Source: Cyanobacterium aponinum PCC 10605
GTDB lineage: Bacteria; Cyanobacteriota; Cyanobacteriia; Cyanobacteriales; Cyanobacteriaceae
Length of the DNA stretch: 64,000 nucleotides
Direction of reading: 5' to 3'
Assembly (NCBI RefSeq): GCF_000317675.1
Contig: NC_019776.1
Coordinates: 1,488,001 to 1,552,000, forward strand
Made by a program: the position numbers and the translations under genes. The notes under the pieces were generated by a model that saw only the letters and a program-made list of their open reading frames with translations, was not told where the DNA came from and did not search any database. Of the stretch, positions 1 through 64,000 are shown piece by piece (the stretch's first letter is position 1; every line of letters begins with the position of its first letter).

Positions 1-808
1 ATGCAAAAGTTGAACCTGATTTTTCTCTAAATTTCTCTTGTAATTGTTGCACTTGTTTAATTACTTCTCTTGCTTTTTCCCTACTAACAGGGATTAATTC
101 ATCTTTATCCGGGCGAAATTTTGTTAAGCCAACAGGCACAACTGCTGTACTAATTACCGCAGGAATATCTCCATTATGGAAAGAAAATAAATCCTGTAAT
201 GTTGTCGTTAAATGTTCACCATCATTTATATTAGGACAAACTACTACTTGAGCGTGAATCTGCAATCTTTTTTCTTCAAACCAAGCCAGTTGTTTTTTAA
301 TTTCTCCTGCCCGTTGATTTTTTAATAAATGACTCCGAATTTCTGGTTCAGTAGCATGAACTGATACATAAAGAGGGGATAAGCGCATTTGCTCAATTCT
401 TGACCATTCTTTAGCAGTTAAATTAGTTAATGTTAAATAACTACCATAAAGAAAACTAAGGCGATAATCATCATCTTTGAGGTAAAGGGTTTCTCTTTTA
501 CCGGGGGGTTGTTGATCAATAAAACAAAAAGGACATTTATTATTACATTGAATTAAACCATCAAAAAGGGCTGTTTCAAACTCTAATCCTAAGTCTTCAT
601 CATAGTCTTTTTCTATCTCAATAAGGTGATTTTTTCCCCATTTATCCACTACTTCTATTTCTAAATATTCATCGGCACACAAAAACTGATAATCAATTAA
701 ATCTCTAGGTTTTATACCATTAATACTAACTATTTTATCTCCTATTTCAAAACCAATTTCAGATGCGATCGAATCTGGTATTATATGACTGATAGATGCT
801 GATTTCAT
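1..808 (-). CDS. PDZ / radical SAM / DUF512 protein (TIGR03279 type), 3' end outside window
   Basis: This reading frame runs leftward from an ATG at 808 and stays open to base 1, giving the first 269 residues. An N-terminal PDZ-like segment (about residues 1-60, IIPDSIASEIGFEIGDKIVS) is followed by a cysteine cluster CNNKCPFC near residue 90. This resembles the Fe-S binding part of cyanobacterial proteins described as putative FeS oxidoreductases with PDZ, radical SAM-like and DUF512 regions. The start is supported by AAAGGG just upstream. The biochemical role of the family is not established. The stop codon lies left of the window, so nothing can be said about the C-terminus. Confidence 0.85.
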   Translation of the reverse strand, partial: MKSASISHIIPDSIASEIGFEIGDKIVSINGIKPRDLIDYQFLCADEYLEIEVVDKWGKNHLIEIEKDYDEDLGLEFETALFDGLIQCNNKCPFCFIDQQPPGKRETLYLKDDDYRLSFLYGSYLTLTNLTAKEWSRIEQMRLSPLYVSVHATEPEIRSHLLKNQRAGEIKKQLAWFEEKRLQIHAQVVVCPNINDGEHLTTTLQDLFSFHNGDIPAVISTAVVPVGLTKFRPDKDELIPVSREKAREVIKQVQQLQEKFREKSGSTFA

Positions 809-1100
809 TCCCTTTAATTCTGTAGATAAAAAAGCTGTACTGATAATATTTTATCTTTAAATTAAACCTTTTGCTCAAACAAATATTACTGTTGAGGGTA
901 TTGAACTAGTAAGGATTTATTGTTAGTTTTGAAGGGTTATGCTAAATTAAGTGAGAGATAAAATTTTAATTATCATATTTTCAACAGAGTAAATTTTCAG
1001 TTTTACTGCTCAAAAATAATGCTCATGGTTACATATTCATCTTTATTTGCTTCTTATTGGTGAAGACTATCTAATTATTTAGAATATACATAATAAAACA

Positions 1101-1123
1101 GGGGCATAATAGGATTATGCCCC
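1101..1123. repeat. Perfect 10-bp stem-loop
   Basis: GGGGCATAAT and ATTATGCCCC form a perfect 10-bp inverted repeat around a 3-base loop. It lies in the 379-bp divergent gap between the radical SAM gene and uvrA, 64 bp before uvrA. No T-run follows it on either strand, so it is not a classical terminator. It may be a cruciform or operator-like element. The rest of the gap shows nothing recognisable. Confidence 0.55.
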
Positions 1124-1187
1124 AAGCAATTAGCAATTAGTAATTAACTTTAATTATAAATTATAATGCAAAAAAAAAAAGGGTCAA

Positions 1188-4076
1188 ATGTCCTCAAAAA
1201 TAGTTATTCGTGGCGCAAGGCAACATAATCTTAAAAATATTGATTTAGAATTACCCCGCAATAAGTTAATCGTATTCACTGGGGTATCTGGTAGTGGCAA
1301 ATCATCCCTTGCTTTTGATACCATTTTTGCAGAAGGACAACGCAGATATGTTGAGTCACTCAGTGCCTATGCTCGTCAATTTCTAGGACAATTAGATAAA
1401 CCCGATGTGGATAGTATTGAAGGCTTATCCCCTGCTATTTCCATTGATCAAAAATCCACTTCCCATAATCCTCGCTCAACGGTAGGCACAGTTACGGAAA
1501 TTTATGACTATCTACGGTTACTCTATGGTAGAGCAGGAGTACCTCATTGCCCCCATTGTGGTCATTCTATCGCTCCTGAAACCATTGACCAAATGTGCGA
1601 TCGCATCTTAAGTTTACCTGAGAAGACAAAGATACATCTATTAGCCCCTGTTGTCAGAGGAAAGAAAGGGAATCATCACCAATTATTATCTAGTTTACGC
1701 TCTCAGGGCTTCGTGAGGGTGAAAATCAATGGAGAAATTAGGGAATTAGGAGATAATATCGAGTTAAAGCCCCAATCAAAGCATAATATCAGTGTTGTGG
1801 TTGACCGTCTCGTAGTTAAGGCTAGTATTCAAGAAAGACTCGCTGATTCTCTTTCTACTTGTTTGAAGTTAGCGGAAGGAATTGCCATAGTCGAGATTTT
1901 GGACAAAGGAAATGCCCAGAATACCATTGATAACTTCAATATAGCAGAAAATGATCCCTCCCAGTCCCCTTTAATAAGGGGGGAGTTTTCGGAGAGTGAC
2001 TTAATAAGAGGAGAATTTCCTGATGAGATTGTTTTTTCAGAAAACTTTGCTTGTCCTACTCATGGAGCGGTAATGGAGGAGTTATCTCCCCGTCTTTTTT
2101 CCTTTAATTCTCCCTATGGTGCTTGTAGTCATTGTCATGGTTTGGGTAGTTTAAGGCAGTTTTCTCCTGATTTAGTCATACCAGATCCCAATGCTCCTGT
2201 CAAAGATGCCATTGCACCTTGGGCGGAAAAAGATAATCCCTATTATGCGTCTCTATTGGAATACTTAGCAAAGGAATATAAGTTTAAACTGACTCAATCT
2301 TGGTCAAGTTTAACAGAAAAGCAACAGCATATCATTCTCTATGGTGATCAAGAAATTTTACAGGTACAATATGGCTACTATCGGGGAGTTATTCCCATGC
2401 TCGAAAAAACCTATCAGGAAACCAACTCAGATTTAATTAAACAAAAATTAGAGCAGTATTTAGAGTATCAAACCTGTGAAGTGTGTCACGGTAAAAGACT
2501 TAAACCCGAAGCCCTTGCCGTTAAATTAGGACAATATTCCATCTATGATTTAACCAGTGTTTCTATCGCCGAAGCCCTACAACGTATCGACAAGATTCAA
2601 CTCACTCCCAAACAAGCTCAAATCGGCGAATTAGCCCTCAAAGAAATCAAAGACCGTTTAAAATTTCTCCTTGACGTAGGTTTGGATTACCTAAGTCTCG
2701 ATCGCACTGCCATGACTTTATCAGGAGGAGAAGCCCAACGCATCCGTTTAGCCACTCAAATTGGTTCAGGCTTAACAGGAGTATTGTATGTATTAGATGA
2801 ACCTAGTATCGGTTTGCATCAACGGGACAATGATCGCCTCTTAGCTACCCTGAAAAAATTAAGAGATCTTCAGAATACACTTATAATTGTAGAACATGAT
2901 GAGGATACGATCAAGAGTGCAGACCACATCGTCGATATTGGACCAAAAGCAGGTATTCACGGAGGAGATATTGTCTGTCAAGGCAATTTAAAACAACTAG
3001 TTAACAGTAAAGAATCCCTAACTGGGGCGTATTTATCGGGCAGAAGAAAGATTGAAATTCCCTCCACTCGCAGAGAAGGTAACGGTAAATCTCTTATTTT
3101 GAAAAACTGTCATCGTAACAACCTCAAAAATATTGATGTAGAGATACCTTTAGGTAAATTTGTCTGTGTCACGGGGGTATCTGGTAGTGGTAAATCTACC
3201 CTCGTCAATGAGTTACTCTATCCCTCTTTGCAACATTATCTCAGTCGTCGTGTGCCTTTTCCTAAACAGTTAGACTCCTTAGAAGGCATCGAAGCAGTCG
3301 ATAAAGTTATTGTAATCGATCAATCTCCCATTGGACGCACACCTCGATCGAATCCTGCTACTTATACAGGAGTTTTTGATGTGATTCGGGAATTATTTGC
3401 TCAAACCATCGAAGCCAAAGCAAGGGGATATAAAGCAGGAAGATTCTCTTTTAATGTCAAAGGTGGTAGGTGTGAAGCCTGCGGTGGGCAAGGAGTTAAC
3501 GTTATCTCTATGAATTTCTTACCTGATGTTTATGTCCAATGTGATGTGTGTAAAGGTGCAAGATATAACCGTGAAACTCTCCAAGTTAAGTATAAGGGAA
3601 ATTCGATCGCCGATGTCTTAAATATGACCGTAGAGGAAGCCTTAAAAGTATTTGAGAATATTCCCCGCGCGGTAAATCGTTTACAAACCCTTGTGGATGT
3701 AGGCTTAACTTATGTCAAATTAGGGCAGTCTGCACCCACTTTATCAGGAGGAGAAGCCCAACGGGTAAAATTGGCAACGGAATTATCTCGCCGCGCTACA
3801 GGTAAAACCATTTATTTGATCGATGAGCCGACTACTGGTTTATCATTTTATGATGTTCACCACTTATTAAATGTCTTGCAAAAATTGGCAGACAAAGGTA
3901 ATTCTATCATTGTTATTGAGCATAATTTAGATGTGATTAAATGTGCGGATTGGATTATTGATTTAGGCTTGGAAGGGGGAGATAAAGGAGGGGAAATAGT
4001 CGCTATTGGGATACCTGAAGATATTGCAAAATCGAAAAAATCTTACCTCGCAAAATATCTTAAAAAATTATTGTAA
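1188..4076 (+). CDS. uvrA: Excinuclease ABC subunit UvrA
   Basis: UvrA is the damage-recognition ATPase of nucleotide excision repair; it dimerises and loads UvrB onto damaged DNA in the cytoplasm. The protein has 962 residues, slightly longer than usual. It carries two ABC ATPase modules: Walker A GVSGSGKS at residues 32-39 and again near 665, signature LSGGEAQR near 511 and 852, and Walker B regions DEPSIGL and DEPTTGL. A zinc finger begins with CEAC near 762 and ends with CDVC; further CxxC pairs sit in the first half. An unusual stretch at about residues 256-279 (SPLIRGEF followed by DLIRGEF) looks like an intergenic palindromic repeat that entered the gene in frame. The next gene starts 9 bp after the stop codon. 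Confidence 0.97.
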   Translation: MSSKIVIRGARQHNLKNIDLELPRNKLIVFTGVSGSGKSSLAFDTIFAEGQRRYVESLSAYARQFLGQLDKPDVDSIEGLSPAISIDQKSTSHNPRSTVGTVTEIYDYLRLLYGRAGVPHCPHCGHSIAPETIDQMCDRILSLPEKTKIHLLAPVVRGKKGNHHQLLSSLRSQGFVRVKINGEIRELGDNIELKPQSKHNISVVVDRLVVKASIQERLADSLSTCLKLAEGIAIVEILDKGNAQNTIDNFNIAENDPSQSPLIRGEFSESDLIRGEFPDEIVFSENFACPTHGAVMEELSPRLFSFNSPYGACSHCHGLGSLRQFSPDLVIPDPNAPVKDAIAPWAEKDNPYYASLLEYLAKEYKFKLTQSWSSLTEKQQHIILYGDQEILQVQYGYYRGVIPMLEKTYQETNSDLIKQKLEQYLEYQTCEVCHGKRLKPEALAVKLGQYSIYDLTSVSIAEALQRIDKIQLTPKQAQIGELALKEIKDRLKFLLDVGLDYLSLDRTAMTLSGGEAQRIRLATQIGSGLTGVLYVLDEPSIGLHQRDNDRLLATLKKLRDLQNTLIIVEHDEDTIKSADHIVDIGPKAGIHGGDIVCQGNLKQLVNSKESLTGAYLSGRRKIEIPSTRREGNGKSLILKNCHRNNLKNIDVEIPLGKFVCVTGVSGSGKSTLVNELLYPSLQHYLSRRVPFPKQLDSLEGIEAVDKVIVIDQSPIGRTPRSNPATYTGVFDVIRELFAQTIEAKARGYKAGRFSFNVKGGRCEACGGQGVNVISMNFLPDVYVQCDVCKGARYNRETLQVKYKGNSIADVLNMTVEEALKVFENIPRAVNRLQTLVDVGLTYVKLGQSAPTLSGGEAQRVKLATELSRRATGKTIYLIDEPTTGLSFYDVHHLLNVLQKLADKGNSIIVIEHNLDVIKCADWIIDLGLEGGDKGGEIVAIGIPEDIAKSKKSYLAKYLKKLL
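1953..2022 (+). repeat. In-frame repeat-derived insertion in uvrA
   Basis: Within uvrA the DNA reads CCCCTTTAATAAGGGG inside a GC-richer block, followed by a degenerate second copy (ACTTAATAAGAGGAG). Both translate to LIRGEF. The same kind of hairpin (CCCCCTTTATCCCCCC paired with a G-run) occurs in intergenic DNA at 20.1 and 62.1 kb. UvrA proteins generally lack this stretch, which falls in a variable inter-motif region, so it is probably tolerated. The origin is inferred from sequence resemblance only. Confidence 0.55.
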
Positions 4077-4085
4077 AATAAGAGA

Positions 4086-4349
4086 ATGTATAAAATTGAA
4101 TATAGTAAAACAGCAATTAAAAAACTAAATAAAATTCCTAAAAATTTAGTTAAACGTATTCAAAATAAATTAACAGAAATAGCCCAAAATCCCTATAGAG
4201 AGAATCCTAACCTAAAAAAGCTAGTTGGTAGAGAAGGATATAGATTAAGAATAGGGGATTGGCGAATTATTTATGAGATAAACAATGATAGAATTGTTAT
4301 TTTAGTTTTATATCAAATCCGTTTAATTAGCCACACTAAAAGATATTAA
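4086..4349 (+). pseudogene. RelE/ParE-type toxin interrupted by IS630-type element
   Basis: The first 75 codons (4086-4310) encode a RelE/ParE-fold mRNA interferase-like toxin, with the family motifs GYRLRIGDWRIIYEI and RIVILVL. The last 12 codons of the present frame (YQIRLISHTKRY) come from the inverted repeat and body of the inserted element. Joining 4310 directly to 5473 restores the frame as ILVL-EIDTRGGIYK, the usual C-terminus of cyanobacterial RelE toxins. The stop of that 85-residue protein (TGA) then overlaps the ATG of the antitoxin at 5502 by four bases. The toxin is therefore broken by the IS. The altered protein could retain partial folding but lacks the normal end. Confidence 0.85.
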
Positions 4350-4924
4350 TTAGGCCACCAATAAAAATTGGCTATTCCTTTAACTATTTCTTTTTCTTCC
4401 ATAATTTTTTTGCATCTACTAATAACTACCTCTTCTAACTCTTCTAAATTTTTAAATGTCCTATTAGCGATGGCCTCATTTATTAATGGCCACAAACGTT
4501 CTGCCGGTTGTAATTCTGGAGAGTGAGAAGGCATCAGCATAACGTGGATTCCCTCTGGTATTTCCGTCGTTTCTTTAATCGGATGCCAACCAGCTTGATC
4601 CATTGCTAAAATCACCCTTTTGTTTTTACCTATTTCATAGTGCTGTGCAAAATCTTTTAAGACTCGATTAAACAATTCAGTATTTACATATGGTAGTAGC
4701 CACCAATATGTCTCTCCTGTATTTGGTTCCACAAAGCCATATAACCACAACCATTGAAAACGCCAATTGACCGTAGCTATCGGTTGATAACCTTTTTCTA
4801 CCCATACTCTTCTCAATACTGGTTTGAGTCCTAAACGATGCTCATCCTCAGCCCACACTTGAACGTCCGCGTCGGGATATTCTTGTTGAATCTTTTTTTT
4901 TTTTCTGCTAGTTGATTTTTCCAT
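4346..4924 (-). CDS. IS630-type transposase, C-terminal DDE part (orfB)
   Basis: This is the catalytic half of an IS630-type transposase, with motifs VWAEDEHRLGL (first Asp/Glu), VILAMDQAGWH (second Asp) and LMPSHSPELQPAERLWPLINE (third acid), the usual DDE layout. The frame begins within or beside orfA and is shifted relative to it. The joint is the 12-A run at 4893-4904, next to KKK-rich codons in both frames (AEKKK and RKKKK). Production by slippage at that run, fused to the upstream frame, is likely. Separate translation from ATG 4924 cannot be excluded. Confidence 0.85.
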   Translation of the reverse strand: MEKSTSRKKKKIQQEYPDADVQVWAEDEHRLGLKPVLRRVWVEKGYQPIATVNWRFQWLWLYGFVEPNTGETYWWLLPYVNTELFNRVLKDFAQHYEIGKNKRVILAMDQAGWHPIKETTEIPEGIHVMLMPSHSPELQPAERLWPLINEAIANRTFKNLEELEEVVISRCKKIMEEKEIVKGIANFYWWPN

Positions 4925-5400
4925 TCATTTTGTTCAAGGCAGCTAGAATTTTGATGATTTGGACGAGGACATCGGAGACGATATTCTAATCCTTTAAGAT
5001 ATTCCCATCCTCTTTGAGGAGAAATAGTACGATCTAGAAGTTGAGTGAGCCATTTTGCGACTTTGACACCATTCCAAAGTCCTTGATCATCGGGGGGTGA
5101 TTGTAATCTTTGATATAGCAGAGCTAATTGTTGATCGTCTAATAACGGTTTTCTACCCCGATTATGTTGTCTTTGATCCCCCAACATTTTTGCACCCGAA
5201 CGATTATAACTACGAACAAGTTCGTAAATCCAACTTAAGCTATATCCTGTAACGTGGGAAACATAAGAGGTTCGTTTCCCTTGTGCTAATAACCAAATCA
5301 CTTGGTAGTGAATTTTTTCAATCCCTTGTTTGGCTTTTCGATACCCTTGTTCTAATTCTTGTAAACTTAAATGGGGTTCAATTTTGATTCTTGAAGGCAT
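4831..5400 (-). CDS. IS630-type transposase, N-terminal helix-turn-helix part (orfA)
   Basis: This is the DNA-binding half of the IS630-type transposase: two helix-turn-helix segments (TSYVSHVTGYSLSWIYELVRSY and the GRKPLLDDQQ region) followed by the winged-helix part (LWNGVKVAKWL). After residues KKK it leaves the transposase frame and ends in unrelated sequence (NIPTRTFKCGL). A ribosomal frameshift on the A-run would join it to orfB and give a protein of about 350 residues, the usual size. No other defect is visible, so the element may still be active. Confidence 0.85.
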   Translation of the reverse strand: MPSRIKIEPHLSLQELEQGYRKAKQGIEKIHYQVIWLLAQGKRTSYVSHVTGYSLSWIYELVRSYNRSGAKMLGDQRQHNRGRKPLLDDQQLALLYQRLQSPPDDQGLWNGVKVAKWLTQLLDRTISPQRGWEYLKGLEYRLRCPRPNHQNSSCLEQNEWKNQLAEKKKRFNKNIPTRTFKCGLRMSIV

Positions 5401-5501
5401 TGGTCAAAATCTACGACAACAAATATACATCCTCTTGATTATACCATGTGCAATTAAGCGGATTTGATATTAGAGATTGATACCAGAGGAGGTATTTATA
5501 A

Positions 5502-5861
5502 ATGACAACTGAAATTATTAACAAAAATGGCAAAGATTATGCGGTTATTCCCTATGATTTTTACCAAAAATTAATAGAAGATGCAGAAATGTTAGCTGAT
5601 ATAAAAGCCTATGACACTGCTAAAAATAAATCAGAAGAAACTTTCCCCTTTGAGGTAGTTGATAGTATATGTTTAAAGGGAGAAAATCCCATTAAAGTTT
5701 ATCGTCAATATCGAGGTATAAGCATTATAGAATTATCAAAAAAAACCAAAATTGATGTTCAAGAATTAGAAAAAATTGAAAATAATATTTATATTGCCAC
5801 TCAAAAAAATTTAGAAAAAATAGCTGAAAATTTAAAGATAGATTTAGACATGATTACTTAA
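5502..5861 (+). CDS. Xre-type antitoxin of the disrupted RelE module
   Basis: This 119-residue protein has an N-terminal part resembling Phd-like antitoxins (YAVIPYDFYQKLIEDAEML) and a C-terminal Xre/Cro helix-turn-helix (about residues 66-115: YRQYRGISIIELSKKTKID, then LEKIAENLKID). In the pre-insertion sequence it directly followed the toxin, with ATGA overlap, in toxin-first order. A strong AGAGGAGG ribosome site at 5486-5493 remains. The IS630 element now separates the two genes, so expression must come from a promoter in or beyond the IS. The stop codon TAA (5859-5861) takes its last two bases from a mobile-repeat end beginning AACCTGAGTT. Confidence 0.8.
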   Translation: MTTEIINKNGKDYAVIPYDFYQKLIEDAEMLADIKAYDTAKNKSEETFPFEVVDSICLKGENPIKVYRQYRGISIIELSKKTKIDVQELEKIENNIYIATQKNLEKIAENLKIDLDMIT

Positions 5862-5880
5862 CCTGAGTTTGGGTTAAGCA
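5860..5880. repeat. End of the AACCTGAG mobile-repeat family
   Basis: AACCTGAGTTTGGGTTAAGC begins at the last two bases of the antitoxin stop codon and matches the end sequence of the repeat family seen in full at 12833 and 57252. No second end can be defined before the next gene, so this looks like a decayed copy. The rest of the 182-bp gap to 6043 shows no feature. Confidence 0.5.
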
Positions 5881-6043
5881 GATTGAAGTAAAAGCCATTC
5901 TAAATGGAGAGAATGCTTCTTAGGTGTATGACAGTAGGCAATTAATCCACAGAGAAGATTAGTACAAAAATTTTTATTTGAAACGACTATAGTTTTGCAT
6001 TCGTGTCTATAGTAGATAAAAAAATATTGCTGTTAATAACTTT

Positions 6044-6307
6044 TTAAGAAAAAAATCTCTCATAATCATCGTGGCTACCAATCCAAAACCAAGTTACACT
6101 ATGATTTTCAAAAATACCTAATGCACGATAATTTTTAGTAATTCTAACAGACCAAATATTTTCTCGACTATTAATACATTTAAAATGCAAAGAGGGGTGA
6201 AAAGGATTCTCTTTCCATAAAAAATAGCTTTTTCTTGCTTGTTGTCTAATTTTTAAATCAAGAGTTTTGTAACAATTCCAAAAAGATGGCAGAGTAAATG
6301 ATTTCAT
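6044..6307 (-). CDS. RelE/ParE-family toxin
   Basis: This 87-residue protein belongs to the RelE/ParE superfamily, with a conserved core WSVRITKNYRALGIF and a C-terminal signature IGSHDDYERFF common in cyanobacterial toxins. The start ATG overlaps the antitoxin stop as ATGA (6304-6307), so translation is coupled. The order is antitoxin first, toxin second, the reverse of the neighbouring module. The gene appears intact. Its target, probably ribosome-bound mRNA as for most RelE proteins, is inferred from the family. Confidence 0.82.
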   Translation of the reverse strand: MKSFTLPSFWNCYKTLDLKIRQQARKSYFLWKENPFHPSLHFKCINSRENIWSVRITKNYRALGIFENHSVTWFWIGSHDDYERFFS

Positions 6308-6534
6308 AACTGCTCATAATCCATCAATTGAGCTTTTCCTTCCAACATTTCTTGTTTGGCTTTCCTCGCAAAATCTATTAATTTATTTTGGTTTTTATTA
6401 ACTAAATAATCCCATTCTTTTTCTTCTTGTAAGGTAGCTAGATATTCTCGTAAATATTCAATTACTTTCTCTTGGGTTGAATCAGGTAAAGATTCCATGA
6501 TTTTGGTAATGGTTGCAATATTTTCTGATGACAT
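6304..6534 (-). CDS. Antitoxin paired with the RelE-type toxin
   Basis: This 76-residue acidic, helical protein has an amphipathic N-terminal half (ITKIMESLPDSTQEKVIEYL) and a C-terminal tail (DFARKAKQEMLEGKAQ) of the kind that wraps around RelE toxins. It sits directly upstream of the toxin with a 4-base overlap, the usual order for such a pair. No clear DNA-binding domain is visible, so autoregulation is uncertain. It is assigned as the antitoxin mainly from its position and size. Confidence 0.72.
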   Translation of the reverse strand: MSSENIATITKIMESLPDSTQEKVIEYLREYLATLQEEKEWDYLVNKNQNKLIDFARKAKQEMLEGKAQLMDYEQL

Positions 6535-6699
6535 ATCATTAAATTAATAGCGAATAAGAAGAAACCCTTGTTTTTATATTATCAATTTATTACTGAACTT
6601 ACTATTGACGATCTCAATATTGTTTTATGCTATATATACCTAATACCTGATATCTAATACCTGACATCTACTTCCTTGACACCAATTTTTCAGTAACCC

Positions 6700-8478
6700 C
6701 TAATTATTTCCTAATAACCACATAACATTAAAGCCAACACTAACATTATTATCCTTTTGGCGAATAACATTACTGATGTTTGTACTTCCTGCGGCATTAC
6801 TTCCATAAACCCCAATACCAAAATTAGTTTTCGGAGGCATATAACGAGCTCCTGCCGCCCAAACTGTGGGATCATTACTTACCATGGGAGTAACTTCACC
6901 AATGAATTGTAAACCGGGAAAAGGTTGAAAATTGATCCCTAAACCAGCACCTAAAATACGATTATCTCCAAATAATCCTGCTTTGGGATTGAAGAAAAGG
7001 GCGATGTTATCGTTAGCGGAATAAGTGAAAGCGGCTTCAGCAGAAAATGAGCCTACGCCATCTCCTGCATCGGATGATTCACCAAATGCCCCTCTAATAC
7101 CAAAAGAAAAGGGGTCTCCATTAGCTTGATTTAAGAAGTTTAATTTGGTAGCCGCTCCTAATTTGAAGGAGTTACCGATGGGTTCATCAGTATCTGCAAT
7201 TTGTTGTCCTGTAAATTCTAGTTGGGCGTTGTTGCTTAAACCATAACCTAATTGAAAATTATAGTTGGGAGATAGTCCTGTGTCTAGGGAAAAAGCACCC
7301 TGACGAATAGTATTAGGGGTTGTTAAGATAAAACCGTCAAAGAGTAATTGTTTATCTCGATTGGTTAGGGGTGTCATCGGTGTATCTCCAAAACTAGGGG
7401 CATAATTGGCGAAAATGTCGGGGGTATAGCGCACATTTAACCCAACTCCCACATTGCCACCATCGGGGGGAAAAGCTAATAAACGAGTGGCGGGGGTGCT
7501 TCCTAATCTATTGGTGATGGATAAATCTACTCCTACTGCAGGGCTATGTAAATAGTTTAATCCTGCACTCCAAACTACGCTTTTACCAATATCTCCTCTG
7601 GTGTTGACGCTGTTACCACCGGGACCTAAAGGTACGTTAACATCGGCAAAGAAGCCAAATTGTTCGGCAAATTTAAAACTTATGCCTGTACCGATATTGA
7701 AAAATGTACCGTAAAAGTCTCCGCCATTGTTGACAGTGTCGGGAAAAACGCTTAATCCCCCTACAACGTGCCATTGATAAACATCATCAAAGCTATAAGT
7801 AAAAGGTACTTGAATTGTTCCTGCGAGGGTGTTATCTTGGGAGGAGCGATCGCCTCCATTAAATAAACCATTTTCTGAAGTTACTTTTAACCATTCTAAA
7901 GAACCAATTACGGCAACATCATAATTATCTTTATCAATAAATTTATATTTGATTCGAGGAGCAAGGGAGAAAAAACCAAAATCTGTTTGCCGTCCATTAA
8001 AACGGGTACTTAAAGTGTCATCAAAGAAAGATAAAGCTAATCCTATTTGTAAATCTTTATTAATTCCATAGTCAATAGAGCCATTGTAAACCTGTAAGCC
8101 AGTTCCAGCGCCTTCTGAACCTGTACTAAAAATATTCGCTCCATAAGTGGTATAAAAAGCCCCTTGAGGCAGAGTATTAGCGGTTTCCACCGTCATGGGG
8201 TCAAAAGGGGTAAGTTGTAAAGGAGTTAGGGTATATTCAATGGTGGTATTATTTTCGTCTAGGATGTCTTGATTTTGTGCGGTTTCTGAGTATGATTCTG
8301 AATCTGATAGAAGTAACTGTGCATTTTGACTATCTTGTAAACTGTTTGCGGTAGTCGGGTTTTTTACTGTGATTGATTCTTCCATTTCCCCCGCATTTAC
8401 GGGAATGTACAAACTACTAATAATTAGAGTTAAACAATTATATAGAGCAATATATAGAGCAATATTTTTTATTTTCAT
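6700..8478 (-). CDS. Secreted, probably outer-membrane beta-barrel-like protein
   Basis: This 592-residue protein starts with a signal peptide (hydrophobic residues about 7-28, ending VNAG). After a polar linker to about residue 90 comes a long series of alternating, glycine-rich segments typical of beta-barrels (for example QIGLALSFFDDTLS, FGIRGAFGES, VSVGFNVMWLLG). The C-terminus carries short repeated strand-like units around GLGINFQPFPGLQFIGEV. I do not recognise a named family; an outer-membrane location is inferred. It is transcribed alone, with 194 bp separating it from the hydrolase gene upstream. Confidence 0.6.
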   Translation of the reverse strand: MKIKNIALYIALYNCLTLIISSLYIPVNAGEMEESITVKNPTTANSLQDSQNAQLLLSDSESYSETAQNQDILDENNTTIEYTLTPLQLTPFDPMTVETANTLPQGAFYTTYGANIFSTGSEGAGTGLQVYNGSIDYGINKDLQIGLALSFFDDTLSTRFNGRQTDFGFFSLAPRIKYKFIDKDNYDVAVIGSLEWLKVTSENGLFNGGDRSSQDNTLAGTIQVPFTYSFDDVYQWHVVGGLSVFPDTVNNGGDFYGTFFNIGTGISFKFAEQFGFFADVNVPLGPGGNSVNTRGDIGKSVVWSAGLNYLHSPAVGVDLSITNRLGSTPATRLLAFPPDGGNVGVGLNVRYTPDIFANYAPSFGDTPMTPLTNRDKQLLFDGFILTTPNTIRQGAFSLDTGLSPNYNFQLGYGLSNNAQLEFTGQQIADTDEPIGNSFKLGAATKLNFLNQANGDPFSFGIRGAFGESSDAGDGVGSFSAEAAFTYSANDNIALFFNPKAGLFGDNRILGAGLGINFQPFPGLQFIGEVTPMVSNDPTVWAAGARYMPPKTNFGIGVYGSNAAGSTNISNVIRQKDNNVSVGFNVMWLLGNN

Positions 8479-8672
8479 GGGGGTTATAAAATTCTTTAAA
8501 ATAATGGCTTAATTATAATAAGTGATGGTAATTCCGAAAAAAGTCTTTTGCTTAATACTGAAATGCAATAGTAGTTGATTTGTTATGAAATAATTTAGCC
8601 CGTTGGGGGGGTTGGGAAAAAATGAGTTCGGAGTTATCAATTATTCATCTTTGCCCTTTGCCTCTTGCCTTT

Positions 8673-9581
8673 TTAGCTTTGACCTTTTGAGGGGGTAAAT
8701 TCTGCGAGAATCTCATTTTGGCTACTGTGTTCAATCATTATCTCTAAAATATAATCTTTTACCTGTTGTGTATGTTCTAACATAGCAAAGTGTCCGCAGT
8801 TATCTATCTCATAAACATTTTTTTGATTTTGTTGAAACAGTTGATGAAAACTGGCTAGATGCTTTACATATTGTACTTCCATTACCTTATCTTGTTTTCC
8901 TGCGATGAAATACACTGGTTGAGATAAACGGGATACTATTTGAGGTAAGTAGTGTACTTGTTCTTCTGTGGTGGATTCTAATAAAGATGCGATCGCAGCT
9001 TGTTCATTAGCGCTGAGAAAATCTTTTAATCTTTGTTTGCCCCATTGTCTGCCTAAAGGACGTTTCACCATCATACGGGAAAAGATGAAATCAAAAAAAG
9101 GTACATTGACAAACCAAGAAGGACGAAATTTAACTAAATTTTCCCCTGCCTTACGAAAACGCTCAAATTCTTCTTGTAAATAAATACCTCCTCCTGCGTT
9201 AACACAAAACACTCCTGTAACTTTTTCTCTACATATATCCGCAGTCCATAGGGCAACACTGCCCCCCAAGGAATGTCCCACTAACCACGCTTTTTCAATG
9301 GCTAATTCTTGTAATAAAATCTTTAAATCTTGAGCATAACCAGATAAATCAAACTCACTATTATTAACAGAAGTGTTTTCATCCCATTGAGACAAACCGA
9401 ATCCCTTTAAATCATAAGTTAAACAGGAATATTCATGTTTTATTTGTTCAATTAACGGCAGCCAATAATGATGACTTAATAACCAGCCATGAATAAAAAC
9501 TAATACAGGCTTAGTTAAATCTTGCTGAGTTTTAATGAATTGATAATGATGATTAATTCCACGAATCTTTATTTTTTCCAT
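8673..9581 (-). CDS. Alpha/beta hydrolase
   Basis: This 302-residue protein has the alpha/beta-hydrolase fold. It shows an oxyanion-hole region FIHGWLLSHHYW near residue 30, the nucleophile elbow GHSLGGS near residue 102, an acid in AGKQDKVM near 228, and the catalytic histidine in NCGHFAMLEH near 263. No signal peptide is seen, so it should be cytoplasmic. The substrate cannot be deduced. The family includes esterases, lipases and C-C hydrolases. Confidence 0.88.
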   Translation of the reverse strand: MEKIKIRGINHHYQFIKTQQDLTKPVLVFIHGWLLSHHYWLPLIEQIKHEYSCLTYDLKGFGLSQWDENTSVNNSEFDLSGYAQDLKILLQELAIEKAWLVGHSLGGSVALWTADICREKVTGVFCVNAGGGIYLQEEFERFRKAGENLVKFRPSWFVNVPFFDFIFSRMMVKRPLGRQWGKQRLKDFLSANEQAAIASLLESTTEEQVHYLPQIVSRLSQPVYFIAGKQDKVMEVQYVKHLASFHQLFQQNQKNVYEIDNCGHFAMLEHTQQVKDYILEIMIEHSSQNEILAEFTPSKGQS

Positions 9582-9628
9582 GTTTTGACTATATTTTTTA
9601 GAGGATTTTTCTTCATTTTAGCTCTATT

Positions 9629-9850
9629 AAACCTCCGTTTGATGCAAAATATCGGATAAGGGAAGGTTGCAGGTGTTAGGGTGATGAGGAGATGAGGGGA
9701 GAGGGAGAAGTAGGGGCGAATGGCCATTCGCCCGTACAGGGTTTGACGGTTTCAGGTTTTAGAAGAAAGTAATAAGTGTTCAGAGTTTTTAATTCTTAAT
9801 TCTTAATTTTTAATTATCAACTATTCACCCCAACACTATTTACCTTTACC
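9629..9850. repeat. Repeat-rich gap with mobile-repeat end and 20-bp palindrome
   Basis: The gap between the hydrolase and glycosyltransferase genes starts with AACCTCCGTTTGATGC, a divergent end of the AACCTCAG family, followed by the shared internal motifs ATCGGATAAGG and GGTTGCAGGTGTTAGG. At 9714-9733 lies a perfect 20-bp palindrome (GGGCGAATGG / CCATTCGCCC). Near 9810 is the internal block TTAATTATCAACTATTCACC, which recurs at 25.9, 49.8 and 59.6 kb. No gene is present. Confidence 0.65.
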
Positions 9851-9856
9851 TGTTGA

Positions 9857-11440
9857 TTATGGAAGAGAGATAAACCCTTGTCCAACATAGATATTAAAAG
9901 TTTCTGTGATTTCTCCAGACCTTTTTAAGGATATTTGGGTGATTTTATCCCATTTATTAAAAAATTGATTATATTTTGTGCCATTACTTTGATTTTCTGC
10001 AAATCTTTTTGATGTAATATAAATACCGTTTTTGCCGATTAATTCTTTTTTTGTCGGATGCCAATAGTCAAAACCTCGACTATCATTACTAAAGCAGGTT
10101 ACAGGAATGGTTGTTAAAGGTGCGATCGCCATTCCGATATAACCACCTAAATAGTATTGATTGGTAAAGATAAAGTCTGCTTCTTTTAAGGCTTGATTAA
10201 ATTGAGGAGAGTTTGCCAATAGTTTTCTTAATTGTACAATATCGATTAATTCTGTAGAAGGGTCATTTTGAGGGGAAATGATACCGTTGAAAAAAGTGTT
10301 TTGATTCGGTTTTTGTAGTAATCCAATTTGAAAATGCAATAGTCCAAGGATGAAAATAGTGATAGTAAATAGAAAAGATAAATAAAACCAACGATAAATG
10401 AATTTACGCCTATATTTATACCATTTTGAAGTGTAGTCACCCAAAATTAAAGTTAATCCCCAAAAACCAGGCATAGACCATGTTGGTAATATTTGAGTTA
10501 CCGCTCCCAAAACAGTAAAACCAACGGTTAAAGGTAAAGATACCCAGAGAATTAGTCGATAGGGATAATGACAGGATTTAACTAACTCTTGATAACTACT
10601 GTTTCCACTAACCCACCATAAAGGAAAACCAAAACTAGGAAATAGATAACCAATAGTAGCTAAGGCAGTAACTACTATATTAAGTAGATTAATAGAGAAA
10701 GGTGTCGGGTTTTCTGACTGGAAGCGCCCAGATAGTTGAAAGGCAAAAGAAGCCCAATTATGTTGCCAATTCCAGTATAAAAGGGGAAACAGGGTAAGAA
10801 TAAAACAAATAATTCCCAGTATTAGCCAACCTGAAGTAAAAACTCGCCGATAGGGGGAATTAAAAAGGCAAAATCCGACTAATCCTAAACCAAGAATAAA
10901 GCCGTGGTATTTACTCAAACAAGCTAAACCAATACAAATGCAGATAATAACTAAACGAAAACTGGGTTGATATTTTTCTTGGGGGGAATAGAAAAAAAAT
11001 TCTTCACTGGCATAGTATAAAGTAAGAGTCCAAAAAAAAATTAAGGGAACATCAGGTAAAGTTAAAACTCCGATCGCAACTGTAAAAATGGGAATTAAAG
11101 AGGCTATAATCAGGGAAAACAATGCACTTTGAAAACCAAATAACTTTTTTCCTGTTACATATAACAAATAAAAACTAACTGTAGAAATAATTAAAGTGCC
11201 AATTCTAATGGTAAACTGATTAACTTCTCCTGTTAGCCATACACCTATACCCGTGGTTAAAGCCACAAAAATAGGATGATCAAAATAACTCCAATCTAAA
11301 TTTTTACTATAAAGAAAATAGTATGCTTCATCATATCCCGGAAACAAAAATAAAGCGATAATGATTCTGATAATTAATCCTAGTACCAGAATAAAAACGA
11401 CTGGATAAGATGAAAAAAGTAGTTTTGTTAATTTGATCAT
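9857..11440 (-). CDS. Glycosyltransferase family 39 / ArnT-like membrane protein
   Basis: This 527-residue integral membrane protein has about ten hydrophobic helices and the N-terminal acidic motif YDEAYYFLYSKNL near residue 36, followed by WSYFDHPIF, typical of the GT39/PMT and ArnT group. Such enzymes transfer a sugar from a polyprenyl-phosphate carrier to a lipid or protein acceptor at the outer face of the inner membrane. The C-terminal soluble part (from about residue 390) is probably periplasmic. The donor and acceptor are unknown. It is divergent from the LptF/G gene 86 bp away, which fits a role in envelope biogenesis. Confidence 0.82.
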   Translation of the reverse strand: MIKLTKLLFSSYPVVFILVLGLIIRIIIALFLFPGYDEAYYFLYSKNLDWSYFDHPIFVALTTGIGVWLTGEVNQFTIRIGTLIISTVSFYLLYVTGKKLFGFQSALFSLIIASLIPIFTVAIGVLTLPDVPLIFFWTLTLYYASEEFFFYSPQEKYQPSFRLVIICICIGLACLSKYHGFILGLGLVGFCLFNSPYRRVFTSGWLILGIICFILTLFPLLYWNWQHNWASFAFQLSGRFQSENPTPFSINLLNIVVTALATIGYLFPSFGFPLWWVSGNSSYQELVKSCHYPYRLILWVSLPLTVGFTVLGAVTQILPTWSMPGFWGLTLILGDYTSKWYKYRRKFIYRWFYLSFLFTITIFILGLLHFQIGLLQKPNQNTFFNGIISPQNDPSTELIDIVQLRKLLANSPQFNQALKEADFIFTNQYYLGGYIGMAIAPLTTIPVTCFSNDSRGFDYWHPTKKELIGKNGIYITSKRFAENQSNGTKYNQFFNKWDKITQISLKRSGEITETFNIYVGQGFISLP

Positions 11441-11526
11441 TGATTCTAGTTATGAATCTCTAACTAAATGAAGTTAATATATAGGGTGAAAAATTCTTGG
11501 GTTATCAATTTATTATTTTAGGTTGA

Positions 11527-12663
11527 ATGCGTCCTTTTAAATTCTCTATTTTAGATTCTTATTTATTTCAGGAGTTAATTCCTCCTTTTATTTTTAGTGT
11601 TGCTATTTTTTCTACATTGGGAGTTGCGATCGCAACTTTATCTGATTTAAGCTATAAAATAGTCAATGCAAACTTACCCTTTATTTATGCGTTACAAATT
11701 TTCTTTTTAAAGATACCTGAATATGTAGCTTATGCGCTACCCATTTCTGTATTGTTAACCACATTAATGACTTATAGTCGTCTTAGTAAAGATAGCGAAT
11801 TAATTGCTTTTTATAACTGTGGTTTAAGTCTTTACCGATTGATAACACCCGCTTTAATTTTGAGTTTAATAGTGACAGGATTAACCTTTATTTTTAATGA
11901 ATTAATTGTACCCAATGCTAATTATAAAGCAACAACAATTTTAGTAGAACAAATCAACGAACAAAGGAAATTTCTATTAAGACAAGATATTTTTTATCCT
12001 GAATATGTAAATGTAAAAGAAAAAAATGGTAAAAATAATAAATACTTAAAAACCTTATTTTATGCCCAAGAATTTGATGGGGAAAATATGCAGTCTTTGA
12101 CAATACTAGATACAGAAAAAAAAGGACTAAATAAAGTAATTATTTCTGAAAAGGGTACTTGGAATAATCAGGATAAAGTATGGGATTTGTTTAACGGATT
12201 TATCTATGACATCACCAAAAATCAGATAAAAGCTGAGGGTAAATTCTTCGAAAAAACACAAATTTCTTTACCAAAAACTCCCCTAGAATTAGCTTCAAAA
12301 AGTAGAGATCCTTACGAAATGAACATCATTCAATCATTAGAATATATCAAACTATTAAGACTATTAGGGGATGATAAAACAGTATTAATGTTTCAAGTTC
12401 GCACCGCTCAAAAAATATCTTTTCCTTTTGTTTGTGTAATTTTTGGTTTGGTGGGTTCGTCTTTAGGGAGTCGCCCAAATAATGCCAGTAAAGCAACAAG
12501 TTTTGGCTTATGTGTCGGTATAGTTTTCTTTTATTATTTAGGTAGCTTTATGATTAGTAGCTTAGGATTAATTGGGATTATTTCTCCTTTGATGGCGGCA
12601 TGGATTCCGAATTTTATTGGCTTATTAATAGGAGGTTTTTTATTAGCAAAAGAAAATGGTTAA
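11527..12663 (+). CDS. LptF/LptG-family permease
   Basis: This 378-residue protein is of the YjgP/YjgQ (LptF/LptG) family. It has three transmembrane helices in the first 125 residues, a periplasmic beta-rich middle (about 130-265) and three more helices at the C-terminus (from about 295). With the LptB ATPase and LptC it forms the inner-membrane extractor of lipopolysaccharide. Cyanobacteria usually encode a single LptF/G-type protein that would act as a homodimer. The start MRPFKFSILDSYLFQELIPPF matches the family. A hairpin followed by a T-run lies downstream. Confidence 0.9.
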   Translation: MRPFKFSILDSYLFQELIPPFIFSVAIFSTLGVAIATLSDLSYKIVNANLPFIYALQIFFLKIPEYVAYALPISVLLTTLMTYSRLSKDSELIAFYNCGLSLYRLITPALILSLIVTGLTFIFNELIVPNANYKATTILVEQINEQRKFLLRQDIFYPEYVNVKEKNGKNNKYLKTLFYAQEFDGENMQSLTILDTEKKGLNKVIISEKGTWNNQDKVWDLFNGFIYDITKNQIKAEGKFFEKTQISLPKTPLELASKSRDPYEMNIIQSLEYIKLLRLLGDDKTVLMFQVRTAQKISFPFVCVIFGLVGSSLGSRPNNASKATSFGLCVGIVFFYYLGSFMISSLGLIGIISPLMAAWIPNFIGLLIGGFLLAKENG

Positions 12664-12746
12664 AGAGTTAAGAATTAAAAATTAAGGCTCTTCTACAGCA
12701 GGGTTTTTTCAAAGTAAGGGCAAAATTATCTTGCCCTCACCCCCAA

Positions 12747-12778
12747 CCCCTCTCCCACAGTAGAGGGGAGCGTTTTTT
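12747..12778 (+). terminator. Rho-independent terminator-like hairpin after lptF/G
   Basis: CCCCTCT (12747-12753) pairs with AGAGGGG (12762-12768) and TTTTTT follows at 12773-12778. A second weaker hairpin (AGGGCAA / TTGCCCT, 12717-12737) precedes it. The sequence belongs to a widespread cyanobacterial repeat; a related copy without the T-run occurs near 57171-57206. Here it probably ends the permease transcript. Confidence 0.6.
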
Positions 12779-12832
12779 CTTAATAATTGATTAATTAATA
12801 CTTAAAAACTCCTGTATCTGTTACTATTTGTT

Positions 12833-13038
12833 AACCTGAGTTTTGGATAAGCTGAAAGCAGACCAACTCGTAGTCAAAAAACCTTATAGCTTCTTAGAAA
12901 TAACGATAAAATTGCCTTAATCCGAACTGACTTAAACAAGGGGCTTAAGCCCCTTGCTAAAAACCCCTACCACCCGCAACCTGCAACCTGACACCTGACA
13001 CCTAACCTTATCAGATATTCTTAAACCGAACTGAGGTT
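12833..13038. repeat. Complete 206-bp copy (A1) of the AACCTGAG mobile-repeat family
   Basis: The element begins AACCTGAGTTTTGGATAAG and ends with GAACTGAGGTT, so the ends form an imperfect inverted repeat. It is flanked by a perfect 7-bp direct repeat ATTTGTT (12826-12832 and 13039-13045), the mark of an insertion. Inside are a perfect 20-bp palindrome (12937-12956, CAAGGGGCTT / AAGCCCCTTG) and heptamer runs of the type ACCTGCA/ACCTGAC. It has no coding capacity. Close relatives are at 28222, 57252 and 58375. Confidence 0.85.
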
Positions 13039-13045
13039 ATTTGTT

Positions 13046-13414
13046 AGTTTCAAAAATTGACATTTTTGAGAATGAAAAAACCCTGCTTCTATAGTAGTTA
13101 TGACAAATTAATAATAAATGGTATCTCAAACTTTTATTTAAAGAGGGTTTCAGTTAAACAAAAATAAAAAATTTATATAATTTGAGTTTTAAAATCCCCT
13201 CTTTCCTCTTCTCTATTCCCTATTCCCTATTCCCTTTTTTAACTAACAATTTATCACGACGAGAAGTAATAGAGCCAGAATATTTAATCCGAGTTTGATA
13301 TAAAATTCTCGGCGGTGTCAAGTTTATTTCAAGTCGTAATTAACAATTAACTAAAACCTGATACTTGAAACCTCCCTAATTGATTCTTAATCTTCAATTC
13401 TCAATTTTTATAGA
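13046..13414. other. Gene-free stretch before murI
   Basis: AT-rich intergenic DNA with a short block (AATTTATCACGACGAGAAG near 13249) that recurs in altered form near 50029 (AATTTACACGACGAGGAC). Both copies are followed by AGAGCC and pyrimidine-rich sequence, so a further decayed repeat is likely. No open frame or RNA gene could be supported. Confidence 0.4.
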
Positions 13415-14296
13415 TCAAGCGATTAAACTTTCTGCATAAAGATGATGTTGATTTATCTCAATCTCTGTTGAATTATTATGCAATTCTATTACTTTGCTTG
13501 AAGGTAAATGAATTTTTTCAACATGGGGAGTAAAACCTAACCATTGCTTGGATGTTATCGCAAAATCATCGCTGTTACCACTCACACAAAAACGGGTAGG
13601 TAACAATAAACCATGATTACGTAAGTTCATAAGTTCTAGTTCTTTTTCTGCCGCTCTTACAACATAATCTGCAGGATCAATAAATCGTACTGAAGAGGGG
13701 AGAATTTCCGATAAAACTCCTTTAAGGTGGGGATAATGGGTGCATCCATAAATTAAAGTATCGATATTCGCTTCTATAAGAGGCTTGAGATACTGTTGAG
13801 CCACTTTTTTGGTGTAAGGATCATAAATGCGATTTTGTTCAATCAGAGGCACAAATTCGGGACATCCCATTTGCCATACCTGTGTATTAGGATTAATTTC
13901 CGCGATCGCATCTCTATAGGCATTACTTTTAGCTGTTGCCACCGTGGAGATAACGCCGACTCTTTTTCCTGCCTTAACAGCACCTTTTGCTCCGGGATGA
14001 ATTAAACCTAGAATAGGGAAATCATACTCAGACTGTACTGTTTCCAATGCTAAAGCAGAACTGGTGTTACAAGCCATTATCACCATTTTGACACCTTCAG
14101 ACTGCATCCAATCGAGAATTTGACGCACAAATAAAATAATTTCTTCCTTAGTACGAGTACCATAGGGAAGACGTAAGGTATCGGCAAAATAGAGAATTGA
14201 TTCTTGAGGTAAATAACGATAAAGTTTTCTGAGAACAGTTAAACCGCCCACTCCACTATCAAACACACCAATTCTATTACCCAAAGAATTTTTCAT
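13415..14296 (-). CDS. murI: Glutamate racemase
   Basis: MurI interconverts L- and D-glutamate to supply D-Glu for peptidoglycan. The 293-residue protein shows the complete signature: GVFDSGVGGLTV at residues 10-21, catalytic Cys76 in MACNTSSA and catalytic Cys185 in YGCTHYPH. Both cysteines needed for proton exchange are present. The start ATG at 14296 gives a normal N-terminus. The next gene on the same strand begins about 2.4 kb upstream, so it is likely a single-gene transcript. Confidence 0.97.
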   Translation of the reverse strand: MKNSLGNRIGVFDSGVGGLTVLRKLYRYLPQESILYFADTLRLPYGTRTKEEIILFVRQILDWMQSEGVKMVIMACNTSSALALETVQSEYDFPILGLIHPGAKGAVKAGKRVGVISTVATAKSNAYRDAIAEINPNTQVWQMGCPEFVPLIEQNRIYDPYTKKVAQQYLKPLIEANIDTLIYGCTHYPHLKGVLSEILPSSVRFIDPADYVVRAAEKELELMNLRNHGLLLPTRFCVSGNSDDFAITSKQWLGFTPHVEKIHLPSSKVIELHNNSTEIEINQHHLYAESLIA

Positions 14297-14692
14297 ATAA
14301 CGTTCAATATTGCAATCAAAATTATCTTAATTTAAGCAAAACTACTCAGAAAAGTAAATAGACAATTAGGAATTAACCATTAGCTAAATGTGAGTTCGGA
14401 ATTCAGGGTTAGGAGTTAAACTTAACATAGATTGATGAACAAGCTCAATAAATTGATTTTCAAGAATTTTCTGTTCGAGTTAATCATTTAATAAAAGCAA
14501 AATTTTATTTATGATAGTTCTCAAAGCCTTATTTTTTTCAACATTTCTTTCATCAAACTCAAATTAGTTAAAAGCCCTAAAACTTCCTAGGCTAAGACGC
14601 ATTTAAGTTACCATTTTTAATAAGTTTTAAATAGGTTCTAAAAATGACTCAAAGGCTTAACTTTTCTTTCTTCCCTGATAACCGATACCGAA
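14297..14692. other. Gene-free stretch between amidase and murI
   Basis: About 400 bp of AT-rich DNA between two leftward genes. It contains TGAGTTCGGAATTCAGGGTTAGG near 14390, which loosely resembles the ends of the repeat family. I see no open frame, palindrome or RNA gene. Confidence 0.35.
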
Positions 14693-16681
14693 TCAAAGAC
14701 GGTTAGTTTTAATATACTCAATAATTCCAGCGGCGATCGCTTCTGCCATTTGTCTTTGAAAAGCAGGATTAGTTAACTTCGCCACATCTTCTCTGCCAGT
14801 AACAAAACCAGTTTCCACCAACACCGCAGGCATATTAGAAGTTCTTAACACATAAAACCTTGCTTGTCGAACCTTGCGATCATTTACATCAACTCTTCGT
14901 AAAACATTACGATGAATAGTATCCGCTAAAGCCTTACCATTTTGAAAATAATAGGTTTCATAACCGCTCACTTGAGGCTTATTTGCTCCAGCAGAATTAG
15001 CATGAATACTCACAAACAAATCAGCATTAATACGATTAGCCATTTCTGTACGTCCTTGGAGACTGACAAAATAGTCACTATCTCTTGTCATTCGTACCTG
15101 TATGCCCTGCTGTTCTAAAATACGAGCTAATTGTTGGGAAATACTTAAAACAACGTGTTTTTCCTGTACTCCTCCAATACCGATCGCGCCCGGATCTTTT
15201 CCGCCATGGCCTGGATCAATCATAACTACTATTTTACCATTAGTAACAGGTCGATTAGGTAAGGGAGCAGAATTAGTAGAAGGTAAAACAGGGCGAGAAT
15301 TGTCCCTCGGAGTGTAATCAAAAGGACTTACACTATTAGGAGCAGGAGTAACGGGAATATTTGTAACAGCTTGAGAATTACTACTGGAAGAATTTAAACG
15401 ATTGGGAGTAACAGGGGAAGAGGATGAACGACTAACATAACCACTTAAGGGTAGTGCCACCACTCGCTCATTTGATTGACTAGGACTATAAATTCTAGTT
15501 CCCAAAGCAGGTTCAATTAAAAGAACCACAGTCTTATCATCAGGTTGCCAAATGCGTAAACGAGAAATGGGGCTTCCTGTGGGCAGAGAAGGGGATTTAA
15601 AACTAGGGGCTAAATCCGTGTTTTCCATGCGTAATTGGTAAACCTGATTTGCTGTTGCCCAACTTCCCTTCGCTTGAATACGTTGATTTCCTCTTACTAC
15701 CAATTGGTTATTATTAATGTCAATGGATTCTATTAACGTTTTTTGAGAATTATTAATGCTACCACGGGCGGGAGAAACATTAGATTGTGCCACAACAGAC
15801 TTATTATTATTTGATAAATCTATTACCCGACTAATTCCCCCCTGAGGCCATAAAACAAACCCCCCCATACGACTAAAACTTCCCTGCCAGTCTGGACTAT
15901 CAGGATGAACATTCAAGGTTAATAATGCAGAATTACGTCTTTGAGTAATTTCTATATTTTCTACACCATATTTATTAACAGCCCAAGATTTGAGTAAATT
16001 AGAAGGAATATTAATATTACTAATTTCAAAATTAATTTTTTTTCTGTCTCGACTGCGATCGACTTTTATTTGATTACGATGATCCCCATCAATACCCACA
16101 ATTAAGCCACTAGAAGTAACTTGTATCTCATTGCCGCCACTAGCGGTAGTCTCACTAGTATTATTAGTATTATTGTCACTACTGTTGTTATTAGCACTAA
16201 GACTGCGAGTATTGCTAGAACTATTAGAATTACTAGGATTACTGGAAGAATTATATGGATCAGAAGGAGAAGAAGGAGCGGGAAAATTACCCCGTTGAGG
16301 TTGAGGTAAATCCACAGACCATTGAGTGGGGGATAAGCCTTTAATTTTTATCTGTTGGGGATCTAAAATATATCCGGGAGCTAATTCAATAACTAATCTC
16401 GTGGTACGAGAATCAAACTGACCAATTCTTAAACTGGTAATCAGACCACCGTAAGTTTCATTAATAGTTGGTCTTCCCAAAGTAGTTCCGGGTAAGTCAA
16501 TTACTAAACGAGTAGGATTAGCAATTAATTGTGCCGTAGGTTGTACCCCTTGATCTGTGGTAAAAAGTAATCTATTTTGATTTGTTTCATAGCGCCAAAA
16601 TAACAATCTACCCGCATAAGCCGGGGTTGTTACCAACAAAAAAGTTAGACAACTTAATATAAAAGCATAAAATTTAATCAT
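14693..16681 (-). CDS. N-acetylmuramoyl-L-alanine amidase with AMIN domain (AmiC type)
   Basis: This 662-residue periplasmic cell-wall hydrolase cleaves the lactyl-amide bond between MurNAc and the stem peptide; in filamentous relatives the homologues act in septal wall processing. A signal peptide (residues 1-23, ending AYA) is followed by an AMIN domain (about 28-115), a long Ser/Asn-rich linker, a second AMIN-like region (about 190-400) and a C-terminal amidase_3 domain (about 485-655). Zinc ligands are visible in DPGHGGKDPG, QEKHVVL and SIHANSAG, and the catalytic Glu in LVETGFV. All key residues are present. Confidence 0.93.
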   Translation of the reverse strand: MIKFYAFILSCLTFLLVTTPAYAGRLLFWRYETNQNRLLFTTDQGVQPTAQLIANPTRLVIDLPGTTLGRPTINETYGGLITSLRIGQFDSRTTRLVIELAPGYILDPQQIKIKGLSPTQWSVDLPQPQRGNFPAPSSPSDPYNSSSNPSNSNSSSNTRSLSANNNSSDNNTNNTSETTASGGNEIQVTSSGLIVGIDGDHRNQIKVDRSRDRKKINFEISNINIPSNLLKSWAVNKYGVENIEITQRRNSALLTLNVHPDSPDWQGSFSRMGGFVLWPQGGISRVIDLSNNNKSVVAQSNVSPARGSINNSQKTLIESIDINNNQLVVRGNQRIQAKGSWATANQVYQLRMENTDLAPSFKSPSLPTGSPISRLRIWQPDDKTVVLLIEPALGTRIYSPSQSNERVVALPLSGYVSRSSSSPVTPNRLNSSSSNSQAVTNIPVTPAPNSVSPFDYTPRDNSRPVLPSTNSAPLPNRPVTNGKIVVMIDPGHGGKDPGAIGIGGVQEKHVVLSISQQLARILEQQGIQVRMTRDSDYFVSLQGRTEMANRINADLFVSIHANSAGANKPQVSGYETYYFQNGKALADTIHRNVLRRVDVNDRKVRQARFYVLRTSNMPAVLVETGFVTGREDVAKLTNPAFQRQMAEAIAAGIIEYIKTNRL

Positions 16682-17017
16682 AGTAATTCTCCGCTATAAA
16701 TCTTAAATCCCCTTCATAGTAATGTTAATTTTTTATAAACATATTATTACTTAATGACAGAGACATGAAAAAATTGTTTCTTAGGTGAAAAGTCGAAAGT
16801 TTTAGCAATTAGCTTTTTAATAACCTCGGTTCAACACGAGAATATCGGATAAGGGGAGGTTTAGAGTTAAATACCCTCGAATTTGTTATTAATCAGTCAA
16901 AGAATTGAAAATAATAAAATCAATTCCTGATATTTTTTCCTCAAAATATATAAATTTTAACTCCGTTCACCACTGAAAGGAGTTGTAAGAGTCGCAAGCA
17001 AACTTTACGAACTCAAA
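16682..17017. repeat. Gap with a partial mobile-repeat end
   Basis: AACCTCGGTTCAACACGAG starts at 16822 and continues with AATATCGGATAAGGGGAGG, matching one end of the AACCTCAG repeat family. The other end is not recognisable. The remainder is AT-rich, probably including the amidase promoter near 16690-16760. Confidence 0.5.
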
Positions 17018-17581
17018 TTATCTGTTGCCAATAGTTTTACTGAAAGCAGGACGTTGAGAGATTGTGTCAATATAATTGCTAATAGCAGGATAATCCCTCA
17101 AGTTTAATTTCAACAAAATTTGAGTGTAAGCCAACATAGAACCAACTGCGATGTCGGCAACCGTTAATTTGTCTCCTAAGAGAAAAGAATGGGATTGTAA
17201 GATTTTTTCTAAAGGAGGAAGTAGTTTCGATATTTCCCTTTCCCGATTCGCTTCTATAAATAAACCTGTAGAGAGGGTGGAATTAGCAAATAAAATCCAT
17301 TGATTAAAAATACTTCTTGTTTCTAAAGAGTCAATTTCCTGACCATATTTTTCTGCTAAGTATAGCAATATTGCTCCCGATTCCCAAAGAATAAAATCTC
17401 CGTCTATAATTACGGGAACTTTCCCCATGGGGTTTAGTTTTAAAAATTCTGGGGATAAATGTTCTTTATTTGCCATGTCGAGGAGAATAAACTCATAATC
17501 TGCTCCTATTTCCTCAAGATACCATTGAATAATAGAAGCACGACTGCGACTTCCTCCGTAAAGTTTTATTTTCCTATTCAT
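17018..17581 (-). CDS. Glutathione S-transferase family protein
   Basis: This 187-residue protein has an N-terminal thioredoxin-fold domain (LYGGSRSRASIIQWYLEE, NPMGKVPVII near residue 51 with the cis-Pro, and ESGAILLYLAEKYG, the glutathione-binding region) and a C-terminal all-helical domain (LGDKLTVADIAVGSMLAY). It would conjugate or reduce substrates with glutathione in the cytoplasm. The length is a little short for the family but both domains are complete. The substrate is unknown. Confidence 0.88.
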   Translation of the reverse strand: MNRKIKLYGGSRSRASIIQWYLEEIGADYEFILLDMANKEHLSPEFLKLNPMGKVPVIIDGDFILWESGAILLYLAEKYGQEIDSLETRSIFNQWILFANSTLSTGLFIEANREREISKLLPPLEKILQSHSFLLGDKLTVADIAVGSMLAYTQILLKLNLRDYPAISNYIDTISQRPAFSKTIGNR

Positions 17582-17824
17582 TACTATTTCTTGCTAATTA
17601 TTATTTACTGTTAATGTTTCCGTCGTTATGAAAGTATTTTTACTCATTTTCGGAGATGAATACTCTCTATTATGACGTTTTGCATGGTAATTTTGAAAAA
17701 CATTCCCTGCTTTTACACATATAGCAGAAAAACAGAAACAATTAAGGCAAGAATCAAAAATAACTTTTATGCCAAGACATTGTTTCACCACTCACACCAT
17801 GAATAAATTTATAAAATTAATACT

Positions 17825-18292
17825 TTAAAGTCTTTTGTGAGTATTAGGATGTTGTTTTACATTATCATCATCGGAAACAATATTGGTATTATTCAGCATT
17901 CTTTTTCTTTCCGTTGAATAGTTTAAGTCGGTTTTACAATCACCTAGGTTGATTAACTCTTTTGCACTTGGCTTGTTTTGGTAGGTGCGGGTAGCGGCAA
18001 ATGTGCGATTGATAAAGTCTTCGCAAAATAAACTTTCCGAAGGAAATAGACTTGGTTTAATCAGTTTATCTTCTTTAATTATTTCACCAATCGTAAGTGC
18101 GATCGCTTTTTCGTAGGAGGTAGGAATTCCCTTAAATAATGCTTCTAGGGCGGCTGAGGGGATAGGTTCGATGATTTTAACCTCTTTGGTTTCTCCTTCT
18201 TCTCTTAGAAAGTAGGTGGCTAATCCGAAAACGCAATAATCTTGAGTTGCAATTCCTTGAGTGATTACTTGATTTGTCATAGTTAATGTCAA
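17825..18292 (-). CDS. Conserved cyanobacterial protein of unknown function
   Basis: This 155-residue protein appears to be of a type seen across cyanobacteria but not assigned a function; I recognise the general pattern (QGIATQDYCVFGLATYFLREEGE and IEPIPSAALEALFKGIPTSY) but no domain. It is soluble, with no signal peptide or membrane segment. The C-terminal third (from about residue 120) is polar and probably disordered. It is divergent from tolC, with 375 bp between them. Confidence 0.65.
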   Translation of the reverse strand: MTLTMTNQVITQGIATQDYCVFGLATYFLREEGETKEVKIIEPIPSAALEALFKGIPTSYEKAIALTIGEIIKEDKLIKPSLFPSESLFCEDFINRTFAATRTYQNKPSAKELINLGDCKTDLNYSTERKRMLNNTNIVSDDDNVKQHPNTHKRL

Positions 18293-18667
18293 TAGATGTT
18301 TTTTTAATCTTAATACCTGACTGAATTAAGGGTTATTATAATTGAACGTTACGAAGAATAAAATTGCTCTGGATTTAGTGAAGTGATTGAGCTTAGATTT
18401 AAGATAGTAGTCACAATTTTTCTCTTTATTTAAAATTAATTGATTGTAATTTTTTGTCACTGTCTCTTAATTTATTTTTTACTCTAAACCTATACTCTTA
18501 AACCCCAATGGTGAATCCCTAAGCCCTAACGTCAAATTTTGCCTCTAGAACTGGGAGAGAAAATGACATGACTTAGAATAGAACTGCTATATAATTTATG
18601 TCTGATTATTCTAATATAAAATTACTTATAATCGAATTGCTAAAAGTAATCTTACCTTTATATAAAA
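18293..18667. other. Divergent intergenic region upstream of tolC
   Basis: 375 bp of AT-rich DNA between the conserved hypothetical gene and tolC. It must contain both promoters, but I can see no convincing operator, palindrome or repeat copy. Confidence 0.35.
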
Positions 18668-20122
18668 ATGTATTCCAAAAAACGTTCTTCTCTGTTATTG
18701 ACTACCTACTTACTATTGAGTTGTGTAACTCCCTCTCAAGCTCAAGATGTTGAAACAAATACTTCTCCTCAAAATCCTTCTTCTGCTCAAGTTCAATCAA
18801 CAGACAAATTTAATTCTAGTGGTAATCCCCTTCTTTTTCCCACTAAAACTCAGGAGGTAGAAATTGAAGAACAACAGCCTGTAACTTTAAATCAAGCCAT
18901 TGAAATTGCGTTGAATAATAATAAGGACTTGGAAGTGGCAAGATTACAATTGGATAGATCCAGAGATAGTTTAAATGCGTCCTTAGCAACTCAATTACCC
19001 ACTCTTAATGGTCAATTAGAGTTTAACCAAAGAGGAGATGATACTCCCGGCGAAGATGACTTCATTATGCGCGATCGCAGCCTTTTATTAGGACAAATCG
19101 AGTTAAGTTATAATGTGTATGATGGTGGTCGTCGTAATGCAAACATTGCTCGTTCTAGCAGGGAAGTTTATCTTAATCAGTTAGAAGTTGAGCGTATTTC
19201 TGAGGATGTTAGGTTTCGGGCGACAAATGCTTATTATGAATTGCAAAATGCTGATGCTCAAGTTGCCATTGCCCAAGCGGCCATCGAAGACTTTTCCCAA
19301 ACTTTGAGAGATGCCCAGTTATTAGAACAAGCTGGATTAGGAACTCGTTTTGATGTGTTACAAGCAGAAGTAGATTTAGCCAATGCAAACCAAGCATTAA
19401 CTAGGGCGATCGCAGAACAGAGAAATGCTCGTCGAAATTTAGCACAAGTGTTAAGTGTGGGTCAAAATGTGGAATTAACCGCCGCCGATGAGATTCAAGA
19501 AAATGGGGAGTGGCCTTATGATTTAGAACAAAGTATTATTATGGCTTATAAAAATAGAGCGGAATTACAACAACTATTAGTACAAAGAGAGATTAATGAA
19601 CAAGACAGAGAGATAGCCCTTGCCGCCACTCGCCCCACTGTCAATTTATTTGCTAACTATAACTTTACTAACACTTTTACAGATACTTTTGACAGTACAG
19701 GTTATGCTAATGGTTACAATGTTGGGGCAAGACTTAACTGGGAGATTTTTGACGGTGGAGAAGCAAGTGCAAGAGCAGATGTAGAAACCAGAAACATTGA
19801 AATTGATGAAACTAATTTTGCCAAGCAGAGGGATGAAATTCGCCTGAATATCGAAACTGCCTATAATAATATGATTGCTAACAAAGAAAATATTTCTACC
19901 ACAGAAACTGCTGTTACTACGGCGGTGGAAAGTTTACGTTTAGCAAGATTACGTTTTCAAGCGGGAGTTGGTACACAAACGGATGTTATTAATGCCCAAA
20001 GAAGTTTAACCGAAGCTAGGGGAAATTTCCTCCAAGCTATTATTGGTTATAATCAATCTTTGAATGAATTACAAAGAGCAGTCAGCAATTTACCTGACAA
20101 TAAACTTTTTGAGGTGAGATAG
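18668..20122 (+). CDS. tolC: TolC-family outer-membrane efflux protein
   Basis: This 484-residue protein has a signal peptide (residues 1-25, ending SQA), a linker, and two TolC/OEP repeats rich in heptad-like helices (VTLNQAIEIALNNNKDLEVA near 75 and LQAEVDLANANQALTRAIAEQ near 240). Each repeat contributes two beta-strands and a long coiled-coil hairpin to the trimeric channel tunnel. It is the outer-membrane exit for type I secretion and RND/ABC export. There is no export pump next to it, as is usual in cyanobacteria, where one TolC serves several systems. Confidence 0.9.
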   Translation: MYSKKRSSLLLTTYLLLSCVTPSQAQDVETNTSPQNPSSAQVQSTDKFNSSGNPLLFPTKTQEVEIEEQQPVTLNQAIEIALNNNKDLEVARLQLDRSRDSLNASLATQLPTLNGQLEFNQRGDDTPGEDDFIMRDRSLLLGQIELSYNVYDGGRRNANIARSSREVYLNQLEVERISEDVRFRATNAYYELQNADAQVAIAQAAIEDFSQTLRDAQLLEQAGLGTRFDVLQAEVDLANANQALTRAIAEQRNARRNLAQVLSVGQNVELTAADEIQENGEWPYDLEQSIIMAYKNRAELQQLLVQREINEQDREIALAATRPTVNLFANYNFTNTFTDTFDSTGYANGYNVGARLNWEIFDGGEASARADVETRNIEIDETNFAKQRDEIRLNIETAYNNMIANKENISTTETAVTTAVESLRLARLRFQAGVGTQTDVINAQRSLTEARGNFLQAIIGYNQSLNELQRAVSNLPDNKLFEVR

Positions 20123-20140
20123 TCAGAATTAGGAAAAGGG

Positions 20141-20378
20141 TAAAGTTAAAAGGGCAAACCCCCCTTTATCCCCCCTCGAGAGGGGGGAAGGCAAAGGTGA
20201 ATAGTTGATAATTAAAAATTAAGAATTAAGAATTAAAAACTCCGAACACTCATTACTTTCTTCTAAAACCTGAAACCTGAAACCTAACACCTTATCTCCC
20301 TCTCCCCCTCTCCCCTCATCACCTCATCCCCAAATATCTCAATACCCCAACACCCTAACACCCTAACACCCTAAATAC
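20141..20378. repeat. Repeat-rich intergenic block
   Basis: It contains CCCCCCTCGAGAGGGGGG-type hairpin sequence near 20161-20188 (related copies at 22.08 and 62.15 kb), then the AATAGTTGATAATTAAAAATT block found in several mobile-repeat copies, and finally heptamer arrays of ACCTGAA, CCTCATC and ACACCCTA types (20264-20375). It ends at the stop codon of the phosphohexomutase gene. No gene is present. Confidence 0.65.
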
Positions 20379-21920
20379 TCAACACTCAGAACCCTTAAAC
20401 CCATTACTGTCAAATACAGATAAGTCAAGATGAGAAAATTCTTGGAAAAAGACAGTTAATCGAGAGGCGATTTTGTTTACTCCCCCTTGGACATTGGTTT
20501 CAATATTAAGGGGGATAACAGGATCGTGTAATGATAATCTTAGTAAAAACCATCCTTGTTCTTCTGGGGATGAACAACTAACTCTAATGCCTTCATAGTT
20601 AGGAGTGACAATTTCCCAGTCGGTTTGATTTTCTACATAAAACCCCAGTTTATCAATGACATTATTGCCGTAGTTTTGGAAATCTTCCACATTGATTTTT
20701 AGTCTAAATTCTTCGCTTTCTATGGGTTCAATGAGATTTGAAATTAAATCTGTTAAATTTTGTCCTTTTAAGCGTAATTTTGCCAATTCAATCAATAATT
20801 TCGTTACTAAATAAGCTCCATCATCAAGAAAATAGTTTTCTTTTAAGGCGGCGTGGCCTGAAGTTTCGATCGCAACCCATGATTCTTCGCCTACTTTATT
20901 TAACCTCAAGGATTCATTAATTACGTTTTTATAACCTCTTTTAAAGCGATGATGTTTTCCACCTAAATCTTCTATGAATTTTGTTAAACCATCGGAGGTA
21001 ATAGAGTCGGTGACAATAGTTGAGCGTGGATGTTCTTTCAATATAATTGAGCTAATTAAGGCAATTAAACGATTACGATTCAATTCCTTTCCCTGACTAT
21101 CTACGGCGGCGGAGCGATCAACATCTGTGTCAAAAATAATACCAAAGTCGGCTTGATTATCGATTACGGCTTGGGCAATAGAAGCCATTGCCTCTTTATT
21201 TTCGGGGTTAGGAATATGATTAGGAAAATTTCCATCGGGTTCTAAAAATTGACTTCCAGTTATATCCGCCCCTAATGGTTTCAATACTTTTTCGGCGTAA
21301 AAACCTCCTGCACCATTTCCCGCATCGACAATAATTTTTAAGCCTTTTAAGGGTTGCTCAAAGTGTTGAGGGTGGTTAACGTGCGATCGAATTTTCTCAA
21401 CGAATAAGTTACTATAAACGGAAATAAAATCGTGATTTTCTACCTTTCCTTCCTCATTAGTTTCCGAAAAAACATTTTTTTCTGCGATCGCCAAAATATC
21501 AGCTATATTCTGCTTTTCTAAACCACCATCAGGGGTAAAAAATTTTAATCCATTACGATTAAAAGGCAAATGACTAGCAGTGAGCATAATTGCACCATCA
21601 CAATTAAAACCCTCAGTAATGCAACTCATAAACATAGCAGGGGTTGAACATAAATCAAAATTAAGAACTTTTGCCCCTAAGCTAGTAATACCTAGTGTCA
21701 CTGCTTGAGCTAAAACCTCCCCTGATAAACGACTATCCCTACCAATAGAAATAACTAATTGATTTAATTTCTTCTCTGTTTTTTGTTGCAACCATTGAGT
21801 AAATGCTTTTCCTAAGGTCTTGACTACTTCTGGAGTTAAATTAACTTCTTCCCCTTCAATTCCCTCTAAAGCTACCCCTCTTATATCTGAACCGTTTTGT
21901 AATTTTTGCCAGTTAACCAT
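20379..21920 (-). CDS. Phosphomannomutase/phosphoglucomutase family protein
   Basis: This 513-residue alpha-D-phosphohexomutase shows the phospho-serine loop TASHLP with Ser116, the metal loop DTDVDR at residues 264-269 and the sugar-binding loop ETSGHAALKEN. The four domains of the family are complete. It would interconvert hexose 1- and 6-phosphates for glycogen or cell-surface sugar synthesis. TASHLP instead of the usual TASHNP defines a subgroup that, as I recall, is found in cyanobacteria and plants. Which sugar it prefers cannot be told from sequence. Confidence 0.88.
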   Translation of the reverse strand: MVNWQKLQNGSDIRGVALEGIEGEEVNLTPEVVKTLGKAFTQWLQQKTEKKLNQLVISIGRDSRLSGEVLAQAVTLGITSLGAKVLNFDLCSTPAMFMSCITEGFNCDGAIMLTASHLPFNRNGLKFFTPDGGLEKQNIADILAIAEKNVFSETNEEGKVENHDFISVYSNLFVEKIRSHVNHPQHFEQPLKGLKIIVDAGNGAGGFYAEKVLKPLGADITGSQFLEPDGNFPNHIPNPENKEAMASIAQAVIDNQADFGIIFDTDVDRSAAVDSQGKELNRNRLIALISSIILKEHPRSTIVTDSITSDGLTKFIEDLGGKHHRFKRGYKNVINESLRLNKVGEESWVAIETSGHAALKENYFLDDGAYLVTKLLIELAKLRLKGQNLTDLISNLIEPIESEEFRLKINVEDFQNYGNNVIDKLGFYVENQTDWEIVTPNYEGIRVSCSSPEEQGWFLLRLSLHDPVIPLNIETNVQGGVNKIASRLTVFFQEFSHLDLSVFDSNGFKGSEC

Positions 21921-22434
21921 AATAAAATCCTCTGATAGATGATTAATCCTTTGTTGATAATCTGAGACTTATTTAACTTATAGCAATTCTCTTTATGGTG
22001 AGCGACACCAATCATTCGTATCGAGGGATAAATTTCAATAGACATCTGGTAGAAAATATTAATATAGGCTCGTAGTTAGGGCTTTACCCCCCTCTGGTGG
22101 AGGGAGGGCAAAAGTGTTTAATTAACCTCCCGCAAGGGTTGAATATATTCAACCCCTACCACCCCAATACCCCAACACCTGAAACCCTACACTTTAAACA
22201 GATGCCTTTTCTTACACAAAAAATAATTCCAGTTGAAGAATGATTAAATAAAACCACATATCAACTGAAACTTATTGACTAATATAAACTTTTTAATTTA
22301 CTATAAATTTTGCAAAAATTTGATTGATAAAGAAATGAATTAAATCGGTAGAAAAATTTTCCACTTAGGATAACCAAAAATTAAAAACGATCTAAATTGG
22401 CACAACAAATGACGTTTTAAAAAACTTAATAAGG
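21921..22434. repeat. Repeat-rich gap, including a 44-bp exact repeat and a 20-bp palindrome
   Basis: Bases 22040-22083 match bases 50896-50939 exactly in inverted orientation over 44 bp. A perfect palindrome GGGTTGAATATATTCAACCC lies at 22136-22155. Between them is a CCCCCCTC...GGAGGGAGGGC hairpin-like block followed by AAAAGTGTTTAATTAACCTC, which recurs near 62190. The remaining 230 bp before 22434 is AT-rich with nothing recognisable. No gene is present. Confidence 0.7.
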
Positions 22435-22689
22435 TTAGTAATAATCTGTTTCTGGTTGCATTTGAGTCGCCATTAGTTCAAAATTAGAAGGATCTCGCAG
22501 AAAACGATATGCCTCTTCTTCTAAACGGTGGATGAGGTAGCCTTCGATAACATTAGTTTGACGGAGACAAGCTAAATACCCCTCCATATAAATACGTAGT
22601 TCTTCATAACGACTACCTCTATGCCATAAATCCACCATTCCATCAGTTAATTTTTGATAGTATCGGATGGCAAAAGGATCTGTTAACAT
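22435..22689 (-). CDS. Small conserved cyanobacterial protein (DUF6761-like)
   Basis: This 84-residue soluble helical protein has a pattern I associate with a short cyanobacteria-specific family (RYYQKLTDGMVDLWHRG, YMEGYLACLRQTN, YLIHRLEEEAYRFLRDPSNFE), probably DUF6761. The function is unknown. It is 68 bp downstream of psb32 on the same strand and could be co-transcribed with it. The family name is from memory and should be treated as tentative. Confidence 0.7.
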   Translation of the reverse strand: MLTDPFAIRYYQKLTDGMVDLWHRGSRYEELRIYMEGYLACLRQTNVIEGYLIHRLEEEAYRFLRDPSNFELMATQMQPETDYY

Positions 22690-22757
22690 TGTTCTTTGGG
22701 TTGAATTTTTATTTTTGGCAAATTGAAGTTTTAAACTTCTCTTAATTTCATTGTAAC

Positions 22758-23450
22758 TTAATTACCGGGGAATCCCACATACCAGAAATATGTCACCATT
22801 GGAATAACTGTTGCTAAAACTAAAAGAACTATTGTCCAAATAGTGGCACTACGATCATCTGTTTCTTCCGCCGTGGTAAAAGTCCCTTCTATGCTGATTT
22901 CTTCCACTTGAGGAGCTCCGGGGTCATCTTGTCCAGACAAAACAGCTACAAGGCGATCGCCTGCGGAAATTAAAGCCTGATTATACTGTAAGTCCTTAAG
23001 GGAATAAGGCAAGGTTTCTTTTACTAAACTTTCGCTAATTTCCGGGGTTAATAAATTGCTCACTCCATCTCCAGATGCGATCGCACCTTTATTACTAAGA
23101 GTATCAACCACTACCAAAGTTTGATTTTTTGCTGAATCTGGAGTAGGATACCATGTCTGAAAAAGCTCAGTCGCTAAAGAGTCGATAGTTTGACCATAAT
23201 CAAGACGATTAATTACAACCATTCGTACTTCATTACCAGTATCCTTAGCCAAATCCTGTAACATAGAGGTTAATTTGCCCTCCGTAGCTCGACTAATCGC
23301 ATCAGCATCGTCATAAACCCAAACATCCTCCCCCGCATTAATTACAGGTAAATCATATACCCCTGTGGCAAAAGCAGTATTGATTCCTACATTAAAAAGC
23401 AATAGAAGGGAAAGACAAAAATAGGCAAATATATATTTAATTTTATTCAT
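22758..23450 (-). CDS. psb32: Photosystem II repair protein Psb32 (TPM domain)
   Basis: This 230-residue protein has a signal peptide or N-terminal anchor (about residues 5-28, ending AFA), a TPM domain (about 40-180, with VYDDADAISRATEGKLTSML and NQTLVVVDTLSNKGAIASGDGV) and a C-terminal transmembrane helix (about 205-225). This architecture is that of cyanobacterial Psb32, a thylakoid-lumen protein that protects PSII and accelerates its repair. Assignment is by architecture and sequence pattern. Confidence 0.85.
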   Translation of the reverse strand: MNKIKYIFAYFCLSLLLLFNVGINTAFATGVYDLPVINAGEDVWVYDDADAISRATEGKLTSMLQDLAKDTGNEVRMVVINRLDYGQTIDSLATELFQTWYPTPDSAKNQTLVVVDTLSNKGAIASGDGVSNLLTPEISESLVKETLPYSLKDLQYNQALISAGDRLVAVLSGQDDPGAPQVEEISIEGTFTTAEETDDRSATIWTIVLLVLATVIPMVTYFWYVGFPGN

Positions 23451-23601
23451 AAAATAATTGCTCCCAATTTGAAAATAATGATTTAATTATCTCATGTTAT
23501 AACCGCTCATTAAGAAATTTTTAGGGTTTTTTTAGATCATTTCACCCTTGGGGATATAAATACTTATTTCATCTATTTCAGGAAAAATTGAACCAGTTAA
23601 A

Positions 23602-23896
23602 CTGTCGGGGCGACAAAGAACTCAAAAAGTTTATTGTATATGCATTATAGCCCTCATCCCTTGACAATAATACCTGCTTTTCTGAGGAAATAAAGAGGTC
23701 AATTCTTGCCATTGTTCCTCAAAAACTGAGACTCCCTGAAGAAAATTTAGCCCATTAAAACCAATGGAGAAATCACTATATCTTTTATCACTTCTTCCTT
23801 TTTCCTTCGGTCTAACTAAGTATTCACTTATTCCTTTTCTTTTTATTTCCTCACCGCTAAATGTTAACCAACTATATGCTAATGTTATTATGATTA
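23602..23896 (-). mobile_element. 3' fragment of an insertion sequence (here called ISX), truncated by an IS5-type copy
   Basis: The left end CTGTCGGGGCGACAA matches the end CTGTGGGGGCGACAA of the fragments at 45179 and 46872, so it is the opposite terminus of the same IS family. It encodes, leftward, about 88 residues from the C-terminus of a DDE transposase (LAYSWLTFSGEEIKRKGISE, then RPKEKGRSDKRYSDFSIG). An open frame (23631-23909) begins by chance inside the neighbouring IS5-type end. The 5' half is missing. IS4-like membership is tentative. Confidence 0.7.
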
Positions 23897-23991
23897 GGCT
23901 TTGTTGCATAAATTAATAAATAGGGAATTTTGTTTCAACAGGTGCGATGTCAGCGAAGCTGAAGCACGGCGCGATCGCCTAAACCTTATAT

Positions 23992-24514
23992 TTATCTGTT
24001 ATTAACTATATAGCTATCTGCTTTAGCTATTTGTCTCATTCTATTCAACAACAGACATTGAACAAATAGTTCTACTGCCTGGTTATCAAAATTTCTACTA
24101 CTTACTTTACCTCCAAATATTGTTTTTAACCTAAACATTGTTGTCTCTGAGATAGAACGTCGATGATAGCCACTTTCTTGTTTCCATTCTTTTCTTCCTA
24201 TTTCTTCGATTCTGTCAATATTCTTATTTCTGTCCCCATCCATATCTGACCATTTTTTGGGCATTTTTTTTGTGGTGGTATTATTGCTTTTGCCCCTCTT
24301 TCTTCTATTGCTTGATAGCATTTTCTTTTGTCGTAAGCACCATCGGTGGACACTTGTTCTATTTCACCCTCGATTATTTCTGATCAACTTTTTAGTACAT
24401 CACTATCATGACAATCATTTGTTGTTACCTCCGCCACCAGAATTTCACCGGTTTTTTCATCTACCGCTAAATGTAATTTTCGCCACGTTCTTCTTTTACT
24501 CATACCATGCTGTC
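23992..24514 (-). pseudogene. IS5-type transposase remnant, C-terminal part
   Basis: Leftward pieces of the transposase of copy 1 are recognisable (KKWSDMDGDRNKNIDRIEE, GYHRRSISETTMFRLKTIFG, LLLNRMRQIAKADSYI). They are split by length differences in A-runs near 24254-24275 and by TGA (24384-24386 on the plus strand as TCA). The N-terminal part lies beyond the inserted transposon, near 25777-26100. It is not functional. Confidence 0.85.
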
Positions 24515-25776
24515 CATTAGCTAGAAGTTAAATAAATGAGCAAAAAGTCAATATTTTGCTAATAAAACTTAATAAACAGCTCAAAACTTGATGAATGCTA
24601 CTATTTAAGATTATTTACTTTTTCTTACTTACTTTGAATGACCAAGAAAATTAACCGAGACCACGCCCAGAAAAAACATCATCCCTTGAGTGAAAATGAT
24701 GCTATTGTTTCCCATTTGTCTGAACTTTTAACCCCTTCTATTTTTGCCCAACAGAGTCTGTTTCGTGATTTGGGAATGAGAAATCGTGTTCTCAATTTAT
24801 CATTAATGACCGCAGCAATATTGACTCTTTTATGGCGAAATGTCCCCAGTGTCAACGAATTAACTCGTATTTTGAATCGGGAGGGTTTTTTGTGGGTAGA
24901 TCCGACAAAAGTAAGTCAAAAAGCACTATCTGACCGATTTTTAACTTTTCCCTCCATTTTATTTGAACAAGTATTCAAACAATTACTACCAAAATTCAAG
25001 GAAAGATGGCAAAAAAGAACCAATCATCCACTCCCTGATAGTGTCTGTTTTTCTTTAACAAAATTTAAGCAGATTTGGATTGTTGATGGTTCAACATTGG
25101 AAGCATTGTTCAGAAAATTAGATAGTTTAAAAGATATTCCTACAGGAAAATTAGCGGGGAAAATGGCAGTAGTGATGGATTTAGCAACCAGATTACCCGT
25201 AGAAATTTGGGTAGAAGAAAATCCCAGTATTTCTGAGGTTAAATTTGAGGAAAATATTCTAAATTTAGTAAAAAGTCAGACTCTATTATTGTTGGATAGA
25301 GGATTTTATCATTTTCTATTTTGGCAAGAATTAATAACAAGAAATATTGATTTTATTACGAGAATAAAAAAAGGGGCATCTATAGAAATATTAAAACGAT
25401 TTACGAATAGTCATGATTTGAGAGACAGCCTAATAAATATAGGTGATGGAAGGAAGAAAACGCCAATTGTGACCTTACGTCTGGTTGAAATTAGGTCAAA
25501 AAATAAGTGGCATTCTTATTTGACATCAGTAACAAGTCCTGAAATTTTACCCCCTCATGTGGTGGTCAACTTATATGGAAAACGTTGGCGAATAGAGGAG
25601 GCATTTAATACAGTAAAAAGATTATTAGGTCTGAGTTATTTATGGACAGGTTCAATCAATGAAATAGAGAAAACCAAGGCAGAAATTAATTATTGCTCCG
25701 TTTCCAGAATTGGGAAAAAATCAAAAAAACTTTTTCTTTGAAAATTCCTTTACACCTTGCTTTTAACCTTAACTTC
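24515..25776 (+). mobile_element. IS4-type transposon (here called ISY) inserted in IS5-type copy 1
   Basis: This segment is absent from copy 2 of the IS5-type element, so its limits are defined by comparison. Its ends are weakly inverted (TTAGCTAGAAGTTAA on the left and, read inward from the right, GGTTAGAAGTTAAGG). It carries one rightward transposase frame. Insertion was accompanied by loss of about 290 bp of the target IS. Confidence 0.75.
24638..25741 (+). pseudogene. IS4-family transposase, C-terminus altered
   Basis: This 367-residue frame has the IS4-family DDE pattern: WIVDGSTLEALFRKL (first Asp), LLLLDRGFYHFLFWQEL (second Asp, Y-region) and WRIEEAFNTVKRLLGL (the YREK-like third acid region). 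After LWTGSINEIE, where family members continue for roughly another 80-100 residues, the frame turns into unrelated sequence (KTKAEINYCSVSRIGKK). An internal deletion or shift near 25670 is likely. The protein is probably inactive. Confidence 0.8.
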
Positions 25777-25848
25777 TAACCAATGATGAGACAGTGTATC
25801 CTCAGAAATCCAAAATGTCAGACTACCTCTTTGTTTTAAACCCTGATT

Positions 25849-26044
25849 AACCTCAATTCGATTTAAGAATATTGGATAAGGATAGATGTCAGGTTTCAGG
25901 TTGCAGGTTGCAGGTGTTAGGTTTAAGGGAGTAATGAGTAACGAGTAACGAGTAATTATCAACTATTCACCCCAACACTATTTACCTTTGCCCCTTGCCC
26001 TTTTTCCATCATTCATAGATGAAAATTTATCCCGAACTCAGGTT
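25849..26044. repeat. 196-bp mobile repeat (B-type) inside IS5-type copy 1
   Basis: The element begins AACCTCAATTCGATTTAAG and ends CCCGAACTCAGGTT. The host sequence CCCTGATTATATTCTG is intact in copy 2 (around 45586-45589 on the opposite strand), while here GATT is present on both sides (25845-25848 and 26045-26048). It therefore inserted into this IS copy with a target duplication of 4 bp, or 5 bp if a shared T is counted. It contains heptamer repeats, GAGTAACGAGTAACGAGTAA and ATTATCAACTATTCACCCC, but no gene. Confidence 0.9.
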
Positions 26045-26218
26045 GATTATATTCTGACCAATTTCTGAGACGATATTTTTCTTTCATAGTTAAGTGACCG
26101 TATCTTGAGAGCAAAACAGATGTTATTATTTTATTCTATACACAAAAAGGCTTTAACTCATCATTTATGCAACAAAGCCATCTGATACTATTATTCTCGG
26201 ATACATACTTTCCCTATT

Positions 26219-26872
26219 TTAATAAGAGGTTTTCAGCCAAGTCATTGATTCTAAATCATCTTCCACTAATTCTTGATTGTCAATTATATTTTTTGTATGT
26301 TTAGAGTTTAAACTTTGTTTATCTCGGTGATTGTTGGATGAGGTTACAAAAGATTTTTCTTTTTCCATATCATTATGCGTTGTATTTTTATGAGAATTTG
26401 TAAACTTACTTTGCTTTGAAAGGGTGCGAATTTTATATTGTAAGTGGTTATCGTTTAAACCTTCATTTGTAAAATATTTCAGGAAAAAATTGAGAGTTTC
26501 TTGTTTAATACAACCTCTTAAGACAGCCAGAGAGCCAAATTTAACCCCAGATTTGTGCTGTTCTTTTAAAATTTCCTGAATATCTTTTTCCGTCAATAAC
26601 CCTGCTTCTAGTAAGTATTCCCCTATTTTTTTTGCTTCTTTTTTTGGAGGCAATTGTATTCTTTCTGCGAAAAAATCTACTAATTCTTGATTCACCCATC
26701 CATGAAGTGCAAGAATTTCTCCCAACTTTAAATGAGTATAAAAACTTTGTTCCATCAATGCAACTGCAACTTGGTCAGAATTGACAAACCCTGCTTCTTG
26801 CAAAATTTCTCCAATGAGTTTATTTTTCAATTGATGGTATTTTAATTGATTATTTTCCATTGATTTTATCAC
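26219..26872 (-). CDS. Protein with two tandem T2SSE_N/MshEN-like repeats
   Basis: This 217-residue protein has two similar segments: residues about 18-72 (IGEILQEAGFVNSDQVAVAL ... LGEILALHGWVNQELVDFF) and about 82-135 (IGEYLLEAGLLTEKDIQEIL ... FGSLAVLRGCIKQETLNFF). They resemble the N-terminal domain of type II/IV secretion ATPases (GspE/PilB), which in MshE-like proteins can bind c-di-GMP. No ATPase domain follows; residues 150-217 are polar and probably disordered. It could be a stand-alone regulatory module. Function is inferred only from domain resemblance. Confidence 0.65.
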   Translation of the reverse strand: MIKSMENNQLKYHQLKNKLIGEILQEAGFVNSDQVAVALMEQSFYTHLKLGEILALHGWVNQELVDFFAERIQLPPKKEAKKIGEYLLEAGLLTEKDIQEILKEQHKSGVKFGSLAVLRGCIKQETLNFFLKYFTNEGLNDNHLQYKIRTLSKQSKFTNSHKNTTHNDMEKEKSFVTSSNNHRDKQSLNSKHTKNIIDNQELVEDDLESMTWLKTSY

Positions 26873-27138
26873 TCCTAATAAGTGTTCGATTCTTTTGCGT
26901 GAATAACAGAAAGATGTTATGAGATACCTATTTTTTTTTGCAGAGACTTACATAATAATTTACTATATATTTCCTTGATTATCTTAACTGATAAGTGAGA
27001 AATAACCAAATAAATATGATGATTTAAAGTATGGATAAAAAAACTGAAGAGTTATCAACAGATAAATTATAGAATTTAATGATATTATTGAAGGATCTGT
27101 ATTTTCGATCGAATCAATAAATATTTTTATAGTTAATC

Positions 27139-28050
27139 ATGCCCGATTTTTTACCAATAGCCTATTTTGAAGGTCAGTTTGTTCCTTTTGCTGATGCAAA
27201 AATTTCTATCGCTACTCACGGCTTACACTATGGTACAGGTGCTTTTGGTGGTTTGAGAGGTACAATTAATCCTCAAAATCCCCATCAAGTGTTATTATTT
27301 CGCTTAGACCGTCATTGTCGTCGTTTAAGCAACAGTGCTAAATACTTACACTATAATTTATCTGCGGATAAGATAAAGACCGTTATCAAAGATTTTGTTA
27401 GTAAAAATAAACCAAGTAAACCCTTCTATATTCGCCCTTTTGTTTACACTTCAGATTTAGGTATTGCCCCTAGATTACACAATATTGAAAAAAACTTTTT
27501 CGTTTACGGTTTAGAAATGGGAGATTATTTATCCCCTGATGGTATTAGTTGCCGAATCAGTTCATGGTATCGTCAGGAAGACCGTAGTTTACCTTTACGG
27601 GGCAAAATTAGTGGCGCTTATATTACTTCCGCTTTGGCAAAAACTGAGGCAGTAGATAGTGGTTTTGACGAAGCAATTTTAATGAATTCTCAAGGAAAAG
27701 TTTGCGAAGCCACGGGAATGAATATTTTTATTGTTAGAAATAATAAATTAATCACTCCTAATGTAGATCAAGATATCTTAGAAGGTATAACTAGGGATAG
27801 TATAGTTACTATTGCTAAAGATTTAGAAATTGAAGTAGAAGAAAGAGAAATTGATAAAACAGAATTATTTATTGCTGATGAAGTATTTTTATGTGGTACT
27901 GCGGCAAAGATTACTCCCGTAAAAAGAGTGGAAAATTATCATCTTCCTGCGGATAAAAAAATAACCATGAAATTGAAAGAAAAACTAACTGAAATTACCG
28001 AGAATAGAGATCCAATTTATAAGGATTGGATTACCGTAATTGATGTCTAA
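27139..28050 (+). CDS. ilvE: Branched-chain amino acid aminotransferase
   Basis: This 303-residue class IV PLP enzyme catalyses the last step in Leu, Ile and Val synthesis. Lys156 in GKISGAY is the expected PLP lysine, and the cofactor-binding stretch CEATGMNIFIV and the substrate-site THGLHYGTGAFGGLRG are present. The length and start MPDFLPIAYFEGQFV are typical. It lies alone in the window; ilvH, a gene of the same pathway, is 32 kb away. Confidence 0.93.
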   Translation: MPDFLPIAYFEGQFVPFADAKISIATHGLHYGTGAFGGLRGTINPQNPHQVLLFRLDRHCRRLSNSAKYLHYNLSADKIKTVIKDFVSKNKPSKPFYIRPFVYTSDLGIAPRLHNIEKNFFVYGLEMGDYLSPDGISCRISSWYRQEDRSLPLRGKISGAYITSALAKTEAVDSGFDEAILMNSQGKVCEATGMNIFIVRNNKLITPNVDQDILEGITRDSIVTIAKDLEIEVEEREIDKTELFIADEVFLCGTAAKITPVKRVENYHLPADKKITMKLKEKLTEITENRDPIYKDWITVIDV

Positions 28051-28221
28051 TTTTACATATTCAATATATGGGAACGAAATAAGTAATGAGTAATGGGTAG
28101 AAATAAAGGGTCAGAAGTTAGAAATTGTGAGGATAAAATTAAAATTAAGGGTTAATTATTCTTCATTCTTTATTCTTCCTTTGCTCATTGCCCATTGCTT
28201 TTTAATTGTTAATTGCTAATT

Positions 28222-28527
28222 AACCAGAGTTTTAGATAAGCTGAAAGCATTATTTTCTCGTAGTCAGAAAACCTTATAGCTTCTTAGAAATAACAATAAA
28301 ATTGCTTTAATCCGAACTGAAGTTAAATAGTTAAGAATTAAAAATTAAGAATTAAGAATTAAAAATCGCAAATACTTACTACTTATTTATTATTTATTAT
28401 TTATTATTTATTACTTGTTTCTCCTTTTCCCCTCATCACCTCATCCCCCCATCCCCTACCACCTGAAACCTGCAACCTGACACCTGACACCTAACCTTAT
28501 CAGATATTCTTAAACCGAACTGAGGTT
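28222..28527. repeat. 306-bp copy (A2) of the AACCTGAG mobile-repeat family, hybrid internal part
   Basis: It begins AACCAGAGTTTTAGATAAG and ends GAACTGAGGTT, with AATT on both sides as a possible target duplication. The outer thirds match copy A1 (12833), but the palindrome module is replaced by the B-type module: AAGAATTAAAAATTAAG, a TTTATTA heptamer run (28384-28412) and CCCTCATC arrays. This makes it a mosaic of two subtypes. The sequence from 28051 to 28221 has nothing else recognisable. Confidence 0.75.
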
Positions 28528-28627
28528 AATTAACTTGTCAATATGACAGATTAGATGAACTTTTGTTTCTATAAAATAAAGTTTTAAATTGTGAGTAAAA
28601 TTAAAGTAAAGATGTTAAATTAAAACT

Positions 28628-28921
28628 ATGAAAAAGTCACTTTCTCATTCAATTAAAAAAATCTATCGCAAAGAACCTATCTCTGCTTTTATTATTATAT
28701 TCGGCTTTGTGGATTCTATTTTAGGGGGATTTGAGGAACGTTGGACTCTTTTATCGTTAGGTCTGTTAATAGCTACTACAGGCTTATTTATGCGTTGGTT
28801 ACAAACAACAAAACCTCAAAAAATAACTACCGTGTCTCGAACTAGACGATACTTACCACCCAGTAGGAATAGTTTAACTCCTTTGCCTCCTTTAAAACGA
28901 AAACGAGATTATCGTTTCTGA
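28628..28921 (+). CDS. Small membrane protein of unknown function
   Basis: This 97-residue protein has two closely spaced hydrophobic segments (about residues 18-34 and 39-58) and a strongly basic C-terminal tail (RTRRYLPPSRNS and LKRKRDYRF). The tail would stay on the cytoplasmic side. I do not recognise a family. It lies 83 bp upstream of the MerR regulator on the same strand. Confidence 0.6.
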   Translation: MKKSLSHSIKKIYRKEPISAFIIIFGFVDSILGGFEERWTLLSLGLLIATTGLFMRWLQTTKPQKITTVSRTRRYLPPSRNSLTPLPPLKRKRDYRF

Positions 28922-29004
28922 TTATTCAAATTTCATCCGAATGGTTTTTATTACCTTAAAGCTAAAGTTGTGTAATGAAATAAGAATGATAAATCACAGA
29001 AAAA

Positions 29005-29424
29005 ATGCTTAATTCTTTTACTATTGGGAATGTTGCCAAACAAAGTAATTTACCAGTGAAAACTGTTCGTTATTATGCTGATTTAGGGTTACTATCTCCT
29101 CATCTTTCGAGGGATAACAATGGCTATCGTTTATTTTCTCCTGCGGTTTTTCAAAGGTTAAATTTTATACGTCGATCGCAATCTTTGGGATTAACATTAA
29201 AAGAAATAAAACAAATATTAGTTGTATATGATCAACAACAAATTCCCTGTAGTGTAGCAAAACAATTACTAACAGATAAATTAGAAGAAATAGAGTCAAA
29301 AATCAATGAATTGAAGATGTTGAAAGACGAGTTAAATGGTATTTTATCTAGTTGGCAAGAAATTAAAAATTTTGAAAATGTTAAAGATAATATTTGTCCG
29401 AATATCGCCAACATCAATCATTAG
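29005..29424 (+). CDS. MerR-family regulator of the heavy-metal-responsive type
   Basis: This 139-residue protein has an N-terminal winged helix-turn-helix (residues 4-70: IGNVAKQSNLPVKTVRYYAD, then GYRLFSP), a dimerising coiled coil (about 85-118) and two cysteines at the positions used for metal or redox sensing in this subgroup: Cys82 in IPCSVA and Cys131 in NICPNI. It would bend an over-spaced promoter of a metal-export or stress gene. No obvious export gene is adjacent, so the target is unknown. The function is inferred from family pattern. Confidence 0.82.
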   Translation: MLNSFTIGNVAKQSNLPVKTVRYYADLGLLSPHLSRDNNGYRLFSPAVFQRLNFIRRSQSLGLTLKEIKQILVVYDQQQIPCSVAKQLLTDKLEEIESKINELKMLKDELNGILSSWQEIKNFENVKDNICPNIANINH

Positions 29425-29534
29425 TCAATTCCTTCTATAGGATTATAACTCCTGACTCCTTCAACATAGTTTTCTCTATTATCTCTAATTTAAAGTTTGC
29501 TTTCGGGAATCAGAAAGCCCTTACAACCAAAGAT

Positions 29535-29945
29535 TTAAAATGAGGTATTTTTCCCTTGGGCATCGACAAAGTTAAAAATTTTGATGGCTTCTCCCTCTTC
29601 AGTATCATCGGAATTATCTGCACTTTTTAGAGCAGAATCAATAGGTTTATTTTCTGGAGGAGATTCTAGGTTAGGAGTAGTACTATTTTCTTTTTTTATC
29701 GGTAGTTTTGGTTGTGGATTATTATGAGAGGAAAAAATTTTTCCTAATTCTTTTTGGATAGACTTAAGCAATTCTGGTTCACCTCCTACTATTTGCTGAA
29801 TTTCTTGAGCAGAGGTAAGAAAATTTTGTATTTTTTCTTTGGTTGTCGCTAAGTATTTTTTCTTTTCAATTAATTCTTGCTGTTTAGCTTGTAAACTCTG
29901 AATTTGATTACTTATATCCTGTTCTAATTTATCAAAAATATTCAT
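29535..29945 (-). CDS. Coiled-coil protein of unknown function
   Basis: This 136-residue soluble protein has a coiled coil (about residues 3-60, FDKLEQDISNQIQSLQAKQ and onwards) and an acidic, low-complexity C-terminal half (ESPPENKPIDSALKSADNSD). No domain is recognised. It is separated by about 315 bp from the kinase-FGE gene that ends at 30260 and lies tail to tail with the MerR gene. Confidence 0.6.
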   Translation of the reverse strand: MNIFDKLEQDISNQIQSLQAKQQELIEKKKYLATTKEKIQNFLTSAQEIQQIVGGEPELLKSIQKELGKIFSSHNNPQPKLPIKKENSTTPNLESPPENKPIDSALKSADNSDDTEEGEAIKIFNFVDAQGKNTSF

Positions 29946-30259
29946 GCGATCGCACCTATTGAGTATTTATATTAATGAGTAATTAGCAATTATATTACTT
30001 CCTTTCTGATATTTTGGTTGAAAAAACAATAGCTCTATTACTTTGAGTCTGTAAATTATTGGTTAGGATAGGCAAACCCCTCTGTGTCTCCCCTTAAAAG
30101 GGGAGAAGGGCAAGAGGCAATTATTAAATAATAATTTATAAACTTTTAGTTTCTATTTTACTATAAACACTATTAAAGAAAAGTTATGGAAGTTATCCCC
30201 CATTAATTTATCATAACCATTGTAAAAGAGCCATAATATTCCCTTGAACCTCAGTTAAA
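29946..30259. other. Gene-free stretch with a hairpin
   Basis: The gap contains CTCCCCTTAAAAGGGGAG near 30088-30105, a perfect palindromic hairpin within GCAAACCCCTCTGTGTCTC and GAAGGGCAAGAGG. It resembles the C-run/G-run repeats at 20.16 and 62.16 kb. The rest is AT-rich and otherwise empty. Confidence 0.45.
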
Positions 30260-32092
30260 TCAATCTAAGACGCACACCACCCGAAAACCGATAAAATTAT
30301 AAGAAGAATCTGGAGCATAACTATTTCTTTTTGCACTACGACAATATTCCGAAGATAGTGACCATGATCCTCCCCTCACAACTCGATTTTGATTAACCAT
30401 AGAAGTTAAATGCGCCGTACCATCTTTTGGTTTTTGGGTATAGCTACTTACATAATTGTCTTCGCACCATTCCCAGACATTGCCATGAACATCATATAAG
30501 CCGAAAGGATTGGGATAAAAATTGTCCACAGGGGTTGTTTTCTTTTCGTATTTAATGTTTTTATTCTTATTATCCTTATTGGGGCGATCAAAATTTGCCA
30601 CTTCGGAAGTAATTACATCCCCAAAAGAAAAAGCAGTGTTAGTATTCCCACGACAAGCATATTCCCATTCCGACTCAGTGGGTAAACGGTAATTTCTGCC
30701 CGTATATTTACTCAATCGCTTACAAAATTCTTGTACATCAAACCAAGAAACCCTTTCGACTGGCAAAGCATCACCTCTAAAGAGAGCAGGTTTGTGCTTC
30801 AAATTGCGAGTTACTTTTGGAAAGTAAGAAACCGTTTTCCACTGTAATTGAGTAACGGGATATTTGCTGATATAAAAAGAATTTAGATTAACCTTATGTT
30901 GAGGACTTTCATCTTTTTCACGATGACGCTCATCACTACTTGAACCCATCATAAACTGACCAGAGGGAATAAATATCATTTCTAAATTTACCCCTTGTCC
31001 TAAATATTCAACGAAATATTGTCCTTTTTTTGTCGTTAAATTTTTTTCAATCTTAGAAACAAATCCAAATAATTTTTTTTCTTCTGTGAGGGTAACAGTT
31101 TCAAAGCTAAATTCTTCAATATTTGGATAATTATATTTTGGTTTTGTAATAGTGGGGGGAGTAATAATCTGAGTTGACCTTTGTACTACCGTTTCCTCTG
31201 GAGGAGGCGCAATAAACTCTGTTTGTTCGATTATTTTTTGTTTTTCTTGGCTTGAAGATTCTTCTTGGGTTTGAGCTTGTTTAAATAAATCTAGCCAATC
31301 TTTTAAACATTGAGGGCGTTGTTTTATATCCAATGCCATACCCTTTAAAATTGCATCAGAAAAGCGATCGCTCATCTGGTTATTATATTGAATAGGGGGT
31401 ACTAAATCTTGAAAACTTCTTAAATTTGCATTTAAAGGTAGTTGAGCAGTAGTTAAAACGTAGAGAATTGCCGCCAAAGAATAAATATCACTATAAACCC
31501 CTAGCTTTCCAGAATCCTTGATTTTTTCTGGAGGAGAAAAACAGTCATTGGGAGAAATCGGAGTCTTTCTTGCCGCTAAAGCAAACAATTTTACTGCCCA
31601 ACCATAGTCAACAATAATCGGATTTTGAGTTTTATCTTCAATAATGATATTTTGAGGTTTTAAATCAAGATGAAGACATTTATTTTGATGAAGAATATTA
31701 ACCGCCGAGGCAACCTTTGTAATTATTTTCAGAGCTTCTTCTGGGGATAATTTGCCATTATCATCAATATAGTTAGCAAGATCATTACCTTCAGGATAAT
31801 CCATCACCATATAAGCGAGATCATCTTCGAGAAACACATGAGGATATAACTTAATTAAGCAAGGACTTTGACACTTTTGGGCAACTTGTTGAGCTTGTTT
31901 GATTAACTTTTCTGCTAAGTCTCCCCTCTCCGCTTCCATAATTTTAGTAATATTAGTGGTTTTGAGAGTGACTAACATATCTCGTTTAACATCTCTCGCC
32001 CGATAACAAGGACTAGAGCCACCTCGAAGTAAAATGGACTCAACTATATATTGACCGTTATTAAGTTTTTTTCCCTTTTTCCAACTGCTCAT
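30260..32092 (-). CDS. Ser/Thr protein kinase fused to a formylglycine-generating-enzyme-like domain
   Basis: This 610-residue protein has an N-terminal Hanks-type kinase (about residues 10-270): Lys44 in VTLKTT, catalytic Asp143 in HLDLKPQN and Asp162 in DYG instead of DFG. The glycine loop is degenerate (LRGGSSPCYRAR). A linker with TQEESSSQEKQ leads to a C-terminal FGE-sulfatase domain (about 365-608: GQFMMGSSSDERHREKDESP, YRLPTESEWEYACRG, GNVWEWCEDN, VVRGGSWSLSSEYCRSAKRN). Such fusions are known in cyanobacteria. The FGE part may be a non-enzymatic ligand-binding lectin-like fold. No membrane segment is seen. Confidence 0.88.
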   Translation of the reverse strand: MSSWKKGKKLNNGQYIVESILLRGGSSPCYRARDVKRDMLVTLKTTNITKIMEAERGDLAEKLIKQAQQVAQKCQSPCLIKLYPHVFLEDDLAYMVMDYPEGNDLANYIDDNGKLSPEEALKIITKVASAVNILHQNKCLHLDLKPQNIIIEDKTQNPIIVDYGWAVKLFALAARKTPISPNDCFSPPEKIKDSGKLGVYSDIYSLAAILYVLTTAQLPLNANLRSFQDLVPPIQYNNQMSDRFSDAILKGMALDIKQRPQCLKDWLDLFKQAQTQEESSSQEKQKIIEQTEFIAPPPEETVVQRSTQIITPPTITKPKYNYPNIEEFSFETVTLTEEKKLFGFVSKIEKNLTTKKGQYFVEYLGQGVNLEMIFIPSGQFMMGSSSDERHREKDESPQHKVNLNSFYISKYPVTQLQWKTVSYFPKVTRNLKHKPALFRGDALPVERVSWFDVQEFCKRLSKYTGRNYRLPTESEWEYACRGNTNTAFSFGDVITSEVANFDRPNKDNKNKNIKYEKKTTPVDNFYPNPFGLYDVHGNVWEWCEDNYVSSYTQKPKDGTAHLTSMVNQNRVVRGGSWSLSSEYCRSAKRNSYAPDSSYNFIGFRVVCVLD

Positions 32093-32229
32093 TTAGTTTC
32101 TAAATGTTTCTCTACTGTATAAATCATACTAAACTAACAGTAATTTCTGATAAATATTTCATCTAATTCTATCTCCTTGAGCAAATAGTATTAGAATATT
32201 ATCGGTATCTTAATAATTGTCAAAGTTTC

Positions 32230-32772
32230 ATGGATATTGAAAAAATTGTCGAACAGGCATTAGAAACGGGCTATCTCACTCCTTCCATGGAAGCGGAAGT
32301 AGGTAGATTATGTGATGCTTCTGGAGAACTTTCTGCCGAAGAATACAAGGCTTTAGATAAGTTGATGGGGGCGTTATTAACAGGAGAAATTACTGCCACT
32401 CCTAAAAAACAATTCATTAATGTTATGGAAGAGCTTGTGGTAAGCGAAGTCATTAGCCGAGTAGCAGAAATTGAAACTACTAGCGATACATTGTTAGATG
32501 TGGGAGATATTTCTGCCTATGCTTTAAACCGTTTACCTCCTCTCTATGCTACTACCGAAGAAGGGGCGGAGTTTCAAAGAAAAAAAGCTAAAGAAGAATT
32601 ACACGGCTTAATTTTAGAACAGGTTGAGCAGGCTATTGCGCTATATCTCGATCGCCCCTCATTTTATCCTGAAAGACAAGCAATTAACAAGACTGGGGTA
32701 ACAGGGGGAGTTTTTGAACAAGTGAGTAAACTGTTACAATCACAAGCCTCTCTATATGAGGGGAGTAATTAG
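32230..32772 (+). CDS. ComFB-family protein
   Basis: This 180-residue protein contains a late-competence ComFB domain (about residues 60-150; INVMEELVVSEVISRVAE, DISAYALNRLPPLY, FQRKKAKEELHGLILEQVE). Cyanobacterial ComFB proteins have been reported to bind c-di-GMP and influence motility, competence or cell size. Residues 1-55 form an extra helical N-terminal extension. It is divergent from the kinase-FGE gene. Whether it binds c-di-GMP here is inference from the family; a c-di-GMP-related EAL protein is encoded at 41.9 kb. Confidence 0.82.
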   Translation: MDIEKIVEQALETGYLTPSMEAEVGRLCDASGELSAEEYKALDKLMGALLTGEITATPKKQFINVMEELVVSEVISRVAEIETTSDTLLDVGDISAYALNRLPPLYATTEEGAEFQRKKAKEELHGLILEQVEQAIALYLDRPSFYPERQAINKTGVTGGVFEQVSKLLQSQASLYEGSN

Positions 32773-32873
32773 AAGTTGGGGTTTAGAAAAAAGGTTGCAG
32801 GTTGTAGATTGCAGGTTACAGCTATGGAGTTCACCCGAAGCCGAGTAAATGAATAATGAGTAATAAGTGGAAG

Positions 32874-33611
32874 TTAGGCAATTTTGATTTGTGCTAAATC
32901 ACTAATTACGACATCAGCAGTATTTAAGTGGGTTGCGTGGGGATATTTCCAACAGATACCAATAACGCCTCCTGCTTGGGCATTTTTTGCCATGGCAATG
33001 TCTCCTTGAGAATCTCCTACCATGAGAGTATTTAGGGGATTTACTCCTAACTGCTGACAAGTTTGTAAGTAGAGGCGAGGGTCTGGTTTGGAAAGACCAC
33101 CATCAACACCCATGATAAAATCTATGTAGGGGGAAAGTTGGTGATTTTCGACAAAATCTTTGACTCCTTGAGTGGTATCGGCGGACAAGATAGCTATTTT
33201 TAAGCCTTTTTTTGATAACATTTCTAAGACTTCTAAACTTCCTGCAAATAAAGGTGAAGTTAAACCTCTGGTGGGAAAAGCTTTTTCTGCATTTTCAAAA
33301 CATTCGGAGGCTATTTCTAAGGCTTCAAACCAACTTTTTCCCGTTTCTGCAATATATCCCGCCGCTACAATTTGGTTTTCTTTGTTACTACCTACTGCCA
33401 TTAAACCTGTGGGATTAAGATAGTTTTGTTCTACTCCAAAAGCCATTAAGAGAGGTTCATAAGTCCCGGGTATATTTGCATCAATCAAACGAGCTCTTTT
33501 ATGTGCTAATTCCCGTAAAAATTTTTCTGAATCTGCCAAAGTACCATCTTTGTCAAAAATAATCGCTTCTATGTTGCGAAATAAATGTTGATTACAACGT
33601 ATCGTTATCAT
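32874..33611 (-). CDS. HAD-family hydrolase, phosphoglycolate phosphatase-like
   Basis: This 245-residue haloacid-dehalogenase-like phosphatase shows motif I FDKDGTLADS with the nucleophile Asp20 and acid Asp22, a helical cap domain, motif II (LSAD), and motif IV (MVGDSQGDIAMAKNAQ). The substrate cannot be read from the sequence. It is related to phosphoglycolate phosphatase but not clearly orthologous. Confidence 0.85.
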   Translation of the reverse strand: MITIRCNQHLFRNIEAIIFDKDGTLADSEKFLRELAHKRARLIDANIPGTYEPLLMAFGVEQNYLNPTGLMAVGSNKENQIVAAGYIAETGKSWFEALEIASECFENAEKAFPTRGLTSPLFAGSLEVLEMLSKKGLKIAILSADTTQGVKDFVENHQLSPYIDFIMGVDGGLSKPDPRLYLQTCQQLGVNPLNTLMVGDSQGDIAMAKNAQAGGVIGICWKYPHATHLNTADVVISDLAQIKIA

Positions 33612-33709
33612 GATGATTTTTTATTTTATGATTTTATGATTTTATGATTAATTAATTTCTTTAAGATGATATTTTTTAAGGACAATCAAATAATTATTTA
33701 ATCAAATAT

Positions 33710-34810
33710 ATGCAAAGAAGACAATTTTTAACTAATGCGGGAATTAGTGCGGTAACTTCAGCAACCTTAGTTTCTTGTCAAAGTCAAAATAAATCTTCGG
33801 TTACGGCGAATAGTTTACCTGAAATAAAATGGCGTATGGTGACGAGTTGGCCTAAATCTTTAGATACTATTTATGGATCTGTAGTGGGTTTGTGCGATCG
33901 CCTCAAGGCGATGAGTAGCGGTAAATTTCAAATTACTCCTTATGCGGCGGGGGAAATTGTACCGGGATTGGAGGTATTAGATACAGTGCAAAATGCTACT
34001 GTTGAATGTGGACACACTGCTAGTTATTACTATGTGGGTAAAAACTCGGCTCTCGCTTTTGGCACGGGTATCCCTTTTGGATTATTGGCGGGGCAACATA
34101 ACGCTTGGTGGTACTATGGTGGCGGTTTAGAAGCCATGCAAAAAGTTTATAGTGATTTTAATATTATCAACTTTCCTGCAGGAAATACGGGGGCGCAAAT
34201 GGGGGGATGGTTTAAGCGAGAAGTAAAATCTCTGGCGGATTTAAAAGGTTTAAAAATGCGTATTCCCGGTTTAGGTGGGGAGGTAATGGGTAAATTAGGG
34301 GTAACGGTTCAAAATATTCCGGGAGGGGAAGTTTTTTTAGCTCTGGACAGAGGAGCGATCGATGCGGCAGAATGGGTAGGCCCCTATGATGATGAAAAAT
34401 TAGGTTTAAACAAGGTTGCTCAGTACTATTATTACCCCGGATGGTGGGAACCAGGTCCTTCTTTGGAAATTTTAATAAATAAATCTGCTTGGGAAAAATT
34501 ACCCACAGAGTATCAAAATATGATGGAAGTCTGTGCTAGAGAAAGCAACATTACCATGTTAGCTCACTACGATTTTGTCAATCAACAAGCCTTAAAATCT
34601 CTCATTACAGGAGGCACAAAATTAGTTCCTTTTCCTCAAGATATTCTTAAACAAGCCGAAAAAATATCCTTTGAATTGTATGAAAATAATGCTCAACAAA
34701 ACCCTACTTTTAAAGAAATTTACCAATCATGGTTAGAATTTAGAAAGGGTATTTTACAATGGAACAGTATTAATGAGTTGAGTTTTGCCAATTTTGTTAA
34801 CCCTAAATAG
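33710..34810 (+). CDS. TRAP transporter substrate-binding protein (orphan)
   Basis: This 366-residue periplasmic or lipid-anchored protein has an N-terminus MQRRQFLTNAGISA followed by a hydrophobic stretch ending VSC, so it may be exported by the Tat route and lipid-modified at Cys23. The mature part follows the DctP/TtuD family (EIKWRMVTSWPKSLDTIYGS, LKGLKMRIPGLGGEVMGKLG, VGPYDDEKLGLN). It binds a carboxylate substrate for a TRAP membrane complex; no DctQ or DctM gene lies nearby. The substrate is not determined. Confidence 0.87.
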   Translation: MQRRQFLTNAGISAVTSATLVSCQSQNKSSVTANSLPEIKWRMVTSWPKSLDTIYGSVVGLCDRLKAMSSGKFQITPYAAGEIVPGLEVLDTVQNATVECGHTASYYYVGKNSALAFGTGIPFGLLAGQHNAWWYYGGGLEAMQKVYSDFNIINFPAGNTGAQMGGWFKREVKSLADLKGLKMRIPGLGGEVMGKLGVTVQNIPGGEVFLALDRGAIDAAEWVGPYDDEKLGLNKVAQYYYYPGWWEPGPSLEILINKSAWEKLPTEYQNMMEVCARESNITMLAHYDFVNQQALKSLITGGTKLVPFPQDILKQAEKISFELYENNAQQNPTFKEIYQSWLEFRKGILQWNSINELSFANFVNPK

Positions 34811-34985
34811 AACCTAAGTTCGATATAAAATTGTCGGTTAAGGTAGGCAATAGGGAACAGGCAACAGGCAATGGTATTTATTATTGTAATTCTGAACTCC
34901 TAACTCGTCTTCCCTAACACCTGAAACCTGAAACCTGAAACCTCTTTCATCACTCTGAATCTAAATTAATTATTCATTGAATCAA

Positions 34986-35408
34986 ATGTCTTTTTTACCA
35001 AAATACCGACCGCAAAAATTATCTTTAGGATTCTTAGAACAAGAAATCTTAGAAATTATCTGGGATTTAGGCTGTGCTAGTGCTAAGGATATACACGATC
35101 GCATTTTAGCAGATCCAGACCGAGAATTAGCCTATGCTTCAGTGATGACAGTGTTGCAAAGACTAACCAAAAAAGGCTGGTTAACGCACAAAAAGAAGGG
35201 TAGAGCGTTTTTCTGGTATCCTCTCATTTCCCGTGAACAAGCCCAAGCAGTGCAATCCTATGAACAATTACATAACTTTTTAGCTATTAGTAACCCAGAA
35301 GTAGTTGCTTCTTTCGCTGATAGCTTAGATACTGCAAGTATAGAACAAATAGAGGCGATCGCCACTCGTTTAGCAGAAGTAAGAAAACAAAGAGGAGAGA
35401 AACAATAA
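34986..35408 (+). CDS. BlaI/MecI/CopY-family repressor
   Basis: This 140-residue winged-helix repressor (LEQEILEIIWDLGCASAKDI, ASVMTVLQRLTKKGWLTHKK, GRAFFWYPLISREQAQ) belongs to the BlaI group, in which a membrane metalloprotease of the BlaR1/M56 type relieves repression. The adjacent downstream gene is exactly such a protease, starting 1 bp after this stop codon. The start was taken at ATG 34986 rather than an upstream TTG at 34977. The regulated gene is unknown. Confidence 0.87.
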   Translation: MSFLPKYRPQKLSLGFLEQEILEIIWDLGCASAKDIHDRILADPDRELAYASVMTVLQRLTKKGWLTHKKKGRAFFWYPLISREQAQAVQSYEQLHNFLAISNPEVVASFADSLDTASIEQIEAIATRLAEVRKQRGEKQ

Positions 35409-35409
35409 A

Positions 35410-36258
35410 ATGCACTTATTATTAATTTTTATCAGTTTATTATTAGCCTATGGTCTGAGAATATTAAGCCAATTTATTAGTAAAAAATATCAGCAAAAAT
35501 GGGGCTTATCTTTATTTTTATTTGCCTTTCCTACTTTAATTTTATTGATGACCTGTATTGCTATTATTTGTATGGGTTATCAAGGAGAAATGTGGGGAAT
35601 AAAAGCTAGTAAATTGAGCTATTACTTATCTATTAGTTTCTTAATTTATGCTTTATTTACTCTTGTTAAAAATACCTTAGACCATCTCAAAACTTGGTCA
35701 ATTTTGCAACAGTGTTCAGTGCAAAAAATTAATAATTATAAGTTTAAACTCCTAGAAACAGATTTTCCTTATGCCGCGCAGATAGGTTTTTGGAACTCCC
35801 AATTAGTGTTAAGTCAAGGGTTAATAAAACTACTTTCTCAAGAACACTTATTAGCAGTTATAGCCCATGAATCAGCCCATAAGAAATGTAGAGATCCTTT
35901 TTTATTTTTCTGGCTATTTTATCTTAAAAAATTAGGTTTTTGTTTACCTAATAATGAACAACTTTGGGATAATTTAATATTATTGAGGGAATTAAGAGCG
36001 GATCAAATTGCGGCGAAAAAAGTTGATTATCTTTTAATAGCAGAATCTTTGATACAAGTTACATCATCTATAATGACGCTACCTTCTGAATTTAATCACA
36101 ACCTAGAATGCACATTTTACGATAATCGTTTACAAGTCAGAATTGATAATTTAATGGCAGAAAAAGAAGATCTTGTTAACAATAATTATTTAGAAATAAT
36201 CTGGTTATTATTTATTTTTATTCCTTGGCTGTTTTTCCCTTTTCATAATCCTTGTTAA
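35410..36258 (+). CDS. M56-family (BlaR1-like) membrane metallopeptidase
   Basis: This 282-residue protein has three or more N-terminal transmembrane helices, a cytoplasmic protease domain with HESAH at residues 153-157 as zinc ligands, and a following ELRAD motif near 194-198 supplying the third ligand. A last hydrophobic segment is at the C-terminus (about 258-276). It lacks the penicillin-binding sensor domain of true BlaR1. It forms a two-gene operon with the upstream BlaI-type repressor. No beta-lactamase gene is nearby. Confidence 0.87.
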   Translation: MHLLLIFISLLLAYGLRILSQFISKKYQQKWGLSLFLFAFPTLILLMTCIAIICMGYQGEMWGIKASKLSYYLSISFLIYALFTLVKNTLDHLKTWSILQQCSVQKINNYKFKLLETDFPYAAQIGFWNSQLVLSQGLIKLLSQEHLLAVIAHESAHKKCRDPFLFFWLFYLKKLGFCLPNNEQLWDNLILLRELRADQIAAKKVDYLLIAESLIQVTSSIMTLPSEFNHNLECTFYDNRLQVRIDNLMAEKEDLVNNNYLEIIWLLFIFIPWLFFPFHNPC

Positions 36259-36556
36259 ATATATAGCAGTTCTCATTATCGGAAAATAAGTAATAATAGT
36301 ATAAAAAACTGTAGCTCATAAAACGGTAAAAGGTTTGTAGTAAGGGCTTTAGCCCTTTATTTCCGGAACTGTTGAAACCCCTAAAGGGGTAACTATAAAC
36401 TTTTGTTTACTTAGTTTTAATAAACGCTATATATAATATTCTTAAATAAGTTAAATAAGGAATTGTTAGAAAAAATTTCCCCTGTCTTCTGGGAGATAGG
36501 TTGAGGGCAAGAGTAAAATAATTAACGCTTTAAAGCACTGTTTTGTAACAACTTTT

Positions 36557-38836
36557 ATGAGAACTTTAATTATTGATAATTATGATTCTTTTACTTACAA
36601 TATATATCAATTAGTTGCAGAAATAAATCAAGAAAAACCTATTGTTATAACTAATAATCAATTATCTTGGCAAGAAATTGAAGACAATAATTTTGATAAT
36701 ATAATTATTTCTCCGGGGCCAGGTAATCCAAAAAATAGAAAAGATTTTGGTGTTTGTCAAGATGTTTTATTAAACTCAAATATTCCTATTTTGGGCATTT
36801 GTTTGGGACATCAAGGATTAGGATATTATTATGATGCTCAAATAACTAAAGCACCAGAGCCTTATCACGGTAGAATTAGCAAAGTTTACCATAATAGTAA
36901 TAGTATTTTTGATGGTATTCCTTCTCCTTTTTCTGTGGTTCGCTATCACTCTCTATTAATTGCGAATAATCCTGCCAATTTTCCTTCTAATTTAGAAATA
37001 ATAGCCCATACTGAAGATAATTTAATTATGGGTATAAAACATAAATTAAAACCTTTTTGGGGTGTGCAATTTCACCCTGAATCCATTTGCTCTGAATATG
37101 GTGAGCAAATATTAACTAACTTTAATATTCTTTCAGAAAAATATTATTTATCTCACAATAAAGATGTAAAAAATATCAAATTAAATAGCTTTCAAAATGT
37201 AGCAGACAAAATAATTTTAAATAAGAGTATAGATAATAAAAAACAGGATAAATTCAAGTTATTTAGTCAAAAATTAGATTTTTATGTTGACTCCGAAATT
37301 GTTTTTGAGCATTTATATCGAGATGCAAATCCTAGTTTTTGGTTAGACAGTAGTATGATAGCAGAGGGTTTATCTCGATTTTCTTATATGGGAGATTGTG
37401 AAGGGGAAAATAGTTTTTTTATTAGTTATGATGTTAATACCAATACTATAATTCAGTTTAAAAAAGAAGAAAAAAAGATAATTAAGAATAATATTTTTGA
37501 TTTTTTACAACAATATTTAGACCAATATAATAATTATAATTTGGATTTACCCTTTAACTTTAATGGGGGATTTGTTGGTTATTTCGGTTATGAATTAAAA
37601 GCCTTATGTGGGTATAAAAATAAACATATATCTTCTTATCCTGATGCTCAATTTATTTTTGCAGATAGGATGATTGTTTTTGATCATTTAGACAAGTGTA
37701 TTTATTTAGTTTATTTAGGAAAAGAAAATTCTAAACAAAAAGCTAATAACTGGTTTAAAAATTTAGCGGAAAAACTATTTTTACTACATCAGTATAATGA
37801 TAATCAATCATGGGAAAAATCTTCTAATCTTCAATTAAAAAACTCTCCTAAAAAAGCAGACATTTTATGGGATGTTAATTCAAAAGTTTCTAGTATAAAA
37901 GATAATTCAAATACAGGCAAATATTCTAAGCAAGAGCATCTAAATGATATATTCAAAGCTAATAATGACAATTTATATCATGATAAATGTAGTGGCTTGT
38001 CGATTTATTTAAGTAGAAATAAAAAGGAGTATTTAGATAATATAGAATCATCTTTACAAAAAATAAGATTAGGAGAAAGTTATGAGATTTGCCTTACAAA
38101 CCATCTTTATTTGCCTAATATTGATAACTCTTTAGATTTTTATTCTTATTTAAGAACTCAAAATTCAGCTCCTTATAGTTGTTTTTTTAGATTTAATGAT
38201 TTAAGTATTGTTTCTTGTTCTCCTGAGCGTTTTTTGCATCTGGATAAACAGGGAAATTTAGAATCAAAGCCCATCAAAGGCACAGTAAAAAGAGGGAAAA
38301 CTAAAGATGAAGATGAACAGCTAAAAAATCAATTAAAGTGTAGTGAAAAAGAACAAGCAGAAAACCTTATGATTGTCGATTTATTACGCAATGATTTAGG
38401 AAAAGTGTGTCAGGTGGGCAGTGTCACTGTTCCTAAGTTAATGGCGATCGAATCTTATAGTACAGTACATCAAATGGTGTCCACAGTCAAAGGAAAAATC
38501 AAGGAAGGAATCAAAACCACAGATTGTATTAAGGCTTGTTTCCCCGGTGGTTCAATGACTGGAGCACCAAAGAAACGCACTTTAGAAATTATTGACGACT
38601 TAGAGACGGAAGCAAGGGGCATTTATTCAGGTTGTATCGGATTTTTAGCCCTTAACGGCACGATGGACTTAAACATAGTTATTCGTACTGCTATTATAAC
38701 CCCAGAAAAAACTGCTATCGGTGTTGGCGGAGCAATTACTTATTTATCTTCCCCCGAATTAGAATTTGCAGAAACCATGTTAAAAGCCCAAGCCTTACTC
38801 AATGCCGCACTATTTTTAAACGAGAATAAGAAATAA
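36557..38836 (+). CDS. Fused aminodeoxychorismate synthase, PabA-PabB type
   Basis: This 759-residue bifunctional enzyme makes 4-amino-4-deoxychorismate from chorismate and glutamine for folate synthesis. The glutamine amidotransferase part (residues about 1-200) has ISPGPGNP, Cys82 in GICLGHQGLG and the His-Glu pair in GVQFHPES. The chorismate-binding part (from about 230) has PIKGTVKRGKT near 572-582 and PGGSMTGAPK near 662. PIKGT, not PIAGT, points to aminodeoxychorismate rather than anthranilate synthase. The start MRTLIIDNYDSFTYN is typical. Confidence 0.92.
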   Translation: MRTLIIDNYDSFTYNIYQLVAEINQEKPIVITNNQLSWQEIEDNNFDNIIISPGPGNPKNRKDFGVCQDVLLNSNIPILGICLGHQGLGYYYDAQITKAPEPYHGRISKVYHNSNSIFDGIPSPFSVVRYHSLLIANNPANFPSNLEIIAHTEDNLIMGIKHKLKPFWGVQFHPESICSEYGEQILTNFNILSEKYYLSHNKDVKNIKLNSFQNVADKIILNKSIDNKKQDKFKLFSQKLDFYVDSEIVFEHLYRDANPSFWLDSSMIAEGLSRFSYMGDCEGENSFFISYDVNTNTIIQFKKEEKKIIKNNIFDFLQQYLDQYNNYNLDLPFNFNGGFVGYFGYELKALCGYKNKHISSYPDAQFIFADRMIVFDHLDKCIYLVYLGKENSKQKANNWFKNLAEKLFLLHQYNDNQSWEKSSNLQLKNSPKKADILWDVNSKVSSIKDNSNTGKYSKQEHLNDIFKANNDNLYHDKCSGLSIYLSRNKKEYLDNIESSLQKIRLGESYEICLTNHLYLPNIDNSLDFYSYLRTQNSAPYSCFFRFNDLSIVSCSPERFLHLDKQGNLESKPIKGTVKRGKTKDEDEQLKNQLKCSEKEQAENLMIVDLLRNDLGKVCQVGSVTVPKLMAIESYSTVHQMVSTVKGKIKEGIKTTDCIKACFPGGSMTGAPKKRTLEIIDDLETEARGIYSGCIGFLALNGTMDLNIVIRTAIITPEKTAIGVGGAITYLSSPELEFAETMLKAQALLNAALFLNENKK

Positions 38837-38859
38837 GATACTCAAGTAAGCCCCTATCT

Positions 38860-39615
38860 CTAATTATTTAGGGCTTTGAGGAAACTTTTGAGAGAAGCAA
38901 ACAAGCCAGAAGCAGAGGGAGGAGGTGTGTTATTGTTATTATCAGAATCATCCTCCGTTTGACCTTGCAAAATGCGATCGAGGTTTTCCCCTAAAGGCTT
39001 TTGAGGAACTTCTGCGATTAACTCATAATCTTCATTTTCTTCATTTTGTTGCCATACTTGCCATAATTGGGGGTAGCTTCTTAACACCACAGCAGACTCT
39101 AAAGGGCGAAAATAATAAGCAGATTCGAGAATACTAATAAATCTTTCTCTTAACTGTCTAGCCGCATAACCAATACCCACAATGGAAACATCTTCTAATT
39201 GAGGAATTAATAAAATAACAGGGCGATCGCCTGCTATGTTACATAACTTTTCCACTAAATTAACTTCCACTGCTGAAGGAGAAATTACCAGAAAAACTTG
39301 ATCTGTATCGCTAATTTTTCTTTCAATAGGACTACGACTACTACCAATATCTGTTACTTGAAATTCCGTCTCTCCCCAATCTCTCCTTGCCAAAGCCGCC
39401 GCCCCTGTATCAGGGAAAAATAATTTCAGCCCTGCACCATATTCAGAGAAAAAATCCGCAAACTCTTGGGCTAAATATTGAGCTTTTAAGGCAATTTCAG
39501 GAATGACTAAATCAATAGTAATGCGAGTACAACCACTTTCAAGGGCAACTTTTAACGCTGATTTTGCCTGAATAATCGCTTCTTCTAGGGATTGAGGGAT
39601 AACAGTAACAGTCAT
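38860..39615 (-). CDS. DUF1995 family protein
   Basis: This 251-residue protein carries a DUF1995 domain (IDLVIPEIALKAQYLAQEF, VFLVISPSAVEVNLVEKL, ILLIPQLEDVSIVGIGYAA). The family is found in cyanobacteria and plastids, where related proteins (for example LPA3) are linked to photosystem assembly. The C-terminus (about 205-240) is polar with PPPSASG. No signal or membrane segment is visible. The specific role here is unknown. Confidence 0.82.
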   Translation of the reverse strand: MTVTVIPQSLEEAIIQAKSALKVALESGCTRITIDLVIPEIALKAQYLAQEFADFFSEYGAGLKLFFPDTGAAALARRDWGETEFQVTDIGSSRSPIERKISDTDQVFLVISPSAVEVNLVEKLCNIAGDRPVILLIPQLEDVSIVGIGYAARQLRERFISILESAYYFRPLESAVVLRSYPQLWQVWQQNEENEDYELIAEVPQKPLGENLDRILQGQTEDDSDNNNNTPPPSASGLFASLKSFLKALNN

Positions 39616-39689
39616 AAATATTTCTCAAAAATGCAAAAAAATCATTCTGTGAGTAAAAATACCATTATAGATTATCAGTTTATATAACA

Positions 39690-40391
39690 ATGAGAAACAG
39701 AAGAGCCAGAAAAATAAGTAACCCCAGTCAAAATTTAGATTCTTTCTTAGACATTCTAACTAACACCGTAGGGGTATTAATGTTTATTGGTTTATTTGTG
39801 AGTTTGTTGGCAGTAGAAGCAGGTACGATTATTCGCACTCCTTTACGTTCAGAAACAAACAAAATACCTAATTTTTTTGAAGTGAGAGATAACAAGATAT
39901 TTTATGTCAGCGATCCTCAAATTAGTCAAGAAATAGATGAAGTTGTTACCACTTTACCTCGTTGTTCTGATCCAAATATACCCAATGATATTCCCGATTA
40001 TCTCTATAGTTTCTATCTTCAAGAAATTCAAGAATATCAGGCTTGTGTTAATTCAAGGGAACAAAAATTAAAAAATTTTTACTACAGTAATCAAGATTAT
40101 CAAGTTACCATTAGTGAACAAGGATCAATTATTTATCAGCCAGTAGCGACTTCCTCTGGTGAAAACAAGAAAGAGTTAATGGCGACAGATTCTGACTATG
40201 GTACTATTTTAAAACAATTAGATCCACAAATAAACTACGTTGCTTTCTTAGTACGTCCCGACAGTTTTGAGGCATTTCGTGTAGCAAGACAAAAAGCAAG
40301 AAGTATGGGTTATGAAGTCGGTTGGATACCTTTCACAGAAGATAGAGTTATTTCTTTTGGTTCTGGAGGGCGTTCTGTAGGGGTACAATAA
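39690..40391 (+). CDS. Single-pass membrane protein of unknown function
   Basis: This 233-residue protein has a basic N-terminus, one transmembrane segment (about residues 29-49, LTNTVGVLMFIGLFVSLLAV) and a soluble C-terminal domain probably in the periplasm. The arrangement SFLDILTNTVG before the helix resembles the ExbD/TolR N-terminal region, and the position of the domain also fits. Similarity is too weak to name it. It is divergent from the DUF1995 gene, 74 bp away. Confidence 0.6.
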   Translation: MRNRRARKISNPSQNLDSFLDILTNTVGVLMFIGLFVSLLAVEAGTIIRTPLRSETNKIPNFFEVRDNKIFYVSDPQISQEIDEVVTTLPRCSDPNIPNDIPDYLYSFYLQEIQEYQACVNSREQKLKNFYYSNQDYQVTISEQGSIIYQPVATSSGENKKELMATDSDYGTILKQLDPQINYVAFLVRPDSFEAFRVARQKARSMGYEVGWIPFTEDRVISFGSGGRSVGVQ

Positions 40392-40520
40392 ATATTTATT
40401 GAGGGATTAGGAGATTGAGTTTTGGGGAAATTTTTATCAATATTTTAGAAATTTCTACTCTCTACTTCTCCCTTTAACCATGATTAATAATATTTGATCC
40501 TAACTCTTAACTCCTTTATA

Positions 40521-41585
40521 ATGTTCAACTTATTTATTTCCGTCATTATTGTTTTAGCTGGTTCTGCTTTTTGTTCTTTAACTGAAACTGTGCTTCTATC
40601 TGTTTCTGATATAAAAGTAAAACAGTGGGCTCAGTCAAAAAAGTCTTCTGCCTTGGTTTTGTTACAAATTAAAAAGAAAATGAGTCGCCCTATAGCTGCG
40701 ATCGTTATCCTCAATAATATCTTTAATATTGTGGGTAGTATCATAATTGGTACTTTCACCACAGAGGCTTTAGGTAGTAAATGGTTAGGAGTTTTTTCTG
40801 CCATTTTGACTTTTTTAATTATTATATTTGGTGAAATTATTCCCAAAACTCTAGGACAAAGATATGCTGATAATATTGCTTTATGGTTGGCTTTTCCTAC
40901 TAAGTTTTTAGCCTTTATTTTAAATCCTTTGGTGTGGTTGATGGAAAAAATAACAGAGCCTTTAACCAAGGGAAAAGTTTTGCCGACAACCAATGAAATG
41001 GAAATTAAGTTATTAACAAATATTGGTAGCAACGAGGGAGTAATTGAGGCGGATGAAGCAGAAATGATTAACAGAGTTTTTCATCTTAATGATTTATCTG
41101 CGTACGATTTGATGACTCCAAGAATTATTATTACCTACTTAAAAGGTGATCTAACTTTAAGTGAATGTCAAGATACAATTATTAAGTCTGAACACAGTCG
41201 AATTTTAGTCGTTCAAGATTCCATTGATGATGTTTTAGGAATAGCATTTAAGAATGAATTATTAACCGCAGTCATTAAAGGTAAGGGGTCAGAAAAAATC
41301 GCAAATTTAGCCAAAAATGTGAACTTTGTACCTGAAACTATTAGGGCGGATCTTTTATTGAAAAATTTTCAGGAATTACGACAACATTTAATGGTAGTAA
41401 TTGATGAATATGGTGGCGTTTCTGGGGTGGTAACATTAGAAGATGTATTAGAAGTTTTGACAGGTGATATTGTTGATGAAACAGATAAAACCGTCAATAT
41501 GAGAGAAATTGCGAGGAGAAAAAGAGAAAGACTCTTAATTTCTAAAGGTATTGAGGATTTTTCTAGTTTTAATCATGTTAGCTAG
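40521..41585 (+). CDS. CNNM/CorC-type transporter with CBS domains
   Basis: This 354-residue protein (from ATG 40521) has an N-terminal CNNM/DUF21 membrane domain with four helices (about residues 1-170), followed by a CBS-pair module (about 190-330: YDLMTPRIIITYL, LMVVIDEYGGVSGVVTLEDV). Members transport or regulate Mg2+ and other divalent cations. A TTG start 27 bp upstream is possible but less likely. The C-terminal transporter-associated CorC domain that many relatives have is missing. Confidence 0.87.
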   Translation: MFNLFISVIIVLAGSAFCSLTETVLLSVSDIKVKQWAQSKKSSALVLLQIKKKMSRPIAAIVILNNIFNIVGSIIIGTFTTEALGSKWLGVFSAILTFLIIIFGEIIPKTLGQRYADNIALWLAFPTKFLAFILNPLVWLMEKITEPLTKGKVLPTTNEMEIKLLTNIGSNEGVIEADEAEMINRVFHLNDLSAYDLMTPRIIITYLKGDLTLSECQDTIIKSEHSRILVVQDSIDDVLGIAFKNELLTAVIKGKGSEKIANLAKNVNFVPETIRADLLLKNFQELRQHLMVVIDEYGGVSGVVTLEDVLEVLTGDIVDETDKTVNMREIARRKRERLLISKGIEDFSSFNHVS

Positions 41586-41870
41586 ATATAAATTAATTGA
41601 AAAGTTTTGTAAAGAATCACTTTAAATGTTACTATTTTGAACATTAAATAGACAAACTAATTTATCATATTGTTAGAGAATAAGATGTCAGGGGCAACTA
41701 CAGAAATTTAGAATGAATCTTAACATATAGTTAAATTATGTTATTAAGGGTAATAAAAAAATAAATAATCAAATATAAATATAATAAATTTGTAACTTTA
41801 ATTTAATTTTCATTGAAATAAAGATTTTTAAATTCTCATTGATGTACCAATAAATATAAAAAACTAAACC

Positions 41871-43613
41871 ATGAATACTCCCCTTAAAGTTTTCATCATA
41901 GAAGATGAAATTATTGCCGCCGAGAGTCTTAAGTTAGATTTAGAAAATTTAGGTTATCAGGTAATAGGAAAGGAAAATAGTCATGATAAAGTATTACCGA
42001 AAATCAAGGAAAATCAACCGGATTTAATTTTAATGGATATAAAAATTAAGGGAGATATTGATGGCATAGATTTGGCAAAAAAAATTAATCAAATTATGTG
42101 TGTTCCGATTATTTATTTAACGGCTTATGCTGATGAGAAAACGTTAAATAGAGCTATGGAAACTTCTCCCTATGGCTATATTGTTAAACCTTATAAAACT
42201 GAAGATTTAGTTACAAATATTAGGATTGCATGGCAAAAATATAATCAAATAAATCACATTACTCATCAGTTAACATCTCAGCAGGAAAGACTTAATTTTA
42301 TCTCTAAATATGATGAGTTAACTCAATTACCAAATCAATTATCTTTGGTAGAAAACTTTAATGGTATTTTAGAGTTATTTTATCAACAATTAAATTCTCA
42401 AGCAGACTTGGATATTGATAATAAATCTCAATTTATTCCTCTATTCTATTTGAATTTTGGTCGTTTTTATTTAATTCGGGACGAGTTGGGACAAGACCTT
42501 GCTAATATGTTATTTAAGGCTTTGGTAAAAAGATTAAAGGCTAACTTAAATGAGGACTATATATTAACAAGATTAGATGGAGATGATTTTGCTTTAATTA
42601 TTCCTCCAATCAAAACAAAACAAATAGCAATTGATTTAGCAACTAATTTGTTAGAAAAAATAACTCCACCATTTATTTATAAACAACAGGAAATATATAT
42701 AGATTTTAAAATAGGAATTAGTTTATATCCTATACATGGAGAAAATATAGATCAACTTTTGTATAAAGCAAAAGAAGCGGCTAAAGATTTAGAACAAAAT
42801 CAATATAAAATTTACTCCCCTGCTTTTCATAGTTTTACGGCAAAACAGGTAAGTTTAGAGGCAAAATTACACAATGCTTTAGAAAATAGGGAATTAGAAA
42901 TTTATTATCAACCTTTAGTCGAAATGAGAACTAATAAAATTTTTGGTGCTGAGGCTTTATTGAGATGGAATAATCCTGAAGATAAATATATTTCCCCTGA
43001 AATTTTTATTCCTTTAGCGGAAGAAATAGGTATTATTGAAACTATTAATAATTGGATTTTAAATACTGCCTGTGAAGAATTTAATTATCTACATAAAAAT
43101 TTTAAATCTGATTTGCGATTATCTATTAATCTTTCAAAAAGGCAGTTTGATCAAGATTATTTAGAACAAAAAATATTAAAGATTCTGGCAGATAATTATT
43201 TTAATCCTTCTTTATTACAAATAGAAATTAGTGAAAGTCTCTTGGTTAATAATCATCAAATGGCTTCACGTAAATTAAAAAAATTACATAGTGTAGGTTT
43301 AAAAATTGCGATCGATGATTTTGGGACAGGTTACTCTTCTTTAGGATATTTACAGAATTTATATTTTGATATTTTAAAACTCGATCGCATCTTTATCAAT
43401 AAAATTGAAAGTAATCCAAAAAATGCCACTATCACAAAATCTTTAATAGAAATGGCTCATGAATTAAACTTAAAAATTATTGCAGAAGGAGTAGAAACAG
43501 AACCAGAACTCTCATTTTTGCATAAAAATAAATGCGATTATTATCAAGGCTACTTATTTAGTCGTGCTTTACCGTTTCAACAATTTAAGGAATTATTAGA
43601 GATAAATATTTGA
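41871..43613 (+). CDS. Response regulator with degenerate GGDEF and intact EAL domain
   Basis: This 580-residue protein has a receiver domain (residues about 5-120) with phospho-acceptor Asp56 in LMDIKIKG, a GGDEF domain in which the signature has become LDGDDF (about residue 234), so cyclase activity is unlikely, and an EAL domain (about 325-580) with EALLRW, NLSKRQF, DDFGTGYSSLGYL and GYLFSRAL. It should hydrolyse c-di-GMP to pGpG under control of an unknown histidine kinase. The degenerate GGDEF may bind GTP as an activator. Confidence 0.9.
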   Translation: MNTPLKVFIIEDEIIAAESLKLDLENLGYQVIGKENSHDKVLPKIKENQPDLILMDIKIKGDIDGIDLAKKINQIMCVPIIYLTAYADEKTLNRAMETSPYGYIVKPYKTEDLVTNIRIAWQKYNQINHITHQLTSQQERLNFISKYDELTQLPNQLSLVENFNGILELFYQQLNSQADLDIDNKSQFIPLFYLNFGRFYLIRDELGQDLANMLFKALVKRLKANLNEDYILTRLDGDDFALIIPPIKTKQIAIDLATNLLEKITPPFIYKQQEIYIDFKIGISLYPIHGENIDQLLYKAKEAAKDLEQNQYKIYSPAFHSFTAKQVSLEAKLHNALENRELEIYYQPLVEMRTNKIFGAEALLRWNNPEDKYISPEIFIPLAEEIGIIETINNWILNTACEEFNYLHKNFKSDLRLSINLSKRQFDQDYLEQKILKILADNYFNPSLLQIEISESLLVNNHQMASRKLKKLHSVGLKIAIDDFGTGYSSLGYLQNLYFDILKLDRIFINKIESNPKNATITKSLIEMAHELNLKIIAEGVETEPELSFLHKNKCDYYQGYLFSRALPFQQFKELLEINI

Positions 43614-43715
43614 TCATTCAAAAATATCATAGATAATTAAAAAATTTTAAGAATGAAAATATGAAAGCTATGATAGTATTTAGTGTTTATAATCATAAAA
43701 TAAACTTAAAATAGA

Positions 43716-44126
43716 ATGGAGATAAATGGAATAAAACCACAAGAATTAATTAAAAATAAAGGTTTTTGGTTATGGGCTATACTCTCTGCCTTAATAACCA
43801 TAAATTTGACTATTTTTTGGAAAATGAATAATGTTGCTCATGTAGGAATGATTGGTTTGTATTGGTTAGCAGTGTATTCCTTACTTTGGGAGCGAAGAAA
43901 AAAAATATATTTTCAACAAAAATTAATACCCTGTATAATAGGCATAGCACTAATTGCATGGACTTTATTCGTCAGTCGTTCAATTCCAACCGAAAAAGAA
44001 AGTAATTTATTAAGCATTGCCCCTTTTATTTTTGCCACGGGTTTAGCTTTAATTGCCTCTGGATTTCGGGGATTAAAAGAGTTTAGAGGAGAATTATTAA
44101 TTATATTCTTTTTAGGTGTACCTTAA
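43716..44126 (+). pseudogene. Truncated cyanoexosortase A-like protein
   Basis: This 136-residue hydrophobic protein resembles the N-terminal half of cyanoexosortase (about four helices; LLSIAPFIFATGLALIASGF and RGELLIIFFLGVP). Full members are nearly 300 residues and hold the catalytic Cys-Arg-His triad in the C-terminal half (for example in a YSGCSG-type motif). Here the frame ends immediately after LGVP, and the terminator 28 bp downstream is intact. The enzyme therefore cannot process PEP-CTERM proteins unless a second gene exists elsewhere. The family assignment is by remembered pattern. Confidence 0.68.
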
Positions 44127-44154
44127 GAAGTTTAATCTGAATAATAATATTTAA

Positions 44155-44181
44155 AACCTCTCTATAAGAGGTTATTTTTTT
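44155..44181 (+). terminator. Rho-independent terminator after the exosortase remnant
   Basis: AACCTCT (44155-44161) pairs perfectly with AGAGGTT (44167-44173) around a 5-base loop, and a T-run follows at 44175-44181. Confidence 0.75.
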
Positions 44182-44212
44182 GTAAATTTATTTAATTTTA
44201 TGTATTTTAATT

Positions 44213-45211
44213 ATGATGAAAGGAAGAGTTTTTGTTACTGGTGCAACAGGTTTTGTTGGGGCTAATTTGGTAAGATTATTATTACAAGAAAATTATCAGG
44301 TAAGAGCTTTAGTTAGAAAAAATGCAGATTTAACGAACGTTAAAAATTTAGATATTGAATTAGTAGAGGGGAGTTTAAATGATGAAAATCTCTATAATAA
44401 AATGATAGGTTGTGATTATTTGTTTCATGTTGCCGCTCTCTATTCTCTTTGGTCAAAAGATAAAGAATTGTTATATCAAACTAATGTTTTAGGGACAAAA
44501 AATGTTTTTCACGCCGCTCGAAAAGCAAATATAAAACGTACTATTTACACCAGTTCAGTGGCGGCAATTGGGGTCAGAAAAGATGGCGTTTTAGCTGATG
44601 AAAATTATCAATCTCCTGTAGAAAATTTAATTGGTAATTATAAAAAATCCAAATATTATGCGGAGCAAGAAGCCCATTTAGCCATCAAATCGGGACAAGA
44701 TATTGTCATAGTAAATCCGAGTACTCCTATTGGTGCATATGATTTAAAACCAACTCCCACGGGAGAAATTATTGTGAGATTTTTAAGGGGAAAAATGCCG
44801 GGGTTTGTAAATACTGGTTTAAATTTTATTGATGTTCAAGATGTAGCAAAAGGACATATTTTAGCTTTGGAAAAAGGTAAAACTGGGGAGCGATATATTT
44901 TAGGAAATCAAAACTTAACTTTAGCAGAATTTCTTGATAAATTAGCCAGAATAGCGAATAAATCTGCCCCAAAAGTTAAATTTCCTGTTTGGTTTCCTTT
45001 AGCTGTTGCCTATTTAGATGAGTATGTTTTGAGTAAATTAGGGAAAAATCCCTCCGTAGCTGTGGAAGCGGTAAAAATGTCTAGTCAGTATATGTTTTAC
45101 AATTCTCAGAAGGCTGTAAAAGAATTAGGTTTACCTCAAACTGATATAGACAAAGCTATTAGAGATGCAGTTAACTGGCTGTGGGGGCGACAAGGGAGCT
45201 GGAAGTATTGA
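44213..45211 (+). CDS. hpnA: NAD-dependent sugar epimerase HpnA, C-terminus replaced by IS sequence
   Basis: This 332-residue extended short-chain dehydrogenase is of the hopanoid-associated epimerase type, with the nucleotide-binding motif GATGFVGANL at residues 10-19, the catalytic pair Tyr143 and Lys147 in NYKKSK, and HVAALYSLW and GLNFIDVQDVA. HpnA is linked to hopanoid biosynthesis and modification. The last ten residues (LWGRQGSWKY) come from the terminus of a mobile element that begins at 45179 (CTGTGGGGGCGAC). Family members usually continue a similar length, so activity is probably kept. Confidence 0.87.
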   Translation: MMKGRVFVTGATGFVGANLVRLLLQENYQVRALVRKNADLTNVKNLDIELVEGSLNDENLYNKMIGCDYLFHVAALYSLWSKDKELLYQTNVLGTKNVFHAARKANIKRTIYTSSVAAIGVRKDGVLADENYQSPVENLIGNYKKSKYYAEQEAHLAIKSGQDIVIVNPSTPIGAYDLKPTPTGEIIVRFLRGKMPGFVNTGLNFIDVQDVAKGHILALEKGKTGERYILGNQNLTLAEFLDKLARIANKSAPKVKFPVWFPLAVAYLDEYVLSKLGKNPSVAVEAVKMSSQYMFYNSQKAVKELGLPQTDIDKAIRDAVNWLWGRQGSWKY

Positions 45212-45454
45212 TGATAAAAGGATTTCAATGTTAAAGTTCTCGCAAAATTAGATATTCTGGAGCAAAATATTATCTTTGCCTGAAAAAATGTTTCAACTTC
45301 CTAATATTTATCAACAACATTTAAAGAATCAATTTAATTTACCTCAATATTTAGCCCTTTATCTGCTACTCAATCTACTTCAGAATCTCAAAACTATTCG
45401 ACTAGAAGAAATAGCTCGACGTTTTCCTTATCTTATTAAATTAAGAAGCAGAGT
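45179..45454 (+). mobile_element. 5' end of ISX (left arm), truncated by the IS5-type element
   Basis: It starts CTGTGGGGGCGACAAGG, the same terminus as at 46872 in opposite orientation. It contains the first 55 or so codons of a transposase (ATG 45288; MFQLPNIYQQHLKN, then KTIRLEEIARRFPY) and stops at the junction with the IS5-type end. The two arms differ by only a few bases over about 275 bp. Confidence 0.8.
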
Positions 45455-46565
45455 GGCTTTGTTGCATAAATGATGAGTTAAAGCCTTTTTGTGTATAGAA
45501 TAAAATAATAACATCTGTTTTGCTCTCAAGATACGGTCACTTAACTATGAAAGAAAAATATCGTCTCAGAAATTGGTCAGAATATAATCAGGGTTTAAAA
45601 CAAAGAGGTAGTCTGACATTTTGGATTTCTGAGGATACACTGTCTCATTGGTTAGTAACGGAAAAATCTGGTAAAAAAGGTGCTAGTAATTATTTCTCCT
45701 CCCAAGCAATATTAACTTTTCTGATGGTCAAATCACTGTTTAATTTACCAGGGAGACAAACACAGGGATTGATGGAATCTTTATTTTCCCTGATGAATAT
45801 AGATTTATCAATACCAGACCATAGTACTGTTTCTCGTAGAGCCAGAAAACTAGAGATAGTATTACCAGTGGAAAAAACATCTTCATCTGGTCATGTGGTA
45901 ATAGATTCAACGGGAGTAAAAGTTTATGGAGAGGGAGAATGGAAAACCAGACAGCATGGTATGAGTAAAAGAAGAACGTGGCGAAAATTACATTTAGCGG
46001 TAGATGAAAAAACCGGTGAAATTCTGGTGGCGGAGGTAACAACAAATGATTGTCATGATAGTGATGTACTAAAAAGTTGATCAGAAATAATCGAGGGTGA
46101 AATAGAACAAGTGTCCACCGATGGTGCTTACGACAAAAGAAAATGCTATCAAGCAATAGAAGAAAGAGGGGCAAAAGCAATAATACCACCACAAAAAAAT
46201 GCCCAAAAATGGTCAGATATGGATGGGAACAGAAATAAGAATATTGACAGAATCGAAGAAATAGGAAGAAAAGAATGGAAACAAGAAAGTGGCTATCATC
46301 GACGTTCTATCTCAGAGACAACAATGTTTAGGTTAAAAACAATATTTGGAGGTAAAGTAAGTAGTAGAAATTTTGATAACCAGGCAGTAGAACTATTTGT
46401 TCAATGTCTGTTGTTGAATAGAATGAGACAAATAGCTAAAGCAGATAGCTATATAGTTAATAACAGATAAATATAAGGTTTAGGCGATCGCGCAGTGCTT
46501 CAGCTTCGCTGACATCGCACCTGTTGAAACAAAATTCCCTATTTATTAATTCATGCAACAAAGCC
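45455..46565 (+). mobile_element. IS5-type (IS903-like) element, copy 2
   Basis: A 1111-bp element with inverted ends GGCTTTGTTGCATAAAT and, on the other side, GGCTTTGTTGCATGAAT. It contains one transposase gene that is split by an in-frame TGA. There is no 9-bp direct repeat at its flanks (AAGCAGAGT and AATTAAACT), which together with the inverted arms of another IS on each side suggests that recombination, not simple insertion, formed this site. Confidence 0.85.
45547..46470 (+). pseudogene. IS5-type transposase with in-frame TGA
   Basis: The frame from ATG 45547 encodes an IS5-family DDE transposase (RGSLTFWISEDTLSHW, PDHSTVSRRARKLEI, VVIDSTGVKVYGEGEWK, TWRKLHLAVDEKTGEI). At 46078-46080 a TGA interrupts it directly after NDCHDSDVLKS; the same frame continues with SEIIEGEIEQVSTDGAYDKR to a stop at 46470, and the sequence downstream (GYHRRSISETTMFRLKT, LLLNRMRQIAKADSYI) completes the usual C-terminus. 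Copy 1 (24384) has the identical TGA. The protein of about 307 codons would be normal if TGA were read through or repaired. Confidence 0.85.
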
Positions 46566-46872
46566 AATTAAACTTAAAAATCTCTGTAATTTCTTAACTC
46601 TGCTTCGTAATTTAATAGGATAAGGAAAACGTCGAGCTATTTCTTCTAGTCGAATAGTTTTGAGATTCTGAAGTAGATTGAGTAGCAGATAAAGGGCTAA
46701 ATATTGAGGTAAATTAAATTGATTCTTTAAATGTTGTTGATAAATATTAGGAAGTTGAAACATTTTTTCAGGCAAAGATAATATTTTGCTCCAGAATATC
46801 TAATTTTGCGAGAACTTTAACATTGAAATCCTTTTATCATCAATACTTCCAGCTCCCTTGTCGCCCCCACAG
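46566..46872 (-). mobile_element. 5' end of ISX (right arm, inverted)
   Basis: Reading leftward from 46872 the sequence starts CTGTGGGGGCGACAAGG and encodes MFQLPNIYQQHLKNQFN from ATG 46763, continuing 33 bp further than the left arm before the IS5-type end (KLQRFLSLIG). Inverted arms of one IS on both sides of another IS are not produced by a single insertion. Recombination between two ISX copies is likely. Confidence 0.8.
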
Positions 46873-46931
46873 TTAAATTTCCCTTTTCCTCATCACTCAT
46901 AGATAAAAATTTACTCTGAACTCGGATTATA
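46873..46931. repeat. Remnant of a B-type mobile repeat beside ISX
   Basis: Read leftward, ATAATCCGAGTTCAGAGTAAA and the following TCTATGAGTGATGAG match the start of the B-type repeat at 49767. The other end is missing, cut by the ISX terminus at 46872. This indicates ISX inserted in, or recombined with, a repeat copy. Confidence 0.55.
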
Positions 46932-46935
46932 ACTA

Positions 46936-48402
46936 TTAGAATGCGATCGCACCCTTGTATTCCGTTTTTTGAGCGTTGGCAGACTCACCACAGGTGCGAG
47001 GAGTAGGGAAAATTTTAGTAGGGTTAGCCAATCCTTTGGGGTTGAAACTACTTCTAACATATTGCATCGTTTCTAAATCAGTTTCCGTAAACATATCACT
47101 CATATAGCATTTCTTGTCGCTACCAATGCCATGTTCACCAGAAATACTACCACCAACACGGACACATAACTTAAGGATTTCCCCCCCTAACTCTTCCACC
47201 GTTTCAAAAGCGCCCTCAACCGCTCCATTATAAAGGATTAAAGGATGTAAATTGCCATCTCCTGCATGGAAAACATTAGCGATACGATAACCATATTTTT
47301 CGCTTAATTGATTGATTTCAGCTAATACTTGAGGTAACTTAGAACGAGGGACAACCCCATCCTGTACAAAATAATTGGGGCTAATTTTACCCATAGCCGC
47401 AAAAGCCGCTTTTCTCCCTTTCCATAATTTTAAGCGAGTTTCTTGATCATTCGCAGAGGTTATACTACCTGCACCACACTGACGGCAAATTTCTGCAACC
47501 TTCTCTTTATAGTTTTTCACCTCCACCTCTAAACCATCCAACTCCACTAATAAAATAGCCTCCGCATTGCGAGGATAACAGTCAGTCGCTACTACATCTT
47601 CCACCGCATTGATACTAAAATTATCCATCATCTCCATACCTGCGGGGATGATACCAGCCTGAATAATACCAGCAACGGCTTTTCCTGCATCTTCCACACT
47701 TTGAAAATCTGCTAAAACAACACAAATAGACTCAGGAGTTTTGAGAATTTTTAAGGTAATTTCCGTGGCAATACCTAAAGTACCTTCTGAACCCACAAAT
47801 AAGCCTGTTAAGTCAAATCCGGGAGTTTCTGGAACTTTCCCGCCTATTTTAAGAATTTCTCCTTCCGCAGTTACTATTGTTAAACCTAAAACATGATTAG
47901 TTGTTGTACCATATTTAAGACAATGAACCCCCCCAGAATTTTCTGCCACATTACCACCAATAGAGCATATAATCTGACTAGAAGGATCAGGAGCATAGTA
48001 AAAACCTGCACCACTAACCGCTTGTGTTACCCAATTGTTGATGATACCGGGTTGCACAATAATACGCTGATTATCATAATCAATGTCTAAAATTTGACGC
48101 ATTCTTGCCGTAACAATTAAAACGCAATCTTCCACAGGTAAAGCTCCCCCTGATAAACCTGTACCTGCCCCTCTAGCTATCCAAGGAATTTCGTATTGGT
48201 TACAGACTTTGACAATCTCTGCTACTTCTTCTGTGGTTTTGGGTAAAGTGACTAAGGCAGGGCGTTGACGATATTGAGGTAAACCATCGCATTCATAGGT
48301 AAGAAGTTCATCTTTTCGTTTGACAACTCCATTTTTACCTAAGACAGATTCTAGTTTTTTAATGATGGGTTGCCACTTATTGTCAATGGAAGATAAAAAC
48401 AT
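46936..48402 (-). CDS. glcD: Glycolate dehydrogenase-type FAD oxidoreductase (GlcD)
   Basis: This 488-residue FAD-linked oxidase has a FAD_binding_4 domain (WIARGAGTGLSGGALPVED near residue 75 and IGGNVAENSGGVHCLKYG) and a C-terminal FAD-oxidase domain (GDGNLHPLILYN near 383 and GGSISGEHGIGSDKK near 425). In cyanobacteria it oxidises glycolate from photorespiration to glyoxylate; D-lactate oxidation is also possible. The partner subunits GlcE/GlcF are not adjacent. The start ATG 48402 gives the normal N-terminus. Confidence 0.88.
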   Translation of the reverse strand: MFLSSIDNKWQPIIKKLESVLGKNGVVKRKDELLTYECDGLPQYRQRPALVTLPKTTEEVAEIVKVCNQYEIPWIARGAGTGLSGGALPVEDCVLIVTARMRQILDIDYDNQRIIVQPGIINNWVTQAVSGAGFYYAPDPSSQIICSIGGNVAENSGGVHCLKYGTTTNHVLGLTIVTAEGEILKIGGKVPETPGFDLTGLFVGSEGTLGIATEITLKILKTPESICVVLADFQSVEDAGKAVAGIIQAGIIPAGMEMMDNFSINAVEDVVATDCYPRNAEAILLVELDGLEVEVKNYKEKVAEICRQCGAGSITSANDQETRLKLWKGRKAAFAAMGKISPNYFVQDGVVPRSKLPQVLAEINQLSEKYGYRIANVFHAGDGNLHPLILYNGAVEGAFETVEELGGEILKLCVRVGGSISGEHGIGSDKKCYMSDMFTETDLETMQYVRSSFNPKGLANPTKIFPTPRTCGESANAQKTEYKGAIAF

Positions 48403-48844
48403 AGCTTATTTATAAAGATGGGTGAGAGGTTAAAAATTTGAATGAATACTTTTTAAGTTTCTATGATAACCTCAGTTTGGTTTAAGAATATAGGATAAGA
48501 GCAGGTTTACTTTATGAAAGAATTTAGGTATTGAGGGACTTATAAAGAGTGGGCGATAGGATAAAACCGTATTTTGATTGACAATGTTCCTCTAAACATT
48601 TATATTGTCAACCAAAAGTTGACATTGTCTTTATGTAGAGTTAGAAGCAATGGAGTTGAAAGTGTGAGAAATAGTGGTTTTGAGAGGAAGCTAATTTTAA
48701 AATACTTCGGAAACAAATTTTTGTGAAAATGGTCACATTAGATAGTTTATGGATAACAAAAAATAGACAAAAACAAGTTAGAATCTGATTGTTGATAGTT
48801 AATTGATGTCTATATTAAAGTTTTAAATTAATCTCGAATTCCTC
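48403..48844. promoter_or_regulatory. Divergent glcD / SPOR-gene gap with repeated TTGACAAT motif
   Basis: The 442-bp gap holds TTGACAAT (48578-48585), its inverted form ATTGTCAA (48604-48611) and a third copy TTGACATTGTC (48619-48629), a cluster that could be an operator for either divergent gene. A repeat-family end, AACCTCAGTTTGGTTTAAG, lies near 48470. No regulator could be assigned. Confidence 0.35.
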
Positions 48845-49768
48845 ATGAATAATTATCAAGTTCTTTCTCCTCAACATTTACCATTAATTTTGTTAACGTC
48901 TCTATGGCTTCTCACACCTCAGAAAGTTAGTGCGGGTGCGATCGAAATTAGCATTGACCCTTATAATGATTCGGGATATGAGACTATTCCTCTTGAAAGC
49001 AATCAAAGTCCTAATGACAATACACACGCTTCTCCAAAACCTAACTTATCCGTTATCGATAAAGAAAATATATCTAGTGAAGGAATTTATTATGTAAAAG
49101 GAAACTCTCCTCCTCCTCCTCCGCAAATAGTTGACGGCAATCTCATCCAATCAAACCAGAGCTTACCTGCAATACCTCCTCTAAATGAGCCTTATAGCCC
49201 CCAACAAACTGCTGATGTTAATCCTCGAAATATTACTCCTACTAACGAATTGTCTGTTTCTGTTTCCCCTTTGAACGTTACACCTTCGACAGAAAATACT
49301 ACCTCTAATAATGCTCCCACGACGAATAAAATTGTGGTAGAAAACTCTAACAATAGTATCCGCAATATAAGCGTAAGTCCTCAAAACTCTAACTCAAATT
49401 CCGTTTCAGTTAACAACAACTCAAATAACTCCTCTATGGATAATTTAGGTAAAAGGAGAAATCTGCGGGAAATTTTAGTTTTTTCTAATTCAACAAATTC
49501 TGAGAATATCAAAAATAATGGCAATAATATGCCTTCTGAATCTTTACAATCTTCTTCTAACAATAGTCAAACTGTATATAAAGTTTTAGCTAAAACTAAC
49601 GGTAATAACCAAGAAGTGGGAGTAAAATCTCTCTATCCTGAAGCCTTTAAAACTAATTATCAAGGACAATCTTTACTACAAGTGGGGGTGTTTAGCACTC
49701 AGGAAAACGCCGAACAAGTATCCCAGTCTCTTGCAAATATAGGGGTTAAGGCTATTATTTTAAAATAA
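48845..49768 (+). CDS. Secreted Asn/Ser-rich protein with a truncated SPOR domain
   Basis: This 307-residue protein has a signal peptide (hydrophobic residues about 12-31, ending SAGA), a long low-complexity region rich in Asn, Ser and Pro (with PPPPPQIVDGN) and, at the end, the first half of a SPOR domain (SLLQVGVFSTQENAEQVSQS). SPOR domains have about 70 residues and bind denuded septal peptidoglycan; here only about 35 remain. The stop TAA (49766-49768) is formed by the first two bases of a mobile repeat, so the domain was probably cut by that insertion. Confidence 0.7.
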   Translation: MNNYQVLSPQHLPLILLTSLWLLTPQKVSAGAIEISIDPYNDSGYETIPLESNQSPNDNTHASPKPNLSVIDKENISSEGIYYVKGNSPPPPPQIVDGNLIQSNQSLPAIPPLNEPYSPQQTADVNPRNITPTNELSVSVSPLNVTPSTENTTSNNAPTTNKIVVENSNNSIRNISVSPQNSNSNSVSVNNNSNNSSMDNLGKRRNLREILVFSNSTNSENIKNNGNNMPSESLQSSSNNSQTVYKVLAKTNGNNQEVGVKSLYPEAFKTNYQGQSLLQVGVFSTQENAEQVSQSLANIGVKAIILK

Positions 49769-50058
49769 CCTGAGTTTGGGATAAATTTTCATCTATGAGT
49801 GATGGAGAAAAGGGCAATTAATGAATAGTGAATAGTTGATAATTAAGAATTAAAAATTAAAAATTAAAAACTCCGAACCCATTCTCACTTCCCCCTCTCA
49901 CCCCTTCTCCTCATCTCCCCATCTCCTCCTCCCCTCATCACCTCATCACCCCTTGTCTCTACTCCTTACTCGTTACTTTCTCCTAAAACCTGAAACCTGC
50001 CACCTGATACCTTTTCCTAACCAATAATTTACACGACGAGGACTAAGAGAGCCGCTTA
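49767..50058. repeat. B-type mobile repeat and heptamer arrays after the SPOR gene
   Basis: It begins AACCTGAGTTTGGGATAAA and continues with TCATCTATGAGTGATGG, GAATAGTTGATAATTAAG and pyrimidine arrays (CTCATCT / CCTCATCAC types, 49887-49950) and ACCTGAA-type heptamers (49985-50015). The far end is unclear; ATTTACACGACGAGGAC near 50029 resembles a block at 13.25 kb. No gene is present. Confidence 0.65.
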
Positions 50059-50124
50059 TTCTGACGCTGTAAGATAAAATGATATATTTAGCACAATAAA
50101 AATAAGATTGACATATAAATATTG

Positions 50125-50859
50125 ATGAATTCAAGAATTGGCACTCTTTATGGTGTCAGCGTTGGTACAGGAGATCCAGAGTTAATAACCATTAAAGCCT
50201 TAAAAGTCATCAAAAATAGTCCTATAATTGCTTTTCCTGCTGGAATTAATCAAAAATTGGGCAAAGCAGAAACTATCATTCAAAATTATTTGCAACCCCA
50301 CCAAAAAAAACTATCTCTCACTTTCCCCTATACATTGTCCCAAGAAATTTTAGAGAGGTCATGGCGGAAAGTGGCATTACAGGTTTGGGAATTTTTAGCT
50401 AAAGGTTTAGATGTGGCTTTTGCTTGTGAAGGGGATATTAGTTTTTATAGCACTTTTACTTATTTAGCTGAATATATCAAAAAAATTGACTCTAATCTCA
50501 GAATAGAAAGAATTGCAGGGGTATCTTCTCCAATGGTTGCCGCTTCTGTATTAGATATTCCTTTAACTGTGCAAGATGAAAAATTAGTGGTTTTACCTGC
50601 TTTTTATTCGGTAGAAGAGTTAGAAAAAGTTTTGGATTGGGCGGAAGTCATTGTTTTAATGAAAGTAGCTTCTGTTTATGAAAAAGTATGGCAAATTTTG
50701 GCACAAAAAGGTTTATTATCCTCTTCTTATATAGTAGAAAAAGCAACTCAACCAGAAGAAAAAGTATATCGTAATCTTACTTTATTGCCCCATTTAAAGT
50801 TAAACTATTTTTCGATTTTGATTATCAAAAATAATCCCCACAACACTCAAGCTATTTAA
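50125..50859 (+). CDS. cobI: Precorrin-2 C20-methyltransferase
   Basis: This 244-residue SAM-dependent tetrapyrrole methylase adds the C-20 methyl group in corrin synthesis on the route to cobalamin. It has the N-terminal motif GTLYGVSVGTGDPELITIKA, a central EGDISFYSTFTYL, and GVSSPMVAASVLDIPL. The start ATG 50125 was chosen over TTG 50122. It stands alone, with no neighbouring cob genes and no cobalamin riboswitch that I can see. Confidence 0.92.
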   Translation: MNSRIGTLYGVSVGTGDPELITIKALKVIKNSPIIAFPAGINQKLGKAETIIQNYLQPHQKKLSLTFPYTLSQEILERSWRKVALQVWEFLAKGLDVAFACEGDISFYSTFTYLAEYIKKIDSNLRIERIAGVSSPMVAASVLDIPLTVQDEKLVVLPAFYSVEELEKVLDWAEVIVLMKVASVYEKVWQILAQKGLLSSSYIVEKATQPEEKVYRNLTLLPHLKLNYFSILIIKNNPHNTQAI

Positions 50860-50895
50860 TAAACGTCTCCAACAATTCTCAAAATAAGGGAACCA

Positions 50896-50939
50896 AGCCC
50901 TAACTACGAGCCTATATTAATATTTTCTACCAGATGTCT
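50896..50939. repeat. 44-bp exact repeat (inverted partner at 22040-22083)
   Basis: Every base of 50896-50939 matches the reverse complement of 22040-22083. Beyond these limits the two sites differ. The gap 50860-51176 otherwise contains nothing recognisable. Confidence 0.8.
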
Positions 50940-51176
50940 AATATACCTCAGTTGTTCAGTAGGAATGTCTGACTTAGACAAATTGCCGGTGGCTGGTTTC
51001 AAGCATGATATTTCTTTAGCGTCAATTATTTAACAAAAAATAACAAGAAGAAAATCAATAAACATAAGTTTTCTGCAAATTATTATGACTTTTCTCTCTT
51101 CTACTCCCCCCAGCACCACCAGACAATTTTATATTGAACTCAGTAATTTAGTTGGAAGAATAAAAACACTCTCTAG

Positions 51177-51998
51177 CTATTCTTTCATCACAGCTTCTGT
51201 TAGGTCAGCTCGATCGAAGTTTGCCTGACTAATATTAGCATGAACTAAATTAGCTTTAGTTAGATTAGAACGAGTTAAATTTGACCATAATAGATTTGCT
51301 TCAGAAAGATTGGCTTCGGAGAAATCCACCATTTTGAGACTACACCAAGTCATCATACTATGATAAAAATTAGCACCATGAAAAATACTGTTAGCAAAAT
51401 TCCCTCCGCTTAAATTAGCATGACTGAAATTAGCATGGGATGCTTTGATACCCACACCATTAACAGAATTCATTTGAGTAAGAGATAAATTGGCATTTTC
51501 TAAATTAGTGTTAATCATAATGGCATTAGTTAAGTTTGCCCCTTGTAGGTTAGCACCCTGTAAATTAGCATCTGTCAAATTAGCTCGACTTAAAAGACTG
51601 TTAATCAAAATTGCATGACTCAAATTGACGTTTTTTAAAATAGCATCATGTAATAATGCACAAATTAACTTACTATGACTAAAGTTACTATGACTCAGAT
51701 TTGCATTTCTTAAACTAGCGTCTGTGAGGTCACTATTTTGCAAATCTCCTTTAATTATTTGGGATTGAATCAAGTTAACGGCACTCAAATCTCCTTGGAT
51801 AACGACATTTTCTAAATTTGCTTCTTTTAGGTTTGCTTGGGTGAGAAAACATCCTTCAAAACAAGCACCACTCAAATTAGCTTCTTTTAAGTTAATTCTG
51901 TGAAGCACTGTATTTGTTAATTTTTGATTTTGAAGATCAACTTTTTGAAAGTTTGTTTCCCCTCGGTTATATCTTTCTATCAATTCTTGGGCATCCAT
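51177..51998 (-). CDS. Pentapeptide-repeat protein
   Basis: This 273-residue protein is made of about 45 tandem A(N/D)LXX pentapeptides from about residue 25 to the end (for example ANLKEANLENV and ANLTDANLQGANLQGANL). These fold as a right-handed quadrilateral beta-helix. The function of such proteins in cyanobacteria is unclear. The first 20 residues (MDAQELIERYNRGETNFQKV) are the usual lead-in. It is 17 bp downstream of the LpxB-related gene on the same strand, so co-transcription is likely. Confidence 0.9.
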   Translation of the reverse strand: MDAQELIERYNRGETNFQKVDLQNQKLTNTVLHRINLKEANLSGACFEGCFLTQANLKEANLENVVIQGDLSAVNLIQSQIIKGDLQNSDLTDASLRNANLSHSNFSHSKLICALLHDAILKNVNLSHAILINSLLSRANLTDANLQGANLQGANLTNAIMINTNLENANLSLTQMNSVNGVGIKASHANFSHANLSGGNFANSIFHGANFYHSMMTWCSLKMVDFSEANLSEANLLWSNLTRSNLTKANLVHANISQANFDRADLTEAVMKE

Positions 51999-52015
51999 CT
52001 TAAAATTTACCTTTG

Positions 52016-53311
52016 CTATACTTCACTTCTTTGGGTTAGTTTGCTTAATAATTCACGGGCGATTTTTTTTGCACCCCCTGCACTTCCTAATCTTTTTTTA
52101 CCATTAACTGAGATTGATTGCCATAAATCTGGGTTAGATAGTAATTCTTGCACTTTATCTTTTACTTGTTGAGGATTTTCCACCAGTTGTAAGGATATTC
52201 CTAATAAGCGGCTTTGATTCTTCGCAAATTTTGGGTTATACTGCGCCCCAGTACCAGCAAATGCGATCGCAGGTTTTCCTAAGCCGACAAACTGTTCTGT
52301 TGCTGTACCTGCCATCGCTATTGATATATCACAATATTGTAAACTTTGAGCATAACTATTTTGACTCAAGATTAATTGAGCTTTATTCTTAGTAAGAATC
52401 ATTTTATCAGGATCTTCAATGGGTATGTTAACTGATTTTTTTTGAATCGGTTTCCATTGAAATTTTTGGGCAATTTCGGCAAAGACATTTAAGTTTAGAG
52501 AAGATGCGATCGCACCCACAAATCTTAAATCTAAATCTTGAATTTCTAATAAACTATCCACAGCAGAAAGGATTAATTGCCAGTTATCGAGGGCTTCTGG
52601 TAATCTTGAACCGGGTAACAATAATACTTTTAAGGTATATTCATCATCTGGATTTTGGACAGGAGAAAAAGATATGTCCACATCATCCATCATCGGGTTG
52701 CCATAATCATAAGCTCGAATACCGTAATTTTGCAAAGACTCAACCGTTAAACTATCTCTGGGAAAAATACCTAAACAAGATTTACTGCTCATTAACCAAC
52801 GCTCCCAAGGATAATAAATCGAACCCAAAAAGCGATCAACAATACTAACATCTTCTAACCACCCCTCTTCATTTCTTAAATAATATTCAGATTTTGCCGT
52901 GCCGACAAAAAAATAATTAACACCACTTAAGTTTGCCCAAAGTAAAGGTAAAATATCCCCCACTGCCAGAATTAAACCCCCTTCCCTGCTCCACTGTTTA
53001 ACTTGTTGATATTGATGAAGGGTTAAACCCACTAAGCCACTTTTAATATCTTTCCATAACTGGCGACCATCCATATAAATAAACCCCCCCGAGGGCATTT
53101 TTTGAACTTTTCCTAATAGGGGTATATCTATTTTTTGATAAGCAAAACCTTCCCCTACCATGGGCAAAGCAGTAATATTTATTGGGCAATACTCTTGATT
53201 AGAATCAGAGGAGAAATTAATTTTTTGTAGTTTCCATAATTCTTGAATAATTTTGACTGCAATTACATCCTCTCCATGACCATTACTGATTACTAACAAA
53301 CGGCGATTCAT
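52016..53311 (-). CDS. Lipid-A-disaccharide synthase-related glycosyltransferase (TIGR03492 type)
   Basis: This protein of 431 residues from ATG 53311 resembles the cyanobacterial and plant LpxB-related family (MNRRLLVISNGHGEDVIAVK, LPLLWANLSGVNYFFVGTAK, GTATEQFVGLGKPAIAFAGT). The family name implies a GT-B glycosyltransferase; the substrate is unproven. The open frame extends a further 53 codons upstream to 53470, but that part lies in a mobile repeat inserted at 53361-53571, so the true start is the ATG at 53311. It may form an operon with the pentapeptide gene. Confidence 0.85.
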   Translation of the reverse strand: MNRRLLVISNGHGEDVIAVKIIQELWKLQKINFSSDSNQEYCPINITALPMVGEGFAYQKIDIPLLGKVQKMPSGGFIYMDGRQLWKDIKSGLVGLTLHQYQQVKQWSREGGLILAVGDILPLLWANLSGVNYFFVGTAKSEYYLRNEEGWLEDVSIVDRFLGSIYYPWERWLMSSKSCLGIFPRDSLTVESLQNYGIRAYDYGNPMMDDVDISFSPVQNPDDEYTLKVLLLPGSRLPEALDNWQLILSAVDSLLEIQDLDLRFVGAIASSLNLNVFAEIAQKFQWKPIQKKSVNIPIEDPDKMILTKNKAQLILSQNSYAQSLQYCDISIAMAGTATEQFVGLGKPAIAFAGTGAQYNPKFAKNQSRLLGISLQLVENPQQVKDKVQELLSNPDLWQSISVNGKKRLGSAGGAKKIARELLSKLTQRSEV

Positions 53312-53360
53312 TGTGATTATACCTGAGTCCGCTATAAAATTTTCGTTGATATAAATAAGG

Positions 53361-53571
53361 CAGGGCTGTTTCATTTTCGAGAAAAAAAAAGAGCGGGAGA
53401 TAAGGGGAGAGGGAGATGGGGGGATTTTTGACTTGCAGATTTTAAGTAAGAATAAAAAATCTTGAAACAATCAATTAATCATAATAAATTATCAAAACTC
53501 ATTACTCATTACTCATTACTCGTTACTTATTACTCCCTCTTAAACAAAGATTTTAGTATGAAACAGCCCTG
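53361..53571. repeat. 211-bp miniature inverted-repeat element with 11-bp target duplication
   Basis: The ends CAGGGCTGTTTCAT (53361-53374) and ATGAAACAGCCCTG (53558-53571) are perfect 14-bp inverted repeats. TATAAATAAGG flanks the element on both sides (53350-53360 and 53572-53582), an 11-bp direct repeat. The interior carries CTCATTA-type heptamers (53499-53535) and no gene. It is unrelated in sequence to the AACCTGAG family. An IS4-type transposase could move it, judging from the long target duplication, but that is inference. Confidence 0.9.
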
Positions 53572-53612
53572 TATAAATAAGGGGTAAACCCCCTCATCCC
53601 CAAAAAAAGTTA

Positions 53613-54437
53613 TCATCTAATTTGCCAATAGTTTTTGTCTGCTATAAATTCATAGGAACGATAAAAATTTTCTGCGGGGTTGATTTTGATTCCTTCATTA
53701 CTAATATAAGCAATTTCTGGGATATAGTTATCAGGAAGATTATCGGGGGCGCGAGCAACTAAATCCGCAATACGTAATTGAGTGGGTAACATTTTCAATG
53801 CCATAATTAATGCCTGTTTATTACCATTAGCACCAGCATGGGCAATTCCTCTTAGGTTACCCCAGATTAAGACATCTCCCCCCGCAATAATTGTTGCTCC
53901 GGGGTTAACATCCCCTGCAATAATAATCGTGCTAGGATGACAAATTTCTACTCCTGAGCGAATGGTTGTTTTTAAGTATAAAGGTTCTGTGAGAGCTTGA
54001 TTTTCTTCTTTTTTTTCTTTTTTAGTGTCGCTAAAGGTGACTAAAGATGATTCTTGCTTCACAGAATAACCGGCACTGGCTACCGCTACAGCCGTTTGAC
54101 GACGACGGGTAATTATAATGTCTAAGGTTAAGCCGATGTTTTCGAGTATTCCTTCTAATTCACTTAATTGTCTTATATCTAAGAGGCGATCGCCACTTTT
54201 AATGACCGTTTTTGTACCTAATTGCCAAGATTTGTCTATTTTTTGCAATCTAATTTTAAAATCGTCAATAATTCTGCCCCACTGATTAGCTTCACTTTTA
54301 TTAACTGGGGGAAGATTAACTTCTATTATTTCCCCTTTTTTGATCAAGTTAATTTGCTCTTTGCTACTCAATAATTTTAATGGGGGAGGTGTCGGGGATT
54401 CTGTGAGAGAATCCTGATTTTCTGTTTCAATAGACAT
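53613..54437 (-). CDS. minC: Septum site-determining protein MinC
   Basis: MinC inhibits FtsZ assembly away from mid-cell. This 274-residue protein has an N-terminal domain (about 30-130, INLIKKGEIIEVNLPPVNKS, then IILTRRRQ-like segment) and a C-terminal beta-helix domain (about 160-260: VEICHPSTIIIAGDVNPGAT, AGGDVLIWGNLRGIAHAGAN). It is transcribed without minD or minE beside it; in many cyanobacteria these follow directly. The upstream neighbour purM is 59 bp away. Confidence 0.9.
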   Translation of the reverse strand: MSIETENQDSLTESPTPPPLKLLSSKEQINLIKKGEIIEVNLPPVNKSEANQWGRIIDDFKIRLQKIDKSWQLGTKTVIKSGDRLLDIRQLSELEGILENIGLTLDIIITRRRQTAVAVASAGYSVKQESSLVTFSDTKKEKKEENQALTEPLYLKTTIRSGVEICHPSTIIIAGDVNPGATIIAGGDVLIWGNLRGIAHAGANGNKQALIMALKMLPTQLRIADLVARAPDNLPDNYIPEIAYISNEGIKINPAENFYRSYEFIADKNYWQIR

Positions 54438-54496
54438 TTTCTTCTTGATAATGAGTAATGAATAGAGGGTTGGTAAATATAAATAGGTACTAATGG

Positions 54497-55519
54497 TCAG
54501 TTAAATATGATTGTTTGTTTCCCTTCAATTACTTTACCAATTAAAAAAGTATCAATACCACTACTTTGAAAATGTTGAATTGTTTTATCAGCTTCTTGGG
54601 CTTCCACAATCACCACGAAGCCAACTCCCATATTGAAAGTATTAAGCATATCTTCTAAGGACACATTCCCTTTTTTCTTTAACCATTGGAATATAGGGGG
54701 AATTGTCCAACTATCTAATTTTACTTCTATGGATTTATCTGTTGGCAAACAACGAGGTAAGTTTTCGGGGATGCCTCCTCCTGTAATGTGTGCCATTCCT
54801 TTTATGGGAATCCCCGTTTTTAATGCTGACAACACAGGTTTTACATATAATTTGGTGGGAGTTAAACAAATTTCTCCTAGGGTTTTTTCTCCTAATTCTT
54901 CACATTGATAATCCCAACTTAACCCCTCAGATTCAATTATTTTACGTACCAGAGAAAAACCATTACTGTGAATACCACTACTAGAAAGTGCGATCGCAAC
55001 ATTTCCTGCTTGAATAGCACTACCATCAATAATTCTACTTTTTTCCACAATACCAACACAAAAACCAGCTATATCATACTCACCCTGTTGATAAAATCCT
55101 GGCATTTCTGCTGTTTCACCCCCCAATAACGCACAACCGCTCTCTTTACAGCCAATAACAATGCCATTGATAACTTCTGCTAATTGATTACCATTTAATT
55201 TACCCGTAGCTAAATAATCCAGAAAGAATAAAGGTTCAGCCCCAGAAGTAAGAATGTCATTAACACACATCGCCACCAAATCAATTCCCACAGTATCATG
55301 ACGATTCAATTGATGGGCAATTTTTAATTTTGTACCAACACCATCTGTACCTGAAATTAAGACAGGTTGTTGATAACCGGCAGGGATTTCAAAGCAACCA
55401 CCAAACCCCCCTAAACCGCCTAAAACTTCTCTACGATAGGTACTAGCTACATTTTCCGATATTTTTTTGACAAATTCTCTTCCCGCTTCTACGTCAACTC
55501 CTGCCTGTTTATAATCCAT
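54497..55519 (-). CDS. purM: Phosphoribosylformylglycinamidine cyclo-ligase
   Basis: PurM closes the imidazole ring in purine synthesis (FGAM + ATP to AIR). The 340-residue protein has the ATP-binding N-terminal pattern ([31 protein letters not shown]), the signature [11 protein letters not shown] near residue 128, and [10 protein letters not shown]. All expected motifs are present at normal length. It is likely the first gene of a unit with minC. Confidence 0.96.
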
Positions 55520-56127
55520 TGTGCAATCTCCTTTAGATAAATTTTTTCAATAGATGAAATTTTACTCTTTAAATTGATCAAATTTTCTTATCGTATCGAC
55601 ACGGGAATTATTGATCATTTTTCGACCAAATTATCATACCATTATTGTCTAATTTTGGTCAAAATTTATCCTTTAAAAGAGTTTGTTTTATGAGATAATT
55701 TCACTTTAATAATCTTTTTTTCCTTTATAAATCAATTCATCAGCCTCTTCTATTTTTTTAAACATTCATGTAGCCACAAGAAACATAAATCCTTAAGTTA
55801 TTTTCTTACTCAAAATACTACTATTTTTACAGATCCTATTTTTTTTACTTGTATTTAGCCGTTTAATTGATTAGTTATTTAAAACATTGAGAGCTTTTTT
55901 AAAATTAAATAAACTAACTATGGTACATATTAAAATTTATTTTATCTACCTATATAATTATATTAAATATTACAATATACTTTAAATAAGAAATAATTAA
56001 CCATAAGTAAAAATCCTTATGTTAACTTAATTTAAGTTCACTCACATAAATAAAGTGTCATTCACAAGGAGCAAACTAACAGAAAAGCTCAATATTAAAG
56101 GCTTTCATTGTTCACTAAAGAAACATT
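55520..56127. other. 608-bp gap upstream of rlpA
   Basis: Very AT-rich DNA between the divergent purM and rlpA genes. A loose inverted pair TTGATCAAATT / TTATTGATCA occurs near 55575-55620. There is no repeat-family copy, open frame, tRNA or recognisable riboswitch. A long 5' leader for rlpA is possible. Confidence 0.35.
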
Positions 56128-57039
56128 ATGGATAACAAAAATTGTCAAAGAGCTGTAAAAACAGCCTTATCAACTATCATCGGATTAAGTATCAGTGGGG
56201 TTTTAATCGCTCCAACTGTTCGAGCTAATGGCTATCAAGCACAAGATGGCGAAGTCACTTCTCCGATTCATAATGTCCTAGCGAAAACCTCTACCGCCCC
56301 AGTTAAAGAATTTCTCGTTACCAAACTCTATCAACATCAGTGGGATGATCAAGATGCTGTGACGCTTCACTATAACAATATTCCCCTACTAACATTTCTT
56401 GATACTCCTGATGGTAAAGCAATCAATAACGCCACCAATTTTGCAAAAAAACTAGAACAATTATCTTCTAACTCTGCTCAAGCATCAGAAATTAACGTTG
56501 CTTGGAATGCCAAAACTGAGGACTATGTAATCACTTTTGCTAATAACGAGTTAGTGAGAATTAACGAATACGTTATCTTACCAGATAGCACTGAAGATTT
56601 AGCCCATGATGCTTTACAGGCTACTAATCGTTTGCGTCGTTTAATGGGTAATGCAACTCCTTTAAAGGAAGTTAAAGGGCAACCTAAAGTTGTTGCGAAA
56701 AAACAAACTCAGAAAGCAACATTTGCGGGGGTCAAAAATTTACGCAAGGCGGCACAGGGGATTGCGTCTTGGTATGGACCGGGTTTTCATGGACGAAAAA
56801 CTGCTAGTGGGGAAAGATTTAATCAAAATGCGTTAACTGCGGCTCATCGCTCTTTACCTTTCGGTACAAGAGTTAAGGTGACTAATCTTAATAATGGTCG
56901 CTCAGTGGTAGTGCGTATTAATGATAGAGGTCCTTTTACTCGTGGTCGTATTGTCGATTTATCGGCTGGAGCGGCTAGGGTAATTGGCTTGAAAAGTAGT
57001 GGTGTTGCCCCTGTTCGTATTCAAATTTTAGGACGATAA
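56128..57039 (+). CDS. rlpA: RlpA-family septal lytic transglycosylase
   Basis: This 303-residue exported protein has a signal peptide (about residues 1-34, ending RANG), a poorly conserved middle (about 35-205) and a C-terminal double-psi beta-barrel RlpA domain (about 212-303: [45 protein letters not shown] with the catalytic Asp). It cleaves glycan strands lacking stem peptides at the septum. No SPOR domain is present, unlike the E. coli protein. Confidence 0.88.
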
Positions 57040-57251
57040 GTTTCACTAGACCTTGTTTTGTGATCATAACTATCAGCTATGGTCTTAGGATATTGGGGAG
57101 TTTTAAGTCCTTTAAATTCCCTTTATTATAAGGATGAAACTATTTCAGAGTGGGTTTCACAATTTATTATCCTCACCCCCAATCCCTCTCCCAAAGGAGA
57201 GGAGTAAAAGAATATTTGATAACTTTTCAAATACTCTCTAAGACTCTAACT
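57040..57251. other. Gap after rlpA with C-run/G-run hairpin
   Basis: CCCTCTCC and GGAGAGG form a hairpin near 57186-57203 in a CTCACCCCCAATCC context, related to the terminator-like repeat at 12.74 kb. No T-run of note follows. Otherwise there is nothing before the mobile repeat at 57252. Confidence 0.4.
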
Positions 57252-57453
57252 AACCTCAGTTCGGTTTAAGAATATCCAACAAGGTTAGGTGTCAGGTTGC
57301 AGGTTGCAGGCGTTAGGGGTTTTTAGCAAGGGGCTTAAGCCCCTTGTTTAAGTTAGTTCGGGTTAAGGCAATTTTATCGTTATTTCTAAGAAGAAGCTAT
57401 AAGGTTTTCTGACTACGAGTTGGGATGCTTTCAGCTTATCCAAAACTCAGGTT
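57252..57453. repeat. 202-bp copy (A3) of the AACCTCAG mobile-repeat family
   Basis: It begins AACCTCAGTTCGGTTTAAG and ends CAAAACTCAGGTT; AACT on each side may be the target duplication. It contains CAAGGGGCTTAAGCCCCTTG and the heptamer block GGTTGCAGGTTGCAGG. It differs from copy A4 at 58375 at about seven positions and lies in the same orientation on the other side of the lipoprotein gene, whose stop codon overlaps its end. Confidence 0.85.
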
Positions 57454-58291
57454 AACTAACTAAGCGACAATGCCCCTCTCCCACATGACCCAAAGATTGA
57501 AGATTTTTTTCTAGTTTTTCATAATCTTCTGGGGATAGTTGGGCTTTCATGGTTGCTAAATCAATATTTAATTCTCCATTATTGGAAAGTTGTGCTAGGG
57601 GTTGAAATCCGATCGCACCTACATTAATCTCATCTTCTGGGGTTGCCTCGCCATCTCCAAAAATATGGTCAAAATGGAAAGTTGTTTCTAATTGGGCATC
57701 TTTCCCCGCTTCTAAAACCCCCTTTCTTTCATCTCCCACAAATTCCCCACATTGATATTCTAGGGGTATGGGTAAGTTAAGAACAAAATTAATAGTTTCA
57801 CCATCTTTTACTGCTATACCATCAAGAACAATACTAGAATTGCTTTGGGCATCATTGATTAATTTCCACGAAATAGCATTATATACTCCCGTGGGTGCGA
57901 TCGCTTCTGCTACTATGATGGGAGAAGCATTTTCATCTCCTTGAGCCAAATCAATAGTTATCGCCTCATCAACTAAAATAATAGACTCAGAAGCGTTAAT
58001 CATCTCGTCACTTTCAGCATTAAAAGGAGGGTCAGTTTGATATGCAATGACTTCATCAAGAGTAACGTAAGCATGATTAAAATCGATACGCCAACCATCT
58101 TTACTTGTAAAGCCCTGACGAATAAAATCTTCTCCATTGGCCACAAGAGTTAAAGTCTCCCCTGCATAATCTTCATTTTCGCTCACAGTAGTATTAGAAG
58201 AGTTATTACCGCAAGAAGATAGAAATAAAATAGCGATGAAGCTAACAAAACTAAAATTAAACCAATTTTTCACAATTATTAGGGTTTTCAC
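57452..58291 (-). CDS. Lipoprotein of unknown function
   Basis: This 279-residue protein has a lipoprotein signal (hydrophobic residues about 13-26, lipobox LSSC with Cys27) and an acidic soluble domain (AGETLTLVANGEDFIRQGFT, IDFNHAYVTLDEVIAYQTDP, VLNLPIPLEYQCGEF). The layout resembles DUF4382-type lipoproteins, but I cannot confirm that. The stop TAA (57452-57454 on the plus strand as TTA) is formed jointly by the gene and the end of repeat A3; the pre-insertion sequence would have read TAG here. The gene is bracketed by two direct repeat copies. Confidence 0.65.
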   Translation of the reverse strand: MKTLIIVKNWFNFSFVSFIAILFLSSCGNNSSNTTVSENEDYAGETLTLVANGEDFIRQGFTSKDGWRIDFNHAYVTLDEVIAYQTDPPFNAESDEMINASESIILVDEAITIDLAQGDENASPIIVAEAIAPTGVYNAISWKLINDAQSNSSIVLDGIAVKDGETINFVLNLPIPLEYQCGEFVGDERKGVLEAGKDAQLETTFHFDHIFGDGEATPEDEINVGAIGFQPLAQLSNNGELNIDLATMKAQLSPEDYEKLEKNLQSLGHVGEGHCRLVS

Positions 58292-58374
58292 ATATTTTTA
58301 CCAAACAACCTTAATAATGAAAGAATATTTATTTTTCTACAATGCTGTAACCCCCCATGGGTATTTTGCAACTT

Positions 58375-58576
58375 CACCTCAGTTCGGTTTAAGAATATCC
58401 GATAAGGTTAGGTGTCAGGTTGCAGGTTGCAGGTGGTAGGGGTTTTTAGCAAGGGGCTTAAGCCCCTTGTTTAAGTCAGTTCGGATTAAGGCAATTTTAT
58501 CGTTATTTCTAAGAAGAAGCTATAAGGTTTTCTGACTACGAGTTGGGATGCTTTCAGCTTATCCAAAACTCAGGTT
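58375..58576. repeat. 202-bp copy (A4) of the AACCTCAG mobile-repeat family
   Basis: It starts with CACCTCAGTTCGGTTTAAG (first base altered) and ends CAAAACTCAGGTT, nearly identical to A3. No target duplication is visible. It lies between the lipoprotein gene and the MBL-fold gene, 39 bp before the latter's start. Confidence 0.82.
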
Positions 58577-58614
58577 AAAGTAATATATAAAAGAATTTGT
58601 AGTTGAGGAATTTT

Positions 58615-59571
58615 ATGTTGAAAAAAATATCTCGTTTTCTGGGTTTAATTTTTTTTGTGAGTATTATTAGTATTTTTATTATTAATAAAGCTACTGTCGC
58701 TCATGAAAAACCATTAGTAGATAATGGACAAATAGTTAGCCAAAATTCAGAGGCAATCAATGTTAGAATCATTCCCCTAAAAGATAATATCTATATGCTA
58801 ACAGGAGAAGGCGGTAATATTGGACTTTCCGTTGGAGATGATGGAGTTTTAATGATTGACAGTCAATTTGCTTATCTATCAGATAAAATCAAAGATGAAA
58901 TTAAGCTCATCAATAGAAGACCCGTTAATTATTTAATCAATACTCATTATCATTTTGACCACGTCGGAGGTAATGAAAACTTTGCTAATGACGGAGCGGT
59001 TATTATCGCCCACGATAACACTTTTAAACAGATGCAAAAAGACCACTCTTATCCTGTCTTAGGAATGGATGTAAAAGCATCTCCTGCTTCGGCACTACCA
59101 AAAATTACTTTTAATGATGTGAGTAATTTTCACGTTAACGGTAATCATATCAAGGCTTTTGCTGTCCCACCTGCTCATACAAATAGCGATATTGTGATTC
59201 ATTTTGCCAAAGAAAATATTATTCATACAGGAGATTTATTTTTTAATGGCTTCTATCCTTTTATTGACACAGAGGCTGGAGGATCTATTGATGGTATGAT
59301 TTCTGCTATTGACCAAATTTTGGCGTTGTCTAATGAGCAAACTATTATTATACCGGGTCATGGAGAAAGAGGCGATCGCGCTTCTTTAATTAAATTTCAA
59401 GAGATGTTAAAAACAGTTAATGAAAGAGTAAAAGAGAGAATAGCTCAAAACATGACTTTAGATGACATTATCTCAGAAAAACCCCTTGCAGATTTAGATC
59501 AAGAATGGGGTGACGGTTTTCTAACTTCTGATCAATTTTTAACTATTGCCTATCAAGGTATAAAAAATTAA
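58615..59571 (+). CDS. MBL-fold metallo-hydrolase, exported
   Basis: This 318-residue protein (from ATG 58615, preceded by GAGG at 58605-58608) has a signal peptide (hydrophobic residues about 9-30) and a metallo-beta-lactamase-fold domain: HxHxDH in NTHYHFDHVGGN, a third histidine in PPAHTNSDIV, an aspartate in IHTGDLFFNGFYPFID and a final histidine in PGHGERGD. The metal ligands are complete. It may be a periplasmic hydrolase; beta-lactamase activity is not implied. Confidence 0.87.
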   Translation: MLKKISRFLGLIFFVSIISIFIINKATVAHEKPLVDNGQIVSQNSEAINVRIIPLKDNIYMLTGEGGNIGLSVGDDGVLMIDSQFAYLSDKIKDEIKLINRRPVNYLINTHYHFDHVGGNENFANDGAVIIAHDNTFKQMQKDHSYPVLGMDVKASPASALPKITFNDVSNFHVNGNHIKAFAVPPAHTNSDIVIHFAKENIIHTGDLFFNGFYPFIDTEAGGSIDGMISAIDQILALSNEQTIIIPGHGERGDRASLIKFQEMLKTVNERVKERIAQNMTLDDIISEKPLADLDQEWGDGFLTSDQFLTIAYQGIKN

Positions 59572-59816
59572 GAATTAAGAAAAGGGCAATGGGCAAAGGT
59601 AAATAGTGAATAGTGAATAGTTGATAATTAAAAATTAAGAATTAAGAATGAAAAACCACGAATACTTATTACTTACTTATTACTTATTTATTATTTATTA
59701 CTTGTTTCTCCCTCTCCCCTCATCCCCTCATCCCCTCATCCCCCTATCCCCAACACCTGCAACCTGAAACCCGATACCTACCCTTATCCAATATACTTAA
59801 ACCGAAGTGAGGTTGA
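59572..59816. repeat. Repeat-rich gap ending in a mobile-repeat terminus
   Basis: This holds AATAGTGAATAGTTGATAAT, TTATTTA-type heptamers (59673-59704), CCCTCATC arrays (59720-59745) and ACCTGCA/ACCTGAA heptamers. It ends with TTAAACCGAAGTGAGGTT at 59797-59814, the same terminus as copies A1 and A2. The left terminus is not recognisable. The ilvH stop codon follows 3 bp later. Confidence 0.65.
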
Positions 59817-60335
59817 TTAAACTTTTACTTGTAAAGACTTGAGATATTCGGTATTCACTCCAGACTCTCTGACAAGGGCAACTTTTCCTGTTCGGGCTAT
59901 TTCTTTAATACCAAATTTACTTAACATAGAAATAATTGCCACCATTTTACCCGGATCACCCACTACCTCTAAAATAAGACTATCATCAGAAATATCTACT
60001 ACCTTTGCTCTAAAAATCTGAACAATTTGTAAAACTTCACTACGATTACTGCTATTAGCACTGACTTTTACTAACATTAACTCTCTTTCGACACAAGGAA
60101 TTTTAGTAATATCAGTAACTTTAATAACATTAATTAATTTATGTAATTGTTTTGTTAGTTGCTCAATGGTATCATCATCACCGGGGACAACCATTGTTAT
60201 TCTTGAAATACCAGATTGTTCAGCAGGTCCTACTGCCAAACTTTCAATATTAAAACCCCTACGGGCAAATAAACCAGCAATTCTTGTTAAAACCCCTGCT
60301 TCATCTTCTACCAAAACTGAGATAGTATGCTTCAT
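59817..60335 (-). CDS. ilvH: Acetolactate synthase small (regulatory) subunit
   Basis: This 172-residue protein has an N-terminal ACT domain (residues about 3-75, [32 protein letters not shown]) and the C-terminal small-subunit domain (about 85-160; [36 protein letters not shown]). It binds valine and sets feedback inhibition of the large subunit IlvB, which is not in this window. Length and motifs are normal. Confidence 0.95.
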
Positions 60336-60666
60336 TGATGTTTAGATACTGAATGCGTTAACAATAATAAGGATTGAAAGAGAATTAATTGTCGATACGT
60401 TATGCGAAATTTTATCTTAGACGCAGTCACCGAAGGTGCGACTACGTTGATCGCACTGATAATATAAATAATTAATTCAACATCCCATTTTATCAAAATC
60501 AACGACACCGAGCTAGTAACCCATCAATTTATTAGCTGTTATCAGAAAAAAGAAGTTTAACCTTATTTTCAAAATTTATTGACATTTATTTCTATTTATA
60601 GCTATTATATGAAACCATATCTTGTTAGTAGATATTCGCAATAAAAATCTTCATTACAAAAAACTG
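60336..60666. promoter_or_regulatory. Gap upstream of the siderophore genes with a weak Fur-like sequence
   Basis: GATAATATAAATAATTAATT (60458-60477) weakly resembles a Fur box. A block CGCAGTCACCGAAGGTGCG (60422-60440) looks like a short repeat remnant. Iron control of the downstream cluster would be expected, but the match is poor. This region should contain the promoter of the aminotransferase gene. Confidence 0.25.
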
Positions 60667-62058
60667 ATGCAACAACTCTGTAATGATTTAGGGCAAATGA
60701 TGTCATCAGCCCCTCATTCAACAACGGTACAAATGCGATCGCTGCCAGGGAATCATTCTCGGGCATACCTCGATCGTCAACAACTCCGAGAATCCAATGC
60801 CCGTAGTTATCCAAGGCGAATTCCCATGGCGATTCGCGAAGCAAAAGGGATTTTTGTGACGGATGTGGACGGAAATGTCTATTTTGACTGTCTGGCAGGG
60901 GCTGGAACTCTTGCCCTAGGGCATAATCATCCAGCAGTCATCGAAGCAATGCAACAAACATTGACAGGAAATTATCCCTTGCATACTTTGGATTTGACCA
61001 CACCGATTAAGGATCGTTTCGTAGAAGAATTATTCGCCAGTTTGCCAGAAAATTTTGCCAAACGAGCAAAGATTCAATTTTGTGGTCCCACGGGGGCTGA
61101 TGCGGTGGAAGCGGCTCTTAAATTGGTGAAAACAGCCACAGGGCGACGGAGTGTCCTCTCGTTTTCCGGAGGTTATCATGGCATGAGTCACGGAGCTTTA
61201 AGTTTAACGGGGAATATTGCTCCCAAGTCTGCGGTGCCGGGGTTGATGGCGGATGTTCATTTTCTTCCTTATCCCTATGATTATCGTTGCCCCTTTGGGG
61301 TGGGTGGTGACAATGGACATAAGATTAGTAGTCGTTATATCGAGTATTTATTGGAAGATCCAGAAAGTGGAATTGTGCCACCTGCGGGTATGATTTTGGA
61401 GGTTGTCCAAGGTGAAGGGGGGGTGATTCCTGCTCCAGATGCTTGGTTGCAGGAGATGAGACGAATTACCAGCGAACGGGATATTCCCTTAATTGTGGAT
61501 GAAATTCAAACCGGCTGGGGACGCACGGGAAATTTATATGCCTTTGAAAGGTCGGGGATTACCCCGGATGTGTTGTTACTGTCCAAGGCGATTGGTGGTT
61601 CTTTGCCTTTGTCAGTGGTTCTGTATGATGAGAAACTCGATTTATGGAAACCGGGCGCCCATGCTGGTACATTCCGAGGTAATCAGTTGGCTATGGCAGC
61701 GGGTACTGCCACACTTAAGTATATCATGGAAAATCAACTGGTTGATTCTGTAAAAGTTTTGGGCGATCGCCTGATGCAGAATTTACAACAGATTCAAGGG
61801 AATCATCCTTGTATTGGTGATGTGCGAGGACGAGGATTGATGGTGGGGGTAGAGATTGTTAATCCCCATGGTGGTAAGACTGCATATCCAGAACTAGCAA
61901 GAAAAATTCAAAAGGCTTGTCTGGAACGGGGTTTAATTTTAGAGTTGGGCGGACGTTTTGGTACTGTAGTTCGTTTTCTCCCACCTTTGATTATCACGGC
62001 AGATCAAATTGATGCCATCAGTGAAATATTTGCCCAAGCGGTAGAGGCTGTAAACTGA
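60667..62058 (+). CDS. dat: Diaminobutyrate-2-oxoglutarate aminotransferase
   Basis: This class III PLP aminotransferase, about 463 residues from ATG 60667, converts aspartate-4-semialdehyde to L-2,4-diaminobutyrate using glutamate. Motifs: QLRESNARSYPRRIP (typical N-terminus), FCGPTGADAVEAALKL, PLIVDEIQTGWGRTG with the cofactor Asp, and the PLP lysine in LLLSKAIGGSLPLSV. Together with the following decarboxylase it gives 1,3-diaminopropane. The base composition is less AT-rich than in the rest of the window. Starts at TTG 60622 or ATG 60697 are also possible. Confidence 0.88.
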   Translation: MQQLCNDLGQMMSSAPHSTTVQMRSLPGNHSRAYLDRQQLRESNARSYPRRIPMAIREAKGIFVTDVDGNVYFDCLAGAGTLALGHNHPAVIEAMQQTLTGNYPLHTLDLTTPIKDRFVEELFASLPENFAKRAKIQFCGPTGADAVEAALKLVKTATGRRSVLSFSGGYHGMSHGALSLTGNIAPKSAVPGLMADVHFLPYPYDYRCPFGVGGDNGHKISSRYIEYLLEDPESGIVPPAGMILEVVQGEGGVIPAPDAWLQEMRRITSERDIPLIVDEIQTGWGRTGNLYAFERSGITPDVLLLSKAIGGSLPLSVVLYDEKLDLWKPGAHAGTFRGNQLAMAAGTATLKYIMENQLVDSVKVLGDRLMQNLQQIQGNHPCIGDVRGRGLMVGVEIVNPHGGKTAYPELARKIQKACLERGLILELGGRFGTVVRFLPPLIITADQIDAISEIFAQAVEAVN

Positions 62059-62135
62059 TTTTTACATCAAATTTTCAGCAGTGTAATTGACCAATAGTTA
62101 ATAGATTTCAAAGGAGCTAGGAGCAAAAGTAAACC

Positions 62136-62215
62136 TATCTAGGACAAGGGGCAAACCCCCCTTTATCCCCCCTCTCGAGGGGGGAGGGCAAAAGTGTTTA
62201 ATTAACCTCCCCCTC
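62136..62215. repeat. C-run/G-run hairpin between the two siderophore genes
   Basis: CCCCCCTTTATCCCCCC followed by TCTCGAGGGGGGAGGGC forms a hairpin and is followed by AAAAGTGTTTAATTAACCTC, the same order as at 22.08-22.13 kb. It lies in the 193-bp gap between dat and the decarboxylase gene. Confidence 0.6.
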
Positions 62216-62251
62216 TCTCCTCATCCCATTATTCATTTATCCATTTTTTCT

Positions 62252-63775
62252 ATGTCATCATCGAGTCAGGCACGTCCTTTTGACCGATATTTTCTGACGG
62301 CTCAAACAGAAAGTATTGAAAGTTATCAAGAGGCGATCGCCCTTACCCAAGAACTAATAGTTAATAATATTTTGCAAGAAGATAAACCTTATTTTGGGTT
62401 AAATCCTTCCTTATTGCAAGAGAGTTTTCGGGATTTTTGTCCAAAAAACTTTACTCAGCAAGATTATCCACAAATTGAGCCTGAATTAGCCGAAATCATC
62501 CGCCATGGCGCCATGGTGACTCACCCCGCCTGTGTTGCCCATCTCCACTGTCCTCCCCTGATTCCTGCGATCGCTGCTGAACTGATCATCGGCAGTTTAA
62601 ATCAATCGATGGATTCTTGGGATCAAAGCCCCAGTGCAACTATTTTGGAGCAACAATTAACCCGATGGCTCTGTGATTTGTTTGGTTACAGCAACTCTGC
62701 TGACGGCACTTTTACCAGTGGTGGTACTCAATCCAATTTGATGGGATTACTATTGGCGAGGGATAACTATGCCAAAACCCATTTAAAATGGCACATTCAA
62801 CGGCAGGGATTACCCCCAGAAGCCCAACAATTTCGGATTTTTTGTTCCGATGTGGCTCACTTTACCATTCGTCAGGGAGCGGCGATTCTGGGGTTGGGGG
62901 AAAATGGGGTTATTCCCATTGAAACCGATGAAAATTTCCAGCTTAAACCAGAGATTTTATCGGCAAAACTAAGAACTTTACAACAGGATAATTTACGACC
63001 CATTGCCATCGTTGCCACAGCGGGAACTACGGATTTTGGTAGTATCGATCCCTTACCTGAATTGGCAAAAATTGCCCGAGATCATGGTTTGTGGTTTCAT
63101 GTTGATGCCGCCTATGGTGGTGCCTTAAAACTCAGTCAAAATCATGGTCATAAACTCAAAGGCATTGAACTTGCCGACTCCATCACCGTTGACTTTCATA
63201 AACTCTTTTATCAACCCATTAGTTGCGGTGCGTTTTTGCTCAAAAATCAGGCTAATTTTGGCTTAATCAAGCTCCATGCTGACTATCTCAACCCAGAAAG
63301 CAATGAAGCTCAGGGTATCCCCGATTTAGTAACTAAATCTATTCAAACTACCCGACGGTTTGATGCCTTAAAGTTATGGCTATCTTTGAAAACCTTGGGG
63401 GTGGAAACCTTTGGGGAAATGATTGATAGCACCATTGAGTTAGCAGGGGCGATCGCACTTATTATTGCCGAAGATGCAGAATTGGAGTTGGCGAATATAC
63501 CCACCATCAACGCCGTTGTCTTTCGCTACCAACCCAGTCAAGGAACAGCAACCGAAATTGATCGCATCAATGAACAAATCCCCAAAAAATTGATGCTCGA
63601 AGGCAAAGGGATTATTGCTCAAACCCAAGTCAAGGGCAGAAACTATCTCAAATTTACCCTCCTAAATCCTCTGACAACCTTGAAGGATCTCCAAAAACTA
63701 CTGATCGAAATCAAATCCCTAGGTCAAACATTACATACAACAGATATAAATCATGAACTCAAAAAAAATTGCTGA
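62252..63775 (+). CDS. ddc: L-2,4-diaminobutyrate decarboxylase
   Basis: This 507-residue group II PLP decarboxylase makes 1,3-diaminopropane from diaminobutyrate. It has GTFTSGGTQSNLMGLLLARD, VVATAGTTDFGSID-type and WFHVDAAYGGALKL stretches, and the PLP lysine in SITVDFHKLFYQP. The start ATG 62252 follows a short pyrimidine-rich leader. It is followed by an overlapping IucA/IucC gene, so both belong to one operon. The pair dat-ddc with IucA/IucC is characteristic of schizokinen- or rhizobactin-type siderophore clusters. Confidence 0.9.
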   Translation: MSSSSQARPFDRYFLTAQTESIESYQEAIALTQELIVNNILQEDKPYFGLNPSLLQESFRDFCPKNFTQQDYPQIEPELAEIIRHGAMVTHPACVAHLHCPPLIPAIAAELIIGSLNQSMDSWDQSPSATILEQQLTRWLCDLFGYSNSADGTFTSGGTQSNLMGLLLARDNYAKTHLKWHIQRQGLPPEAQQFRIFCSDVAHFTIRQGAAILGLGENGVIPIETDENFQLKPEILSAKLRTLQQDNLRPIAIVATAGTTDFGSIDPLPELAKIARDHGLWFHVDAAYGGALKLSQNHGHKLKGIELADSITVDFHKLFYQPISCGAFLLKNQANFGLIKLHADYLNPESNEAQGIPDLVTKSIQTTRRFDALKLWLSLKTLGVETFGEMIDSTIELAGAIALIIAEDAELELANIPTINAVVFRYQPSQGTATEIDRINEQIPKKLMLEGKGIIAQTQVKGRNYLKFTLLNPLTTLKDLQKLLIEIKSLGQTLHTTDINHELKKNC

Positions 63776-64000
63776 ACAAGCTACCATTCAAAGTTTTCTT
63801 AATTGTTATCTGCGAGAAACCAGAGACTATGAAAAATTACCACCCGATATGCCATTGGCAATGCAAATCAGTGAACTAACCGAAGCGAAAGTCGTCCTTC
63901 GTTGTCCATTACCTCGTCAAAATTTAGATATTTTTGCAGGAGTTCGTTATTGGTCATTGTGCGATCGCCACTTATTCACCTTTCCCATTTTTTACAAATC
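63753..64000 (+). CDS. IucA/IucC-type NIS siderophore synthetase, 5' part
   Basis: The frame opens at ATG 63753, overlaps the decarboxylase gene by 23 bp and runs past the right edge. The 82 residues seen (IAEQATIQSFLNCYLRETRD, MQISELTEAKVVLRCPLPRQ, DRHLFTFPIFYK) resemble the N-terminal region of IucA/IucC synthetases, which join citrate to diamines by ATP-dependent condensation. The catalytic C-terminal domain is outside the window. The family call rests on this N-terminal part and on the operon context. Confidence 0.72.
   Translation, partial: MNSKKIAEQATIQSFLNCYLRETRDYEKLPPDMPLAMQISELTEAKVVLRCPLPRQNLDIFAGVRYWSLCDRHLFTFPIFYK

Follow-up and report, generated by a model that had tools for sequence, protein, structure and literature searches.

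The locus and its setting

The window, by which we mean the whole 64,000-nucleotide stretch of Cyanobacterium aponinum PCC 10605 DNA that was analysed, carries a miniature transposable element (MITE) in the spacer between minC and a lipid-A-disaccharide synthase-related gene. The features of the locus are as follows:

53361..53571, + strand: MITE, long form, 211 bp, without transposase (from aligned ends and copies, with at least 40 further matches in the genome)
53361..53374, + strand: left terminal inverted repeat CAGGGCTGTTTCAT, 14 bp, the same as both ends of ten ISAs1-family insertion sequence (IS) copies
53558..53571, − strand: right terminal inverted repeat, complementary to 53361-53374 at 14/14 positions
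53350..53360, no strand: target-site duplication, left copy TATAAATAAGG, exact 11-bp direct repeat
53572..53582, no strand: target-site duplication, right copy TATAAATAAGG, exact 11-bp direct repeat
53361..53430, + strand: left module in common with the 164-bp short form (from alignments; boundary approximate)
53497..53535, + strand: heptamer array of three CATTACT, one CGTTACT and one TATTACT with partial units (from between-copy length steps of 7 bp)
52016..53311, − strand: downstream gene, lipid-A-disaccharide synthase-related (TIGR03492, 1.4e-136)
53613..54437, − strand: upstream gene minC (PF03775, 2.2e-32)

A preliminary description of this DNA had proposed an element of 211 bp whose inverted ends are perfect over 14 bp and which is flanked by a target duplication of 11 bp, and all of this is exact to the base. 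The LpxB-related identity that it gave to the downstream gene agrees with the TIGR03492 match, in a protein with no Pfam match at E ≤ 0.001. The ATG of this gene at 53311 is 49 bp away from the MITE, and the open frame 52016-53470 on the minus strand encodes 484 aa, of which residue 54 is the start of MNRR... (ATG 53311); the 53 codons said to be added to the frame are thereby confirmed. Apart from this extension, no frame of ≥50 aa enters the 211-bp MITE. The whole 64-kb window was scanned for pairs of inverted repeats (≥10 bp) that are spaced 60-500 bp and bordered immediately on the outside by a direct repeat of ≥8 bp. The MITE at 53361-53571 was the sole element found, and the same scan of 100 mononucleotide shuffles of the window returned 0 elements.

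Copies and relatives

Further copies with these ends, for which the preliminary description had proposed a search, do exist in this genome. In the 4,114,099-bp chromosome and one more contig, at least 41 matches to the MITE were found at E ≤ 0.001, the window copy included, which is a lower bound with 40 of 354 first-look candidates scored. Among the loci read, both ends are present in at least 26 copies, eight of them long (191-212 bp) and 18 short (146-176 bp); in alignment the two forms have the left part in common and differ in the right half. Duplications are exact in 12 of the 26 (eight of 11 bp, two of 12 bp and two of 10 bp), inexact in a further five with 1 mismatch in 11 and two with 2 mismatches, and not recognisable in seven. 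One further long copy with both ends (L013) is extended to 956 bp by a group II intron of 751 nt that lies within the heptamer array (RF00029, 56.6 bits, gathering 40; L013 750-1500, G000:C1 about 1999822-2000572) with no frame over 65 aa, and this intron-bearing copy has no recognisable duplication. A 6S RNA gene (L014 1833-2017) lies ~160 bp from a short-form copy.

Relatives of 205 bp in two other genomes (G010 and G001) align with the window MITE over everything rightward of about position 59, the heptamer array included, and have a different left module, the stretch 53361-53430 being replaced by different sequence in the alignment; a more distant relative of 203 bp is present in G009. Since the 205-bp relatives match only the right part, the long form in the window seems to be a composite, in which an old right part is combined with the left module that the short form also has. 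The exact 21-bp left-end pattern occurs in three stretches of the GTDB genome set, from which the source genome of the window and its closest relatives may be missing. All three are from Westiellopsis prolifica, each with a 131-bp element that has the same ends; an 11-bp duplication flanks two of these, and the third is interrupted by N. With regard to phage carriage, the 21-bp left end had 0 matches in viral contigs.

The heptamer array

Array length among the eight long copies is 40, 33 or 19 bp (5.7, 4.7 or 2.7 units). Because it is present in the ~200-bp relatives of two other genera, the array is, judging from these comparisons, an old, built-in segment that changes in 7-bp steps. The preliminary description had suggested that heptamers may settle in, or be made within, such elements; the length steps and the built-in nature of the array stand, while its likeness to the arrays of other repeats, which may come from recombination between them, was not strengthened by a wider sample. 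Arrays without MITE ends also occur in this genome (L038, L039 and L041), including within the window, and the variant order CA CA CA CG TA is common to the window MITE and two of the free arrays (L038 and L039). In another genome (G008), a free array at L171 118-418 has 43 units, most of them CCTTACT or CATTACT.

Broken copies bear on what the array does. A first set consisted of six long-form half-copies, five from this genome and one from G001, with the left pieces that carry the short-form module (L028, L034, L035 and L042) left out. In five of the six the break falls at the array (post hoc, naive P 0.0006-0.0012). Two (L007 and L010) follow the MITE up to the array and then continue as TTTCTCCAACACCTGCAACCTG, which is the flank of free array L038; in two others (L011 and L169) the array marks the change to a different flank; L037 has the reciprocal order, with a free-array-like left flank followed by the MITE right end; and L006 breaks ~12 bp beyond the array. 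The junctions in L007, L010 and L037 are real, and they are of reciprocal kinds. A second set, examined to check the first, comprised 13 broken relatives in G001, G008 and G010, obtained from 16 stretches after a free array (L214), a stretch cut by a contig end (L215) and a complete copy (L216) were left out. The break falls at the array in only four of the 13 (L205, L210, L211 and L212), a proportion compatible with chance (P 0.14-0.22). In three G001 stretches (L201, L202 and L204) similarity is lost near position 118-120, before the array, and L207 has an insert within its array. Both sets together give 9/19 breaks at the array (P 0.001-0.005), a figure that leans on the set that prompted the idea.

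Two readings of these breaks were weighed. The broken copies at the array edge could be ordinary truncations, with similar arrays arising by separate slippage and no special exchange, and we give this a somewhat less than even chance. It is favoured by the second set, by the G001 copies that break near position 118-120 instead, and by the existence of arrays without MITE ends, which are common in other genera; the first set, the run of L007 and L010 into the flank of L038 with L037 as the reciprocal, and the shared variant order in the window MITE, L038 and L039 speak against it. Alternatively, the array might serve as a recombination joint, at which exchange with free arrays would swap MITE halves, make chimaeras and couple heptamer spread to ISAs1-type transposition. 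This reading was given less weight because of the 4/13 in the second set and we regard it as rather unlikely; a role of the array as a general exchange hot spot is suggestive only. It nevertheless offers a testable, so far suggestive, reason why heptamer and mobile repeats are joined in these genomes.

Target sites and unoccupied sites

A CCCTTTATCCC-like core is found at the insertion point in 14 of the 26 two-ended copies. The CCCTTTATCCC core is part of a palindromic host repeat; its pattern, CCCCTTTATCCYCCCTCNNGAGGGG, has 164 matches in the genome at ≤3 mismatches, occupied copies included, against 0 for the reversed control of the pattern. This host repeat is a favoured landing site of the MITE, and the landing site thus lies inside a repeat that matches at 164 places. 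The repeat, as CCCCTTTATCCCCCCTCGAGAGGGG, also occurs in the window at 20161-20185 and 62158-62182.

The flanks of six copies (L002, L004, L016, L017, L021 and L029) were joined and compared with ten stretches, six from the same genome and four from G001. Each of the six joined flanks aligns over its junction with at least one unoccupied host repeat; of the ten stretches, seven gave such matches, with no junction-spanning alignment for the G001 stretches L190-L192. The junction alignments are ungapped for L017, L021 and L029 and need 1-5 gap openings for L002, L004 and L016. An empty site in relatives, as proposed in the preliminary description, was thus found in part. The paralogous sites are unoccupied in all six cases, and the MITE is absent from four sites in G001, the only congeneric genome searched besides that of the window, all in diverged spacers, so that no letter-clean orthologous empty site was obtained there. 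The G001 counterpart of the window site lacks the MITE and has ~100 unrelated bases instead; the L012 and L019 sites also lack it in diverged spacers; and the L021 site measures 87 bp by match positions where 82 would be expected of an empty site. For L002, L014 and L016, no G001 match covers their own flanks on both sides.

Probable partner insertion sequences

A DDE_Tnp_1 search of six genomes led to a 1392-bp IS (L084, G056) with exact MITE ends and a broken ISAs1 transposase. A search of 120 genomes with the ISAs1 model found matches (E ≤ 0.001) in 78, of which 64 exceeded the cut-off, and 30 loci were read. One of the 30 (L139) has 14/14 ends on both sides and another (L140) is off by one base; many other loci of the 30 end in CAGGG...ACGCAT. 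Of 13 further regions from lower among the matches, eight hold nine IS with exact ends, L139's place among them. A 777-bp relic in G001 (L154) also has exact ends, with 18 bp of end common to the MITE, L152, L155 and L156 are near misses to exact-ended IS, and L153 has no such pair of ends.

Full-length IS with the same 14-bp ends, for which the preliminary description had proposed a search, were thus found in ten copies, all with 14/14 ends, in five genomes of the same order (three in G109, two each in G053, G060 and G026, and one in G056). Exact 10-12-bp duplications flank six of the ten, and none was recognised in the other four. The IS4-type transposase proposed with them was not borne out: L139 (1231 bp) has an open 363-aa transposase of the ISAs1 family (NF033564 2.2e-79, PF13808 + PF01609), and its match to the IS4 model is weak (6.1e-5) and below the cut-off. 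ISAs1 duplications are usually 8-10 bp. One subgroup of this family resembles the MITE in its identical 14-bp ends, its C/G-rich targets and, where duplications were found, their length of 10-12 bp. Unlike these IS, the MITE carries no gene, and in comparisons with seven IS it shares only the terminal 13-23 bp, plus short matches at chance level, so that its interior finds no counterpart in them. The candidate origin of the MITE as an internally deleted IS was rejected on this ground, and for the same reason descent from a particular IS is not demonstrated. Nine of the ten end-sharing IS were found via the ISAs1 model and the tenth via the DDE_Tnp_1 search, so that the case against other IS families with these ends is less complete.

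Probable mobilisation of the MITE

That this is a miniature transposable element, as had been proposed, stands on its many copies with their ends and duplications, on the unoccupied paralogous targets and on the full-length IS with identical ends in other genomes. The element at 53361-53571 belongs to an ISAs1-type MITE family, the general kind of which is already known. We consider it very probable that the MITE, with the heptamer array as an old internal part, is a non-autonomous element that was once moved in trans by a transposase of the ISAs1 family. Such an enzyme would recognise the 14-bp ends CAGGGCTGTTTCAT, cut the target with an 11-bp stagger and favour C/G-rich targets such as the CCCTTTATCCC of the host palindromic repeat. 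Within this reading, we infer both the ISAs1 group as the mover and the 11-bp stagger. The search of the genome itself yielded no intact ISAs1 transposase, and the three weak ISAs1 matches in it are all below the cut-off; as only such scraps were found, the MITE looks stranded in this genome at present, unless a transposase arrives from elsewhere.

Mobilisation by an IS4-family transposase would also account for a duplication of 11 bp, since 10-12-bp duplications are typical of IS4-family elements, and the genome has six DDE_Tnp_1 matches. None of these six loci, however, has the MITE ends at ≤3 mismatches, and at 4 mismatches two are without ends and four have scattered ones; moreover, the end-sharing IS match the ISAs1 model, though nine of the ten were sought with it. 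With no fitting ends among the six loci, an IS4-type partner is largely refuted and we judge it highly improbable. Equally improbable is a non-mobile structural or regulatory repeat (REP/BIME-like), made by the host and retained for its function, for which the position in the spacer between minC and the TIGR03492 gene and a fold better than 200 shuffles on both strands (z -5.6 and -4.0) could be cited, but strong folding is expected of perfect MITE ends, insertion is evident from the direct repeats and the unoccupied paralogous sites, and no terminator and 4 promoter-like matches (2.2, sd 1.5, in shuffles) were found. A regulatory role was rejected on the lack of a terminator and the near-background promoter matches. 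There was no Rfam match at gathering within 50000-56000.

Comparison with known systems

Cyanobacterial heptanucleotide repeats (STRR) consist of 7-bp tandem units; unlike these, the array described here is in addition a constant component of a mobile element. The 14-mer end sequence had no occurrence, and no published family was recognised as this MITE, in a literature search with most subscription journals outside its scope.

The MITEs of Anabaena sp. 90 are likewise short, multicopy and mostly in spacers, and their host also has an ISAs1 member, ISAsp2; in the available part of that report they are called type II, with no evident similarity to the IS inverted repeats of that genome (PMC3542288). 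The present MITE differs from them in that a partner IS was found, in other genomes, and a cyanobacterial MITE family thereby gains a partner transposon group through shared ends. In Microcystis aeruginosa PCC 7806, the partner IS of a 187-nt MITE was similarly deduced from common ends and duplications of the same length, although, in the accessible text, the partner there is of the ISL3 family, with 8-nt direct repeats and 9-nt imperfect ends (PMC11448079). The BrickBuilt MITE of Porphyromonas gingivalis is alike in containing a tandem-repeat array; its units are 23 nt long, and recombination between sites is left open by its authors in the portion of the article available (PMC4596501).

Other elements in the window

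A second element type of ~387 bp, with related ends CAGGGTTTTTTCA / ATGAAAAAACCCTG, lies at 12699-13085 of the window. Its 14-mer CAGGGTTTTTTCAT has 20 exact matches in the genome, and copies of this type are found beside or in the present MITE at three loci (L022, L026 and L034). A DDE transposase with one internal stop is located at about 45309-46742 of the window (L043 about 924-2357), and the inverted ends on either side of it contain four perfect stretches of 16 bp with a common axis within 59 bp, possibly representing another element family.
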